DNA of 64,000 bases, from positions 248,001-312,000 of the forward strand of contig NW_017566993.1 in NCBI RefSeq assembly GCF_001661265.1, written 5' to 3'. This stretch comes from Saitoella complicata NRRL Y-17804. Lineage: Eukaryota > Ascomycota > Saitoellomycetes > Saitoellales > Saitoellaceae. Position numbers and translations under genes: made by a program. Below are positions 1-64,000 of this stretch, in pieces; position 1 is the first letter of the stretch, and every line of letters begins with the position of its first letter. A model generated the notes under the pieces. It made no database searches and was not told the origin of the DNA. It worked only from the letters and a program-made list of their open reading frames with translations.

Positions 1-101
1 CTGTGGCTGAGGCGGGTGACCGGCACGTCAAACTGCTCGGTGTTGGTCCTCCATCATAGGCATCTGTAGGTGGCATACAGTATCGTAAGCAGCTGTAGGA
101 G

Positions 102-1328
102 ATGTCTATCGATGTCCTCGATCATCCGCCGGAGTATAGCGTTTTTCTTCATGATTACCTCCTCCCCGGGAGGCCTGTAATCATCAAGGGTCTTTGTCGA
201 GATTGGCAGATCATGAAAGCATGGCTCGCTCAGGATGGTACGATCGATTATGACTACCTCATTGCAAAGTATGGCGATTCTCAGGTTCCGGTCGTCGTGC
301 AGACGCGGGACTGTCAGGACAGGAGCGAGATGACCCTTAAAGAATTTGTGGAACATCTGAGGGAAAATGAAGACGCTCCCAGCTGCAATGAGGAAAGACG
401 GATTTACCTCAAAGATTGGCATTGCGTGCAAGAAAACCCAGAGGACGAGTTGTACGCAACCCCAGACATATTTCAGGATGACTGGATGAATGAACAAGCA
501 GTCAATCGCAGAACGGACGATTATCGGTGAGCACGTTCCCGAGCAATGCTGAGGTTCACAAGCTAAATATACTTTGCTGAAGATTCGTGTACCTTGGTGG
601 TCCAAATACGTACACGTAGGTTTTCCCTCCGATGAAGAAGTCGCGCTGCTAATACTCTATTGATGCCCATTAGCCCGCTCCATCATGATGTCTATCTCTC
701 CTATAGTTGGAGCGCCAGTATTACCGGTACGAAAAGGTGGGTGTTCATCCCTCCACAATTCAAGGAGGCCCTTGAAAACTTCAACGGAGAAATGCCGGCA
801 GATATCTTTGATCCCTGTTTGTCCGTGGCAAACCATCCAGCTTTAGCGCAAATGCGGGCAGCCGCTGTTGTTGTGGAACAGAATTCTGGAGAAACGATAT
901 TCGTGCCGTCAGGCTGGTTTCACTCTGTCAGGAATATCACCACCTGTTTGAGCGTGAATCACAACTGGTGTAACGCGACAAACATAACAATCATGTACCA
1001 TGCTTTGGTCGAACAGGTTGCTGCAGGTGAAGCAGCAATTGATGATCTGCGAGATGTCGTGCCATCCGATGAATTCTATGACCTCGTGCAAAACATGACC
1101 CGGGCAAATTGGGGGATGGCGTGGCAGGAGTTTTGGACGATGGTAAGATATCACATGAACAGACTACAACATGCGACCGAAGGGTATATCAGCGACAAGT
1201 GGATTATCACGGAACAACACCGGCCATCGCGTGAATGGGAGGATGGTCGTGTTACCAAATTGATGAAGGACTGGGCAGAATATAAAAACAATGCGCATAC
1301 TCGCAACATAATATTGGACATTGCATAG
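102..1328 (+). CDS. JmjC-domain 2-oxoglutarate oxygenase, JMJD4-like
   Basis: Exons 102-526, 583-615 and 674-1328 give 370 aa. The N-terminal part has the PGRPVIIKG start typical of JmjC proteins. Exon joins restore RFVYLGG and then TPLHHDVYLSYSWSA, which holds the iron-binding HxD; the distal histidine is in FVPSGWFHSV, followed by SVNHNWCN. This pattern matches the JMJD4 group, Fe(II)/2-oxoglutarate oxygenases whose human member hydroxylates a lysine of translation termination factor eRF1. That substrate is family knowledge, not seen here. The donor of intron 2 was placed at GTAGGT (616) rather than GTACAC (610), because the resulting spacing fits the family. It converges on EPL1. Confidence 0.85.
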
Positions 1329-1455
1329 TTAATCGGGGTATAGCTTCCAACAATGCGCCTATCCTACCCTACACTATCGTAACAACCGTCATTTATCATC
1401 GTATTCCCGCATAATTAAAGAATGAAGAATAGAAGTCATGATCTCTCAGACCCGC

Positions 1456-3335
1456 TCAAGCTGCCGAGGCTTCTCGCTTGATAGGTTGAGGTACTGGCTG
1501 CGGGACAGGGACAGGTACTGCTGCCGCTGCTGCCGCTGCTGCCGGAACAGGTACCGGCATGGGTACAGAATGTATCGGTGCAGGTTGTTGGACCACGGAT
1601 AGAGAAGCGGGCGTTGGTATCTGAGGCAGTGCAATATGAGACGGAGTTGGCGTCGGAGTTCCCCGAGGAATACTACCTGAAGGTAGAAGTTGAGCAGGAT
1701 GTCTGTGTTGCGGAGTTCCTTGTTGCTGCGCATATAACTGAAAATCAGTTACAGGATGATTTATGAGGTTGCGCTGGTCGGGTTCCGACAAGAGGCATGA
1801 CCGGAAACGAAGTGAACCATCGCACATGTCGTCAATCTCGAGGACGGTCTCATCGTCCTGATCGCTGTCCTCCTGGTCGTATTTCCACCGGTTACCACCA
1901 ACATGATCGCGAGAAGCACGAAGTCCTCGGCGATCCAGCCAGACGCGACCACCCCTTCCGCAGCGCTGACGAAATGCTGGCCTCCGACGTTGCGATTGTG
2001 AGTCACCGAACGTATGATTGTATTCTCCCGTTCCCGATTGATAGTAAGAGGAAGCGACGGCTCGAAAGAAAGACAACGGATAGGGCTTTGGGAGCGGGAA
2101 GTACGGATCGTCCGACACGTCCTCCCAACCGATATTAGCCGCTCTGCGCTTGACCAATTTTTCTTCGATAATAGCCCTCGCTGCAAGCATTCTTTCCCGA
2201 GCCACTTCGTCCAGGGTAGTTAGAGCATCGGCGTCAGCACTCTTCGTAGTAGTTGTGGCCGTCGGAGTAGATGTCTTTGCGACAGGAATACGAATGGTCG
2301 GCGCAGTAGCTTCTTGCTGTACCTTCTTCTTCTTATGCGAAATAAGATCTTCGTCATCACCTTTGATACCAAGCTTTCTCTTCACATCCTTCACCTTGCA
2401 GCGCTGATTGAAGACTGCTTGCTCCAGTAGTAGCGATTCCCTTCGAAGCCGTTCGCGCCGTGCAACCATACCGACGAGATTGCGCGCTTGCTCCATCTCA
2501 AGGCGCAGCTTCCGTAGTTTCTCTGTGCTTTGGGCATCGGTGCGACGCGTTTTGCGCACTTGACGCACTTCCCTACGACGGAAGCAGACATAGGGGTCGC
2601 CCTCATCCTTGTCGTTTTCCTCAAAGCGAAGTACGGGCTGAATTGGCTTCCCACCAGAAGCAACTCGCCGTCTCTTCCAGTGCTCGTAAATAAACTTGGC
2701 AAAGTGCTTGTAAGGCGCGGCTGATGTATCATCGAACGTAGGCTCCAAGTCATTATACGAAGCGATCTGAGAGACATCCATGGCAAGATATGGTTGGCGT
2801 TCATTGGTAGCATTCTCGAACTGTTCCATGACAAGTTCAAAGGCATCCTCGGAGCATTGCTCATTTGCAATCTTCTTCTCGGAGTTCAGGTTAGTCAACC
2901 ACTCCTCATCCTCTTCATCCATGTTATAGAGACATCCACAGCAGTCCTCTACGGTAGAGGAGAAGCGGATGTAGGTAGATGGTTCCGAGTACTTTGCACG
3001 ATAGAGTTTGTCATAGTCGGAGACAGTTTTTGACGCATCAGGCGTAGGGATGTAGATTTGCTTGACACCAGCCCCTACCACTGCGGCCTGATGTGCGGAA
3101 ATAGCAGCTTGCAGATGGTGCTCCTAGTAAACAATGATGGTTAGAACAACTGAAGGCTGGTTATCGATAGAGTGTTTCTCACCTCTTCCTCCTCCTTGTC
3201 AACACCGGTTTCAACAAGCGGAACATTACGCGTTGATGCCTCCTCATCCAGATCAGGGAGTTCACTGGCGCGAAGAACAGGCAGATGCTGCTTGATACTG
3301 ATCTTCCTGTTGCGGAAGCCCCTGTCCTTTGCCAT
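1456..3335 (-). CDS. EPL1: Enhancer of polycomb-like protein Epl1 (NuA4 subunit)
   Basis: Exons 3335-3183 and 3123-1456 (59-nt intron) encode 606 aa. The N-terminal EPcA region is clear: SIKQHLPVLRASELPDL, GVDKEEEEHHLQAAISAHQ across the splice, then IYIPTPDASKTVSDYDKLY and EEDEEWL. The middle is basic and coiled-coil prone, and the C-terminus is rich in Pro, Gln and Ala with a run of alanines. Epl1 anchors the Esa1-Yng2 catalytic module of the NuA4 histone H4/H2A acetyltransferase in the nucleus. It shares a 273-bp divergent upstream region with the calcineurin B gene. Confidence 0.93.
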
Positions 3336-3608
3336 GTTTACGAGGCGCGTTGGTCGTCACCCGTGTGAGGTGAAAAATGTCGACAGAAACGCGTGAAAAA
3401 GGCTGAATTGTTCAGAGCAACATACTCAATTACGAAATGCGACGCGATGGACTGTGACGGACTGGTCCTGGGGTGACTGCTGACTGCTGTTTGGCTCTTT
3501 CGTTTTGGCGACGTTGAAGTTTTCCGGTGCTACTGCGGATCGTGCATGGGTGGTGCGTAGGTGGTGATAAGGAGAATAGAGGAAGGACGACAGAAACAAA
3601 CAGCAACC

Positions 3609-4191
3609 ATGGGTCAGACAAACTCGCACCTCCTGGAATCCATCGTCGCACAATCCAACTTCACACCGCTGGAAGTCGAGCGTCTGCGGAAGCGCTTCAT
3701 GAAGCTGGACCGCGACAACTCGGGCTCCATTTCGCGTGACGAGTTCCTTTCTATACCTCAAATAGCCAACAATCCCTTAGCTCATCGGTTGATTGCCATC
3801 TTGGATAAAGATGGAGGAGGCGATGTCGACTTCAGAGAATTCATCCTGGGACTCAGCGCATTCTCGTCAAAGGGGAACAAAGAGGAGAAACTGCGGTTCG
3901 CTTTCAAGGTGTATGATATTGACCGAGACGGATATATCTCTAATGGGGAGTTATTTGTCGTGTTGAAGATGATGGTTGGAGCGAATTTGAAGGATAATCA
4001 ACTTCAGCAAATCGTGGACAAAACAATCATGGAGGCAGACAAAGACAAGGACGGTCGGATCAGCTTTGAGGAGTTTGCTCAGATGGTGGAAAATACGGTT
4101 TGTCGTTACTTCCCTGAACTTGGCTTTGATGTAGTGCTGACTTGTGTCATCGCAGGACGTGGCTCATTCCATGACTCTCGATTCTTTCTGA
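3609..4191 (+). CDS. CNB1: Calcineurin regulatory subunit B
   Basis: Exons 3609-4097 and 4156-4191 encode 174 aa, the usual family length. The start is MGQTNSHLL, with an N-myristoylation glycine at position 2. Four EF-hand loops are visible: [36 protein letters not shown] and [12 protein letters not shown]. The 58-nt intron lies after VENT; without it the frame runs into unrelated sequence, whereas splicing gives [11 protein letters not shown] at the C-terminus. It binds Ca2+ and activates the calcineurin A phosphatase, which controls Crz1/NFAT-like stress signalling. An upstream in-frame extension without family similarity was not used. Confidence 0.96.
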
Positions 4192-4349
4192 GCAGCGGAT
4201 TTATGTACGATTACTTGTTGTTTCAGCGGTGTTACATGATACCCGGACTTGCCGTTCTCCATGGCAGATACTTTCAGCACGCTTTCGCTGTTTGGAGTTA
4301 GGAAAGACGAGAATTACGTTAAAAGGCTACGCATTATGTACGGGTACGT

Positions 4350-5163
4350 TCAATCAGTCACCACACCCAAGTGTGCCCAGTATGCTCTCCATTGGTCGAA
4401 ACACGCCTCAATTGCTGTAAAGATATGTTAGCTTTCCAAAAGTTTTCCGTCGTGGTATGTGTGGTCATGTACCTTTCAAGCACCTGTCTTCCTGCAGCCC
4501 GAGATCATAATCCACAAGTCCAAATCTTTCAAGTATATCAGACCAGCGGATGATATGTTGTCCCAAGTTTCCGAGCTGCATTTCGTTCAGCCTTTGCGTG
4601 CCCACTGGAGCGTGGTTGTCGGAGAGCAACCCGACATTCCGGTGGAAAAGATTGGACCAATTGTCGTTCAAATCGCGCCAGAACGAAAAACGTTGATCAT
4701 ATAGCTCGGCATCATCTGTGGTCAGTCCAAGCCGTTCTGCATTTTGGACGACCCATTCGGTGACATGGTAGAGTATCGAGCTGGCGTCTGAGCACCGTCC
4801 GTCAGCAATGGCGATCTGACATGCACGCATAGACGCCTGAAATCGAGCAAATGCATCATGAAGTTGGTGGTCAAAACTGCCGCTTCCGTCTTCCTCAAAC
4901 TGCTGCATTGTCCATTCCTGATTAAGCGGTGCGGTTTCTGTAGGTTGCTGCTGTTGTGGGAAAGTTTGCACAGCGTGGGATGTATTGTTTTGGGGTTGAT
5001 CATAAGCATCCTGCGGAGGTCCACTAGAAGTCATTTGCGCACCAAATGAGTCAGAGACCTGTTGTGCAGGCGAAGGCTTGTCGCGACTATGATCGTCGTC
5101 GTCTGGATTCGACATGGCCATTTGCTGGTGAGCCGCAAACCCAGACGTGCTGGACGATGCCAC
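4350..5163 (-). CDS. Conserved fungal protein of unknown function
   Basis: Exons 5163-4473 and 4414-4350 give 251 aa. The first ~110 residues are low complexity (Ser, Asp, Gln, Pro), starting MASSSTSGFAAHQQMAMSNP. From about residue 110 a folded helical region begins (HDAFARFQASMRACQIAIAD), continuing to LNDNWSNLFHRN and ERFGLVDYDLGLQ. The second exon, found from a GTACAT donor and TTTACAG acceptor, adds AIEACFDQWRAYW and makes a tidy amphipathic end. I do not recognise the family with confidence. The helical half looks conserved-type rather than random, but function is unknown. Confidence 0.65.
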
Positions 5164-5709
5164 CGGAGCTGAGTATATGTATGCTTGTCTTTAATCCAGT
5201 ACCTGTATCTACATGCCTACCTGGTACGTACCAAGCTTAAGGGCGGACCGTTGCAACAGCACTTGAGTTGGTGGAACGAGCTCGAGCTCGCGGCCGCGCG
5301 CGGGAACACGAGCACGCATCGCTCGCTGACAGCTTGACCCTTTGTACGTTTTAACCAAGATCTTTACTCTGGAACATTCAAAGGAGCAAGAGTCACTACT
5401 GAAAGTGGAGGTTAAACCAACAACGCCACTTTTACGTCCATGAGTATTAAGGTGATCGACCCACTTGCTCTCGTATGGCCATCAACATGAAGGCGCCTGG
5501 ACGGATTACCGACATCTGAACGATGATCCTTAGGAAGCACTGAACAGGGTGTAGATGTAGATTTCGTCGTACCCTGCCAGTCGAAGATAGGAGAGCAATG
5601 TCCAAACATATGCCAATGACAGTGGGTGATTGTGTAAAGACCGTATATTTCACATATTATATCTCCGTCATCTTACACGTCCTCTCAGTTTTCACGCGTC
5701 ATGCATAGC
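5164..5709. other. Intergenic region, no gene seen
   Basis: Lies between two minus-strand genes, so it should hold the promoter of the 251-aa gene and the 3' flank of ATP synthase subunit k. It contains a GC-rich palindromic patch near 5279-5302 (SacI/XhoI/NotI-like string). Short open frames here show no recognisable protein. Confidence 0.5.
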
Positions 5710-6143
5710 TTAGTGCTTCTTCTCAGCGTCCTCAGCTTCTTTCAGGAATTGCCTGCCGGAAACATCTTAGCGATCGCAAATGCGGACAAGGTTGGCAACG
5801 ACTCACTTGATGAAGTTCTCCTCGTCTGAGCTGTCGGCAGTGATGGCAGGGATCTTGGAGGCCAAAGCCTGGGGCTGCTCCTTAGACCCGCCAGAAGTAG
5901 CAAAGACGATACCACCGAAGAAGACACCGAGAGTAGCCATAGACAACTGAAGATCGTTAATTGATTTCCTCTGAAAGTTCCGGACAAGGAGGATGTACCC
6001 AGTGAGATCCGACCTGTTCAGATAACGTGTTAGCCAAGGATCAATCAATGGAAGCAGGCAAGGCCGGCAACAGGCAGCGACCGCGGGTAGAGGCTTCGAC
6101 TGACCTTGCGTCCAGCAATAACGTATTCAGAACCGCCGCCCAT
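5710..6143 (-). CDS. ATP19: Mitochondrial F1Fo ATP synthase subunit k
   Basis: Four exons, 6143-6105, 6013-5999, 5946-5807 and 5752-5710, encode 78 aa. The joined protein starts MGGGSEYVIAGRKVGSHWLS, continues ATLGVFFGGIVFATSGGSK (one membrane segment) and ends with an acidic DSSDEENFIK followed by QFLKEAEDAEKKH. This is the fungal subunit k pattern. The protein sits in the inner membrane and helps ATP synthase dimerise. Exon 2 is only 15 nt, coding VGSHW. The gene is divergent from mitochondrial uS9, a shared mitochondrial-gene promoter of about 205 bp. Confidence 0.9.
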
Positions 6144-6168
6144 TGTAATTGATTGTTGTATAGAGGGG

Positions 6169-6202
6169 ATGAATGCTGGATGAATGCTGGATGAATGCTC
6201 AG
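6169..6202. repeat. Three-copy 11-bp tandem repeat in a 5' flank
   Basis: ATGAATGCTGG is repeated at 6169, 6180 and 6191 (the last unit ends CTCAG). It lies 26-59 nt upstream of the subunit k start codon, so on that gene's strand it reads as repeated CATTCATCC within the probable 5' UTR. Confidence 0.7.
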
Positions 6203-6348
6203 GCAGCTGGCGACGTCGACGACTTTCGTCCGGCGTTCCTGGGCATTGCATGAAAACCAAGAAACTCGTTCTTAACCTCCAGCTCGACCAGTTGATTTCT
6301 TAACCTCCAGCTGGGAGTTGCAAGACCGTTTGTTTGCCCTTGACCATC

Positions 6349-7348
6349 ATGACCCTCGTCCGCTCGGCCTTGACTGTCCGTCGCGCCTTGCAAGCCGGCG
6401 CTGGTGCTGCTTGCAGCGCCGCCAAACCCGTTGCAGCTTGCCGTCACGCCTGGACTGCTGCCGGTAACTCGTCTCAAGCCCGACGAGAAGAGGAAAACCT
6501 GGTTCCGGCCTTCAGCTTCGTTCCCGAGTCGCCCTCATACTTTACCACCAAGAGCAAATACAACGACACACTGATCCACCTCGAGAATATCCTCCGGAAG
6601 TACGAGAATTTACCTACTCTTCCGGCAGGTGAGATCCCAGCCGTGCTATGGACGAAATTGGATCAGTTCAAATCACTTCTTGGAGACTACCGAATCAAAC
6701 CTGTTGAGTTTCGCAGGGCGATTCTCGTCTTGAACAGGTTGCACGCCATCAAACCTGATTACATGACCGACGAAATCAAGGCTGTTCTTGCGTGGTACAA
6801 GCGTGAGGAGGTCACCAAGACGGTTGTTGAGAAGAAGGAGCGTACTGTGGATGAATATGGAAGGGCTTATGCTCTCGGAAAACGCAAGGAAGCTGTCGCC
6901 AAAGTATGGGTGGTGGAGGGGGAAGGTAACATCATGGTGAACGGCAAGCCACTGGCAGATATGTTTGTCAAACAAGCGGATCGGGAAAGCGTGGTTTTTC
7001 CTCTGATGGTAACGAACCGATTGCCCCACTACAATGTCTGGGCTGTGGTTAAGGGTGGTGGTACAACGGGTATACATGCAGTTCCAAACTATGACGAATG
7101 GACCTTTACTGACCCGCTTGCACAGGACAAGCTGAGGCTATCCAGCTGGGGGTCTCTCGTGCGCTGATGATCCATGATATCGAGTTGAAACCTGTGCTAC
7201 GAAAGGGTATGTCAAGCGATCTCGTATTTTGTTGCGGATACTTACGTGAGCTACAGCTGGATTGGTTACCCGTGACCCGAGAGTGGTGGAGAGGAAGAAG
7301 CCCGGTCACAAGAAGGCCAGAAAGATGCCAACCTGGGTCAAGCGTTGA
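6349..7348 (+). CDS. MRPS9: Mitochondrial small ribosomal subunit protein uS9m
   Basis: Exons 6349-7069, 7126-7206 and 7257-7348 give 297 aa. An Ala/Arg-rich presequence ([17 protein letters not shown]) suits mitochondrial import. The uS9 core is in the last ~130 residues: [38 protein letters not shown] across intron 1, [20 protein letters not shown] across intron 2, and the basic tail [17 protein letters not shown]. That tail reaches the decoding centre in ribosomes. The long N-terminal extension is usual for fungal mitoribosomal S9. The first ATG after the in-frame CTT GAC stretch was taken as start. Confidence 0.95.
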
Positions 7349-7503
7349 TCTAGAATTGTATTTGAAGATAATAAAAAGCGTCTTTCTCCATCTGTATGTT
7401 TTGTATGTGTGCCACCCTTGTGCGCTGGCTGCTTGTGGTGCATCACATTTTTCTACCTCGAGCGCACGAGAGCTTTGAAGTCCCAGCAGGAATACCAACA
7501 GCA

Positions 7504-9026
7504 ATGTCTTTCGGAAAGCTTTACTCCTACCCTGGTACGGATCAATTCGCCTTCTTTCGCTGCCATTACTGACATGGCCTGTCTTCAGGAAACACCAGGA
7601 CCATCGCGGCCGAGGCTGTGGCCAAGGCCAACGGCTTGGAGCTTGAGGTTGTCCCCACCATGCCCATCCAGGGTGTCTCTGCCGAGTTCAAGTCCAAGTT
7701 CCCTCTCGCCAAGATCCCTTCTTTCGAGGGTGCTGACGGCTACAAGTTGACCGAGACTTTCGCTATTACTGTCTACCGTACGTTACCCATTCTGTAGCAT
7801 ATGACTGCCTGCGCCTTTGGGTTCGAGCACTTCAAATCACAGTGATGATTTTGCCTAATCAAACAGTTATCCCTGTCTGAAGATTTCTGTTGAGAAATGC
7901 ATATACTCTGAACATGACTGAATTGACTGCTCGATCCACTGATGCCGGCCGTGGATGTGCCTTTCAAGAGATCGAAATATGCTGACCCGTTGTTGCTGTA
8001 GTCGCCAGCCAGAACGAGAAGACTGCCCTCCTCGGTAAGACCAAGAGCGACTACGCTTCCGTCCTCCAGTGGATGTCCTTCGCTTCTACCGATCTCTGGA
8101 GCTCTTTGGCCCAGTGGTTCGTTCCCATCTTGGGATACATTCCCTACAACAAGAAGAACGTTGACGACGCTGAGAAGAAGACCAACGACTACGCCGCCTA
8201 CCTTGAGAACTACTTGAAGACCAGGACTTTCCTCGTCGGTCAGCGCATCACCCTTGCCGACCTTTACCTTGCTTGCCACATCGCCCCTGGCTTCAAGTTC
8301 TTCTTCGATGCTGCATGGCGCCAGCAGCACCCTGCCTTGACCCGCTGGTACACTACTGTTGTCAACCAGGAGATGTACAAGGCTGTTGCCGGTGAGGCTG
8401 TTCTTGCCCAGGAGGTCACCAAGTACACCCCCCCTAAGAAGGAGAAGAAGGAGGAGAAGCCCAAGAAGGAGGCTGCCCCTCCCAAGAAGAAGGAGGAGAA
8501 GCCTGCCAAGAAGGAGGAGGAGGAGGACGACACCCCTAAGGAGGTTAAGGCCAAGCACCCTCTCGAGGCCCTTGGTGCTCCCAAGTCCATCCCCCTCGAC
8601 GAGTGGAAGCGTCAGTACTCTAACAACGACACGCCCGTTGCCCTCCAGTGGTTCTGGGAGAACTACGACTCCAACGACTACTCTCTCTGGAAGATCGACT
8701 ACAAGTACAACTCTGAGTTGACCCAGGTTTTCATGTCCTCCAACCTTATTGGTGGTTTGTTCGCCCGTCTCGAGGCTTCCCGCAAATACTTGTTCGGATC
8801 CGTCGGTGTCTACGGAGAGAACAACAACTCCGTCATCACTGGTGCTTTCCTTGTCCGTGGCAAGGATTTCAAGCCCGCTTTCGAGGTTGCCCCTGACTGG
8901 GAGTCCTACGACTTCAGCCCCATCGACCCCTCCAACGCTGAGCAGAAGAAGTTCCTTGAGGAGGCCTGGGCTTGGGAGGGAAGCTACGAGGGCAAGGCCT
9001 ACGCCGACGGTAAGGTCTTCAAATAA
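7504..9026 (+). CDS. TEF4: Translation elongation factor eEF1B gamma
   Basis: Exons 7504-7534, 7589-7777 and 8002-9026 give 414 aa. The N-terminal half is a GST-like fold (MSFGKLYSYPGNTRTIAAEA, then TFAITVYLASQNEKTALLG across intron 2). A Lys/Glu/Pro-rich linker at about residues 218-260 is followed by the conserved C-terminal EF1G domain (HPLEALGAPKS, WFWENYDSNDYSLWKIDYKY). It is the scaffold subunit of the eEF1A nucleotide-exchange complex. Codon use is strongly biased, as in highly expressed genes. Intron 2 is 224 nt, four times longer than its neighbours, and carries a snoRNA. Confidence 0.96.
7832..7926 (+). ncRNA. snR38: Intronic box C/D snoRNA, snR38-like
   Basis: Seen: inside eEF1B-gamma intron 2 there is a perfect C box GTGATGA (7842-7848), then CAGTTATCCCTGT (7864-7876) directly followed by a CTGA box (7877-7880). 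A weak C' candidate (TGTTGAG) and further CTGA boxes at 7908 and 7918 follow. Known: eukaryotic 25S/28S rRNA contains the universally conserved ACAGGGATAACTG, exactly complementary over 13 nt. The nucleotide opposite the fifth position upstream of the box is a G of GGG, fitting the yeast snR38 target Gm2815. Yeast snR38 also sits in the TEF4 intron. Ends are approximate; a TCAA/TTGA closing stem is only a guess. Confidence 0.85.
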
Positions 9027-9364
9027 GCGGACGATGTGTACGTTTTAGATAGTTGTGAAATCTAGTGCAGATTCAAAACTCATACCTCCCGAGGTCTGTT
9101 TGCAATTGTCTCCTCCATATAAGCCATACCAAAGGTTCAAACGTCTCGCGGTCGCTGCCTGTGTATGCAAAATGCCGCGCGCTTCTGCGGGAAATACACA
9201 GCTGAGCATACACCCCGCTCATGACCTCGGTATAAACCAGAAGCTCAGCATCGCAACTCCATAGCCATCTTTTTCTCAATATTCTACCCGCCGCCACTCT
9301 CTTACCAATACCTCGACAGCGAGGCATTCTTCTGTGTTTTTCTTTAGCAAGGCATCTGGCAACT
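9027..9364. other. Intergenic region, no gene seen
   Basis: 3' flank of the eEF1B-gamma gene and promoter of the nuclease gene. A TATAAA-like stretch (GGTATAAACC, about 9229) lies ~130 bp before the nuclease ATG. No coding or RNA signal was found. Confidence 0.5.
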
Positions 9365-10813
9365 ATGGGAAAGTCAAAAGCGGCAGCAAACGATCAGGCA
9401 AAGAAGCCTGATTTCGTGACGCCGGAGTACATAGCACAAATGCGAGGTATTTGGTCATTGATACCTGTGCGCAAGTGAATACTGACGCGGTTTTGTAGCT
9501 TTGCGAGAAGCAAAGAAGGCAGCAAAGGCGCTTGAAAGGGCTGCGAATCCTATTGAAGACACCGACCTAGCTTTCGACACGAGTTTTGTTAAGCGGCCAT
9601 TACTGAAAGTTCCGTTCGGTAACGGCACTGCACCAGAAGGCTTGTCCTTCACCATTATGACGTATAACGTCCTTGCGCAGACCCTGATCAGAAGGAAATT
9701 ATTCCCCACGAACGGTGATGCTTTAAAATGGCGTTTTCGATCAAAGATGCTGCAAGCCGAAATTGAACATTATATGCCCTCTGTTCTTTGTATGCAAGAG
9801 GTCGATAAGGACAAGTTCGTTACTTTCTACGAACCCTTGCTAAAGCGGTTGGGTTATGAAACCGCTTTCCATCACGGCTTGAAGAAGACCCACGGATGTT
9901 GTATTGCATGGAAGGGCTTTGATGTGGAAGAGCGTAAAGAGCTCAGTCTGGATGATACCTCGGACGGGAAGCCGAGACCTTTGAGAAATACGGGAAATAT
10001 TGGTTTAGGCTTGCGACTCCGAAGTCGTGCCCAGCCTGCACAATTCTTCGTGATTGCAACAACGCATCTGTTCTGGCATCCGGAAGGTAGCTATGAGCGT
10101 GTCCGCCAGTCTTCCATATTGGTGGAAGAGATGACAGGCCTCGCTGTGGACGCTTGTCCTGTTTTTATTGCCGGTGACTTTAATACTGATGTAACGGATC
10201 CAAACTATCGTTGTCTCACAAGTTGCAGGCCTATCAACCTTAACGAGGAAGATCGGTGTGTCTTGAAGAGGAGTATCGAGTACCCTTTTGCACCTCAGGA
10301 TGTGGACGAAGGGGGAGACGACGACGATGCCGTTGAAGATGATGATACTCCTGCTGATGATGAAGTTGGAGAAGGAGCTGGGCCAACCAAGTCTTCTTTC
10401 GAGGACATGACGCTTCTTCCCTACAGTGACCTTGTAAAGCGTCATGAAGAAAGATGCCCCGAACGTCTGATCAGTCTGTATGCTACCAAGTATACCAGTG
10501 TGCACGCTGAGAATGCCCACCAGCATGGTGAGCCTGCTTTCACGAACTGGGCCAGAGTTTACCGCGGAAATCTCGATTACGTGTTCGTTCTCGACAGAGG
10601 TGATCCTTCGAAAACGAACGATATCACACGTGGCGTCAGCTGCGGAGGGCTGCTTCGATTGCCGACGCCAGATGAGATGCCTACAGGTACGTTGTTCTCA
10701 TAATATCGTTCCGCGTGTCGCTAATACCGTTTTCAGAGGGGCTTCCACGGGAAGGTCTATACCCGTCCGATCATTTGGCCATCATGGCGCAGGTCACACT
10801 CACAAGTGAATAG
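9365..10813 (+). CDS. NGL2: Ngl2-type endonuclease/exonuclease/phosphatase RNase
   Basis: Exons 9365-9446, 9499-10686 and 10737-10813 encode 448 aa. The EEP (Ccr4/Ngl) fold shows IMTYNVLAQTLIRR, the metal-binding Glu in VLCMQEVDKD, THLFWHP, IAGDFNTDVTD, NLDYVFVLD and the final histidine in YPSDHLAIMAQ, which only appears after the last intron is removed. A long acidic insert (about residues 293-320) precedes the C-terminal lobe. In yeast Ngl2 trims the 3' end of 5.8S rRNA; Ngl1/Ngl3 paralogues are alternatives. The Lys-rich N-terminus (MGKSKAAANDQAKKPDFVTP) fits Ngl2. Confidence 0.88.
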
Positions 10814-11305
10814 AAGGCACAGAGCATAGACAGTCTAGATATTTCAGTAGTTAGATATGGACAATGTGAAACGCTTGCGACGAATCTGCGAATATCTGAT
10901 GGCATCAGCAACCGCGCCGCAGCCAGGCAACCTCTCGGGAGCCGAACACGTCATCTGCGAACCATATTACGGGTCGGGGAAGAACTTACTGCAGTCTCAT
11001 ACAGACAGACATACAGTGCGTTCATACAAGAGGTGCGTAGGCAAGCTGTTGCAAAATAGAATTTTATGGAGCAAAAACTCATGATCATTAGGCCAAGAAA
11101 GCAATACTACCAAGGGAAAAAATTGTATTAGGAACATCCCAATAAAGCACTCTAGCAATAAATCATGGAAAAATGCGAAAACGCATGGGAGGAATTATGC
11201 AGTAGTATTGGACACAATCAAGAGCGAAATTACCAGGTAAAACATGTCGTTTTTTAAAGTATTCTAATAGCTATAATAGCAGGAGATATGCCCTATGAAC
11301 TCAAA

Positions 11306-11393
11306 AATCATGGATTAAGCCCAATTTTCCTTGGTGCGCGCGAATACAAGTGAGAATCGTGGTTTATGATGCTGATGAATCATGGATTAAGCC
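11306..11393. repeat. Paired AATCATGGATTAAGCC repeats
   Basis: AATCATGGATTAAGCC occurs at 11306-11321 and again, with an extra leading G, at 11377-11393. Related words recur at about 12528-12545 (ATCATCGATTAAGCG) and, in both orientations, at 13080-13265 (TTTAATCCATGA, GTGGATTAATCCAC). Confidence 0.6.
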
Positions 11394-11529
11394 GAAATTT
11401 ACTGTGGATTATGCTGAATAGGCCCTACGGACGATTTGCTCATGTTATCTACATGACCTCAGCATGTACACACCACGTAAGTTTACAGGTTGTGTACCCG
11501 TGGGAGGTGATGTAATCAGTCCTGTAATC

Positions 11530-11560
11530 AAATTACATGACGACCGTTGTCATGTAATTT
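11530..11560. repeat. Perfect inverted repeat, 12-bp arms
   Basis: AAATTACATGAC at 11530-11541 and its exact reverse complement at 11549-11560 flank a 7-nt loop (GACCGTT). A second palindrome, CACGAGCA-CA-TGCTCGTG, lies at 11704-11721, and further CATGTAATTT words occur nearby. Confidence 0.75.
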
Positions 11561-14104
11561 GCAGACTGAGTACAGAACATTGTGAAGTGTATCACGTACA
11601 ACGAAATCATAGATCAATTGGACGATTGACAGGCTAGCAGCATTCTTTCAACTAGCCAGCCCTACTGAGTCAGCGGTCGTGTAATCGTCATGTAATTTCT
11701 TTGCACGAGCACATGCTCGTGGATTTTCCCTTGTGTAATCTATCTGTGCTCGTGTAATGTCTTTGTTTGTGTAACTCGAGCGACAGCGCTGGTAAAGTTG
11801 CGGTTTTCATGGCTACGACCCGTTCTCATGAGTCGCGGTTCACCCTTGTGACCTCCACAACCGGGGTGCATCAACAACAATTGTCTAATAAGTGCCTCCT
11901 GCTCGATTCCACATGTCATCCCGGCCTGCCCGCACATACCGATTGACAAATTCTGTCTCGCCTTCCGTGTATACGTCGTTCCAAATGACTCCGCCCTATG
12001 CAACCCCACCCACTCTCCCTCTGCTGCGAATTTCAGGGTCTGGTGCCCTTCCAAAATTGCAAGGGATACGGTATTGGTCCCAGAAACTCGCGTTCCTACA
12101 ACTCCCCCGGTACAGCACTGAGCCCATCCCCCTTAAGCTTTGCCTGCCCCACCTATGTATTACATACTTGTACATCGTCATACACCTTCCCCGACTATTA
12201 CCTGCTACTACTGCTACTACTACTACTACTGATTGACACGTATATGAGGAACATACCCGGCTGAGCCCTACCAAGGGAAGGTGTGAGCGGCAGCTGCTAC
12301 CACGAGTTTGGGTCTCCAATTAACATGATCGCTGTTCTGTCATTTACATGCTACCTGGTCCTCGGTTACAGATTTGGTGGTCTGTATGTTATATGACCGT
12401 TTACATGACTGTGTACAGACTATGACATGCTGTTTGAAAACGGAACGGAACACTTCGTAGGGAGGATTGCGGATTATATGGAACAGAATCATGAATTACG
12501 GGGTAAAGACTCATGGTTTGAGTCCCGAAAATCATCGATTAAGCGAGACTTTGTAATCCAGAATTCTCTCGACCGTAGAGTGGCCCTGTGACTCAGGATG
12601 TTAGCGCAGGCTTCTCGTTCGATAGTGAGCGCATCATTGATTTTACACGAGCAAAATCCACGAGCGCTGAGTCCCTAAACCTTGGGATAGTGTTTAATAT
12701 CTGCTCCCTAAAATGCATGACTTTTGTGCTTTGGGTAAAGCGTAACATTATCATGGATAATGGGACCCAAACCTCCAAAAATGTGGCCCATGAGATTAGG
12801 CACAATGTAAATTCATTACACGATGTGGGTAGCATAATCTTCCGACATATCACGTTCAATCCTGCAAACCACGATTCCTATAAGAATCAAGGCCAGATGC
12901 CCGGAATTCTTGAGCAGAGTTTGGGACAATTATGAGGCCAAGCAGAGAACAGATCGAGATCATAGGTACGAAATGCGCCATTATGACTATACTAATGTAG
13001 CTCTGATAGCAATCCTCATGGTTCTTTAATCAACGTTAGCACAAACCTACATTCGTAAAAGATCATGGAATTCAAAATCCTGTTTAATCCATGAGTTTGG
13101 ATGGTGGATTAATCCACAATTCTATTCATGATAATCCACGATATGATTCTGCATGATCCATGTTGAAATTTACAATCCATGTGTAATCCCATGGCCAGAT
13201 TAATCTACAATTTTGAGGTGGATTACATACTTGCCCTAGGAGAAGTCGTGTTTAATCCATGATCTTTCACTTTGTAGGTCAAGCTCAATGGGAAGGAAGC
13301 CCTACGAACCTGGCGTTTGTGGAATCCAGTAGTGAAAATTTCATGTTATGGAAGGTGAGACTTTCTGCTCATGAAAATTCCAGAGTTGACTTGCAGAAGT
13401 ACATGCCGGAAATTCCGTGGCATGGGCGATTGGACCCAATTCCATGAGCGCCAGGTCTATAGGGTGGTGATGCCTCCCATGCCGTCCTCTTCACATGAGC
13501 TACTGGTAGACTCCGCTCCACGACAGTACTCTTGACACACACACCCACAACAGCGACAATCAACATCGACTTTATGCAATGAACGCAGGCGACCAGCTTC
13601 ATCCAGCAACATCCGACTAAGATTAGCTTGGCCGCGAGCGGCGAGGTGCTACGTCTACAGCTGATTGTGCTCAATAATACCGGTACTCCTTGTACACCTT
13701 TTGGCAAAGTCCGCAGCGCTGGCTGTCATTACCCTACGAGCCCCCCGAATTCGACTGTCACGAATACTTGATTCGTGATTGCACAAATATGGAATAACAC
13801 ATTCCACTTTCAGCAAAGGCACTCCAATATGTCATTCAACTGTACGAAAAACATGAATAAAGTGGGAAAGTATTCAAGTAGAGTGGAATTCCAATTCATG
13901 GTGCACGAATACCTTATTGGACGGGTTTGGATCGTGAGGTTGGCTAGATTTCATGGGTCTTTGAGGGTCTTTGAGGTTTTTGGAGGGAGGAGGGTCTTCG
14001 AGGATCAAGAGTCGAGGGTCTTTGATGGATCGACAAGGATCAATGGTCTTTGGTAGCAGTTCTTCGGTCTGCGCCTCTCGAGAGTGACATGTGAGCACTG
14101 CTGA

Positions 14105-14302
14105 TGCGCTGGCAAATTTCACCAAGTCCTCAGCACCAACCAGGAACCCACCACCTTCAACATCTCAATCTCCCTGGGTGTCTCACGACTGACTGACGAA
14201 AGCATCGAATCCTACACCTCCCTGGTCCTCTCCCATCTGTTCTCCCGATGCTATGGCTTGTATCGTCTCAACCCACACTGGGCACATGATCGCTGTTGCT
14301 GA
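14105..14302 (+). pseudogene. Possible DNA-transposon (MULE-like) transposase relic
   Basis: A 65-codon open stretch without an ATG, bounded by stops. It reads coding-like, with FNISISLGVSRLTDESIESY, TSLVLSHLFSRCYGLYRL and a terminal HWAHDRCC. The spacing resembles the core of MULE/FAR1-type transposases, where a beta strand is followed by DE(T/S)xESYTWLLxxL. No upstream catalytic part or zinc-binding part was seen. This is a weak family guess from pattern only. Confidence 0.25.
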
Positions 14303-15000
14303 AAGGCTAACATGATAATGTTTAATCTCGACACTCTTGCTTGATGTCTCCTCTTATTTGGGTGAGTCCCACACTTTGTTGACAGCAACAGTAAAACGAC
14401 TATTCATCGGGATTTACTAACCCGCCCTGACCCAATGGCAATGAAGGTTCGTGATAGGAAACAGCCCGGAAAGAAGACCTTGCGCACTTCAGGAGCATTG
14501 AATCGATACATGTCCAATCGCAGTTTCCAAGATGATCCAGAGTTTCACGTTGACGATGATGATGACAATGATGATGAAGACGATGAACTTGTTTCGGCTG
14601 AGTGGACAAAGAAGAGATGAGAGGAAGCGTCATAGTATGCATATGTGCGTTGACAGTGGGAATTGAGGCAAGGTTGGGCTTCTGAAATTTTCAGGACTTG
14701 TTTAAGTTTCAATAATGTCAATGGGCCTAGATTGATGACCTGTGATAGATGGGACCAATGAACGTCACGTCTGTGCAGTGTGCAGTCATGAGGTAGAATA
14801 GTATAACAGTGTAGTGTTGGTAAATCGTATAAAAAAATTCTACTTTCAAGACGAATTGTCAATCCAGATTGTGCCCAGAATATCCCACTAACTCGAATAA
14901 CTCTATTCGTGATACTCGATAATTTATTCGTGTTTTATAACCGTGTTTGGTAAAATTTGGGGGTCTCGTAGGGATTCTATCCGAGCATTCAAATTCTGTT

Positions 15001-15050
15001 CTGGAATTCCATAAGCAAATCTCACATTCCATAATATGGAAATTCCAGAA
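15001..15050. repeat. Imperfect inverted repeat/hairpin
   Basis: CTGGAATTCCATAA at 15001-15014 pairs with TATGGAAATTCCAG ending about 15048, with one bulge. Nested inside is the palindrome TTCCATAATATGGAA (15027-15041). It may be the end of a small decayed element. Confidence 0.5.
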
Positions 15051-15181
15051 GTCTGACCATGGAAAATCAAAATTGAATTCCATGAGCGCTAAGATCGTAG
15101 GGAATGGCGGTCTCATGTATGCGGTATGTCATGTGCAATACGAACTGTAAAACATACATATGTAGCTAATTCTGGCACAAA

Positions 15182-16373
15182 CTAAAGCTTGGAGTCGTCT
15201 TCTTGCGCGATTTTGATGACCAGCTTCCCAAATCTGCAACAAAAATTAATGGATGGCTAGGAGAACGTCGTGCATGCGCAACATACTGGGACCCGTTCTT
15301 CATCACGGAAAATGCGTCTTCGAGACCTGCAAAACCATTGTCAAATGACCTCTCAACCACCGGTCTTATGTTCTTGTTGGCGACGAATTTGATCATGTCA
15401 CGAAATTCTTGTTTTGAGCCCATTGTTGAGCCACGAAGTTCTTACAGAGTGTTAGTGATTCCAGACGACGCCGAGAAGTGCTTTACGAACCTATGTTCTT
15501 CAAACAAGCAGCCATCGTGTACGTAATTTTCGGGCCGGTTGTCATACCGTAGGTTGTAATAATACCTCCTCTTCGGAGGAGACTGGTCGTTTTCTCGACA
15601 ATGTCGCCTCCAGCGCTGTCAATCACAATGTCCAACTCGGGTCTGGTCTTTGGCAAGAGTTCCCTCAATTCCTTCTGCCACGACGGTGACTTGTAATTGA
15701 CCCCACCAGCTGCGCCCATAGACTTCGCCCGGTCAATCTTCTCCTGACTCCCAGATGTGACAAAGACAAGGGCACCCGCCGCGATGGCCAATTGCATAGC
15801 GGATATAGCGACACCTCCTCCTATGCCAGTGATGAGAACGTGACACTCGGACAATGCTTTGGCTGTCTTTGACTTGGTAAATACTGCACGGTAAGCCGTA
15901 AGGAATCCCAAAGGCAGTGCCGCCGCCTCAGAATTGGAGAGGTGACGGGGGGCCTCGACAAGCTCCTCCGGGGAGATAGCAAGGTATTCCACGAAAGTTC
16001 CATCGGAGCAAAGTTTTGTCCCACCCAGGATAGCATATTGACCTTCAGGACCTTCAGGGTCCTTCTCCCATCCACGTCCTGGCACCAGCACCACGCGTTT
16101 GCCGACCCAGTCTTTGTTATCATCCGAACCGCTCTGAACTACTACACCCACAGCGTCCGCACCCAGGGGGACGTCAAAAGTGACACCGGGGTAAAGATTT
16201 TGACGGCAGAATAGGTCGCGATGGTTGAGGGCGGCAGCTAGTATTTTGACCAGCACTTGGCCCGAGGAGGGTTGGGGAACGGGGCGATCAGCCAGCTTGA
16301 GCGGGTACCATACCTTGCCAGGAGCACCTTCAACTTGTTCGAGGACAACAGCTTTCATCGTTGTCTTTGCCAT
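15182..16373 (-). CDS. MDR-family zinc-type alcohol dehydrogenase-like oxidoreductase
   Basis: Exons 16373-15491, 15440-15287 and 15233-15182 give 362 aa. The N-terminal GroES-like domain has LVKILAAALNHRDLFCRQ and GADAVGVVVQSG. The Rossmann part has LITGIGGGVAISAMQLAIAAG as the NAD(P)-binding motif, then IDSAGGD and RRGGIITTYG. The splices restore LKNIELRGSTMGSKQEFRD and KNGSQFGKLVIKIAQ. It resembles the fungal YogA-like group (quinone oxidoreductase/zinc-type ADH-like), where the structural zinc cysteines are absent, as here. Substrate is unknown. It is divergent from a small unknown gene. Confidence 0.88.
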
Positions 16374-16529
16374 TGCAACTGATCCTATCTTCAGATTGTG
16401 ATAGGTTGGAATGGGGAGGAGGAGGAGTGGGGAGGTGGGGTGGTGCGGGGTGCATGGCGCGGTGCTGTCATCGGAGTGACCAAGACGCGGTTCAACGGAC
16501 GTCTATACTCACCACACCCATCAACAACC

Positions 16530-16875
16530 ATGGCCAACCCGTATCAGAAGGTATCCGCCGCCTCGATGGCGTCCGAATCTCTTGCTGGCAACCCTCGTCC
16601 ATCACTGGCTCCTCGCAAGTCGAGTTACGCCGTCGATTCAGCTTCCAATGCTATAGCTACTGCACCGCCGGCATCACCAGGCGGCGGAAGTACGAATTAC
16701 GCGGATCTTAAAAGGTCACGGATGGAAGGTATGTTTCGTTTCATGGCTACCGAGTAATGATGCGTATTGAAGACATTTCAAAGGAATGTTGAGTCCCACG
16801 GGCACCAGAAAATCATATTTTGAGGCGGCCAGAGATCACGGAGAGGGGTATTCTACGTCCACTCCAGACCAGTAA
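16530..16875 (+). CDS. Small conserved-looking protein of unknown function
   Basis: Exons 16530-16728 and 16784-16875 give 96 aa. The unspliced frame stops at once after the donor, while removing the 55-nt intron yields MEGMLSPTGTRKSYFEAARD followed by HGEGYSTSTPDQ and a stop. The N-terminal half is Ser/Ala/Pro-rich. The C-terminal SPTG-RKSYFEA block looks like a conserved short motif. I do not recognise a named family. Soluble; no signal peptide or membrane segment. Confidence 0.65.
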
Positions 16876-16963
16876 GGCAGGGATACTGGAAATATATTAT
16901 TTTAATCCGAGACGTTTCCTTGCTGTTGCCTCTGTAACACGAGCAGCTGTTGATGGACGTTTA

Positions 16964-18780
16964 CTAAATGATTACTATACCACCTTCAGCAAGCTTACGT
17001 GCGGTCAACTGAGCTTCCAAATCGAGCTCCTCGAGGCTCTTTGTTAACGTCGCGACCTCATCCAGCTGACGCTGACGCTTAGCGTCTTCTACCATTCCTT
17101 GCACTAGAAATCTCTGTTCCTCGAGTACCATGAGCTGCTCACGCAGCTTAGTCTCTGCGTCTTCCGAAAGTGTATTCTGAACTTCATCAACAGCGGCCCC
17201 TTGACTGGTCGTCAAAGGTGTACCGGCACTCCGTTGGACCGACTGTAATGGTACAAGGTTCACGCTCATGAACTGTGTCGCCATCTGATGTATCGCTATC
17301 TGAAGCTTCTCCTGTGCCAGCGACTCTGCAGGTAGATTACGGATTCTCTTAGAGATCGCGTCATACTGCGCAAAAGCATCAACGAGACGTCTGCGAAGCC
17401 GCAATGCTTCACCGGCAGGTGGATCATGATTGGATTCAAGATTCCTGACTGCTTGCATCCGGTCAAGTTCTTCGTAAAACCTTGGAACCATAGATTCAAT
17501 TCCCCTCTTGTATTGGAGCAGATTCTGGTCGCAGGTCAGTATCAATGCCACCGTGGGACAAAAAGGAACCATACGTCATATAGCTTGATGCATTGAGCCA
17601 CGGTAACCGAGTGATTCTTAAAATCGTTCTTGCCAAACAATGTTTTTTTACAGTCGTGGCACACCCTTAAGATGATCGGGGAACTTAAAGCGTCCTTACC
17701 ATTGACCGCAAACTCAACGCCGGACGAGCAGTCTGTCGAAGGACTTCCACAGACCACACGACCGCAAACCCGACAGTGATGCTTTCGACGAGAAAAGGAG
17801 AACATGGAGCTGGGCTGGCAGTAAGCTCGACGTCAGGGCGTGGCACATTCAACATACCGGCATATCGGGCAGTTCACGACCGCCTTATCGTCTTCCCACT
17901 TGATTACGCTTTGTTCCAAGGCTTTTTGCTGCGTTCGAGATAAGGTAACCGTGCGTAAAAGGCTAATCCTGGGCGAAGGATCGTGATCGTAGGTCGTTGA
18001 TAAAAGGGAGAGAAGCTAAAGAATGTTAGTAAGCCAAAGACTTCACGTCGACATACTTGCCTTGTGTAGACGCTTCTCTAGACGTCGCAATTCAAGATAA
18101 GATTTATCAACGACTTTTCGACGGAGTGCCACGAACGATTCCGTATGGTTCCGATGGACGGCTGAAGCGGAGTCAATATACAGGTACTCCTTACCGTCTG
18201 TATCAGTATTTGGGGTTGAGGATGGGACAACAGTCCCGCAAGAACCATAACCACCAGATGCTGACATGGAAGTCAACTCGGGAATAGGAGTATCAAAAGC
18301 AAGAAGACCTGCCAGAGACCCTGCGCGATCGAAAGAGTCTAGACCTCTAAGTTTCTCCTGCAACATGGTCGTTTGGAAGGATCGTGCTCGACCCATGTTC
18401 TTTTCGAACCATGACCTAAAGCCTTCCTTCTGCGAAGAAGGTAACTCCGCATGATCAGTGTCAAGATGAGCATTTAATGCCTGTAACGTGTCCTGCCCGT
18501 ACATGAGGTTAGAGCCCTTCATCACAGCCGTGGTCAGTCGTCATACCGCGGAATGATTGCAAATCGGGCAAGATAGTGGAAAGTCTTGAATACGGCTAGG
18601 AGATGATTCCGGCTGACCGTAAGAGCTCAAGGAGGGCTCACTTCCACTGGGAGTAAGCGGAGGCCTTCTCACAGCAGAAGTGTCGCGGGACGATGATGCG
18701 GACGAAGAAGACTGTGGAGGGCCAAGAGTACGAGGAGTGGTAGTTGTGAATGGACCAGCAGATTTGGATCGAGCATGCAT
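16964..18780 (-). CDS. PEP7: FYVE-finger vesicle tethering protein Vac1/Pep7 (rabenosyn-5-like)
   Basis: Exons 18780-18547, 18492-18061, 18015-17858, 17809-17575 and 17524-16964 give 539 aa. The N-terminus has a C2H2 finger restored by intron 1 (CPICNHSADTLQALNAHLDT, spacing C-x2-C-x12-H-x4-H). A FYVE zinc finger follows at about residues 270-350 (NCPICRSMFSFSRRKHHCRV, VCGSPSTDC, CHDCKK). The rest is coiled coil. The protein binds PI3P and Rab5/Vps21 in Golgi-to-endosome fusion. Intron 2 (18060-18016) uses a GC-AG pair, GCAAGT, because the nearby GT donor would break the frame; its branch site TTACTAAC is strong. Confidence 0.9.
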
Positions 18781-18985
18781 TGGGAGGGGCGGTCGCAGGA
18801 GGAGCAGCAGCTGGCCATGGGTGCCCAGGCGTTGGTGGAGTGTTTACCCGCCTGCCCGCGCCCTGACTACAGTGGCAGCAGGAACCCGAGGCCGTATATA
18901 CAATTACAAGTACAATTAAATGAGGTGTAGATTTATATTAAGCACAACAACGAGTAAGGTATCACAACAGCCGCCAGCACTGATT

Positions 18986-20629
18986 TTAGATGGGAAGCTC
19001 GAAAGAGATGTTGACATCCGACTTCCTCGCCATCGACACAATCTTGCTGAAGTCCGTAACGCGCTCGGCCGCCTCGTCGAGGGAGTCAATAGCGAAAATC
19101 TTCAAACCGGACTTGGACAACTGCAACGAAGCCTCAGTAAACGTTTTAGACAGGGATAGCGGCTTCACTTACGAGTTCCTGGGCTTCTCTCATGTTGGTA
19201 CCTTGCAGACGAGCAATAACGGGGATCTGGAGGTTCATGTTTTGGACAGTCTGGATGAGACCCTGTGCAATGTTGTCGCAACGGACGATACCACCGAAGA
19301 TGTTGACGAAGATGGCGGTCACCTTAGGATCCTTGGTAATCAAACCTAGACGCAGGAAAAAGAAGTCAGCCACCTTGTACACTGTAGTACATGTTACGGC
19401 GGGGTCTTACCGAAAGCCTCCTCGATAGCCTTGGGAGTGGCGGAACCACCGACATCGAGGAAGTTGGCTGGGGATCCACCGTAGAGCTGGATAATGTCCA
19501 TGGTAGCCATGGCCAAACCAGCACCGTTGACCAAACATCCAATATTACCATCAAGCTTAATGAAGTTGAGACCGAACTCAGCGGCCTTAACCTCATCGGC
19601 ATCCTCCTGAGTAGTGTCACGCTTCTCGAACACCTCCTTCTGTCTAAATTCGGCATTGTCATCGAATCCGAACTTGGCGTCCATGGCCAAAACCTCGTGT
19701 TCGTGAGTCTCAGAGAGCGGGTTGATCTCGATCTGGGTAGCGTCCTTCTCAATGAAGACCTTGTAAAGCTTAGAAATAGTGTCTGCCGCCTCATCGATAC
19801 ACGCGGGGGTGAAACCCATCTTCTTCGCGAGCCCCTTGGCCAACTCCGGGGTGACACCAGTGTTGATGTCAACGGGCTGCCTGATGATAGCATCAGGGTT
19901 CTCAGCAGCAACAGTCTCGATATCAACACCACCCTGAGACGAAGCAACAATAACAGGTCCCTGGCTGACACGGTCCATGAGAATGGCAAGGTAGTACTCA
20001 CGACGAGCAAACTTGCGCTCACAAATGTAAACAGCGTTACACAACCTACCACCAGCACCGGTCTGCTTGGTGACGAGCTTGTGACCCAACATCTGCTCGG
20101 CGAACATCTTGGCCTCATGAGGACTGGTCAACAGATCAGCAAGTATTCCCAACGAACACAACATCCCATACTCACGAGAAGATGGTTCTAACACCGCCCT
20201 TCAAACCGTTGTCGAAGGTACCCTTTCCACGACCACCAGCAAGAACCTGGGCCTTGATGACCATATCCTCTGTGTCTGATAGATATTGTCAGCAATATTG
20301 CATAGTGAAATGGGAGATGAGCACGCACTCAATTGCTTCGCAATGGCCTCAGCCTCAGCAGCCGTCTTTGCGACTCCACCCTTGGGAACACCGACACCGT
20401 ACTACTCAATCGCCGTCAGTCGTCGGCAAATAACGGTTCCAAGGCCTGCGCACCTCTCTAAGGAGATCGGCCGACAAGTACTCGTGAATGGAGAGGTTCC
20501 TCTTCTGGAGGAAACCGGGCTGCGGCGGAAGAAAGATCAGCCAGTGCATCAATTGCGCAGCGGTCAATGCGCACGAACCTGGGGGGCCTTGGCGGCAGAG
20601 GCCAGCGATGATCGAGCGAGCCTGAACAT
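18986..20629 (-). CDS. LSC2: Succinyl-CoA ligase beta subunit, mitochondrial
   Basis: Seven exons (20629-20579, 20519-20454, 20401-20329, 20275-20176, 20123-19411, 19345-19173, 19120-18986) give 436 aa. A short presequence [17 protein letters not shown] precedes [20 protein letters not shown]. The ATP-grasp core shows [26 protein letters not shown] and the C-terminal ligase domain has [17 protein letters not shown]. It pairs with the alpha subunit to make ATP or GTP from succinyl-CoA in the TCA cycle. Introns are 52-65 nt and cluster in the 5' third. Confidence 0.95.
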
Positions 20630-20878
20630 TGTACTGTAAAATCTGATTCTCGTTCTCTGTCGCTCTCGCTGTCGCTGTTCGATACGTCTCGTCTTAGCGC
20701 GGCCCCAAACTCGGAAAGGTAACCCTGTGCACCTATGATCTCGGGACCTTCCCCTCACGCACGTGAACTGCTTCCGGTCAGCCTGAACCCGACAAAAACG
20801 GTAAGGTAGGTAAGGTATCGGTGTGTGTATTACAGCTATAATAAATGTTCCCAAAAGATAAACTCCGGCCTGTCCTAT

Positions 20879-22602
20879 CTATACTCCCGCGTCCCCGCCC
20901 AATGATTGCCGTTTTCGCTTCCGATTTTGGTCGTATCCTTCCGTGTCCGCTGGCCCAGATACCGATGGTGTCTCCTGGGGAGGATTCAACAGCGCGTGAA
21001 CGCTGCCTATGCTAGCACCCCGAGAGTTTGACCGCCCTGGTTCGCTTTCGTCCGGTAATGGCGGTGGAGGGCCCTCGGAGGTCAGCGGAGGCCGCGGCTG
21101 AGTTAAAGGTGCCGCTATGCGCACATGCTGTGCGTCGTGACTGTCAGGCATGTTTGGCGGAACCACGATGGAAGGCTCCCGCCATCTATACTGCTGGAGA
21201 TTTCTCAATTCTCCCGAAGAATTGCGATGCAGTGGATGTGGTGGAGACGGACGAGGCATTCCTGCGAAGGGGCTATACCCAGGATACGACATGTGCTGGA
21301 GACTGTCGCTCCTCGGAGGCAAATAAGGACGGGCACTCGACGTATAGCTATCCCGTTGATGGGGGTGAAATCGCTGGTAAGATTGCGGGCTGGATGTACT
21401 GCTTATCGTCGACATGTCGCTAATGCTCGGCCGTTCTGGAGGCTGCCAACCATACATAGTTGATCTTCGGCGATAAATATCTGCCTGTGAATAGGCACGT
21501 TGACTCATGTCCGATGTGATGTTTGCCACTGTATGCCGAAACTTCTCCAATTCCATATGCAGCTCGTTCACTAAGGACAAGTAAGCTATCTGATCACAGG
21601 ATGCGCTTTCAAGGCCCTTACCATCACGATGCAGCAGGCCGTCGGCTTTGTGTGCATCCGTAAGCGCGGCGATGAAACCAATCAAACCAGATTGAAGCTA
21701 TGAATGCCTCATTAGTGCAAGAAACCACTATATATCGATGGGTGCGCACCTGTTCGTAAGACTGCAAAGCCGATCTCACGGCGTGTGATTGACTAAGTAG
21801 TGCATTGTAGTTGTCTTCCAGGATGGCAACTCTCTCCGAGAGCATTTGGACAGTGTGATCACTTCGTGCTGCTTGCTCATCCGGCACTGTTGCATCCATA
21901 TACCCACCCGGGCCACCTAACTCCATTACCGGCGTTGGCAATGCCGAGGATCCATTCGAGTTTTGATGTGAATACGAATCTCGGTGTACGAGCGGCTGGC
22001 GAGAAGACTTGCGTTTGATGCCTTGCAGAGCATCCACGCCTCCTCGTTTGAAATTAGGGTGCTTGAATTCCCATACCGTGGACTCTGTGGACGAGTTTTG
22101 ATGGAACATGTCATTCACCTAAGCCAGGTCAGTCATGATGCCACAGAGAAAAGGATCGTCAACATACCTTATGGAACCCGTACATGTTCAATTGCCGGAC
22201 GAAACTCTGCCAGTTGTTGTGTTTGAAAAAATGGCTCAAGCACTTGGAAAATTCGGTAACTTCCTTGACCACAAACGTTTCTCCGGACGTTGTCCATGAA
22301 ATAAGATGCTGTATCGTAGGCTCTTCAACCATGGCGTAAAGCTTGTTAACGAATGCTGCTTGCACCTTGGGCTGCAAGGCGGGCGGAGGTTGTGATTGAA
22401 AGGGAGTGTTGCCCACAGCATTGGAAGCATTTACCTGGGCGGATGCAGAGATGCATGAAGGTGGTTGCTCCAGCATGGGTGGTGTGATCTGATCAGAAGT
22501 GGGCGACAAGGACGGATAGGTCGCGGGAACAGCAACCTCGGGAGGTCTGTTATCTTGGGCGGAGCTCATTGAGGCCGCAACGACGTTCTTATTATGTCCC
22601 AT
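20879..22602 (-). CDS. HSF-type transcription factor, Sfl1-like
   Basis: Exons 22602-22168, 22118-21750 and 21697-20879 give 540 aa as written. The HSF DNA-binding domain starts at about residue 75: AFVNKLYAMVEEPTIQHLIS, FSKCLSHFFKHNNWQSFVRQ, LNMYGFHKV, with the wing continuing VNDMFH and WEFKHPNFKRG in exon 2. A heptad region follows, then a long Pro/Ser-rich tail. A 51-nt stopless stretch at 21646-21596 (GTAAGG donor, CCTTAG acceptor) is probably a third intron, which would shorten the protein to 523 aa. Wing insertion and overall shape fit Sfl1-type repressors more than Hsf1, but this is inferred. Confidence 0.8.
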
Positions 22603-23347
22603 AACTCTTCGCTGGCGACAGCAAGGTTGGGATCAAAGCGAATCAAAGGCAGGCGGGTGCTCCAGATCACAAGTCGAGCGCAGAACGAGCGGAGATGGAG
22701 AACCGTCGAACGAAACAGCTGATGTCACTTGGCAGCAACGGGTGAGACGTCGCACAGAAGCTCTGGATCTCGGTGTGCGATGTCCAACGTCGCCCCGGGG
22801 CTTCTGTCTCTGGCGGACTGTGGGCGCACAACGGGCGCGGCCAGCTTTGGCAGCTTGGGCTGACCCAGGGGCAGCTGAATGTGTAGCCTCGATTTGCTAA
22901 GAAAATCCGTTACCGGGGAAATTTATTGATCGATCACCTTGTACTTTGGCAGAGCGACATTTGCGGGATTAGTTGTACGTACACGTCTATTCGCGAAACG
23001 TGCGAAAAGCCGTCACAACACATTTCATCATACTACCATGTGTACCGCGCCGTTGCAGAACGCAAAACAGTAAAAATTGGTCTTCCAAGTCTGTATCATC
23101 ATCCTAAAAAACATCGAGTAAGGGACCTCCAGCTGAACACCTGGGCATTTGAAGTCCGCCGCTGCAGCTGGGCGGGATGGCCAGGGTGTTCCTTAACGTA
23201 CCGGTAATGCAAACAGTACACGTGCATACGACTGCAGATATGAACGTAACGTTGACTCGCGACCATCAAGGACCACAAGGACCGTAAAAAGACAACCTTG
23301 GGACCTTGAACCCAATTGCAGCGGCGACGATACAAACGAATCGGAAT
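22603..23347. promoter_or_regulatory. Divergent promoter region
   Basis: 745 bp between two start codons facing away from each other (Sfl1-like factor and Cid-like enzyme). I see no open frame or RNA gene. Its length is large for this window and suits a regulated transcription-factor gene. Confidence 0.45.
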
Positions 23348-25012
23348 ATGATGGCTCACCCATCGCAAGGTGGGGCACATCCGCTGAGTGCGGGCCCTAC
23401 GAACCCTCAGCCTTATCAGGACGCATACAGTGGCTTCACCGAGTACGTTCTTTCGGTGAGTATATGCGCACCAATTGTATCGGCTTGAGCATGTACTAAT
23501 ACGCTTCCTCAGATCAACAGGCCCCAATATCCATCCGCCAACGAGATGTATCTCAAAGAGCAATTGCGTAGTTTGATTGACGTAGAGATAGTGCAAAGAA
23601 TACAGCCGTGTATGCGCACACCCGTTGCTCCACTTGGTCATTGCTCACGCTCGAACTTCAGCAGCACGTGTCATTCCATTCGGCTCCTTGGTGAATGGAT
23701 TCGCAACTGCCAACAGCGATCTCGACCTCTGCATTCTTGACGATTCCCCCAATCCACGATATAAGATCAAGACGGAACTCCCCGAGGTTCTTGCCGCAGA
23801 ATTCGAACGATATGGTATGTTATCAGTCAAAAGCGAAACCGGGGTTTCGCTGACTTCATTACAGGGTTTGAGGTCAAACTTCTTACGAAAACAAGAATTG
23901 TATGGGCCGGCCTGTCGCGTTAGGAAGGGTGCACTTTGAGCTGATATGTTGTCGTAGCCCATCATCAAACTTGTACAAGGGCCAACAGCACAATTTCCGC
24001 TTGGATTAGGTGTGTGCCATACGCGACAATGATTGTGCATGTCGTACTAACACATTTACATAGCCATGGACATCGGCTTTGAGAATAGGTAGGAAGAATT
24101 TCTCTTCGATAACGTTCTCACGGAATCGACTAATACGGCATCTGCAGACTGGCGCTCCACAATACTCGCCTCCTTGCCACATACTCAAGAATAGATTCTC
24201 GCTTACGGGAGATGGTATTATTTGGTACGTACATCTCTGCCTCAATCCACACCTGCTATAATGCTAATGGGTATGCAACAAGTGAAACACTGGGCAAAAG
24301 TCAGAGGAATCAATTCTTCGTATCATGGGACTCTGAGCAGGTAATCCTCTTTCATGGCCTCCGCGTATGCAGACTGCTTACAAAATGTTGCAGTTACGGA
24401 TATGTCCTCACAATCCTTCACTTCCTTATCAACGTGGCTAGCCCTTCTTGCCTTCCAAACTTGCAACATATCGGTGCGCAAGTTCCGGTACCGTTCGAGG
24501 AACTAGAATGCGAAGGTTACAACATCTGGTTCTTCAAGGACCTTACTAACATACCTCCATCGCTCAACCGGCGGTCGATTGGCGAGCTTATGGCGGAATA
24601 TTTCTCATATTATGCTCAGTTCGATTTTCGGAATATGGTCATAAGCATCAGAACACCGGGAGGGCTGCTCACAAAAACAAGCAAAGGCTGGACTCAGGCA
24701 AGTGACAAGTCATGCCTTTGTATCCGTCAGATTTGTATTAACCGATGCTATAGGCTCTAGATAGAGTTGGTCCTGAAGACCAAAAAGTTCGTAGCCGGAA
24801 CTTCCTTTGTATCGAGGATCCATTTGAAATTACTCACAACGTCGGGCGGACGGTGGGCAAGAATGGGTTATATGATGTATGGCCTTTTGTCTCGTTTGCG
24901 TGAATAGAGCTGATGACCGTACATACAGATCCGAGGAGAATATATGCGTGCTTCAAAGTTGACACGAGCGCGTGATCCGCGAGTCTTCAGAGCGTTATGC
25001 GAGCAACGTTAA
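23348..25012 (+). CDS. Cid1/Cid13-family noncanonical poly(A)/poly(U) polymerase
   Basis: Eleven exons (23348-23455, 23513-23609, 23662-23814, 23865-23899, 23958-24009, 24064-24088, 24148-24224, 24283-24340, 24394-24697, 24754-24876, 24929-25012) give 371 aa. The polymerase-beta motif is VIPFGSLVNGFATANSDLDL with the DxD pair, and the third Asp is in AMDIGFENR. VKHWAKVRGI, SYGYVLTILHFLI and a PAP-associated end (LCIEDPFEITHNVGRTV) complete the fold. Such enzymes add A or U to RNA 3' ends. The acceptor after exon 2 is chosen by frame. The penultimate large exon is followed by a GC-AG intron (24698-24753). Confidence 0.87.
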
Positions 25013-25051
25013 GAACGAACTATTTTTGTGACAGTGAAGAAACAGGGCCAA

Positions 25052-25957
25052 TCACATGTCCTCTGTTGCCCAAGAATGATACTGAGCCTCCTTGACAGCC
25101 CGTTCGTTTTGTCTGGTGAACCACTGCTTCTCAAAACCATTCGACCGATCCACTCCGTCCCACCTATACCCCGGTTGGATACCATATCTGTTTGGTGGGA
25201 ATCCACCTTGATACACTGGCTTGGACCCTTCTGCTGCCTCCGTTTTCCTCGTGGATTTCAGGAATGCTGCTGCAGGATCATTCCATCTCTCTCTTTTCTT
25301 CAGCTCCTCATTGATCTCTCTGTCGTCTGCTCGCCTTGCTAATGGTGCAACCTTCATTGCTTCCAGTTCTCTTCGTCTCATCTCACGCTCCCTCTGTTGC
25401 ACCAGACCCTGATTCATCTCAAGTTCATTCTTCTTTCTCTCTTCCTCTTCTTCCATCCGCTTTCTTGCCTCCGCTCTCTGAAGAGCAATGTCCACTCTCC
25501 TCCCAGTAGCATCACGGTATACCGTCTCGGTGCCCTTGCCAGTCTGTGCTGCATCTGTAGAAAGAAAACGTGCTTCGTCTTCGGCTCTTCTAGCAGCTAT
25601 TTGTGCCTTGATCTGGGCAGCTGTTTGAAGGCCTGCTAGCGTACCATTGGCCATACGCAGTCCGTCTCGAGGTGCTGAACTTATTATTGACGGCTGTGGA
25701 AGCGATGATTGTGAACCAGGAGCAACTTGTAGCAAAGGTGCTTTCTTGAAACCTCCTGGAGCCAGTCGTAGTTCAGATTCAGCAATATCTGGTGCATCCT
25801 CCTCCTCCTTCCCTTCGTTGTCCACGTTCTCCCAGCCTGTCGCATCGTCTTCCTTCACCACGACCTGGGTCTCTGCGACCTTCCTCTTTCTCTTCTTCCT
25901 CGTTGGTTCATCCTTCGTCAGATAGTTCTTTGCCAGGTATTCAGCCAAGGACGACAT
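25052..25957 (-). CDS. BUD13: Pre-mRNA splicing factor Bud13/Cwf26 (RES complex)
   Basis: A single exon of 301 aa. MSSLAEYLAKNYLTKDE is the typical Bud13 start, followed by a basic KKRKRKV patch. The middle is a charged coiled coil with TVYRDATGRRVD. The C-terminal conserved block holds WNDPAAAFL, PNRYGIQPGYRWDGVDRSNG and FEKQWF. In the RES complex it binds Snu17/Ist3 and Pml1 and promotes splicing and nuclear retention of pre-mRNA. It ends 40 bp from the convergent Cid-like gene and shares a 131-bp divergent promoter with EMC10. Confidence 0.95.
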   Translation of the reverse strand: MSSLAEYLAKNYLTKDEPTRKKRKRKVAETQVVVKEDDATGWENVDNEGKEEEDAPDIAESELRLAPGGFKKAPLLQVAPGSQSSLPQPSIISSAPRDGLRMANGTLAGLQTAAQIKAQIAARRAEDEARFLSTDAAQTGKGTETVYRDATGRRVDIALQRAEARKRMEEEEERKKNELEMNQGLVQQREREMRRRELEAMKVAPLARRADDREINEELKKRERWNDPAAAFLKSTRKTEAAEGSKPVYQGGFPPNRYGIQPGYRWDGVDRSNGFEKQWFTRQNERAVKEAQYHSWATEDM

Positions 25958-26088
25958 CTTCGTTGTAATCGTCTTCGTACGCGCTGCTCGTTCGATGTCA
26001 CCGGCGCAGGTCCCCCGTGCAATACGAATTGCCGTACTGACAGAAACAGAACTCCAATTGCAAGAGGCCTCGACCTTGGGACGTTACG

Positions 26089-26780
26089 ATGTTGATTAGA
26101 CTCCTGTTTTTGTCTCTATACCTTCTATGCGCAGCGGCGGAGCAAGTTCGCATCTCTCTTTACGAGCAGGTGGACGAGGGCCTCCCTTCACAGACACCTC
26201 GAGCCGAAATCATATACGATACCGTATCTCAGACCGCGGAGACCAAATGGGCGGCGCGATTGTCTAGTATTGAGGGCAATTTGTACAAGCTGGGGCTGCT
26301 AGACGAGTCAGAGAAATCGGTCAATGGCGGATTCATCTCGCAGGTTGGTCCACTTCATCGTCTTGGGAGCGTTCGTTAATCAATCGAATTTGAATCCAGG
26401 CCGCACGAAAGCTGTTACACAATTCCGATGGCTGGCAGAACATACATGAAGAAGTCAAGGTCCACCTGGACAAGCAAGGCAAGCCATGGAAAGTTGACTA
26501 CGGAATTTCCACGGGCTCAAATCCGGTATGGCTTTCGTTGAGCACTCATTGCTGCCCCCGCTGACAATCTGAGTAGCCGACCGTGATCATGGTTCCTTAC
26601 CAGCTCAACGGACCAAGTGTGTCGCTCAAGAAGCCCATTGTTGCCCGTCCTGCTACTGCCGATGGCGAAGAAGTGCCGGAGCCAGAGAAGACATTCCTAC
26701 AGAAGTACTGGCATTACTTGGTACCGATCATCTTAGTTATGCTGCTTACCGGCGGGGGTTCAGAAGCACAAGCTAAGTAG
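26089..26780 (+). CDS. EMC10: ER membrane protein complex subunit 10
   Basis: Exons 26089-26343, 26400-26525 and 26577-26780 give 194 aa. A signal peptide (MLIRLLFLSLYLLCAAAEQV) leads into a lumenal beta domain, with WQNIHEEVKVHLDKQGKPW and YGISTGSNPPTVIMVPYQL across the introns. One C-terminal membrane segment, HYLVPIILVMLLTGG, precedes a short tail. The EMC inserts and stabilises multi-span membrane proteins in the ER. Length and topology match EMC10 type proteins. Confidence 0.88.
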
Positions 26781-26956
26781 TGAAAGAAAGCAAGACAAAG
26801 TATATGATATGCTCTACCGTGTACTCCTAAGATACGACGTTACAAATATTGAAAACTCCTACACCATGGGTGCAAAACACCAAGAATGATCCCTTGAAAT
26901 ACGAGAACGCCCTCAGCTGGTATCAAAACCGTGCAACAAAATTCCATACCCAACAC

Positions 26957-29413
26957 TCATTTCAGCACTGCTTCCAAGACCGTCTCGTAACATAACACGA
27001 ACTGCCGTAGTGTTTGCACCATGGACAACCGGTCTTCCCTGAACTCCTTGACAGTGCGGTACACCCAGTCTTCTTCATCGGCGTCGTCGGAATGCTTGCC
27101 TTCTTCCCAATCGGAAGGGATAGGCGTTACATCCTCACCGGGAGCAGCCTGGGCTAAATGCATCGACTTTTGCACAAGATCAACGACAGAGTCGATCGTG
27201 CAGTAGGTACCGGTACGCCCACATCCAGCCGAACAATGTACTACAACCGGGTTCTTTTCCCGTCGATGTGATGTGGCTCGGGCGTCGGTCAATGACGAGA
27301 GGGAGGTGGATCGTGAGTTGACAGGCGTGGAGCGTGTAGTCGCCACAGTAGCCTGCTCAACAACGGCCAACAATGCTGCCGGTACAGCGGATCCAAAGTC
27401 AGGCCATCCCGTGTATTGAACTTGGGTAATCTCCCGAATGGGCTCGAAGGGGTAATCGCCGTGAGCAAGCGTAAACTCACGAATGATGATTGGCGCCGAC
27501 TCGCCCTTGGGCAGGCCTTTGATTTCCGGACCAAAGTCTGCACTTTCCATCTTGCGCTCGGAGATTTGGTTCAGATACATCGGCCCATGGTGTTTATCCT
27601 TCCAGTAGGGGTGACACTTAACTTGACCTCCTTCTTCTGTGGTAGTCAACATCACAATCGCGCGAACATCCTGCTCCCAACACACTCGCCAAAAGTCTTC
27701 AGAAGTTGCCGGAAGCGGGCCCTGAGTAGCGATGTATCGCCTGTGGTTTGCGTGATTCTCGACGAATGACGCATTGACGTAATCAGTACCTCCTTCCCTG
27801 ACATCGTTCAGCTTGACGCGCGAATGGTCATAAGGCCAGATGTTATTGTACCGGTTCCGCGTGCCTTGCTCCATAGCTGAAGAAATGCTCCAATGACTTC
27901 GTGCCCGGCTTTCACCATGGCCTGGAGTCTTGGACCCTTGGGTATTCAAAACAGATTGCAGACGCTTTTGCTCAAGCTTCTCCACCTTATAGAACCGTTC
28001 AGCAACTAAGGAAGCACCACCTTCTTCGAATGCAACACGATGCAACCACTTCGGCAGCGCCGCGATCTTAGTCGGATCCGCATCTTGAGGTATGCGAATG
28101 GGAATCGCATCCCCGACACCATTCATAAGATCCATGTTTTGTCGAATATTAGAGAAGAACGGATTCACAGCAGGCTGAGCCGCGGGCAAAGCACATGCAA
28201 ATGCACCTCCGCCAGCAGCGTTCATCGACTGTCCCCTTGCGCTCAGATGCAGTCCTCCTGGGCTTCCAGTACTCTGCTCCGGTGCTTCATGATCCAGCAC
28301 CTCCGAACATTCCCTCTCGATTGCGGCAAACCCACCCTTCACAGCATACAACCGTCCCTGCCATCCTTCTAACCCAAACTTCTTCGCCGTCTGCACCACT
28401 GGTCCCATCTCCGGCCATGCCACACTGTCCACATCGTACACAATGATGTTATCAGCCTCCCTCCACTTTGCGAACGTCTTCTTCTCCGCATCACTCGCCA
28501 ACGTTTCTCCCAACTTGGCCACCGTGAACGTAGGTCGCTTCAACAAGGTAGTCGGAATGCAGACGTTAATAGCACACCGAACGCGCGTTTTTGAGAACAG
28601 TGCGTATGAACGCACATCAAGAACGACAGTCTTACCAAATCTAGACGATTGAACGTATTCCTTCAATTCTGAAGGCATAAGCGGTGCGATGGAGGAAGGC
28701 GTGCTCTGGGCCGGTCTGACAACTTGAGTCGGAACAGGGCTGGACCTTGAAGAGTTCGAGTTTGCGATAGATTCAGCACGCTTACGGCGAGGCTCCGGTG
28801 AGTTGAATGAGAATTGCGAAAGACCGGTCGTGGCAATTCTCAGTGGTGACATCAGACCACTACCATCTGGCGGCGACAGCGATCTTTTTCTTCCTGTCTC
28901 AGAGTCCTTTGATCTTGGTGTAGAAGCTCCCGGTGTCTGTGCAGAGTCCAGTCGCATTTCGCTCATCCCAAGATGGAGACGAGGTTTCGATTTGATTTGT
29001 GCAGGGCCCATCAAACCTGGGGTCTGCGCAAAGACCATAGGCGTCTGCGCTTGCCTTTCTGCTTGCCTCTCTAACTGCTGTCGGAAAAGTATGTTGGGAT
29101 CGGCCAGATGTGAAGGCGTCGCTTGTACACCATCCATCTGTTGTGGAGCCGGGGTCGTCGTCGCTAGAGTGGCCGGGACTGGCGAGAAGTTGCGCTGGGA
29201 GTATATTGATCCGCCGAAGGGCTGTTCTGTACTTGTCGAAGGCTTGCTGAAATCAAAGTACGACATGCTGTTGTCGGGATTCGCTGAAACGGAGCCCGGA
29301 GCTGGAGTCTGCGGATACGGAGTGTGAGGTGAATGCTGGATCTGAACGGATGTAAGGAATGCAGGAGTGGGTAGAGGAGGAACAGGCCTCGCTCTTGGAC
29401 CCATATTTGTCAT
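26957..29413 (-). CDS. Protein tyrosine phosphatase with rhodanese-like domain (Pyp1/Pyp2/Ptp type)
   Basis: A single exon of 818 aa from the first in-frame ATG (MTNMGPRARPVPPLPTPAFL); the frame is open further upstream but has no ATG there. A long Pro/Ser-rich N-terminus holds possible kinase and docking sites. A rhodanese/Cdc25-like domain follows (VVLDVRSYALFSKTRVRCAI). The catalytic PTP domain has the phosphate loop VVHCSAGCGRTGTYCTIDS (Cys727), WPDFGSAVP and a Q loop near the end. S. pombe Pyp1/Pyp2 share this layout and dephosphorylate the stress MAPK Sty1; a similar role is inferred. Confidence 0.9.
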   Translation of the reverse strand: MTNMGPRARPVPPLPTPAFLTSVQIQHSPHTPYPQTPAPGSVSANPDNSMSYFDFSKPSTSTEQPFGGSIYSQRNFSPVPATLATTTPAPQQMDGVQATPSHLADPNILFRQQLERQAERQAQTPMVFAQTPGLMGPAQIKSKPRLHLGMSEMRLDSAQTPGASTPRSKDSETGRKRSLSPPDGSGLMSPLRIATTGLSQFSFNSPEPRRKRAESIANSNSSRSSPVPTQVVRPAQSTPSSIAPLMPSELKEYVQSSRFGKTVVLDVRSYALFSKTRVRCAINVCIPTTLLKRPTFTVAKLGETLASDAEKKTFAKWREADNIIVYDVDSVAWPEMGPVVQTAKKFGLEGWQGRLYAVKGGFAAIERECSEVLDHEAPEQSTGSPGGLHLSARGQSMNAAGGGAFACALPAAQPAVNPFFSNIRQNMDLMNGVGDAIPIRIPQDADPTKIAALPKWLHRVAFEEGGASLVAERFYKVEKLEQKRLQSVLNTQGSKTPGHGESRARSHWSISSAMEQGTRNRYNNIWPYDHSRVKLNDVREGGTDYVNASFVENHANHRRYIATQGPLPATSEDFWRVCWEQDVRAIVMLTTTEEGGQVKCHPYWKDKHHGPMYLNQISERKMESADFGPEIKGLPKGESAPIIIREFTLAHGDYPFEPIREITQVQYTGWPDFGSAVPAALLAVVEQATVATTRSTPVNSRSTSLSSLTDARATSHRREKNPVVVHCSAGCGRTGTYCTIDSVVDLVQKSMHLAQAAPGEDVTPIPSDWEEGKHSDDADEEDWVYRTVKEFREDRLSMVQTLRQFVLCYETVLEAVLK

Positions 29414-29638
29414 TATTCGTTGGTTGACGGGATAAATGCTGAACGCAATGGTGCTCCCGTGTTCGTAGTGCTGAGCGCTCTGAGTGTGGTTCTCGCCGCG
29501 CGCGCTGAACGTCCACCCTGTAAAGTGGCCGCCGCGGCATTCGAAGGCGCAGATACAATGAGATGAACAAACGCCCCGCCGTGGAAAGCCTTCTATGTCA
29601 TACACCGAAAAAAAAGCATAATCATCAGCTCAAATCAT

Positions 29639-30253
29639 TCACAATTCCTTTCCCGTCTTAGAGTCTATCCTTTTGGCACTCAAAAGCCCTGCCGCTACCT
29701 TCCTTCCCTCGGCCAGCAACATGTTGAACGTGCTTGCCGCATTCCTCGAATCCATTACATCCACCGAGATTCCCAGATCATATAGCCTCTGTCTTGTCTC
29801 CTTGCTCAACATCAACGTCCTCGCTCCTGTCCCAATCATGATCAACTCTGGCTTAGGATGACAAAGCTCCAATACGGCAAATGCGTCTTTCGGCAGATCC
29901 AGGACTCCAGTCCGTGTAGCAGATTCGGATAGAGTAACGTCCCACAAGAACGGTACATTATTGATGATGAGCGCAGAACCCTTCAACACCTCTCCTGAAG
30001 CCAAAACGAAGCCTGTTCCATCGGCCAGGGCTGAGTCGACAGAGGAGGATGAAGGCATAACTCCGGACGCAGCCAAAACATCGTCAAAGAACTGATTTGA
30101 CGCCCTAGAAGGCACACCAATTTGACCGGATGGTATCGCTCCGAAATCTTCAGGGCGTTTCTTCGTTGCCGCTTGAGCAACAACATATGACGTATGGAAC
30201 GGCCTGGTCCTAGCAGCCGATGCGACGAGTGTTCTGCAAGCTGACCTCAACAT
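29639..30253 (-). CDS. Complex I assembly factor NDUFAF3 homologue
   Basis: A single exon of 204 aa. A presequence (MLRSACRTLVASAARTRPFH) fits mitochondria. The DUF498/MTH938-like domain is seen as GFVLASGEVLKGSALIINNV, WDVTLSES, LELCHPKPELIMIGTGAR and GISVDVMDSRNAASTFNMLL. The human protein works with NDUFAF4 in building respiratory complex I, so its presence suggests this fungus has that complex. It is divergent from the GST gene over 218 bp. Confidence 0.92.
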   Translation of the reverse strand: MLRSACRTLVASAARTRPFHTSYVVAQAATKKRPEDFGAIPSGQIGVPSRASNQFFDDVLAASGVMPSSSSVDSALADGTGFVLASGEVLKGSALIINNVPFLWDVTLSESATRTGVLDLPKDAFAVLELCHPKPELIMIGTGARTLMLSKETRQRLYDLGISVDVMDSRNAASTFNMLLAEGRKVAAGLLSAKRIDSKTGKEL

Positions 30254-30471
30254 ATTTACTGTGATCTGTATCTGTCGCACCGCCGAAGCTTGAGGTTGAG
30301 AGTTGAGGCGTGTACTTGATGATGTCGCGATATTCTGCGGGTACGTGCAGCCGCCAGAGTTCGGGTGTGCAACCCCGGAAGTACAAACATCACCTCAAAT
30401 TGACCGGTATAAGACTCACACCCTCTGCTCCCGATCAGCTGTAGAACAACACCTGTCAAAACTACTCCATC

Positions 30472-31292
30472 ATGTCGCAGCGCACTCCGCCTCAGAAGAT
30501 GACCCTTTACTCGTCGACAAACTGCCCATGGGCTGCTCGCTCGTTGATCGCTCTTGCCGAAGCCAACGTCCAGTACGAAACCGTCGAGATCGATCTCGAC
30601 AACAAGCCTGAATTCTTCTTGAAGGAGGTCAACCCGCAGGGAAAGGTCCCTACTCTCGACTACGCTGGAGAAAAGTTGATCGAGAGTGGTCCCATTGCCG
30701 AGTTCGTTGCCGATCTCTTCCCTGACGTCGGACTTTGGCCTCAGGGCTCGACCGAGGAAACTGCCCTTTTCAAGCTTCGCGCAAGAATCTTTGTAGAGAC
30801 CTTCATCACCAAGGTCGTTCCTAACTGGGTAAGCACCCTTACTTTCCTTACTTGCTTCATGTTGAGTGCTGACCAACCGGACAGGCCGGTATCCTCTTCC
30901 GCGCTGATCCCGCCGCTCCTGCTGCCATCTTGTCGGCTGTCGAGGGGTTTGTCGAGCCTCTGTTGCCAGAGACCTCTTCTGCAGGACCATTCTTTGCTGG
31001 CCGTACTGAGTTCTCCATGGCAGAGGTCCTCACCGCTCCCTTCGCAGCTCGCATTGACTTGATGGGCCGTACGTCTTTCCCGGCTCCATGCATATATTCC
31101 TATTGCTAACTTGTGCCCTTAGGCAACGGTATCGTCCCAGCCGACGTTTATGAGAAGCTTCAGAAGCTTCCTCGCTTCGGTAGGTGGATGAAGGCTGTCA
31201 TGGAGAGAAAGTCCATCAAGGACACATTCGATGAGGCGTCTAACTTGGCCAAGATCAAGAAGAAGATGGCCTTGGCTCAGGAGAAGAAGTAA
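30472..31292 (+). CDS. Glutathione S-transferase, omega-like (thiol-transferase type)
   Basis: Exons 30472-30828, 30885-31068 and 31123-31292 give 236 aa. The thioredoxin-like half has TLYSSTNCPWAARSLIALAE, with Cys18 in a CPWA motif as in cysteine-type omega/lambda GSTs, then NPQGKVPTLDY and ESGPIAEF for glutathione binding. The helical half ends with a lysine-rich KKKMALAQEKK. Likely roles are deglutathionylation or detoxification in the cytosol. No organelle signal is seen. Confidence 0.88.
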
Positions 31293-31479
31293 GCGCTTTC
31301 TTGGTTCTTTTGCGCGTACGATACGAATGATGTCGGTTGACAGAACACCACCACGGTTGTAAGATCTCTAGAGGCGTGGAAGATATCATCTGCTATAACA
31401 TGGTATATCCCGAATATCCTATTCCGTCCTATCCTAGTCATACATATCGTAACGAAAGTGTTGTCACACACACCTATGA

Positions 31480-33088
31480 TCATGAATTACGAACCTCTCT
31501 TATGCCATCCAAAATCCCTGTTGGGTGCGAGAACACTCTACTCAGAGTGCTCTCTCGCCTTATCCTTGGGGCCGGAGGCCGAACTTGTCCCTCTGCCGGT
31601 CGTTGTGGAGCGGCCTGATTGTCACGCAGCTCTTGCAATGCGGCATCCGATACCTGGTCATGCCTTCCGCGACGACGGCGCATAATAGCGAGGTACCTCT
31701 GGAAGCGCCTGGAATGTTGACCCTGAGCGTCGCTTTGGCGGCGTTCAGTATTGCTTGATTGAGGAAGTTGTGAATGAGGAACCAAATTGCCCAATACCGA
31801 TGCTGCCATTTCTGGACGGGCACGAGTCGTCTCGTTTGACGCTGGATCCGCAATTGCAGGTACACTTGCATTATCGAGTTGTGCTTGTGCTCTCTCCTCC
31901 GGGGTTTGCCTTACGTCTTGTCTGCAGAGCGGACACAATGACGAAACATTCAGTAACCATGGGTCGACGCATGCTGGATGGAACTGGTGCTCGCAGGGTA
32001 GCACTCTAAGCTCTTCTCCATTCTCAAACTCGTCCATACAAATGGCACAGGGTTGGGCCTCAGTCACTTCTTGCGGTGCAGGCCTCGCAGGAATACTTTG
32101 TCCATCCTCTGCCACGCCCTCACGGTGATCGACGCTGGCTTTATCTCCCGTTCCAGCACCATCACCATCATTGGCACCTCCTCCTGTCATCTCGAAATCC
32201 TTTCGGTTCTCGTGATCACCTGTTGATCCAAAGCGAATGACTGGGAAAGTGTCCAGCATGGCTCTGGCGATTCCCCTTGCCCGACGAGGTCTACTTCCCA
32301 CGCCCCCGTACATTCCATATCGCTCCGGGTGACGGCGCGCTCGCCTGGCTCCAAGGACGATGATGACACAAAACAGTATTCCAATCAGAGAGGTAATGAC
32401 ATACAAGATGACCATTGCGACGCTTGTCGTAGACGGTTGCCATGTACTTGCCTGGGAACTCGAGGAGGCGGTGGGCGCGGCAGCCTGAACGCCGGTCGTA
32501 CTCGTACTACTTACATGCGTGATGTTTGCTATAACCGGAGTGCTCGTAAACGAACCGGTGTATTGGGTATATTGCTGTATAGTATAGAGAAGCATGCTCG
32601 CATCTCGATTGCTGATGGTGGTGAAGGCTGTACCGACCGAATCCGGTATTGGCGTGGTGAAATTGCAGTAGTCAGAGTAAGCAGAATACAGGATCATGCA
32701 GGCAGCACTGGCGGAACTTGCCTGGTTGATCCAGGTAACTACATCGTCTGAATCGCAAGAGATCAAGGCGACGCTGTTGGAGTCCAGTGGACGTCCGGGA
32801 TAAACCACGAGGGCGCCTACGATATTCCGATGAGTACAACTTCGGGAAATCGGCGCCGCGCTGCGCAAACTCACCAACACAACCGGAATGATTTGTAGTT
32901 CCAGCCAAACCGTTTGCCGGAGTTGCCCAAGTCCTCGTCTCGCCGCCGACACCGATGGCGATCTGAAATGCGGGAGCGGAGCCCGGGAAAGCGGAAGCGT
33001 TGAAAGTGTTGTTGAAAGGCGCGGCATCATAAGCGAGAGCATTTCGCAGGAAGCCCAGGCCTACCAGGAGGATGTACGGCATATACAT
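31480..33088 (-). CDS. PA-TM-RING-type membrane ubiquitin ligase
   Basis: Exons 33088-32875 and 32816-31480 give 516 aa. A signal peptide ([20 protein letters not shown]) starts a lumenal, N-glycosylation-rich region of about 200 residues resembling a protease-associated domain. A membrane segment follows ([20 protein letters not shown]), then basic [18 protein letters not shown]2 finger is complete: [27 protein letters not shown]. The Arg-rich tail is disordered. Such ligases act in endosomes, vacuole or ER. The sorting target is unknown. Confidence 0.9.
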
Positions 33089-33309
33089 CGCGCTACACGA
33101 CTGAACTGATCTGTTTGGTGGTGGTGGTGGAGGACCCCGCGCTTCCCCAGCGATCAGTCCAGCGCCGACTTTGCCGCGGAGTGCTTTGGTGCACGCGCCT
33201 CTGCAGCGCTCGGCTCACATGTGACAGTCGCTCCAACCACCACTCCTCCATCGAGTCGGTCAGTCAGTCAATAGCATCAGCAGCAGGCAATGGAACAGCC
33301 CTGCAACCG

Positions 33310-34635
33310 ATGAACACCTATCCACGGAAGCTTCCTCTGGTTCCCGACACAGCTGCTACTCCATCCATTACAATCCCCGCCGACGACCCGACTACCGCAG
33401 ACCATCCAGACCACTACCTGCCCTCAGCACAACCTCCACAGCACCCTAATCTACTGCCAAATACCGCGCATATATCGCCTACTCGTCCACCGCTACAGGA
33501 CCCTATGAGCATACTCGGTACGTACACTGTTTCTTCTTGCATGTGAAAGTGTCGGTGCACTGCAGCTGCGTCGCATGGGGAAGAACCCTGAGCAGCTGTT
33601 TCGAGACATGGACATACTGACAGTTCTTCTTCTTCAGCGGCATCGCTCAGTATGTCGACGATGGCTTCGCAACCTCCGCCGACTTATCATAGTCATAGTC
33701 ATCCTCCTGCACCTCCTCCTTTTCCCCCGCCCTTTACGGGTCAGCTCTCCGGCAGTTCCCTCCTCAATGATTCGGAAGCCATGGCCTTTGCCAACTTTTT
33801 AGACAACATCGCCGGTAACGACATCTTTCTCTTCCAGCCGGTCTTGCCAGACAACCTACCGAGTTGGCAGCCAGACAAGCAAGGGTATGCCAACGAAACT
33901 ACGGTGCCAAATACCTCAACATGGAGTCAAAACTCGCATTTTGGCAACCAGGCAGTGCCTATGGATACAAATACAAGCCAGAATGGTTACAACGGGATGA
34001 ATGCCCCGGTACACGGCCCTCAGCAGTCGCCCATGCCCAATAACGTCCCGCAAACAAACTTTCCTCCACGGCTGGAAAGTCTGGCACCACTCACCGCCCT
34101 CGCCGACATGCGAACGCCATCCCAACTCAGGCGAGGCCGCCAAGAAGACTATCCACCCGCCAAAGCCGAATGCACGGATACGCGGCAGCAAGACAGTACG
34201 CCACCCAATTCAAACGGCTTCTCACCTCCGTCATCTACGACACCTACTGCACGAGCCATGAGTCGCTCCGCTTCTGCGTCCCACAATGGTTCCCTTCCAT
34301 ACATGCCCGTGGGCCGGTCCACACGCGGCAGGAAACCGACCCTTAATCGTGCGTTCAATAATGACGGCACGAAGGCCGACGCCTCGGGATCGACGGCAAT
34401 TATCAACGGCAGGCGTGAGAATCTTAGCGAGCATCAGAAAAGGTCGAATCATATCATGTCGGAGCAGAAGAGACGGGATCTTATCAGGCAGGGATTCACG
34501 GATTTGACGGAGTTGGTGCCGAGTTTGAGATTGGGCGGTGATTCGAAGAGTGTTATCCTGACCAGGACGGTTCAGTACGTGGAGGACCTACTGCTTGGGA
34601 ACGATAGGTTGAAGAAGTTGTTGGGTGAGGAGTGA
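33310..34635 (+). CDS. bHLH transcription factor, Ino4-like C-terminal domain
   Basis: Exons 33310-33517 and 33638-34635 give 401 aa. A Pro/Ser/Asn-rich N-terminus is followed, at about residue 330, by the bHLH: HQKRSNHIMSEQKRRDLIRQ, GFTDLTELVPSL, a short loop and SVILTRTVQYVEDLL. The basic-region pattern H-N-x-SE-x-KRR suits E-box binding. The intron is 120 nt, longer than most here; another splice pair (GTACAC to CTCAG just before ATGTCGACG) would also keep the frame, so the join is uncertain by a few residues. Target genes are unknown. Confidence 0.82.
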
Positions 34636-35176
34636 ATGTGGGTAATGCTGGCAGGAGTTTTTTGGTTTTCTGTTGTGTGCTTGTTCTTAAAGCCTTTGGG
34701 AGCGGCTGGGGCGCGAGTTCGGAGTTTCTATTACTTGCTTTCTTGGGTATCTGTTTACGCATGGCGGCGGTCCATGTCAGGCTGGGTTGACCAGTTTGAA
34801 GGCCGGGCCACCTTTATTCTTTCTACACAATTCTTGCTATTACCGACCTTGGGCCGAGGCAGTCGTATGACGAAGCTGGCCCAGGACCGCGGTTTTGAAT
34901 TGATCATGGTCTTTACTCCAGTCATTCCAGCACGGGCGGACCAACATTTAAGGGTCCCAGCACTTGGTCAATGGTGTTTGTACGGCGCGGACCCGCTTGG
35001 CCTTTCAAGAGAGCGCGCGCGGGCCGCTGCCACCACCGCGGCAGGTTTCCTTGGTGTTGTGCCGGTACGGTATAAAGGTCCACCGTACTGCCACGTATCA
35101 ACTTCAACGTAGCAGGACAGACAAAAACAACGACTCCCCGCCCTGAATGTCTGCCTCCATATAGCAACCACAGACA
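34636..35176. promoter_or_regulatory. Upstream region of HAC1
   Basis: 541 bp between the bHLH stop and the HAC1 start, same strand. It should hold the HAC1 promoter and 5' UTR. A TATAAAGG-like box is at about 35072-35079 (GGTATAAAGG). No convincing open frame. Confidence 0.45.
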
Positions 35177-36250
35177 ATGACTGATTCCGTCATCTCACAA
35201 GCATTGGACTTGCTCCCGACTGGGACCGTCTCGCCTGCTGTCTCTGCTGTTTCGGACGTTATTAATCCATCACAACTGGCTATGCCTCCGGCTTACCTGT
35301 CACCGGCTATGCTCCTCAGCACCACATTCAAGACAGAGGACGATCAAGACAATGAAGACGACGGCGACATGTCTGCATCACCTGCATCTAGCGACAATAC
35401 ACCATCAAGACCGTCACGTCCACCGCCAAGAAAGAAGGCCAAGACGGCGGAAGAAAAGGAGATTCGAGCACAAGAGCGTATCCTTCGCAACCGACAAGCT
35501 GCCCAAGCTTCACGTGAACGGAAACGCAAGCATATGGAAGAACTAGAAGTGACCAACGAGAAGTTGGAAGCGGAGAATGCCCGGTTACACAAGAGGGTGA
35601 AGGCCGCTGAGGAGGAAAGTGCGGAGCATAAGCGTCGTCTTGATGAGATGGCTGCCCAACTTGCTGCGATTCAATCGAGCCTCTCTGCTATCAATGCAGC
35701 CAGACCGATTACACCTACTACTCCCGGAAACCTCCTCGAGCAGGGAAACACCATCATCCCTGCCTTTCACCCATCACCCATCCGAGTCGATGTTCCTCTT
35801 GTCAGTAAAGCCGTCTCGACCGAGTCAACAGTAGCACATCCAGCACGGATGTCCTATCGCCAGCAGTGCCTGTTGACTATGTCGGAGCTTTACTGCCGAC
35901 AAGCGAGCACCTTCCTCATCTCCACCCTTCTCAACTATACGACTTTTCTTCTCTTCTTATGTCAGAACTCGCCCCTCCTTCGTACGATCATGACGGCTTC
36001 TTCTTCGACGCCCTTCTCGACTCAAACCATTGTTCATATCATCCGCCTGGCGACTCTGTCCTTGACTCTGCGTATGGCGCGGCGCTTACAGCCTGCGACG
36101 ACGCGACGTTCATCTGAGGCGACGTTGGTGAATGAGCTGGGTTTGGGACTTGGTGTGCGTCAGAATTGGCGGTTAGGATCCTCGAGGAACGGCGTGGGAC
36201 GTAAGGAATGGATCGGAAAGGAATACGAGTATGAGACGGACCCTCCATGA
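35177..36250 (+). CDS. HAC1: HAC1/HacA bZIP transcription factor of the unfolded protein response
   Basis: The bZIP is HAC1-type: RPPPRKKAKTAEEKEIRAQE, then RILRNRQAAQASRERKRKHM and a leucine-zipper heptad region (EELEVTNEKLEAENARLHKR). The unspliced frame runs from 35177 to 36250 (357 aa). Removing 32 nt (35864-35895) after residue 229 shifts translation into another frame ending at 36117 (302 aa), with an acidic and aromatic tail including LHPSQLYDFSSLLMSELAPP, DGFFFDALLDS and DSVLDSAYGAALTACDDA. That tail resembles HacA activation ends. Family knowledge says Ire1 cuts and tRNA ligase joins such an intron in ER stress; here it is inferred. Confidence 0.9.
   Translation: MTDSVISQALDLLPTGTVSPAVSAVSDVINPSQLAMPPAYLSPAMLLSTTFKTEDDQDNEDDGDMSASPASSDNTPSRPSRPPPRKKAKTAEEKEIRAQERILRNRQAAQASRERKRKHMEELEVTNEKLEAENARLHKRVKAAEEESAEHKRRLDEMAAQLAAIQSSLSAINAARPITPTTPGNLLEQGNTIIPAFHPSPIRVDVPLVSKAVSTESTVAHPARMSYRQQCLLTMSELYCRQASTFLISTLLNYTTFLLFLCQNSPLLRTIMTASSSTPFSTQTIVHIIRLATLSLTLRMARRLQPATTRRSSEATLVNELGLGLGVRQNWRLGSSRNGVGRKEWIGKEYEYETDPP
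35864..35895 (+). promoter_or_regulatory. Predicted Ire1-type unconventional intron in HAC1 mRNA
   Basis: Both ends match the CNG|CNGN cleavage pattern: CAG|CAGT at 35861-35867 and CTG|CCGA at 35893-35899. The 32-nt length (2 modulo 3) leads exactly into the acidic HacA-like tail frame. It lacks GT-AG ends. Flanking hairpins are weak by eye, and a CTG|TTGA start at 35873 (23 nt, same frame) is an alternative left edge. Confidence 0.65.
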
Positions 36251-36935
36251 GGTGGGATACGAGGCGAGGAATGGGATATGGGATTGGTTTCGAGGGAAAT
36301 CTGGGCTCGGTGTTTTTCTTGTTTCTTCTTCTACATAGCGTTATCTTCTCAAGAATTCTTGAGGGGGCGGAACTTCTGTCAGTTGTACCTCTTAAAGACA
36401 ACTGACAAGCAATTGAATACCATCATCTTCTTGCTCTAAACGATTGCACTTGCGATTTTCTCCGATCATACATCTCGTACACTGTGTTCCTTCGAGAGGA
36501 GCGGGGAGTGGCTGAGCGCGGGAGCCGCCCATGTCTCGGCCTCAGCTCGTCCCCTTTGTACGGCATGTCAAGCAGTGACGTCCCTTTGTGAGGATCAATG
36601 CGAAGAAGAAGAAGAATGAATGCTACGTCTATGTCTTTGCCGCTTGCCGTTTGACGCCCAGCAACGATGCTCCTCTTCAATCTCGTCTCTCGACACCGCC
36701 GCTGCGCATCCAGATACAAATACACCGGCTTGATTGCACGCACGGGCCTCCCTCCCGAGCCTCTGAGCAGGTCACCACTATCAAACGTCTGAGCCGCATC
36801 AAGGAGGCAACCGCAATCTATACCCACAGTCGTCTTTCTGTGTGACATCTGATACCGTCTAAGTCCCCGACACTCCCTACCTTCGTTCACAGCAGCCCGA
36901 CCTTCGTTTGTCCCGCATACTTACCATCATTTGCC
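36251..36935. other. Intergenic region, no gene seen
   Basis: 3' flank of HAC1 and promoter of the amylase gene. A near-palindrome (AGTTGTACCTCTTAAAGACAACT, about 36380-36402) could be a terminator-like hairpin. Open frames here lack recognisable content. Confidence 0.4.
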
Positions 36936-38727
36936 ATGAGATTCGCCATTCCAGCACTGCTTGCCAACATTCTGGCACCGTCTATTGCGTTGGCAGCTCA
37001 TGCGGCTCAATGGCGCGAGAAGCCGATTTATCAGGTTTGTACCCTGTTATCGGCGTGTGATGGTCTTTGCTAACAGTCGCTTTCACAGGTGATCACAGAT
37101 CGTTTTGCTCGAGAAGATAATGCGACGACCAGTGTCATCTGCGATTCTGGTACAGACATTTACTGTGGAGGATCGTGGCAGGGGATTATCAATCAGTTGG
37201 ACTACATCCAGGATATGGGATTTGGAGGTATCTGGATTTCACCAATTGTGAAGAATATCGAGAACTACACGCAGTATGGGTGGGCATATCACGGTAAGGC
37301 TACCATAATATCACGGACGTAGTGCATGGCTAACAGGCAACACAGGCTACTGGGTGCAAGATTATTACGCATTGAACCCTCACTTCGGTAATGAGAGCGA
37401 CCTCATCGCCCTCTCTGACGCCCTCCATGCCCGTGACATGTATCTCATGGTCGATATCATCGTGAACGACTATGCCCAAGCAGCGTTCTACCACAACTCT
37501 CCTGACAGTCGCAACATCGACTACTCCCAATTCCACCCCTTTAACAAGGAAGAGTACTTCCATCCGTGGTGTTGGGCGGACTTCTCAAACCAGACCAGTA
37601 CGGAAGACTGCTGGACGGGTGACATCAATGTTCCCTTGCCTGATCTGAATCAGTCAATTCCGTACGTGCATGATACCTTGTTGGAGTGGATTGCGGAGGT
37701 GGTTAGCAATTACTCCGTGGATGGTATCCGTCTTGATGCAGTGAAATCCGTGCCGATCGAGTTCTGGCATGACTTCAACAAATCATCTAACGTTTACAAC
37801 CTCGGTGAGAACTTCGATGGTGACGCGTCCTATGTCTGCAACTATCAGAACAAGTCGATGGATGGCTTGCTCAACTATCCGATGTACGGTACTGTCCTCA
37901 CGGCATTCTCAGCAACCAATGGCAGTTTCGAGAGCCTGAATGCAATGATCGCGACAATGCAGGAAGAATGCGTGGATCCGACTACTATGGGCAACTTCTT
38001 GGAGAACCAGGATACGCCCAGGTTTTGCTCTTTCACCAATGACCGCAGTCTTTACTTGAATGCGTTGACCTGGAACTTCTTGTCCGACGGAATTCCCATT
38101 CTTTACTACGGTCAAGAACACTATTTCAACGGCACCGCTGATCCCTACAACCGTGAAGGCTTCTTCTCGACTGGTTACAACAGATCATCAGAGGCATACG
38201 CCCAAATCCGCTCGCTCAACCTTTTCCGCCAGAAAGCAACGGCTGACGACGCGACTTTCCTCGAGACCTACGGTTCAGCTCAGGCTGTCAATGGTGACAG
38301 AAGCATGGGATACGTCAAGGGCGATGTTGTTATTCTGTTCAACAACTACGGCGAGGATGCTACTGATATCCCATCATCGGCTGTCAGCTTGAAGACGTCC
38401 TGGAGCAATGGTGACAGTGTCACGGAGATCTTGACGGGGACGACATATACCGTTGGTGCGAGTGGCGCTTTGAGTGTGAAGTATCCCTCCAACGGATGGC
38501 CGCAGGTTTTCTACCCTACGTCACAGCTCGGATCAGACAACTTTGTACCTACGATTCAAAAGACGCCAAAACTGATTCAAACGGCAACGTCCACCAGTAC
38601 GGGGTCTTCGGCGACCGGTGGAAGTGGATCTAGTAGCGGAGCTGTTGCGGTCGGAAAGATGGGCGTTGAAGCAGGGCTTTATGCCGCGATCATGGCAGCG
38701 GTGTTTGGAGGTATCTTGGTACTCTAG
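36936..38727 (+). CDS. GPI-anchored alpha-amylase-family protein (GH13)
   Basis: Exons 36936-37034, 37089-37293 and 37346-38727 give 561 aa. A signal peptide (MRFAIPALLANILAPSIALA) starts the protein. GH13 landmarks are FGGIWISPIVKNIE, region II DGIRLDAVKS (Asp232), region III GENFDGD (Glu256) and region IV ENQDTPRF (Asp324), so the catalytic triad is intact. Region I reads DIIVNDYA and region IV has Gln323, where ordinary amylases have His in both. A Ser/Gly-rich stretch and a hydrophobic C-terminus (AAIMAAVFGGILVL) form a GPI signal. Such wall-bound enzymes often act as glucanotransferases in alpha-glucan metabolism; this is inferred. Confidence 0.93.
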
Positions 38728-39099
38728 TGATATGACGGGACGTCGTTCGATATTCACACATTTAGCATATGCATTTAAACGAATTGATCACGAGAGGCTA
38801 TCCTGTAAATTGCCCGGGAACGTGTAGGTAGCCCGCGGACGATGCTGCAGCTTCCCGTATATGCGCCGCGCGATCGAGCCTCGTCCAAGACACCAAAAGC
38901 GCCCGGGTAGCAACAATCACGATAAAAACCAGCGGCAGACGGGAAGTGAGAGTCGTCCGTTGACCCAGCTGTCTAGGCGATTCCCAACAAAGAGATCAAA
39001 AGGCCTTTGTGCTGCTCCTGCTCGGAACACGGACATTCAGCGAGCGGCGCATTTACCTGGTATCGGCTCCTTTGATCTTGCGACGACAGTTTCCTCAAA
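38728..39099. other. Intergenic region, no gene seen
   Basis: 3' flank of the amylase-like gene and promoter of the Zn2Cys6 factor on the same strand. No open frame or RNA signal recognised. Confidence 0.45.
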
Positions 39100-41069
39100 A
39101 TGAACGCTCAACAATACAGTAGCGGTGGGTCTGGACAAACCGGCTATCCGCAGGCGAGCTCTGTTACCCGCGGAACCAACTCCCCAGTGGAAGGCACGCA
39201 TTCGCCATCACCCAGCGTACCGACGGCAAGCTCAGCCTGCATCGCATGTCGTCGCAGGAAAGTAAAATGTATACTGGCGCCAAACCAGTCGATCTGTGTA
39301 ACATGTACAGAGACAGGCTCTGAATGTACATTCGCAGAAGGGAAGAAGAGAGGGCCGCAGAAGGGATATTTCGATGTCATCTCAAAGAGGCTCGGGCGCA
39401 TGGAAGAGTTGCTGGCCAAAGTTGTTGGCGGTGGTGAGATCGCACCGGGAATGCAGGCACTCCTGGACGCGGTGGAAGAAAATGAAGAGAATAACGGGGC
39501 GGAAACCGACGAAGAGGGTGATGAAATTGAGGAATCACCATTACCGGACGTATGGAAGATTGAAGTAGAAGATGGATCTGATGGGCTAAGTGCCGCAGTG
39601 ACGTGGAGAAGCTGGAGAGATCATCCTCGTCTTGGCGCCATGGAGAGACTCACAAATGACACATGGATGGACCGGAGTGTGGATACGGCAAAGACGCGGC
39701 GGCACGAGGAGCTTTATGTTCACCCTCAGCTGGCCAATGATCTGATCGAAACGTAGGTTGTAAGACTGTTTGCACGGTACATGCTGACATAGGTTTCAGA
39801 TACTTTGAACGTTATAATGCTGCACTGCCACTACTCAGCAAGTCGACATTTATGAATGCGCACCGCAATCCGCAGTACGAACCCATACCGCCATGGCTAT
39901 ATGCGGCAATATTCCAGGCAGCGCGGACTGTTCACTCATTATCCGACCCAGACCGCAGTCGCATCCGACGAGCCGTTGCCGAGATTCCGTATGAGCCGCG
40001 GTTGAGCTGTGTACAAGCATTCGTGCTCACCGCAGAATTCTCCGTGCCAAACGACAATAACGTTGCACGAGACTTGGCACTGATGGCGGCTATTAGGTTA
40101 GCAGTGGATATGGGTATTCATCGCCGACTGCCTGAAGCGGACCCACTATCGAAGGGCGTGTGGATTGCGAGTTGCCTCACATGGACTCGCATCTTCACCC
40201 TCGAGATTTGGTGTTGTGCACGGACCGGAGCGCCTTCAATGCTTCCCGCCGACTTTGAGATGGACCTACCAGAGCTGCCAAAGAGCAGCAATTACGCATT
40301 CTTGTCTGCACTCATGCATGTGTCGAAGATGCTGTCGCGTGTGTTGCGTGTGTTGTATTACCCTGGACAGCAACGTCGATTTGGACCGCGTGAAGCTGCA
40401 CAACTACGACGCGTGCGAAGAAAGTTGGATGACTGGTATCAGAATCTTCCTTCGCATCTTCTTCCTGAGGAGGATAGTCCAGCGGAAGCATCATGGAAAG
40501 CAGATGTTCTTTTGGTTGCATGTCACAGTGTGATCATCTGGATGCACAGACCTTTTGGCTTCTTGCCAGCACTTAACCGCTCCAGATCAATCATCGAAGG
40601 AGCCATCGGGAGATGTACATCCAACCCGTATGTCCCTACCGCCGGTATAGTACAGCACATTCTCCGTGCTGGAGCGGAGGCTGCTCTGGGTGCCACCGGT
40701 CGGAGTGACAATGGAAAGCTTGAGAGCTTCTTGGGGGTAAACCCGGCTCATGTGCCAGTTGTCGCAAATACCAGTGTCAATGTGGGTCCCACGGAGTACT
40801 ACATGCCTTCCAACGGTCGGGAATATACACCGAGTGTACTAACAAGCACGGAGAGCTCATGGGGAGGACCAGTCAGTACTGCCGGCAGTGACAAGCATCC
40901 CGCAGCGAGCTTTGGAAGTGAATATCATAATGGGTGGCGACGCGGTTGGCAGCCTTCTCCGTACCAGGAGCAGGCTGCAGTGAACGGCCCCAGAACACCG
41001 GTGAGCCAGTTGGAGGGGAGGGCATATGGCGGCCCACAAGCACCATATTCACCTTATAGGCATGAATAG
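39100..41069 (+). CDS. Zn2Cys6 fungal transcription factor
   Basis: Exons 39100-39752 and 39800-41069 give 640 aa. The binuclear zinc cluster is at residues 48-77 (CIACRRRKVKC, then CVTCTETGSEC; spacing C-x2-C-x6-C-x8-C-x2-C-x6-C), followed by a KKRGPQKGYFDVISKRLGRM linker and short coiled coil typical of the KRG subgroup. An acidic stretch precedes the fungal_trans middle homology region (YFERYNAALPLLSKSTF, AAIRLAVDMGIHRRLPEAD). The gene follows the GPI-anchored amylase in tandem. Regulation of carbohydrate genes is possible but unproven. Confidence 0.92.
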
Positions 41070-41181
41070 CCGATGGAGTCGATGTTGCTAAAACAATTCT
41101 CACATATCATAGAACTAGCCGAGACAAATTTCCTAATCGTTGCTCTATGCATTCGGTGATGCGCTTTCTTGCGAATGCCCA

Positions 41182-42183
41182 TTAATAACACCGTTGCTCG
41201 CCGTCTAGCATGCCTCTACCCATATACCACCCACCATCTGTCAGTGTTCTCTCGACCGTCGTCCAATATTTCCCTTTGGTAACTTCGTCTTTAGGATCAA
41301 GGTCGATGATCCTTACCATTCCTCTACGAATGTCAACAAATAGCGTGCAATCTCTGAGTGTCATGGCCAGTGGGAGGTCTTCGTTGCCTTCCACTGCAAT
41401 GCTTGCTCCTTCCTGACGGAATGGTCCAGTTCGATCGTAACGGGCCTGAGCTTCTCTCAGGTTCACCAAAACGGGCGACGCAGTCAATATCCGCACGAAC
41501 TGTGAGATCAAAGATTCCTGTGACAGTCCCGAGCCCTCAAGGATCGCTTTCGCTGCACGCGTAACCCTTCCTGTTTCACCCGAGCCCAGATCCAAGGGAC
41601 AAAAGTGACCTACCTTCGTCTTGCCCTTACTTCGACGAAGCGCACATGTCCGGCAAGCAACCCAATTATCGGGCGCTGTGGGAGATTGACATAACCACTT
41701 TGGCTGGACCCAAGAACGTTAATCGGGGTAGGTTCGTCGTAGACAAGCAACTCACCTTGAACTGTACCACATCTTGGTCTCTAAGATCCTCCATAAGCAA
41801 TGCCCACCCGTCCTCCAGACTTATCCTTCTGTCATCCTTCCTGGTTCTCTTGACAACCTTCAACATGTCATTCAGTTCCACAATAACATTTCTGTCGGTA
41901 GGTATCAGTTCACCCACCACAACGTGAGCAGCTCCCAACAGGGGAACTATCTCCCTCACGATATACGAGTGGGCATCCTTAATACCGACGGCTGTGCCAC
42001 TTTTGCGAAACCTCAATATCTTGCCGTCCTGAGATTAATGTCAATATGCGTGCATTCATGACATGATTGGATGCCAAAGCTCACAAAGTTGGAGTTAGAT
42101 GCTCCTGTGTAAACAAAAATGAGGTTGGCATTGCCCTCCGTCAAATAGGCCCAGTCATGACACTGAATGCGTAGTGCATTCAT
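41182..42183 (-). CDS. IPK1: Inositol-pentakisphosphate 2-kinase
   Basis: Exons 42183-42085, 42028-41756 and 41703-41182 give 297 aa. Splicing restores the glycine-rich start WAYLTEGNANLIFVYTG, the lysine motif DGKILRFRKSG and QFKPKWLCQSPTAPDNWVAC, then CRTCALRRSKGKTK, a pattern of fungal Ipk1. The C-terminus has FCPLDLGSG and LFVDIRRG with the DLDPK end. The enzyme makes phytate (IP6) from IP5 in the nucleus, feeding mRNA export through Gle1/Dbp5 and pyrophosphate signalling. The 56- and 52-nt introns carry normal GT-AG ends. Confidence 0.9.
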
Positions 42184-42698
42184 CTCGAGAGCACTCTCGT
42201 TGCCTTTGCTGGAACGATGTCGCAGTGATGTAAGGTTAAAGTGAAGCTAAGGTTTGTGACTTGAGAACTGCGCAAGGGTGGTCTTCGCCTATCGTGACAT
42301 CTTGTCTTACAGCTTGGAGTTTAGGTACAGGTGGTTCGTCACCCCTGTACGTTACGAGGGATGTTGTTACGTCCAATGGCAGTTCTCAGGTGTTCAATAC
42401 TACAGGTGTCGCACCCGCAAAAGAAAGTCGTGAACACATTAATTGTCCAACGTAAAGTATTAGAATAGGAAACGACCCTTGTCGATCAAACCTAGCTGAA
42501 AGCCACAATGAATCCCAATCCCCCTGCTCAAAAATAACGTAAAAGGTATGTGACGTCCCCGTAGGCTCTGTAAACTTGAACCTGACACCGTAGCGATAGG
42601 ACTGCATGTAGCAGTCCAGAAACCAGACGCATTCTCCTCCCCTCCACAGCTGACTTCATCGCCAGCCTGATTACACCACCCTGCACACCCAAAACATC
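42184..42698. other. Intergenic region, no supported gene
   Basis: Between IPK1 start and the SEC4 stop codon (both minus strand). A short frame near 42386-42607 (minus) reads YGVRFKFTEPTGTSHTF but has no partner exon or known family, so it was not called. Confidence 0.4.
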
Positions 42699-43425
<727 letters not shown>

Positions 43426-43694
43426 GTCGGATGTATGCGGTTCGTGAAAACAATATAAACAGGGCGGATTCGGTCAGTCTTAGGATCTTGTATTCAAGGT
43501 TTTCGTAGATGGCTGGTTCTTCCCTGAGAGGTCAACGCATCTGACGTCGCCCGCGCAGGGGCTGCAGAGTTGGAGCACCCAACTGTAGGTTTGTACGTAT
43601 ATATCGGTGGTCATGTAGAAAGCAGGTTGAACGAAAAGGTATACACGGTATCATTGACTCGAGCTATCCTACAAAACATGCCCAAACGACTTAC

Positions 43695-45421
43695 TCAGAA
43701 CGACTGCTCCCTCTCCCTGGCCGCCTCCGTGAAACCCTTCTTGTCGTAGGCGAGCTGATCGGAACCAACCTCCATTTCAATCGCACCCCTTTCAAGCGCC
43801 TTACCCTCAATATAGGCCTCAGAACCGACTTCACTCCATTCAGAAGGCCACTGGCCGGGACTCGGCCAAATTTTGCAAAGGGCAGCGTATGTGCAAGATG
43901 CCACGATGAACCCGGTGAAAAAGTTCAAGCGGTAGATGTACACAGCACCCATGGGAACATCAGAGCCGACAGCATTGGCAAAGCCGATAACATTGATGAG
44001 GATACCGGCGATGTATGCTACATACGCCTTCAGCCCAATGCCGCATGTGTACCAGTAGGAATCATTCTTGTTCGCACTGTAGAGATCCTCAACCTTCAAG
44101 TATCCCTTGCGCACCCAGTAATAGTCACCGAGAATGACACCAGCGATAGATGACAAGAACACCGAGTATGCTGACAAGTATGTGGTAAAGTTGTTGCTGC
44201 TGCTGAGCAAGTTCCATGGACACATACAGATTCCCACGACAGCCGCGACGTAACCTCCGCGACGGATGTTGATCAAACGAGGGCAAAGGGCAGTAAGGTC
44301 ACTACCAGCAGAGACAGAGTTTGCTGCAATATTCGTACCGAGCTGCGCAAGTGCCAATGCGAAGGCGATGAAAAAGACACCAGCACGGGTGCCTGAGGTG
44401 GGAGCGTCGTCCAAATACAACTTCAAAAGGTCGGTAGGGTTCCAGATAGCCTCGCCATAGATCACAGTCGAACTGGAACTGACAATGACCCCGATGAACG
44501 AAGTAATCGCGAACGCAACAGGAATTGTAACAAGCTGCGACCAAAGCGCATCCCTGGGCTTCTTGGCGAAACGGGTGAAATCAGGGTCGTTAACGATCAG
44601 CGTAGCAAAGTTGGCGATGCAGTTCATGATGGCAGAGACAATCGCCCATCCCTTTTCCGAGCCTGATAGCGTGCCACCTTGCTTGACGATTGGTCCAATT
44701 CCATGCGCCTTAATGATACTCCAAATGAAGAACGCAACACCAGCGGTGGGCACAATGAACGCCTTGACAGTAAAGAGATGTTTGATCTGATGAACAGGAA
44801 ACCAAATGAATGGCAACTGGAATAGCCAGAATAAGAAGAAGCAGACGAAATCGCGAGTGTTGGTTCCAGAAGATGTAGGTAAGCTGTTGGGCATCGTCTC
44901 GGCAGACGGCCAAATCGAGCGAAGCATGAGGAGCACGCACTCCCCTCCGATCCACGACTGTACTCCATACCAAATCGCTGCCATCACACCACGGTTCAAC
45001 ACGGGCCACAACGATCCCCAAATCCCAAAACTCGCACGAGCAGCGGGAGGGAAGCTGACGTGATAGGTGGCACCAATCCTACCGCTGGCACAGACGAAAC
45101 AAGCCGTGATCAGGTATCCGACCCACACACAGATCCAGGCTTCCCACCAAGACAAACCGCCGACGACGGAGGACGAGATGATCATCCAAGTGTTGATATT
45201 AAACGCTAGACTCTCGAGTCAACGATTGATCAGGGGGGCATATACGAGGATTGCTTACCGTCACTGACCCAGAAACCAACATAGTTCCACGCACCCCACG
45301 TACGGCGCGCAGGCTCGACCGGTTTCAGATCGTAATTGTTCAACATCGCCTCGGAATGGTTCTTGTACTCGGGCTCCCCCGGCTCACGGCTAACAAGGAT
45401 CCAATCCATAAGGCGACCCAT
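43695..45421 (-). CDS. NCS1-family nucleobase permease (uracil/allantoin type)
   Basis: Exons 45421-45259 and 45205-43695 give 557 aa. The N-terminus has NNYDLKPVEPARRTWGAWNY, the NCS1 signature, then FNINTWMIISSS, WEAWICVWVGYL and ASFGIWGSLWPVLNR. About twelve membrane segments follow, including FATLIVNDPDFTRFAKKPRD, typical of Fur4/Dal4/Fui1-like transporters. The tail is charged and cytosolic. Substrate among uracil, uridine, allantoin and thiamine cannot be fixed from sequence alone. Cytosine deaminase elsewhere in the window could use salvaged pyrimidines. Confidence 0.93.
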
Positions 45422-45999
45422 ACTGCTGAATGCGACTGATCTGGTTCAACCTCACTATCGTACAGCCAGATCAAGCAAAAGAGCAGGAATCTTTATACCC
45501 CAGGATCATCTCGTAGATGAAGTCATGGCAGCTGCCATAGATAGGTGGTTGACATTTCCTTTACTCGAGATCAGCGGTCGACGACCCTAAGCGGGCTACG
45601 GCGAGCGATAAGGCTTGACTTCTCCATCCTATGCCCATATGTACATGGGCCGACTTCGGGAGGCACTGATAACGCGGGAGGTTCGATAGAGTTTTGGCGG
45701 TTGGTCGGGAAGCGCAACCCGCCCGCGCTTAAGGGACTGCGGGAAATACAGGCATCGCGGGGAAACTCGCGCACGAGAGAAGCTCAAAGACAAACAACAG
45801 ACGTGAACAAGGCAACATTTGCAATACGATAAAGAGGAAGGTAATTAAGTAGCTGCTCTAAGTAGGTACAGCAAGCACGTGTAAAACATAGTGAACGTCG
45901 CCATATGTATAGTCTCCTGGTCAGCGGCGACGGACCAAAGATCGCAATCGCTCATGGTATGCACAAATCATACAAAAAGAAAAGAACAAACTGCGCTCC
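45422..45999. other. Intergenic region, no gene seen
   Basis: Upstream of the permease and downstream of ERG25, both on the minus strand. No open frame with recognisable content and no repeat. Confidence 0.45.
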
Positions 46000-47000
46000 T
46001 TATTGACCCTTCTTCTGGGCCTTGAGAGCAGTCTGGGCCTGCTTCTCAGCGGCCTGTTTGGCACGGTAGGCCTTGTACTTCTTGTCAGTGCCAAGGAAGT
46101 GGTCCCACCACCTGAAGGAAGTAGAGTAGCAGTTGACAAAAGCCTGGTGGTGGTAGTCATGGTGATCGGCACCAGACCAGAAAGGAACGAAGGTCCTCAA
46201 ACCCCAGGGGAAGTCGTAACCAGAGTGAGCGTCAACGGCCTGGAAGAGACGGAGGATAATCCAGACGTAGACGGTGACGATGTGCAAGTCCTTGGTAAGG
46301 GCGCAGTAGAGGATAGGAGAACCGACAGTACCCATACCCAAGATCATGACCTCGGCAGGGTGAGCGTACTCAGCAGCCAAACCGAAGGGAGCGGAGAACT
46401 GGTGGTGAATCTTGTGTATGTGCTTGTAAAGGGGCCCCCAGTGGAGAGCGCGGTGAGCCCAGTAGTGGAAAGTGTCTTCCATAACGAAGAACAAAGCGAT
46501 CTGGCAAGCCATCTTGAGGGCGCTGGGGAAAGGCACGCCGACTTGGAGCCCAAAGTACTCGCACATGGGGTGGAAAAGCCAGATCTGAGGAAGTTCGACG
46601 GTGAAGTGAGAAATAAGAACGAGACGAGTGCACTGCCATTGCTCGGCCATAGAAGGAACCTTGGCATCCTGAATCTTCCAGCGGCGGAAGTAAGGAATCG
46701 CGTCGATAATCATCCAGGGGAGACAACGACCAAAGTAGACGATCTCGTGCAACAAGAAAGACATAACACCTAGAAACACCGTCAGAACACGTCCAATTCG
46801 AGCGGCGCAATCGACTTACCAGTAGCGATGACATCGTTTTGCCACCACGCGTACCAGGCGGACCACAATTGCTCAGCGTAGGAAAGCTGAGGCTGCGACG
46901 CCTTGATCATGTCGAGGACACCGAAGTAGTTTGTGTTGGGAAGGAATGACGCGGTTGCATTCTGAGCGTGCGCCCAGACAGTCTGGTAAGCAGCCTCCAT
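46000..47000 (-). CDS. ERG25: C-4 methylsterol oxidase
   Basis: Exons 47000-46820 and 46769-46000 give 316 aa. The three histidine boxes of the fatty acid hydroxylase family are present: [19 protein letters not shown] and HHDYHHQAF. Several membrane segments and a lysine-rich end ([12 protein letters not shown], ending ALKAQKKGQ) suit ER retention. It oxidises the C-4 methyl groups of sterol precursors with Erg26 and Erg27 in ergosterol synthesis, using oxygen, iron and cytochrome b5. Confidence 0.95.
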
Positions 47001-47157
47001 TTGGTCGAACGAGTGAGCCGGTCAAGGAGAGGTGATCGCTGAGTCGGATGGCGGCACGGCGTGGACAGGGATGACTTTATCTGTTGGGGGGCAAATGTAG
47101 TGCGTTCAGTTGCGTGCGCGCCAAAGCGCAGGGTACGGTAGTGAGAGCAGCAGCAGC

Positions 47158-47661
47158 ATGACAAGTGGCGAGACTTTGGGCAGGTATTCGGAGATTTGTC
47201 AGCTGCCATTTGTTATTGGCCTAGCTATCTTAGCTGTATACCTGTGTGTATACAATTTGTTCTACTCGCCATTGCAACTGCAGCTGGTACCACAACCGGT
47301 ACCGCGCATAGTACATCGATATCATGGTCGACAACGTCAAAGTCCAGACTCGCTCGATCGCGAACATTATTCAGCGTACATGCCACGTGAACGTCATGCA
47401 TTATCAGATCAGGAGCTGCCTGTGTATCCTCCCACGGCCGCCTGGTGGTGTTCGATGCCGTTTCACTCAGGCATATGCGTATCAAGCCCTGATCTTCTCT
47501 CTACGACTCTTCTCGGCGCTCACGCTGCTCTTTCGCGGCTATTCCCCCGGTACAAATCCAACATTGATGCAACGCCTTTTCGTACGAGTGACTTTCACCT
47601 CCTCCGCCTTTTCCTCTTCATCTTCAACGCCTGCTTCCTCCAAAGTGTGATAATCCAGTAG
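47158..47661 (+). CDS. Candidate single-pass membrane protein (uncertain)
   Basis: An ATG at 47158 opens MTSGETLGRYSEICQLPF, then a convincing membrane helix (VIGLAILAVYLCVYNLFY) and a basic, hydrophilic part with LSDQELPVYPPTA, a motif style seen in small fungal single-span proteins. The rest of the frame to 47661 looks less natural, so an intron (for example a GTGTAT donor at about 47422) or a spurious frame is possible. It is divergent from ERG25. No family recognised. Confidence 0.25.
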   Translation: MTSGETLGRYSEICQLPFVIGLAILAVYLCVYNLFYSPLQLQLVPQPVPRIVHRYHGRQRQSPDSLDREHYSAYMPRERHALSDQELPVYPPTAAWWCSMPFHSGICVSSPDLLSTTLLGAHAALSRLFPRYKSNIDATPFRTSDFHLLRLFLFIFNACFLQSVIIQ

Positions 47662-47728
47662 TGTTTGAAGCTCCTCATTTTCCTTCACAACATCTGCGTT
47701 CGCTCTTTTCCTCAACTTCTTCTCCGCT

Positions 47729-48817
47729 TCATTTCTTCTCCCCGGCCGTCTGCATTGCCACCTTCATTTCGCTGAGCTTTTTGAGAAACTTGCTCACAGG
47801 CAATTTCTCCTCCGATTCCTCTTCCTTCTCCGTCAGTGTCACTTTTGCTTTCTCTGACCACGTCTCGAAGCTTGATGGTTTTCCGGCTACCGCACCTTCG
47901 GCATTATCCGTCTCAACTGCAGCTGCATTCGGCGACTCGACAACGGCTTCTGGAGTATTCTGCAAGTCTTTTCCCTTCTCTATTAGGGTCTTGGCCTCCA
48001 AATCAACCGTGAAGTCATCACCCAAGCTTATCGCGGCGGTATTATTCACCGACATCAGCGCAGCTTCCTCGAACCTTTTCCGGACTTCCTCTTTAGCTCG
48101 TGTGTCCAACCCGCTTACGGCACGATAGATTGCCGAACAGTATTTGACCTGATGTATCGCATCCGCAAGGGCGTTATGTTTCTCGCCCTCAAACACAGTT
48201 TCCGTTTTCAGGTTTGTATCCGTCATGCTTTGCCCAAGATCAACAAGTGTTCGCACATCCCTGTCACCGAAGACACTCCATGGTTTCGTCATGCTACACG
48301 CTTTGTACGCTGAGTCAATCCACACATTGTCCGCAGGGATCCCATTACCCCACACACTGACGAATCGTGATCTGGATTCCGCCTTGATTCCATCAATCCA
48401 AGCCGTAAAATCTCCCAAGACATCTTTTATTGGTCTTCCCTCCTTCAAAGCCCTGATTAAAACATTTTCCAGAACCCCCGACGGCTGTTGCAGCCAAAAA
48501 TCCATAGCACTTCCGTCGCACTTCATCATTCCTGTTTTCATACAGGACTGCGGCGAAACAAGACATGAGAATGTACTGAACGTTTCGCCAGTTTGAAGGT
48601 CGAAATGCACAGCTGCGATCTGAGTGAGAACTGGTGAAGGATTTGTACCGAGCGTTTCGAGGTCAAGCATAATATCAATCCGTGGATATTTGCGGGACGC
48701 CGAGGTCGAGGAAGCCGCACCGTCGGCAGTCGACATTCGTCTGGCTACTGAGAATTCCGACGCAGACCGTGGTCTGCAGTTGACGGATGGCGAGACTCGG
48801 AATAATGACCTCATCAT
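47729..48817 (-). CDS. DEDDh 3'-5' exonuclease, Rv2179c/phage-like
   Basis: A single exon of 362 aa from ATG 48817. The N-terminus is Arg/Ser-rich and lacks acids (MMRSLFRVSPSVNCRPRSAS), a possible mitochondrial presequence. The nuclease domain has DIMLDLETLGTNPSPVLTQI (DxE), WGNGIPADNVWIDSAYK (second Asp) and EKHNALADAIHQVKYC (H-x4-D). This layout fits the bacterial and phage Rv2179c-like 3'-5' exoribonucleases more than common eukaryotic RNase T-like nucleases. A Lys/Glu-rich tail follows. Function in the fungus is unknown; RNA trimming in mitochondria is a guess. Confidence 0.8.
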   Translation of the reverse strand: MMRSLFRVSPSVNCRPRSASEFSVARRMSTADGAASSTSASRKYPRIDIMLDLETLGTNPSPVLTQIAAVHFDLQTGETFSTFSCLVSPQSCMKTGMMKCDGSAMDFWLQQPSGVLENVLIRALKEGRPIKDVLGDFTAWIDGIKAESRSRFVSVWGNGIPADNVWIDSAYKACSMTKPWSVFGDRDVRTLVDLGQSMTDTNLKTETVFEGEKHNALADAIHQVKYCSAIYRAVSGLDTRAKEEVRKRFEEAALMSVNNTAAISLGDDFTVDLEAKTLIEKGKDLQNTPEAVVESPNAAAVETDNAEGAVAGKPSSFETWSEKAKVTLTEKEEESEEKLPVSKFLKKLSEMKVAMQTAGEKK

Positions 48818-49055
48818 CGCGATCAGTAGCTGTTGAACCACTTCGACTTTACTTTAAGCTTTTGGCGGAGGTAAGATGCCGTGTGTGAACCCGCCTGGGA
48901 GGCTGAGGTGGTTCAGTCAGGGATGCCCTGCAGAAGCAGCCGCCGGGGTGCGCTCGAGCACCGCGGTACAGCCGAGAGAGCTGCCGATATCTTCACAGCT
49001 GGCCTTGACACGGACTCTTCTACATGCCGCCGACCGCTTGCAATTGAACTCGAGA

Positions 49056-51287
49056 ATGTCTGAAGCCAGAATCTATGATGTGCGCGAGCCTGTCTTCCCC
49101 GGCCCGACTGAGGCTGTCGATTACTCTTCTTTCCGAGGCACATCGACACCAATCGTAATCGACAATGGTCAGTAACGGTCCTGGTATGCAATTAGCTCAT
49201 TGAGAAGGCTGACTAGATGTTCAGGATCGTGTAATCTTCGTGCCGGCTATGCAACGGACACCACACCGCGCTTCTCAATCGAAAGTCTATACGCCAAACA
49301 CCGCGACCGACGTATGAATAAGACGTACCAGCTGGTAGGCAACGATATCATGGCGGATCCCCTGGCGCGTCTGAGCGCAAAGTCTCCATTCGATGGACCG
49401 ATAGTGTCAAACTACGAGATCATGGAGGGCATATTGGATTACGTGTTCCTGAAATTGGGTGTCGAGGGAAGCTCGGTGGATCATCCAGTCGTGATGACCG
49501 AAGTGTTGGGAAATCCTGCTGTGAATAGAAGATCGATGAACGAGGTCCTTTTCGAGTTGTATGGAGTTCAATCTGCAGCATATGGAATTGACTCCCTGTT
49601 CAGTTTCCACGCCAACAATGGAAAGGATGGGCTTGTTATTTCAACTGGCAACAACTCGACAAATATTGTTCCAGTTGTCAACGGCAAGGGCGTTCTCAGC
49701 CTTGCTAAGCGGCTGAACTGGGGCGCAACCCAAGCAGCTACCTTCCTGCAGTCATTGATGGCTTTGAAATACCCGAATTTCCCACAGAAGCTCTCCCTTG
49801 AGCAAGCTACGCTTCTCCTGCAAGATCACTGCTATGTCTCACCAGAATCGTACGCGGAAGAATTGCGAACATACATTACAGAAGATATTTTGGCGGAAAA
49901 GGACCGCATTATCCAATTTCCGTATACAGAGGTCGCGACAATGGAGAAGACACAGGAGGAAATCGATCGTCTTGCCGAGCAGCGAAAAGCGAGCGGAAGA
50001 AGGCTACAGGAACAGGCAGCCGCAAAGAGAGCGGAGAAACTGCAAAACCTCGAAAGAGAAATGTCGGCGTATCAAGAGCTGAAGTTGTCACTGAATGAGC
50101 AAGGAAAGAGAGACGGGAAGAAGGTGCTGGAAGCTGAAGGGTTTGAAGATGAAGCAGCCCTGGACAAGGTTATGAAGAAGTTGGAAGCTCAGATTCGGAA
50201 GTTGAGAAACAAGAGTCTCGGTCTGGAAGAGGAAGAGGAAGAGCCTGAGGTTCCCTCTTTCCCTCTTCTCGATGTGCCGGACGAGGACCTTGACGAGGCG
50301 GGCATAAAACAGAAGCGTCAGCAAAAGATGCAAAAGGCAAACTACGATGCAAGAATGCGTCTCAAGGTTGAGAAGGAAGCGGAAAGACAACGTATCAGGG
50401 ATGAGGAAGCAGCTGACGACTTGAAACGTACGACTGCCCTGGATGGGTGGCTTGCGACGAAGAGGGCCGCTCGTGAGGAACTTCTCCAGAAAATCAATGA
50501 CAGGAGAAGGCTGAAGGCGGAGTTGTCCGACAGAAAAAGTATGGCTTCGCAGATGCGGATGAAGTCTCTCGCAAACCTTGCATCAGATAATCCTTCTGGG
50601 AAGAAGCGCCGAAGAGGAGGTGATGACGATGGGTTCGGCATGGATGATGCGGACTGGGGTGTCTACCGCGACGTTGGCGATGTTGACTCTGAAGATGAAG
50701 AAGATGACACAGCGGAACTGAAGAAGCTCGAAGCGTCTTTACTGGAACACGATCCCGAATTCGTTGCAGGTATGGAGCATGATGCAGCGGTGGATCCCAG
50801 GGATTCTCTGGTGTATAAGTTCTTGCGCGGTGTCCATCCACAACCATGGCAGCCTGACAACCTAGCACACGCTCATCAGCTCCATCTCAATGTAGAGCGG
50901 ATACGTGTCCCAGAAGTACCCTTCCAACCTGGTATCGCAGGCCTGGATCAAGCCTCCATTATCGAGATCGCTAAGGACATTCTGTCGCGTCTTCAGCCGT
51001 CCCCGCGCACAAATGTCGTCAAAGATGTCTTCCTAACCGGTGGTCTTAGTCTCCTGCCTAATTACAGGCAGCGAATGAAGTACGAAGTCAGAGGAATTCT
51101 TCCGGTCGATACCGATTTCAATGTACGACAGGCAAACGATCCTTTGAACGATGCTTGGCGCGGTGCGGCCACGTGGGCGAGCAAAGGGGATGAATTAAGG
51201 AAGTGCTTAGTAACGAGGCAGGAATATCTGGAAATGGGAGGAGACTACATGAAGGAGCATGGCATGGGCAACGCCTTAGGATGTTGA
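49056..51287 (+). CDS. ARP5: Actin-related protein Arp5 (INO80 complex)
   Basis: Exons 49056-49167 and 49225-51287 give 724 aa. The actin fold begins PIVIDNGSCNLRAGYATDT across the intron, then FDGPIVSNYEIMEGILDYVF and LVISTGNNSTNIVPVVNGKG. A long charged coiled-coil insert (about residues 255-500) is typical of Arp5, and the actin end returns with KDVFLTGGLSLLPNYRQRMK. It forms the Arp5-Ies6 module of the INO80 nucleosome remodeller in the nucleus. It is divergent from the exonuclease gene. Confidence 0.95.
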
Positions 51288-51444
51288 ATCGCGGGCATAG
51301 TGTAGCGAGCTATATCAATCATAGGAGGGTCATCGACGATTAAAACACGAACTCGAAATGTTGCTTTAATTCACAAGATGCTGTCCCGCACGCGTACTTG
51401 CCACGGCCGAGGTTGGATCTGCGCGCTCATGCGCCCAACGTCAT

Positions 51445-53604
51445 ATGGACAAGAGCAGCTGTCCGACAAACCTCCAGATAAACACAATGGCTCGCCCATT
51501 GAGCGAAGCATTGACCTCAATGCCTGGTCTCTCCGGCGAGACTGCTCCTGACTACGTCATCCTCTTCCGCCCTGATCCATCTTCTCGTCAAAGAACTGCG
51601 GCTCAGCTCGAGCGACTAGTCAGAAGAATAGTTGATGTCGGTATGAGAGTGAAATGCGAGGTTGGGGATAACAGTGCAGTTCTCGTAATGGTTCGCTGTC
51701 CCACATCAAAGCTTCAATCGGAAGCATACACTTCCAGAGTCAAGGACTGGCTAGCTGGGATCAGGATTGCTGCACCCGTCGAGGAGACGAAGGATTCAAT
51801 TTCGGCAGAGCCAATGACGCCTGCGGAACGGCTGCGCTTAGTGCACGCTATTCTCACGATTCCTGCTGCTGAGGGCGGTGTGGGTATTACACCTAACGTC
51901 GGTGAATGGGATCTCGTTGCGAGCATCTTCCCTATTCATGATCCGGTCTTTGGGCAAAGCTGGTTAGCCGCATGGTCAAAGCGCGGCATTATCTCCGACT
52001 CAAGCTTGACGATCCTCAAGGACAACTTCGGAGAAAAGGTCGCATTCTTGTTTGCATTTACGCAAGTTTACTTCCTTTTCCTCGGTGTCCCTGCCGTCGT
52101 TGGTGTCATTGCCCACTTCTTCCTACCCCAGTATTCTATCATATACTCACTGGTCCTCGGTTCGTGGTCGATCGTGTTCGTGGAGATGTGGAGGAGAAAG
52201 GAGACGAACTTGGCTGTGCGCTGGGGTGTGCACGGGTGTGCTAAGCTGGAGCACCGTCGTGCAGCATTCAACGGGGATAAAACCGTCACAGACCCTTATA
52301 CGGGTGAAGACGTTCCCGTATTTCCAGTCGGGAAGAGGATTCTCCGCCAATTGCTCAGTGTTCCTATCGGTTTTGTCGCAGCCATCACCTTGGCAGCCGC
52401 AATCATGAGCATTGTTGCCACCGAGATTCTCATCAACGAAGTGTACGACGGGCCGGGCAAGAACGTGCTCATCTACCTGCCAACTGTCCTGTTTAGCACC
52501 GTTGTTCCCTTCCTGTCTAAGTCGTATCGGTCGGCATCAAAGAAGGTCACGATGTTCGAGAACCATGAGACAGATTCCTCGTATGAACAATCCTTTACCA
52601 ATAAGATCTTCGCCCTGAACATGCTTACGAGCTACATGAGCTTGTTCATTACGGCTTACGTCTACCTCCCATTCGGTGATCTCATCGTCCCGAAACTGGA
52701 CTTTCTCAACCTCTTCCAGACCTCGACCAAGTTCACGGAGAAAGCGACAGGTGCCGGCCCGACCTTCCAGATCAACAGCGGCAGGCTTGTCAATCAGATG
52801 CGTTACATGTCAATCACCAACAACCTTGTCAATTTCGCCCTAGAGCTTGTCGTTCCGTTCATCACCAAGCTCATCTTCAACGAAGCTAAGCACCTTCGAA
52901 GTAAGTACCGCAGGGCTCCAGCACGGCCGACCCTCGAACGTCGAGGCACGGTGGAAGAAATGACACTGAACCGTGTCAAAGAAGAGGCTGCATTAGACGA
53001 GTACGAGATTTACGGGGACTACGCTGAGATCGTTATCCAGTTTGGCTTCGTGGTGTTGTTTTCCCCAGTATGGCCACTTGCCCCAGTCTGTTTCCTCATC
53101 AACAACTGGGTCGAGCTCCGCTCAGATGCTGCGAAGCTGTGCGTTGGATACCGGCGTCCCGTCCCTGAACGGGCTGACTCCATTGGTCCTTGGGTTGAGC
53201 ACCTGGCATTCGTTAGCTGGTTGGGCTCCATCACCACGTCTTCCCTCATCAGCATCTTCCGTACTGGCGCTCATCCGCGGGATGCATCTATCCTCGGTAC
53301 ACTGGGTATTGTTCTCTTTGCTGAGAATCTTTGGTTGGGTACGAGATTTGTGGTTCGTCACATTCTGAAAGCTGTACCTCCGCAAGGGCAACGCCAGTTG
53401 GACGGGGAGAAGTACAAGGTTCGGACGGAGTACCTCAGACAGCTGATTGGTGAACAAGCTGCTTCTGCCGGTGACAAGAAATTGGGTGAGGCAGCCGCGC
53501 AGGAGGAGGACATGGGTGCTTTTTGGAGAATGGATAGTGGTGTTGAAGGTGTCTTACAACGTGCGAAAGGGTGTATGGTGAGCGAGAACAAGAAGACAGC
53601 ATGA
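51445..53604 (+). CDS. IST2: Anoctamin/TMEM16-family protein, Ist2-like
   Basis: A single exon of 719 aa; ATG 51445 or 51487 (MARPLSEALTSMPG) could start it. The cytosolic N-terminus has PDYVILFRPD and WLAAWSKRG. About eight to ten membrane segments follow from FLFAFTQVYFLFLGVPAVVG, with the anoctamin block SIVFVEMWRRKETNLAVRWG and FTNKIFALNMLTSYMSLFIT. In yeast Ist2 tethers ER to plasma membrane through a long C-terminal polybasic tail. Here the C-terminus is short and ends near AKGCMVSENKKTA, so that tether tail appears absent. Confidence 0.92.
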   Translation: MDKSSCPTNLQINTMARPLSEALTSMPGLSGETAPDYVILFRPDPSSRQRTAAQLERLVRRIVDVGMRVKCEVGDNSAVLVMVRCPTSKLQSEAYTSRVKDWLAGIRIAAPVEETKDSISAEPMTPAERLRLVHAILTIPAAEGGVGITPNVGEWDLVASIFPIHDPVFGQSWLAAWSKRGIISDSSLTILKDNFGEKVAFLFAFTQVYFLFLGVPAVVGVIAHFFLPQYSIIYSLVLGSWSIVFVEMWRRKETNLAVRWGVHGCAKLEHRRAAFNGDKTVTDPYTGEDVPVFPVGKRILRQLLSVPIGFVAAITLAAAIMSIVATEILINEVYDGPGKNVLIYLPTVLFSTVVPFLSKSYRSASKKVTMFENHETDSSYEQSFTNKIFALNMLTSYMSLFITAYVYLPFGDLIVPKLDFLNLFQTSTKFTEKATGAGPTFQINSGRLVNQMRYMSITNNLVNFALELVVPFITKLIFNEAKHLRSKYRRAPARPTLERRGTVEEMTLNRVKEEAALDEYEIYGDYAEIVIQFGFVVLFSPVWPLAPVCFLINNWVELRSDAAKLCVGYRRPVPERADSIGPWVEHLAFVSWLGSITTSSLISIFRTGAHPRDASILGTLGIVLFAENLWLGTRFVVRHILKAVPPQGQRQLDGEKYKVRTEYLRQLIGEQAASAGDKKLGEAAAQEEDMGAFWRMDSGVEGVLQRAKGCMVSENKKTA

Positions 53605-53769
53605 TTCACGTCAAGGTGAATGCTAGCCTGGGGCTTATACGATGAATAACCTGCGGTTTTCCTCATTCTAACGAATAACGATACGATTGTATTAATGGAT
53701 TAATCAACGAGTGAATGAATAAGTGAAGAACAATATAACCACCACGGTACTCGGCCGCATCCACCACTC

Positions 53770-54789
53770 TTAAGCAGCGCATGCGCACTCGGAAGAGTGA
53801 GCACCACCCTCCATACCACACCCAACACACTTGCCGGATGAGCCGACAACACCCTCTGCAGCCATCTTGCAGTTGCACTGACCCTTGGCCCTGGCACCGC
53901 ATGCACAAGACTCCTCAGGCGACAAAGCAGTGTTCTCGGAAGTAGCCTTGGAGCACGCACAAGCCTGAGCGGGCTTCTCACCACAGCTACACCTAGGACC
54001 ACTGCAGCTCGCTGACTGTCCCTTTCCACCGCAACAGGCCTTTCCGGACTCCCCACCACAGGTGCACGCGCCAGAGGCACGAAGACCACAAGCACATGCA
54101 GATCCGCTCACAGGCGCGTTCTCGGTGGCAGCACGAGAGCAAGAGCACTGACCAGCAGGGCACTTTCCGCAAGAGCACGTAGCAACGCCGCTAGACTTGG
54201 GTCCCTCCTTCGCGCAGGACGCACAAGAGCACTTGCCAGGCTCGCAGGTGCAGGCAGTCACGGCACCTCCACAACCGCAGGTCTGAGCTTCGGTAAGCTT
54301 GCGGGGAGCAGTTTGGGCGTTGTGAGGGCCGAGCTTGGCGCAGGATGCGCAGGAGCACTTTCCGGGTTCGCACTGTAGATAAAAAGTCAGATCAGGGTCT
54401 CATGATGTGTGTATTGTAAACTTACCGTGCACTCCTTCACATCACCGCTGCATCCACAAGTCTGGGCCTCGTCGTGGGGACCAGGCTTGGAGCAAGACGA
54501 ACAACTGCACTTTCCAGGCTCGCACTACACATGGTCAGCAGTTGGTCAAGTAGCATGAGGACGTAGGTAGCTTACAGAGCACTGCTTCACATCACCACCA
54601 CATCCACAGGTCTGAGCCTGGTCATGAGGACCAGGCTTGGAACAGGAAGCGCAGTTGCACTTTCCAGGAGCGCACTGATCGATCCGTTAGATAGGCACGT
54701 CACAACGAACGACAGAGTAGGCAAGAACTCACGGAACACTGCGTAACCTCACCACCACACGCACAAGTTTGCTTCTCAACGTCGGCCAT
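53770..54789 (-). CDS. Large repeat-containing metallothionein-like protein
   Basis: Exons 54789-54733, 54674-54576, 54524-54426 and 54372-53770 give 285 aa with 52 cysteines by my count (about 18%). The start is MADVEKQTCACGGEVTQCS. Exons 2 and 3 each encode one 33-residue unit (C-x-PGKC-x-C-x-SC-x-KPGPHD, then QTCGC-GDVK-CS/T). Exon 4 carries two more CEPGKCSCASC units and a divergent CxC-rich region. All three introns are phase 0 at the same point of the repeat. Clustered CxC pairs imply Cu(I)/Zn/Cd binding, as in the enlarged copper metallothioneins Cmt1/Cmt2 of Cryptococcus. Likely cytosolic and metal-induced. Confidence 0.88.
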
Positions 54790-55250
54790 TGTAGTCTTTA
54801 GGGATGTTACAATCTTCCTTGTTGTTCTTTGCAGGATGGCTCCAAACCTTATTTCCTGTAGGTCATATAGGGTGGCGCGCTTGAATGCGTAGGGAACCTG
54901 CACCAGCCAATCGCGGACCCATCTCATCATGGTGGTGGAAACGTCGCAAACATTGGTCTAAATAATACTGCGATAATTTTGGAGGCAGATCTGCAAAGCC
55001 AGGCTCTCGAATGCTATTTACATATTGTTATAAATAGTGGGTAGCTCCACCTCCTGCAATTTGCCCTTTTCATTCATGTCGCTATGCCCAGTTTTGCAGT
55101 AGGAAAGGCGATTTGCCAACAGCCATATACAAGCGCGGACAACGGAACAAAACGAGTGAACGGTTGAGAATCCTGGTATCCTAATATGCGCCTAAATAAA
55201 CTCCGAGTATTTTTGACTGGTCCTTGCTACCTTGAACCTCCTCCCCACAC
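54790..55250. promoter_or_regulatory. Upstream region of the metallothionein gene
   Basis: 461 bp between the metallothionein start and the AP-2 alpha stop, both on the minus strand. It is AT-rich around 55010-55040, with TATTTATAAC on the gene strand, a TATA-like box about 240 bp upstream of the ATG. I could not identify a certain metal-response element. Confidence 0.4.
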
Positions 55251-58141
55251 TTAATAAGCCTTCATGGCATCCAACACAACATCCTTCAACGTTTTCGGAA
55301 CAGCCTCATTCGTCGCTCTAATCGTGCACCGGAATAACTGTGAGTCATCGTTAGCATGCCACATTTCACTGCTGCAAGAAGGGATACCTACGTTCTGATC
55401 CATATTCGGCTCCAACCTCATCAACACACCAATCTTTCCGGTCTTGCTATGCAACACACCAGCACCAACGATATTCTTCGGGTTCTGATCGACACCATCC
55501 AACACTGCCCACCTCAATCCCTCGACCAATCTCCTGTTTCTAGCCAAGTCAATGCGTTCGCCAGAGACGGGACTGAAAATCTTTTGTGCCTCGCGCTCAC
55601 CACCGCCGATCTGCTTCCATCGTGGGAAGAAGTCATCCGCGCCAAGTTGAGCAGGCTCGATGAATTTGTTGAGCGTGACGGGGAGTTTGAGCGTTACTGC
55701 CTGTAACGCACCCGCAAGATACGAAATTCGAATCGTAGGTGCCTCGCGGAAGACACCCAAGCACTCAACGTTGAGCATCTGCTGCGTCTGTCCCTCCGCT
55801 GGCAGAGTCGTACTCGGCAAATGCGGGCTAGTGATCGACAAGGCACTCTTATCAGGGTTCTCCACCGTTGAAGTAAGAGACTGGTATGTCGCCGTCGTCT
55901 TGTTTCCAAAATACAACGCCACACGTCCCAACGGCCCATGAAACTCCGACCGCCACCCAATCTGAATCTGCTCATCCTCATATAAAACACCCTCATTCCG
56001 TGACAGAAGAGAGTAATACCCTTCCTCCCACCCAGGACTGAGATGCGCCGCGCTAGCCAAGTTCGGGAACAATGGCGCAGCCAAATTCACCGGACTATTC
56101 ATATCCAAACCACTCATCACCAACTCCTGCCCAGGCGACGTCGCGTTTCCGTTCGCCTCCGTCCTCTTCTGCACACCGCTCAAATTCAACTTCAGAGCTT
56201 CCTTCTCGTTGCTCGCGTCCTTCCCACCCAAGACCCAGATGCGTTTATCCTCCGTCTCGCCAGTCTTTCCATGCAATCGCTTCAACAATGCACTCTGTCG
56301 TTCCGGAAATGGTGGCATCTCCTCCAACACAGTTTGCATCAGATCATCGGTAGGCATGGAAACCAACGCCAGATACTCACACGCCCTCTGCTGTAACTCC
56401 GCATCGATGCTCTTGCTATACGTGTTGAACACTTTCATGCACACATGCTTGATCTCCGGAAACAAGTTGATGAACTTGACATACGTGCTCAACAACATTG
56501 CCCTCGTCCCCGGGGAGCACACCGCGAACTTGGAATGAACCGCATTAAACTGATCAATAGGTGCCGAACCAGGTGTGTTGGCGATCAAATGCCCGTACTC
56601 ACCCAAGATGTATCCACCAACTCTTACCAAGCTCTCATGACATGCTGGACTCTTGAGGTGCTGCAATACCGTCATAGCGGCATACTCCTGCAACTCCTCA
56701 TTATTCGTCACGATCTGCACGACACGTTCCCAAACCTCGTCACTGACATAATCTCCTGCAAAACTTAGCAATTGCAGAGTGATGTCGATGTACCACGTCG
56801 CGTCCGTTGCAAACTTCTCCGTCAAGATTGCGATCTTCAAAACCATCTCCTCGCGGATAGAATAATCCGCGCTTTGCAAATACCTCAACAATTCCGCTAC
56901 GACAACCTGTGCGTTCGACGAATCGCACATGCTGTACAACAAATCCAGTCCTCGCCGTCTGACAGAAATATCTCGATCCCGTAATGACTGAATGATAGTA
57001 GCCTGGTGCTTCTGCAGCGGTCTCAAATCCTCCAAGGTTGATGCCAAGTGCGTCATCGTCTCCAATCCCAAATACCTCACATTCGTCTCCCTGCTCGAAA
57101 TGAACTTGCCGAGTAATGCCGTGCATTGCGCCAAGTACTCCTGAGATGATGGCGCAGATGAAAGGTGAATGGAAAGGTTGATAGCTTCGAAGAGAATTGC
57201 GTTTTGCGCATTGTTCTGCTGTACGTTCTTCTGCGGTTCTGACGCCGTGTCGAGGATTCTCTGGAGTGATTTGCCGATAAGTTTCTGGACTGTTGGGTCA
57301 TCTGATGGCGGGTAATACTGAAGCAACCGCAAAAGCTTGACTTGCAACCACGGGATTGGTACATTGTAGTACAGGTACTCCTCCGAATATTCCCGCTTCA
57401 CAACGAGTCTGTATAGTCGTCCAGCAGCCTTGACCAAACTCGCTTGCCACAACTCCGGGCTATCCTGTACCAATGCTAGCACGAGCGAAGACACGGACAA
57501 CGTCACACCAAGATCCGGGTCATCCATGATGGCAATGATGCGCTCTACCCACGAGGGCTGGATAATCCCTGGGTATTTCCGGTATAGTCTGAGTAATGTA
57601 AGAGCAGCCTTCTTCTTCACAAACGGCTTACTCGTCGGTGAGATAAGTAGTCGGTGTACATCCGGACTCAACACCTCCGCCATTTCCTTACTTCCGACGT
57701 TCGCGATGGCGTGAAGGGCAAGGCAATTGAACAGTTCGCTGTTTACGTCGAGATCTTTCTTGATGGAGTTGATGACGAGGTGCAGGAGTTCGTGGTTTTC
57801 GTGGAGCATGAGCGTGACGGCGAGGTATCCGATCTGCTTTTCTGAGTATTTCGAGGAGGACACGAGGGTGACTGCCTCCAAATGACCGAAGGAGACATCC
57901 CAGCCAAGGATGTAGATATAGAGCAACTGTATGGCAGATTAGCAGAGCTCGAATGCCTCTGTCAACCCGTCCACCCTACCTTACAAACATATTTCTTCCG
58001 CTGATACCCATCCAACTTCGCTTCCTTAAACTTTGACCGAATATTGGCCAGCTCCTTATTGATTCGCTTCTCTTCCAATTCGCGTACTCTCGCATTTCTC
58101 AGATCCGAGATGAAGACGACAAGACCACGCATCGACGACAT
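55251..58141 (-). CDS. APL3: AP-2 adaptor complex alpha subunit
   Basis: Exons 58141-57980, 57926-55392 and 55337-55251 give 927 aa. It starts [20 protein letters not shown] and has the alpha-adaptin trunk: [49 protein letters not shown], then HEAT repeats, a hinge near residues 600-690 and an appendage domain. The last intron (55391-55338, 54 nt, branch GCTAAC) has no stop and keeps frame, so it is easily missed; its removal gives [20 protein letters not shown]. The complex recruits clathrin cargo at the plasma membrane. Confidence 0.94.
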
Positions 58142-58316
58142 GATGGCTGGTCAATCCTGGATGAATGCTCAGTGCGACGTGTTACGGTACGCTGGCCGTA
58201 TGTGGTGCCCCTGAACGACTCACACCAGCTACAGAGCAGCCGCGCGCGGGGATCCTGGATCCGCGACCCGCCATTCCGAAATCCCTCCTCGACCACCATT
58301 GATCTGTAGCAATTGG

Positions 58317-59285
58317 ATGCTCAGGACCGTAAAGGCATTGCTCACAAACACTTCTCCACTCTCTCGCTTGACACGACTCTACTCCACTAACATGAGCAAG
58401 AACTTGACTGGAAAGACGATCCTGATTGTTAGTGGTTGGATCCCGCTCATACTACGGATGGCTGACATTCAATGACAAACAGACCGGTGGCTCGTCAGGT
58501 ATCGGAAAAGCTACCGCCTACGAATTTGCCCAGACTGCTTCCAACCTCAAGCTCATCCTCACCGCTCGTCGCCTCGAGACTCTTCAAGCTATTGCGAAAG
58601 ACATCGAATCGCAGTTCCAGGGAACCAAGGTCCATGCCGTCAAGCTCGACGTCTCCAACCTCAAGGAGGTGAACGGCTTCGTCGACGCCTTGCCTGAAGA
58701 GTTCAGGGACATTGACGTCCTCGTCAACAACGCCGGTTTCGTTCACGGCATGGACAAAGTCGGCTCAATCGCCGAAGAAGACGTCACAGGAATGATCAAC
58801 GTAAGAGCGTATACTTCAACGGACAGAAATACATTCACTAATACTTCTTACAGACCAACGTCATCGGCCTCATCCAAATGACCCAAACCATCATCTCCAA
58901 GATCATGCTCCCAAAAGACAAAGGCGACATCGTCAACATCGGCTCCATCGCCGGCCGAGAACCCTACGCCGGTGGCTCAATCTACTGCGCAACCAAAGCC
59001 GCCGTCCGTTCATTCTCCGATTCTCTTCGCCGCGAACTCATCTCCACTCGTCTTCGTGTGATGAATGTTGATCCCGGGCAGGTGTTGACCGAGTTCAGTG
59101 TGGTCAGGTTTAAGGGGGATAAGGAGAAGGCTGATAAGGTCTATGAGGGGGTTGAGCCTTTGACGCCGGAGGACATTGCGGAATGTATTGTGTTTGCGTG
59201 TGGGAGGAGGCAGAATGTTGTCGTTGCTGACATGCTCTTGTTCCCTAGCCACCAGGCCGGAGCTGGTGCTATGCACAGGAAGTAG
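58317..59285 (+). CDS. Short-chain dehydrogenase, YdfG/Ymr226c-like (serine/3-hydroxy acid)
   Basis: Exons 58317-58427, 58483-58800 and 58854-59285 give 286 aa. The Rossmann motif TGGSSGIGKA is split from its strand (KTILI) by intron 1, with a GTTAGT donor. NNAGFVHGMDKVG, SIAGREPYAGGS and the catalytic YCATKAA follow, then NVDPGQVLTEFSVVR. The first 25 residues (MLRTVKALLTNTSPLSRLTR, then LYSTN) look like a mitochondrial presequence before MSKNLTGKT, so two start codons may give two locations. The family oxidises L-serine and related 3-hydroxy acids with NADP+. Confidence 0.9.
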
Positions 59286-59352
59286 TGAGCACCATGCTAC
59301 CACAGGTGAAGATTGGAGGAATGTATGATACTATATCAATGATATCCAGAGT

Positions 59353-59910
59353 TTAGGCCTTCTTGATCTCGCGCACCGTGCTTCCGTCGGGCTCTCCGAT
59401 GTCCTCGTTCCACAATTCTGGCTTCTCTTTCTCGAATTTCTCGAACAACTCTGTGCATTCTGGATCGTCGGCCACAATGACCTCCACACCATGCTCCTTG
59501 AGCAGGGCCTCTCCTCCCATATAGTGCTTGTTCTCGCCGATGACGATCTGTATGCCGGAACATTAGCCCGATTCATTTGAATAATTATATCCAGAACACA
59601 CCCGTGGAATACGATACAACAACACACTCCCCGTACACATGAGACACGGACTCAACGTCGTATACATCGTACACTCCCTATACACCTCCGCCTTCAACCT
59701 CCCAATATTCTGCAAACAATCCGTCTCACCATGCAAAATCGGTGATCCCTTCTGCTCGCGCTTGTTATGTCCCACGCCGAGGAGTTTGGGGCCGTCAGGG
59801 GTGTGTTGGACGAGGGCTGCGCCGATGGGTATGCCGTCTGTTTGGTAGGAGAGGAGGGCTTGGTCGTAGGCGACTTTGAGGAATTCACGGTCGTCGTCGG
59901 TGAGAGGCAT
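59353..59910 (-). CDS. FCY1: Cytosine deaminase
   Basis: Exons 59910-59602 and 59547-59353 give 167 aa. The zinc site is intact: HGETDCLQNIGR (His and proton-shuttling Glu) and TTLSPCLMCTGSVLLY (two Cys). The splice restores RIPRIVIGENKHYMGGEALL. The C-terminus reads LWNEDIGEPDGSTVREIKKA. It converts cytosine to uracil in pyrimidine salvage. Size and the two-exon layout fit fungal Fcy1. It converges on the SDR gene and diverges from the glycine dehydrogenase gene. Confidence 0.95.
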
Positions 59911-60421
59911 GATGATAGGGAACCTTGGAGGGGATCAGATGAACTTGTTATTTCTACGGGGACGATTTCTCTTGGCTAAACAGAACAGCCGACAGCCGAG
60001 TGACCCGAAGGGCTGGCACCCCCTGTACCGGCAGCTGTCATCTGCCATCTGCCGTCTCCGGGTCATCCAGCTCTGTCGTGGTTTTTCCGCCTCAAATAAT
60101 TTTTTGTGCGATTCCACTGAGTCCTCCACCGAGTACCGGCCGGTTATGCGATAGAGAGAAAGTTAAAACTGGTCCGTGTGCCGCTCTCCCCCTCTCTCAT
60201 CGTCTCATCGACTGCCAAACTCTTCGCTGAACCCCGGGGCATCAACGGCATTCACTCCTGGTCTTGTCCGAGGAGACCTCTCACAACCCCCCTCTCCCGA
60301 GTCGTTCGAAATCTAAGGTTATCGCCGTGCGCATACCCGACGCTAACGCGCCCGCATACGTACGAACCCGGGTCCACACCTGAGATCTTGCAAAACACAA
60401 TACCAGAGCATTCATTCCCCA
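59911..60421. promoter_or_regulatory. Divergent promoter, FCY1 and GCV2
   Basis: 511 bp between two divergent start codons. No coding content recognised; the GCV2-proximal half is pyrimidine-rich, as often seen upstream of fungal starts. Confidence 0.45.
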
Positions 60422-63400
60422 ATGATGCTGCCAGTTATCAGAGGACGTGCCGTCACTTTGAGAGCCGCTGCTCGTCCAGCTGCTTTGCAATTGAGCGTGC
60501 TCAATGCCCGTAAGACAGCTCTTCCGGTGTTCCGCCGCACGTACCTCCATTCAACTCAATCCACAGTCACCGATGCACCAACGAAGAAAAACATCTTCGC
60601 TCCTCTCGATACCTTTGCCAGGCGCCATATCGGCCCGCACGAATCCTCAAACTCGGAGAAAATGCTGAAGAAGCTCGGCTTTGAAAACTTTGATGAGTTT
60701 ATCAAGACTACCATTCCGCCCTCTGTGCTCTCCTCCCGCGATCTCAAGATCTCCGAACCACTCTCAGAACGGGAATTACACAAACGTCTCGACGAGCTGG
60801 CTGATAAAAATAAGGTCAATCGCTCGTATATCGGAATGGGCTATACGGGCTCCATCACGCCTGCTCCCATCACTCGCAATATCCTGGAGAACCCTGCGTG
60901 GTACACCCAGTATACCCCATACCAAGCCGAGATCTCTCAGGGTCGATTGGAAGGACTCTTGAATTGGCAAACCTTGGTTTCTGAACTTACTGGTCTCAGC
61001 ATCAGTAACGCCAGTTTACTGGATGAAGCCACAGCCGCGGCTGAAGGTATGGCGATGTGTGTGTCAACCGCCCTTCCTAAAATGAAGAAGAGCGACTCCA
61101 AAAAGATTGTTTTCTTCGTCGACGCAAACTGCCATCCGCAGACTATCAATGTCGTCCAAGCCCGCGCGCACGATCTTGGCGTTCAAGTTCGTGTTGGCAA
61201 TGCACTTTCCGATCTCAAGGATCACTCACAATCGTCCTCGGAGCACCTAGTTGGTGTTTTGGTCCAATACCCCGATACCAATGGCCAAATCATCGACTAT
61301 ACCCCCTTGAAGGAGAAGTTGGGTGACAAGACCCCTCTCTTGGCTGCTACGAACCTACTGGCATTGACCCTCCTAAAGCCACCACCAGCCTCCATCCTCC
61401 TCGGCAGCTCCCAAAATTTCGGTATACCAATGGCGTATGGTGGACCCCACGCGGCCTTCCTCGCCTGTTCAGACGAATACAAACGCCGCATGCCTGGTCG
61501 CCTCGTCGGTGTCTCCAAGGACACGAGTGGACGTCGTGCACTCCGTCTCGCGCTCCAGACCCGCGAACAGCATATCCGTCGCGAAAAAGCCACTTCGAAT
61601 ATTTGTACCGCGCAGGCGCTCTTGGCTAATATGGCGGCCATGTATGCCGTCTATCATGGGCCGGTGGGGTTGAAGCAGATCGCGGAGAGGATCAGGGGGA
61701 TGACACAGGTCCTTGCTGAGGGGATCCAGAAAGGCGATGCCGGGGACGTGCAGGGCAGTGGATTGTTCTTTGACACACTCACTATCCGAGTGAAGGACAG
61801 GGAGGCGCTCCTGAAAAAGGCCGAGGAGCAGGGCATCAACTTCAGGAAACACTCTACTGAGAACACCGTCGGTATCACGTTGGACGAGACCGTCACAGAA
61901 GCCGACGTGAACGACCTTCTCCGATTGTTTGGTTGCAACCAGATGGCCTCTGAGATCGCCCAAGCAATGAATGGACCCAAACCGCTTCCCGAGGCGTTTC
62001 AACGCAGTGGTAAAGTCCTTCAACAACCGGTCTTCAACACATACGGCTCCGAAACCGAGCTTCTCCGGTACATGCACCACCTTCAATCCAAGGATCTCTC
62101 GCTTACGCACTCCATGATTCCCCTTGGGTCTTGCACCATGAAGCTCAACGCGACCTCCGAAATGCTGGCACTCTCCAAGCCAGAGTTCATGAACCTGCAC
62201 CCCTTCGTACCGAAGGACCAGGCTCAGGGCTATGCTGAGCTTATTTCGGAGCTCGAAAAGGACTTGAGCGAAATCACTGGATTCGACGCAGTGAGTTTGC
62301 AACCCAACTCTGGTGCACAGGGAGAGTACGCCGGTCTCCGCGTGATCCGCGCCTACCTCGATGCTCAAGGCCAAGGCCACCGCGACGTCTGTCTCATCCC
62401 GGTCTCTGCACACGGCACAAACCCTGCCTCAGCCGCCATGTGTGGTCTTCGCGTCGTCCCCGTCAAGTGCGACAAAGACGGTAACCTCGACATGTCTGAC
62501 CTCGCTTCCAAAGCCGAGAAGCACAAGGATTCTTTGGCGGCGTTCATGGTCACTTACCCCTCCACCTTCGGAGTCTTCGAACCCCGGGTAAAGGAAGCGT
62601 GTGAGATTATCCATAAGAATGGAGGACAGGTATACATGGATGGTGCGAACATGAATGCGCAGATTGGGTTGTGTTCGCCTGGGGAGATCGGAGCGGATGT
62701 TTGTCATTTGAACCTGCACAAGACATTCTGTATTCCGCATGGAGGAGGCGGACCTGGTGTTGGACCCATCGGTGTCAAGGCACACCTCCAGCCCTACTTG
62801 ATGGAGCACCCCATTGTGTCGACGGGTGTAGGTGAGAAGGGAGTTCCTCCGGTCGCCGCTGCACCGTGGGGAAGTGCAGGAATCTTACCTATCAGCTGGA
62901 GTTACATCAAGATGATGGGTGCGAATGGTCTTACGCACGCTACCAAGATCGCCTTGTTGAGTGCGAACTACATGGCAAAGAGGCTGGCTGAGCACTATAA
63001 GATTCTCTACACCAACGAACACGGGATGGTGGCTCACGAGTTCATCCTCGATGTTCGTGGGTTCAAGGCGTCAGCTGGAATCGAGGCGGTTGATATTGCG
63101 AAGAGGTTGCAGGACTACGGCTTCCACGCTCCCACGATGAGCTGGCCCGTTGCGAACACCCTGATGATTGAGCCCACCGAATCAGAATCATTGGCAGAGT
63201 TGGACAGATACTGCGATGCCTTGATTGCGATCCGAGAGGAAATCGCCGAGATCGAGCGTGACGAGCAGCCACGTGATAGCAACCTTCTCAAGAACTCTCC
63301 ACACACTCAGCGCGATTTGTTGGTTGGCGAATGGAAGGATCGCAGCTATTCGAGAGAACGTGCTGCGTATCCATTACCGTGGCTGCAGGAGAAGAAGTTT

Positions 63401-63517
63401 TGGCCGAGCGTGGGACGATTGGATGATGCGTACGGTGACTTGAACTTGTTTTGCACGTGTGATCCTGTCGCAGCCGAGGAGGAAGGAGAAAGGCCGTACG
63501 GGGGTGTCGGTGTATGA
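60422..63517 (+). CDS. GCV2: Glycine dehydrogenase (decarboxylating), P protein of the glycine cleavage system
   Basis: A single exon of 1031 aa. A presequence (MMLPVIRGRAVTLRAAARPA) leads to FARRHIGPHESSNSEKMLKK. The N-terminal lobe has YIGMGYTGSITPAPITRNIL and NPAWYTQYTPYQAEISQGRL. The C-terminal lobe holds the PLP-binding lysine in HLNLHKTFCIPHGGGGPGVG, with HGTNPASAAMCG and GANMNAQIGL before it. It decarboxylates glycine and passes the aminomethyl group to lipoyl H protein in mitochondria, linking to one-carbon folate metabolism. Length is normal for the dimer-type enzyme. Confidence 0.97.
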   Translation: MMLPVIRGRAVTLRAAARPAALQLSVLNARKTALPVFRRTYLHSTQSTVTDAPTKKNIFAPLDTFARRHIGPHESSNSEKMLKKLGFENFDEFIKTTIPPSVLSSRDLKISEPLSERELHKRLDELADKNKVNRSYIGMGYTGSITPAPITRNILENPAWYTQYTPYQAEISQGRLEGLLNWQTLVSELTGLSISNASLLDEATAAAEGMAMCVSTALPKMKKSDSKKIVFFVDANCHPQTINVVQARAHDLGVQVRVGNALSDLKDHSQSSSEHLVGVLVQYPDTNGQIIDYTPLKEKLGDKTPLLAATNLLALTLLKPPPASILLGSSQNFGIPMAYGGPHAAFLACSDEYKRRMPGRLVGVSKDTSGRRALRLALQTREQHIRREKATSNICTAQALLANMAAMYAVYHGPVGLKQIAERIRGMTQVLAEGIQKGDAGDVQGSGLFFDTLTIRVKDREALLKKAEEQGINFRKHSTENTVGITLDETVTEADVNDLLRLFGCNQMASEIAQAMNGPKPLPEAFQRSGKVLQQPVFNTYGSETELLRYMHHLQSKDLSLTHSMIPLGSCTMKLNATSEMLALSKPEFMNLHPFVPKDQAQGYAELISELEKDLSEITGFDAVSLQPNSGAQGEYAGLRVIRAYLDAQGQGHRDVCLIPVSAHGTNPASAAMCGLRVVPVKCDKDGNLDMSDLASKAEKHKDSLAAFMVTYPSTFGVFEPRVKEACEIIHKNGGQVYMDGANMNAQIGLCSPGEIGADVCHLNLHKTFCIPHGGGGPGVGPIGVKAHLQPYLMEHPIVSTGVGEKGVPPVAAAPWGSAGILPISWSYIKMMGANGLTHATKIALLSANYMAKRLAEHYKILYTNEHGMVAHEFILDVRGFKASAGIEAVDIAKRLQDYGFHAPTMSWPVANTLMIEPTESESLAELDRYCDALIAIREEIAEIERDEQPRDSNLLKNSPHTQRDLLVGEWKDRSYSRERAAYPLPWLQEKKFWPSVGRLDDAYGDLNLFCTCDPVAAEEEGERPYGGVGV

Positions 63518-64000
63518 TACGAAGGGGATGAGATGGACGGAAGCGGTGATTAAGATATGAAATGGGATAGGCTGGGCGTTTGTGACATTCAACTGTGTAT
63601 GGGTACACTTGGCGGGGCCGTCTTAACACGCCCAATAATACGAGCATAATTAGCAAGCAAGGCAAATTGGACAGAACAGCGGATGTTCGATGTATTCTAT
63701 TCTCTATGGACGTGTGTGTGAGACGGTGTTAAAAGCGTTCGGCGCACGGCATGTCAAAAATGCCTCAGCTTCCGGTCGGGCTCAATGTTGTACGAGACGC
63801 GCACCTGCACAGAAATTGGGTCTGAACCCCATCTAGATCTTACGGTCCGTCATGAGCGTTAACATATGAAAAGCTGCTGCAGCCGAGTCTCTCACTGCCA
63901 CTGGCAAAAACACCTCAAAGTGCGTCACTGGCGTCGCAACATACTGACGAGAGGTTTCCAATATTGCCGATCGGTAGTCATGCCCTCCTCTCGCCTAAAC
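63518..64000. other. Intergenic region at the window end
   Basis: 3' flank of GCV2 and an unresolved stretch up to the window edge. I see no supported gene or RNA; any gene starting near 63900-64000 would be cut off. Confidence 0.4.

Follow-up and report, generated by a model that had tools for sequence, protein, structure and literature searches.

The window analyzed here (the whole 64-kb stretch of DNA) contains, on the forward strand, an open reading frame of 357 codons at positions 35177-36250, in which Pfam searches identified bZIP_2 (E 2e-09) and bZIP_1 (E 8.3e-09) domains. The domain lies upstream of the stretch that is predicted to be excised. Since these matches are to generic bZIP families, the label HAC1 depends on the basic region, on a layout that includes a frame switch, and on the RNA structure. 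Specifically, the basic region RILRNR is identical at five of six residues to the RVLRNR of A. flavus, a peptide translated from a printed protospacer, and the other five A. flavus protospacers (guide sequences) matched three to four of six residues of the protein. From the bZIP domain, the frame switch after the zipper and the twin-loop structure, we infer that the gene is a HAC1 homologue. The features of the locus are as follows.

35147 to 35164, forward strand: short upstream reading frame MSASI, 5 codons, 12 nt before the main ATG, found by script
35177 to 36250, forward strand: putative HAC1/hacA-type gene, unspliced frame, 357 aa, from the open frame and the Pfam bZIP matches
35453 to 35647, forward strand: bZIP domain, frame residues 93-157, from the Pfam bZIP matches
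35791 to 35831, forward strand: left strand of the predicted exon-exon stem (exon 1 side), from the minimum-energy fold
35836 to 35852, forward strand: predicted 5' splice-site hairpin, 5 bp, 7-nt loop CAG^CACG at 35841-35847 (the caret marks the cut), from the predicted fold
35844 to 35863, forward strand: predicted 20-nt Ire1 intron, from the frame shift and loops, with seven equivalent registers through the CCAGCA repeat
35859 to 35869, forward strand: predicted 3' splice-site hairpin, 2 bp, 7-nt loop CAG^CAGT at 35861-35867, from the predicted fold
35864 to 36117, forward strand: predicted exon 2 in the induced frame, acidic/aromatic tail of a predicted 306-aa Hac1i, stop at 36115-36117
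35870 to 35909, forward strand: right strand of the predicted exon-exon stem (exon 2 side), holding CTGCCGA in and beside a 3-nt bulge, from the minimum-energy fold
36377 to 36407, forward strand: candidate hairpin in the probable HAC1 3' UTR, 10 bp, UGUCAGUUGU/ACAACUGACA, -12.9 kcal/mol, z -1.76

The upstream neighbour (33652-34635) encodes a bHLH protein whose INO4-type domain match scored 27.7 bits against a cut-off of 27.5, and the downstream neighbour (36936-38727) encodes an alpha-amylase-type secreted protein, in which two or more short conventional introns with CTAAC were read by eye. Another neighbouring protein had its best match to chain 6tz7 (272.7 bits, compared with 215.4 bits for 6tz6), which we take to be calcineurin B of A. 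fumigatus and Candida, respectively. A second one was best matched to chain 6yw5 (155.4 bits; 5mrc, 134.3 bits), presumably the mitoribosomes of N. crassa and yeast. These two scores hint at an ascomycete closer to the Pezizomycotina than to budding yeasts, but at nothing beyond that. The single Rfam match near the gene was at chance level, none reached the gathering score across the 64-kb window, and a tRNA search of the window run with the bacterial code retrieved none.

Two reading frames overlap downstream of the zipper. Frame 2 has no stop between 35809 and 36114, ends with TGA at 36115-36117 and encodes an acidic, aromatic tail. Removal of 20 nt (2 mod 3) leads from frame 0, which carries the bZIP domain, into frame 2, with products of 306 aa when spliced and 357 aa when unspliced. 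The last 99 residues of the 20-nt-spliced product comprise 13 D+E, a single K+R and 10 aromatics, and the 134 residues of the unspliced tail comprise 8 D+E and 16 K+R. Over 35896-36114 the coding score was 7.12 in frame 2 versus 1.97 in frame 0, and past the frame-2 stop (36118-36247) frame 0 scored 7.00 over 43 codons. The scores of frame 2 and of frame 0 beyond the frame-2 stop are as if both tails were kept. Because the unspliced frame is coding-like past the spliced stop, selection may be acting on its long tail.

The open second frame is by itself weak evidence, since frame 2 stayed open in 10.6% of synonymous recodings of frame 0; the fraction for the acidic tail was 0.084. These chance levels speak for a plain bZIP gene without Ire1 splicing, in which the motifs, the second frame and the stem would be coincidental. 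Against this stands the coincidence of a repeat, twin loops, a frame and a long stem at the place where a HAC1 intron is expected, and we regard a gene without such splicing as extremely unlikely. When the frame-2 protein was instead recoded synonymously 20000 times, frame 0 stayed open in 5.8% of the recodings, and openness together with the hydrophobic stretch of the unspliced tail was obtained in 2.0%, values that are suggestive, not decisive. The unspliced tail of XBP1u contains a membrane-targeting hydrophobic stretch. A comparable signal in the unspliced tail at this locus was rejected, as 29% of 20000 recodings had equal or greater hydrophobicity.

The sequence-only reading had proposed a 32-nt Ire1 intron cut at CAG^CAGT and CTG^CCGA, a size distinct from those of known HAC1 introns. 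Both motifs are present, at 35861-35867 and 35893-35899, the intervening 35864-35895 measures 32 nt, and its removal also joins the bZIP frame to the acidic, aromatic tail that ends at 36115-36117. Besides producing the correct frame shift, both sites match CNG^CNGN fully, unlike the 5' site of the 20-nt intron. Three CNGCNG sites occur in 35600-36150 (at 35604, 35861 and 35893). Dinucleotide shuffling produced a motif pair 15-70 nt apart with a spacing of 2 mod 3 at a rate of 2.7% for 35700-35960 (5000 shuffles) and of 2.8% for 35800-35960. Such CNGCNG pairs were also present in about 5% of 161-nt windows (forward strand, 162 of 3192; reverse strand, 158 of 3192). By itself, the pair 35861/35893 is only mildly above chance.

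Folding, which had been suggested as a check of both sites, gave a different picture for each. The CAGCAGT loop is predicted to be closed by only 2 bp, with a probability of 0.35, but the CTGCCGA site does not lie in a 7-nt hairpin loop: 35892 and 35900 would close it at a probability of 0.00, with no closing base pair. In the predicted fold of 35790-35930, C35893 and T35894 are paired with exon 1, the three bases G35895-C35897 bulge out, and pairing resumes at G35898 and A35899; opening the site costs approximately 10 kcal/mol (from -47.8 to -37.5). The Ire1 of S. cerevisiae requires CNG^(C/A)NGN in vitro (PMC8104961). It is also reported to cut 7-membered but not 9-membered loops (PMC8104961, PMC6037481), and this loop size likewise argues against the 32-nt intron. 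The 32-nt pair ranked 11th among 577 in a crude pair score, tied with several others. A literature search for a 32-nt HAC1 intron retrieved none. Removal of 32 nt by Ire1 is, in our view, very unlikely. A 23-nt alternative from CTG^TTGA (35870) was also rejected, since no pairs close that loop and its bases belong to the 9-bp inner helix.

When 7-nt loops whose third base is G were sought, one strongly closed loop came up near these sites, CAGCACG at 35841-35847, with five contiguous pairs and a predicted closing-pair probability of 0.93. The hairpin at 35836-35852 with its flanks folded at -8.8 kcal/mol (z -3.14). The CAGCAGT loop is offset downstream from CAGCACG by exactly 20 nt, and cuts behind each CAG remove 35844-35863. 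CAGCAGT, previously taken for the 5' site, fits better as a 3' site, that of a 20-nt intron with CAGCACG as its 5' loop. This predicted intron is flanked by a direct repeat, CCAGCA, at 35840 and 35860, 20 nt apart. As the repeat stands at both borders, seven of the 13 cut registers tested (offsets -4 to +2) lead to one and the same product, and the position of the intron is ambiguous to that extent. Throughout the 64-kb window, a stem of at least 5 bp was seen for 15 of the 1179 CNGCNNN loops of the forward strand, CAGCACG among them, and for 12 of the 1236 of the reverse strand. Paired loops with frame-shifting spacing, counted by criteria fixed after the site had been seen, numbered two on the forward strand and none on the reverse strand, and only the site at 35844-35863 had the 6-nt repeat.

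The two loops differ in how they conform to known cleavage motifs. The 3' site CAG^CAGT matches CNG^(C/A)NGN fully; its two closing pairs are present in the minimum-energy fold, and the local stretch folded alone adopts a different structure. In the 5' loop CAG^CACG, the C at +3 departs from the yeast consensus CNG^(C/A)NGN and from the human consensus CNG^CAGN (PMC8674358). A cross-loop pair, C35841-G35847, was predicted at 0.92 and would contract the 5' loop to 5 nt. Coding scores over the 10 codons of 35864-35895 (0.82 in frame 0 and 1.62 in frame 2) leave 20 versus 32 nt undecided.

Both candidate splice-site loops are enclosed by 34 pairs predicted between 35791-35831 and 35870-35909 in the minimum-energy fold. 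The fold of 35790-35930, a stretch picked after the fold was seen, had a z of -5.16, and none of 200 shuffles was as good. In a fold scan that was not centred on the stem, the locus ranked 7th among 12776 windows and was the third distinct locus, and a coarser scan, whose windows split the stem, left it unflagged (z of -1.88 and -1.66). Most of the stem was retained in the predicted fold of the 20-nt-spliced RNA, which gained GCAC/GUGC pairs (-45.2 kcal/mol, 121 nt). Excision of 32 nt, on the other hand, would take out one strand of the stem, and the fold of the RNA so spliced lost most of it with the 3' strand (-24.9 kcal/mol, 109 nt). As modelled, the exon-exon pairing would be able to hold the cut ends. 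In this it resembles the zipper-like RNA structure that is described as holding the exons of metazoan XBP1 (PMC6037481).

Other ways of joining the two frames were also weighed. When the 577 site pairs compatible in frame were ranked by the crude score, the 20-nt pair came second, after a 221-nt pair running from 35640 to 35863. Such a longer Ire1 intron would have a 6-bp stem at 35640, and introns of 50-500 nt are described for Saccharomycotina (PMC6222058). Nevertheless, this pair was rejected because coding-like sequence would be deleted: the model removes 35643-35863, which in frame 0 is coding-like by score up to about 35790. Its loop TTGATGA, moreover, has no C1. We judge cutting by Ire1 at other sites of this kind to be exceedingly improbable. 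A conventional spliceosomal intron bridging the frames would mean that the acidic-tail protein is produced without ER stress. The example at 35805-35863 (GTAAAG to CCAG, 59 nt) is 2 mod 3, terminates at the same AG (35863) and has a length typical among the candidate introns of the window. However, it contains no YTRAY branch-point motif, whereas CTAAC is present in each of the two introns that were read by eye in the amylase gene next door. Among frame-bridging GT-AG pairs, none was found with a donor matching at least three of four consensus bases. A spliceosomal intron would also leave the repeat, the hairpins and the long stem unexplained. We consider it very unlikely.

What the sequence shows directly, namely its frames, its motifs, the repeat and the folds predicted from it, points to a fungal HAC1/hacA gene with an ordinary 20-nt Ire1 intron of the filamentous-ascomycete type at 35844-35863, a reading that we hold to be probable. 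Cutting by Ire1, exon ligation and the activity of the product are attributed to it by analogy with the family. During ER stress, Ire1 on the ER would cleave the message behind G35843 (CAG^CACG) and behind G35863 (CAG^CAGT), each in a hairpin loop, and the stem between exons 1 and 2 would keep the ends together as the 20-nt intron departs. Once a tRNA ligase had joined the exons, the ribosome would cross from frame 0 to frame 2 and make a 306-aa activator with an acidic tail, not the 357-aa unspliced product. Of what had been read earlier from this DNA, a HAC1-type gene with an Ire1-type frame-switching excision into an acidic tail has support from sequence and folding. The 32-nt intron is not, and the claim of a new HAC1 intron size is hereby corrected to the ordinary 20 nt.

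The predicted organization closely resembles that of Aspergillus hacA. In A. flavus, A. nidulans, A. niger and others, a non-spliceosomal intron of 20 nt follows the bZIP. Copies of a 6-nt direct repeat, spaced by 20 nt, flank it and make the register ambiguous, and the unspliced frame is longer than the spliced one. In A. flavus, the 20 nt absent from RNA-seq reads lie between two copies of CTGCAG, with an ambiguous cut register, and a 20-nt intron is also given for five other Aspergillus species, T. reesei and V. dahliae (PMC11508391). The unspliced/spliced products are 438/345 in A. flavus (PMC11508391), 441/350 in A. nidulans (PMC7044415), and 526/417 in V. dahliae, with a twin stem-loop (PMC8071499). 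Twin stem-loops also figure in other published descriptions (PMC4488935, PMC7044415). On the other hand, the Aspergillus repeat is CTGCAG, whereas here it is CCAGCA and the 5' loop has its C at +3. Conventional introns of 54 nt in A. flavus and 53 nt in V. dahliae set these genes apart from the S. complicata coding frame, which needed none. The likeness to T. reesei hac1 and V. dahliae HAC1 in the 20-nt intron, and to the latter in the twin stem-loop, is drawn from descriptions, not sequences.

More distant systems share parts of this design. The hac-1 gene of Neurospora crassa is described with a short intron, twin hairpins and a frame change to a shorter protein, but that intron has 23 nt and unequal CTGCTG/CTGCAG borders (PMC4488935). 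Metazoan XBP1 likewise has two hairpin loops, a short intron and a frame switch, but its intron measures 26 nt and its loop consensus is CNG^CAGN (PMC6037481, PMC8674358). The HAC1 mRNA of S. cerevisiae also encodes a bZIP activator and is cut by Ire1, as predicted here, but its intron has 252 nt, pairs with the 5' UTR and is bounded by strict CNG^(C/A)NGN loops (PMC6627864, PMC8104961). In the Taphrinomycotina or Lipomyces, the literature search retrieved no paper on a HAC1 intron, and one report gives Hac1 as absent from Pneumocystis (PMC9973273). Pattern searches returned 14 matches in viral contigs and 474 in prokaryote genomes, none of them a relative.

Ire1 specificity is described as differing among yeasts (PMC6037481, PMC8104961). 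It is conceivable, though on balance somewhat doubtful, that Ire1 here cuts CAG^CACG without a G at +3, its RNase specificity being shifted or loosened (perhaps to CAG^CA) and the long stem offsetting the weak 3' hairpin. The 20-nt intron provides a precise splice prediction for an unstudied fungus, with the 5' loop as a mild oddity. If the off-consensus loop CAG^CACG is truly cut, the gene would offer a natural experiment on the loop bases that Ire1 requires.

Outside the coding frame, the MSASI frame at 35147-35164, if transcribed, would be reminiscent of A. nidulans and T. reesei, in which short frames ahead of the main one reportedly restrict translation (PMC6627864). A stem-loop with a bipartite element is said to occur in the 3' UTR of HAC1 orthologues (PMC3154848), and the hairpin at 36377-36407 might be a place in which to seek a 3'BE-like element. 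Elsewhere in the window, the strongest outlier of the fold scans was a 120-nt stretch at 11450-11569 (-50.6 kcal/mol, z -5.56, residual -6.72) that forms a near-perfect hairpin, CAAAUUACAUGACGAC/GUUGUCAUGUAAUUUG, with no Rfam match at the gathering score. The second outlier was found at 18180-18299 (-50.5 kcal/mol, residual z -6.13).
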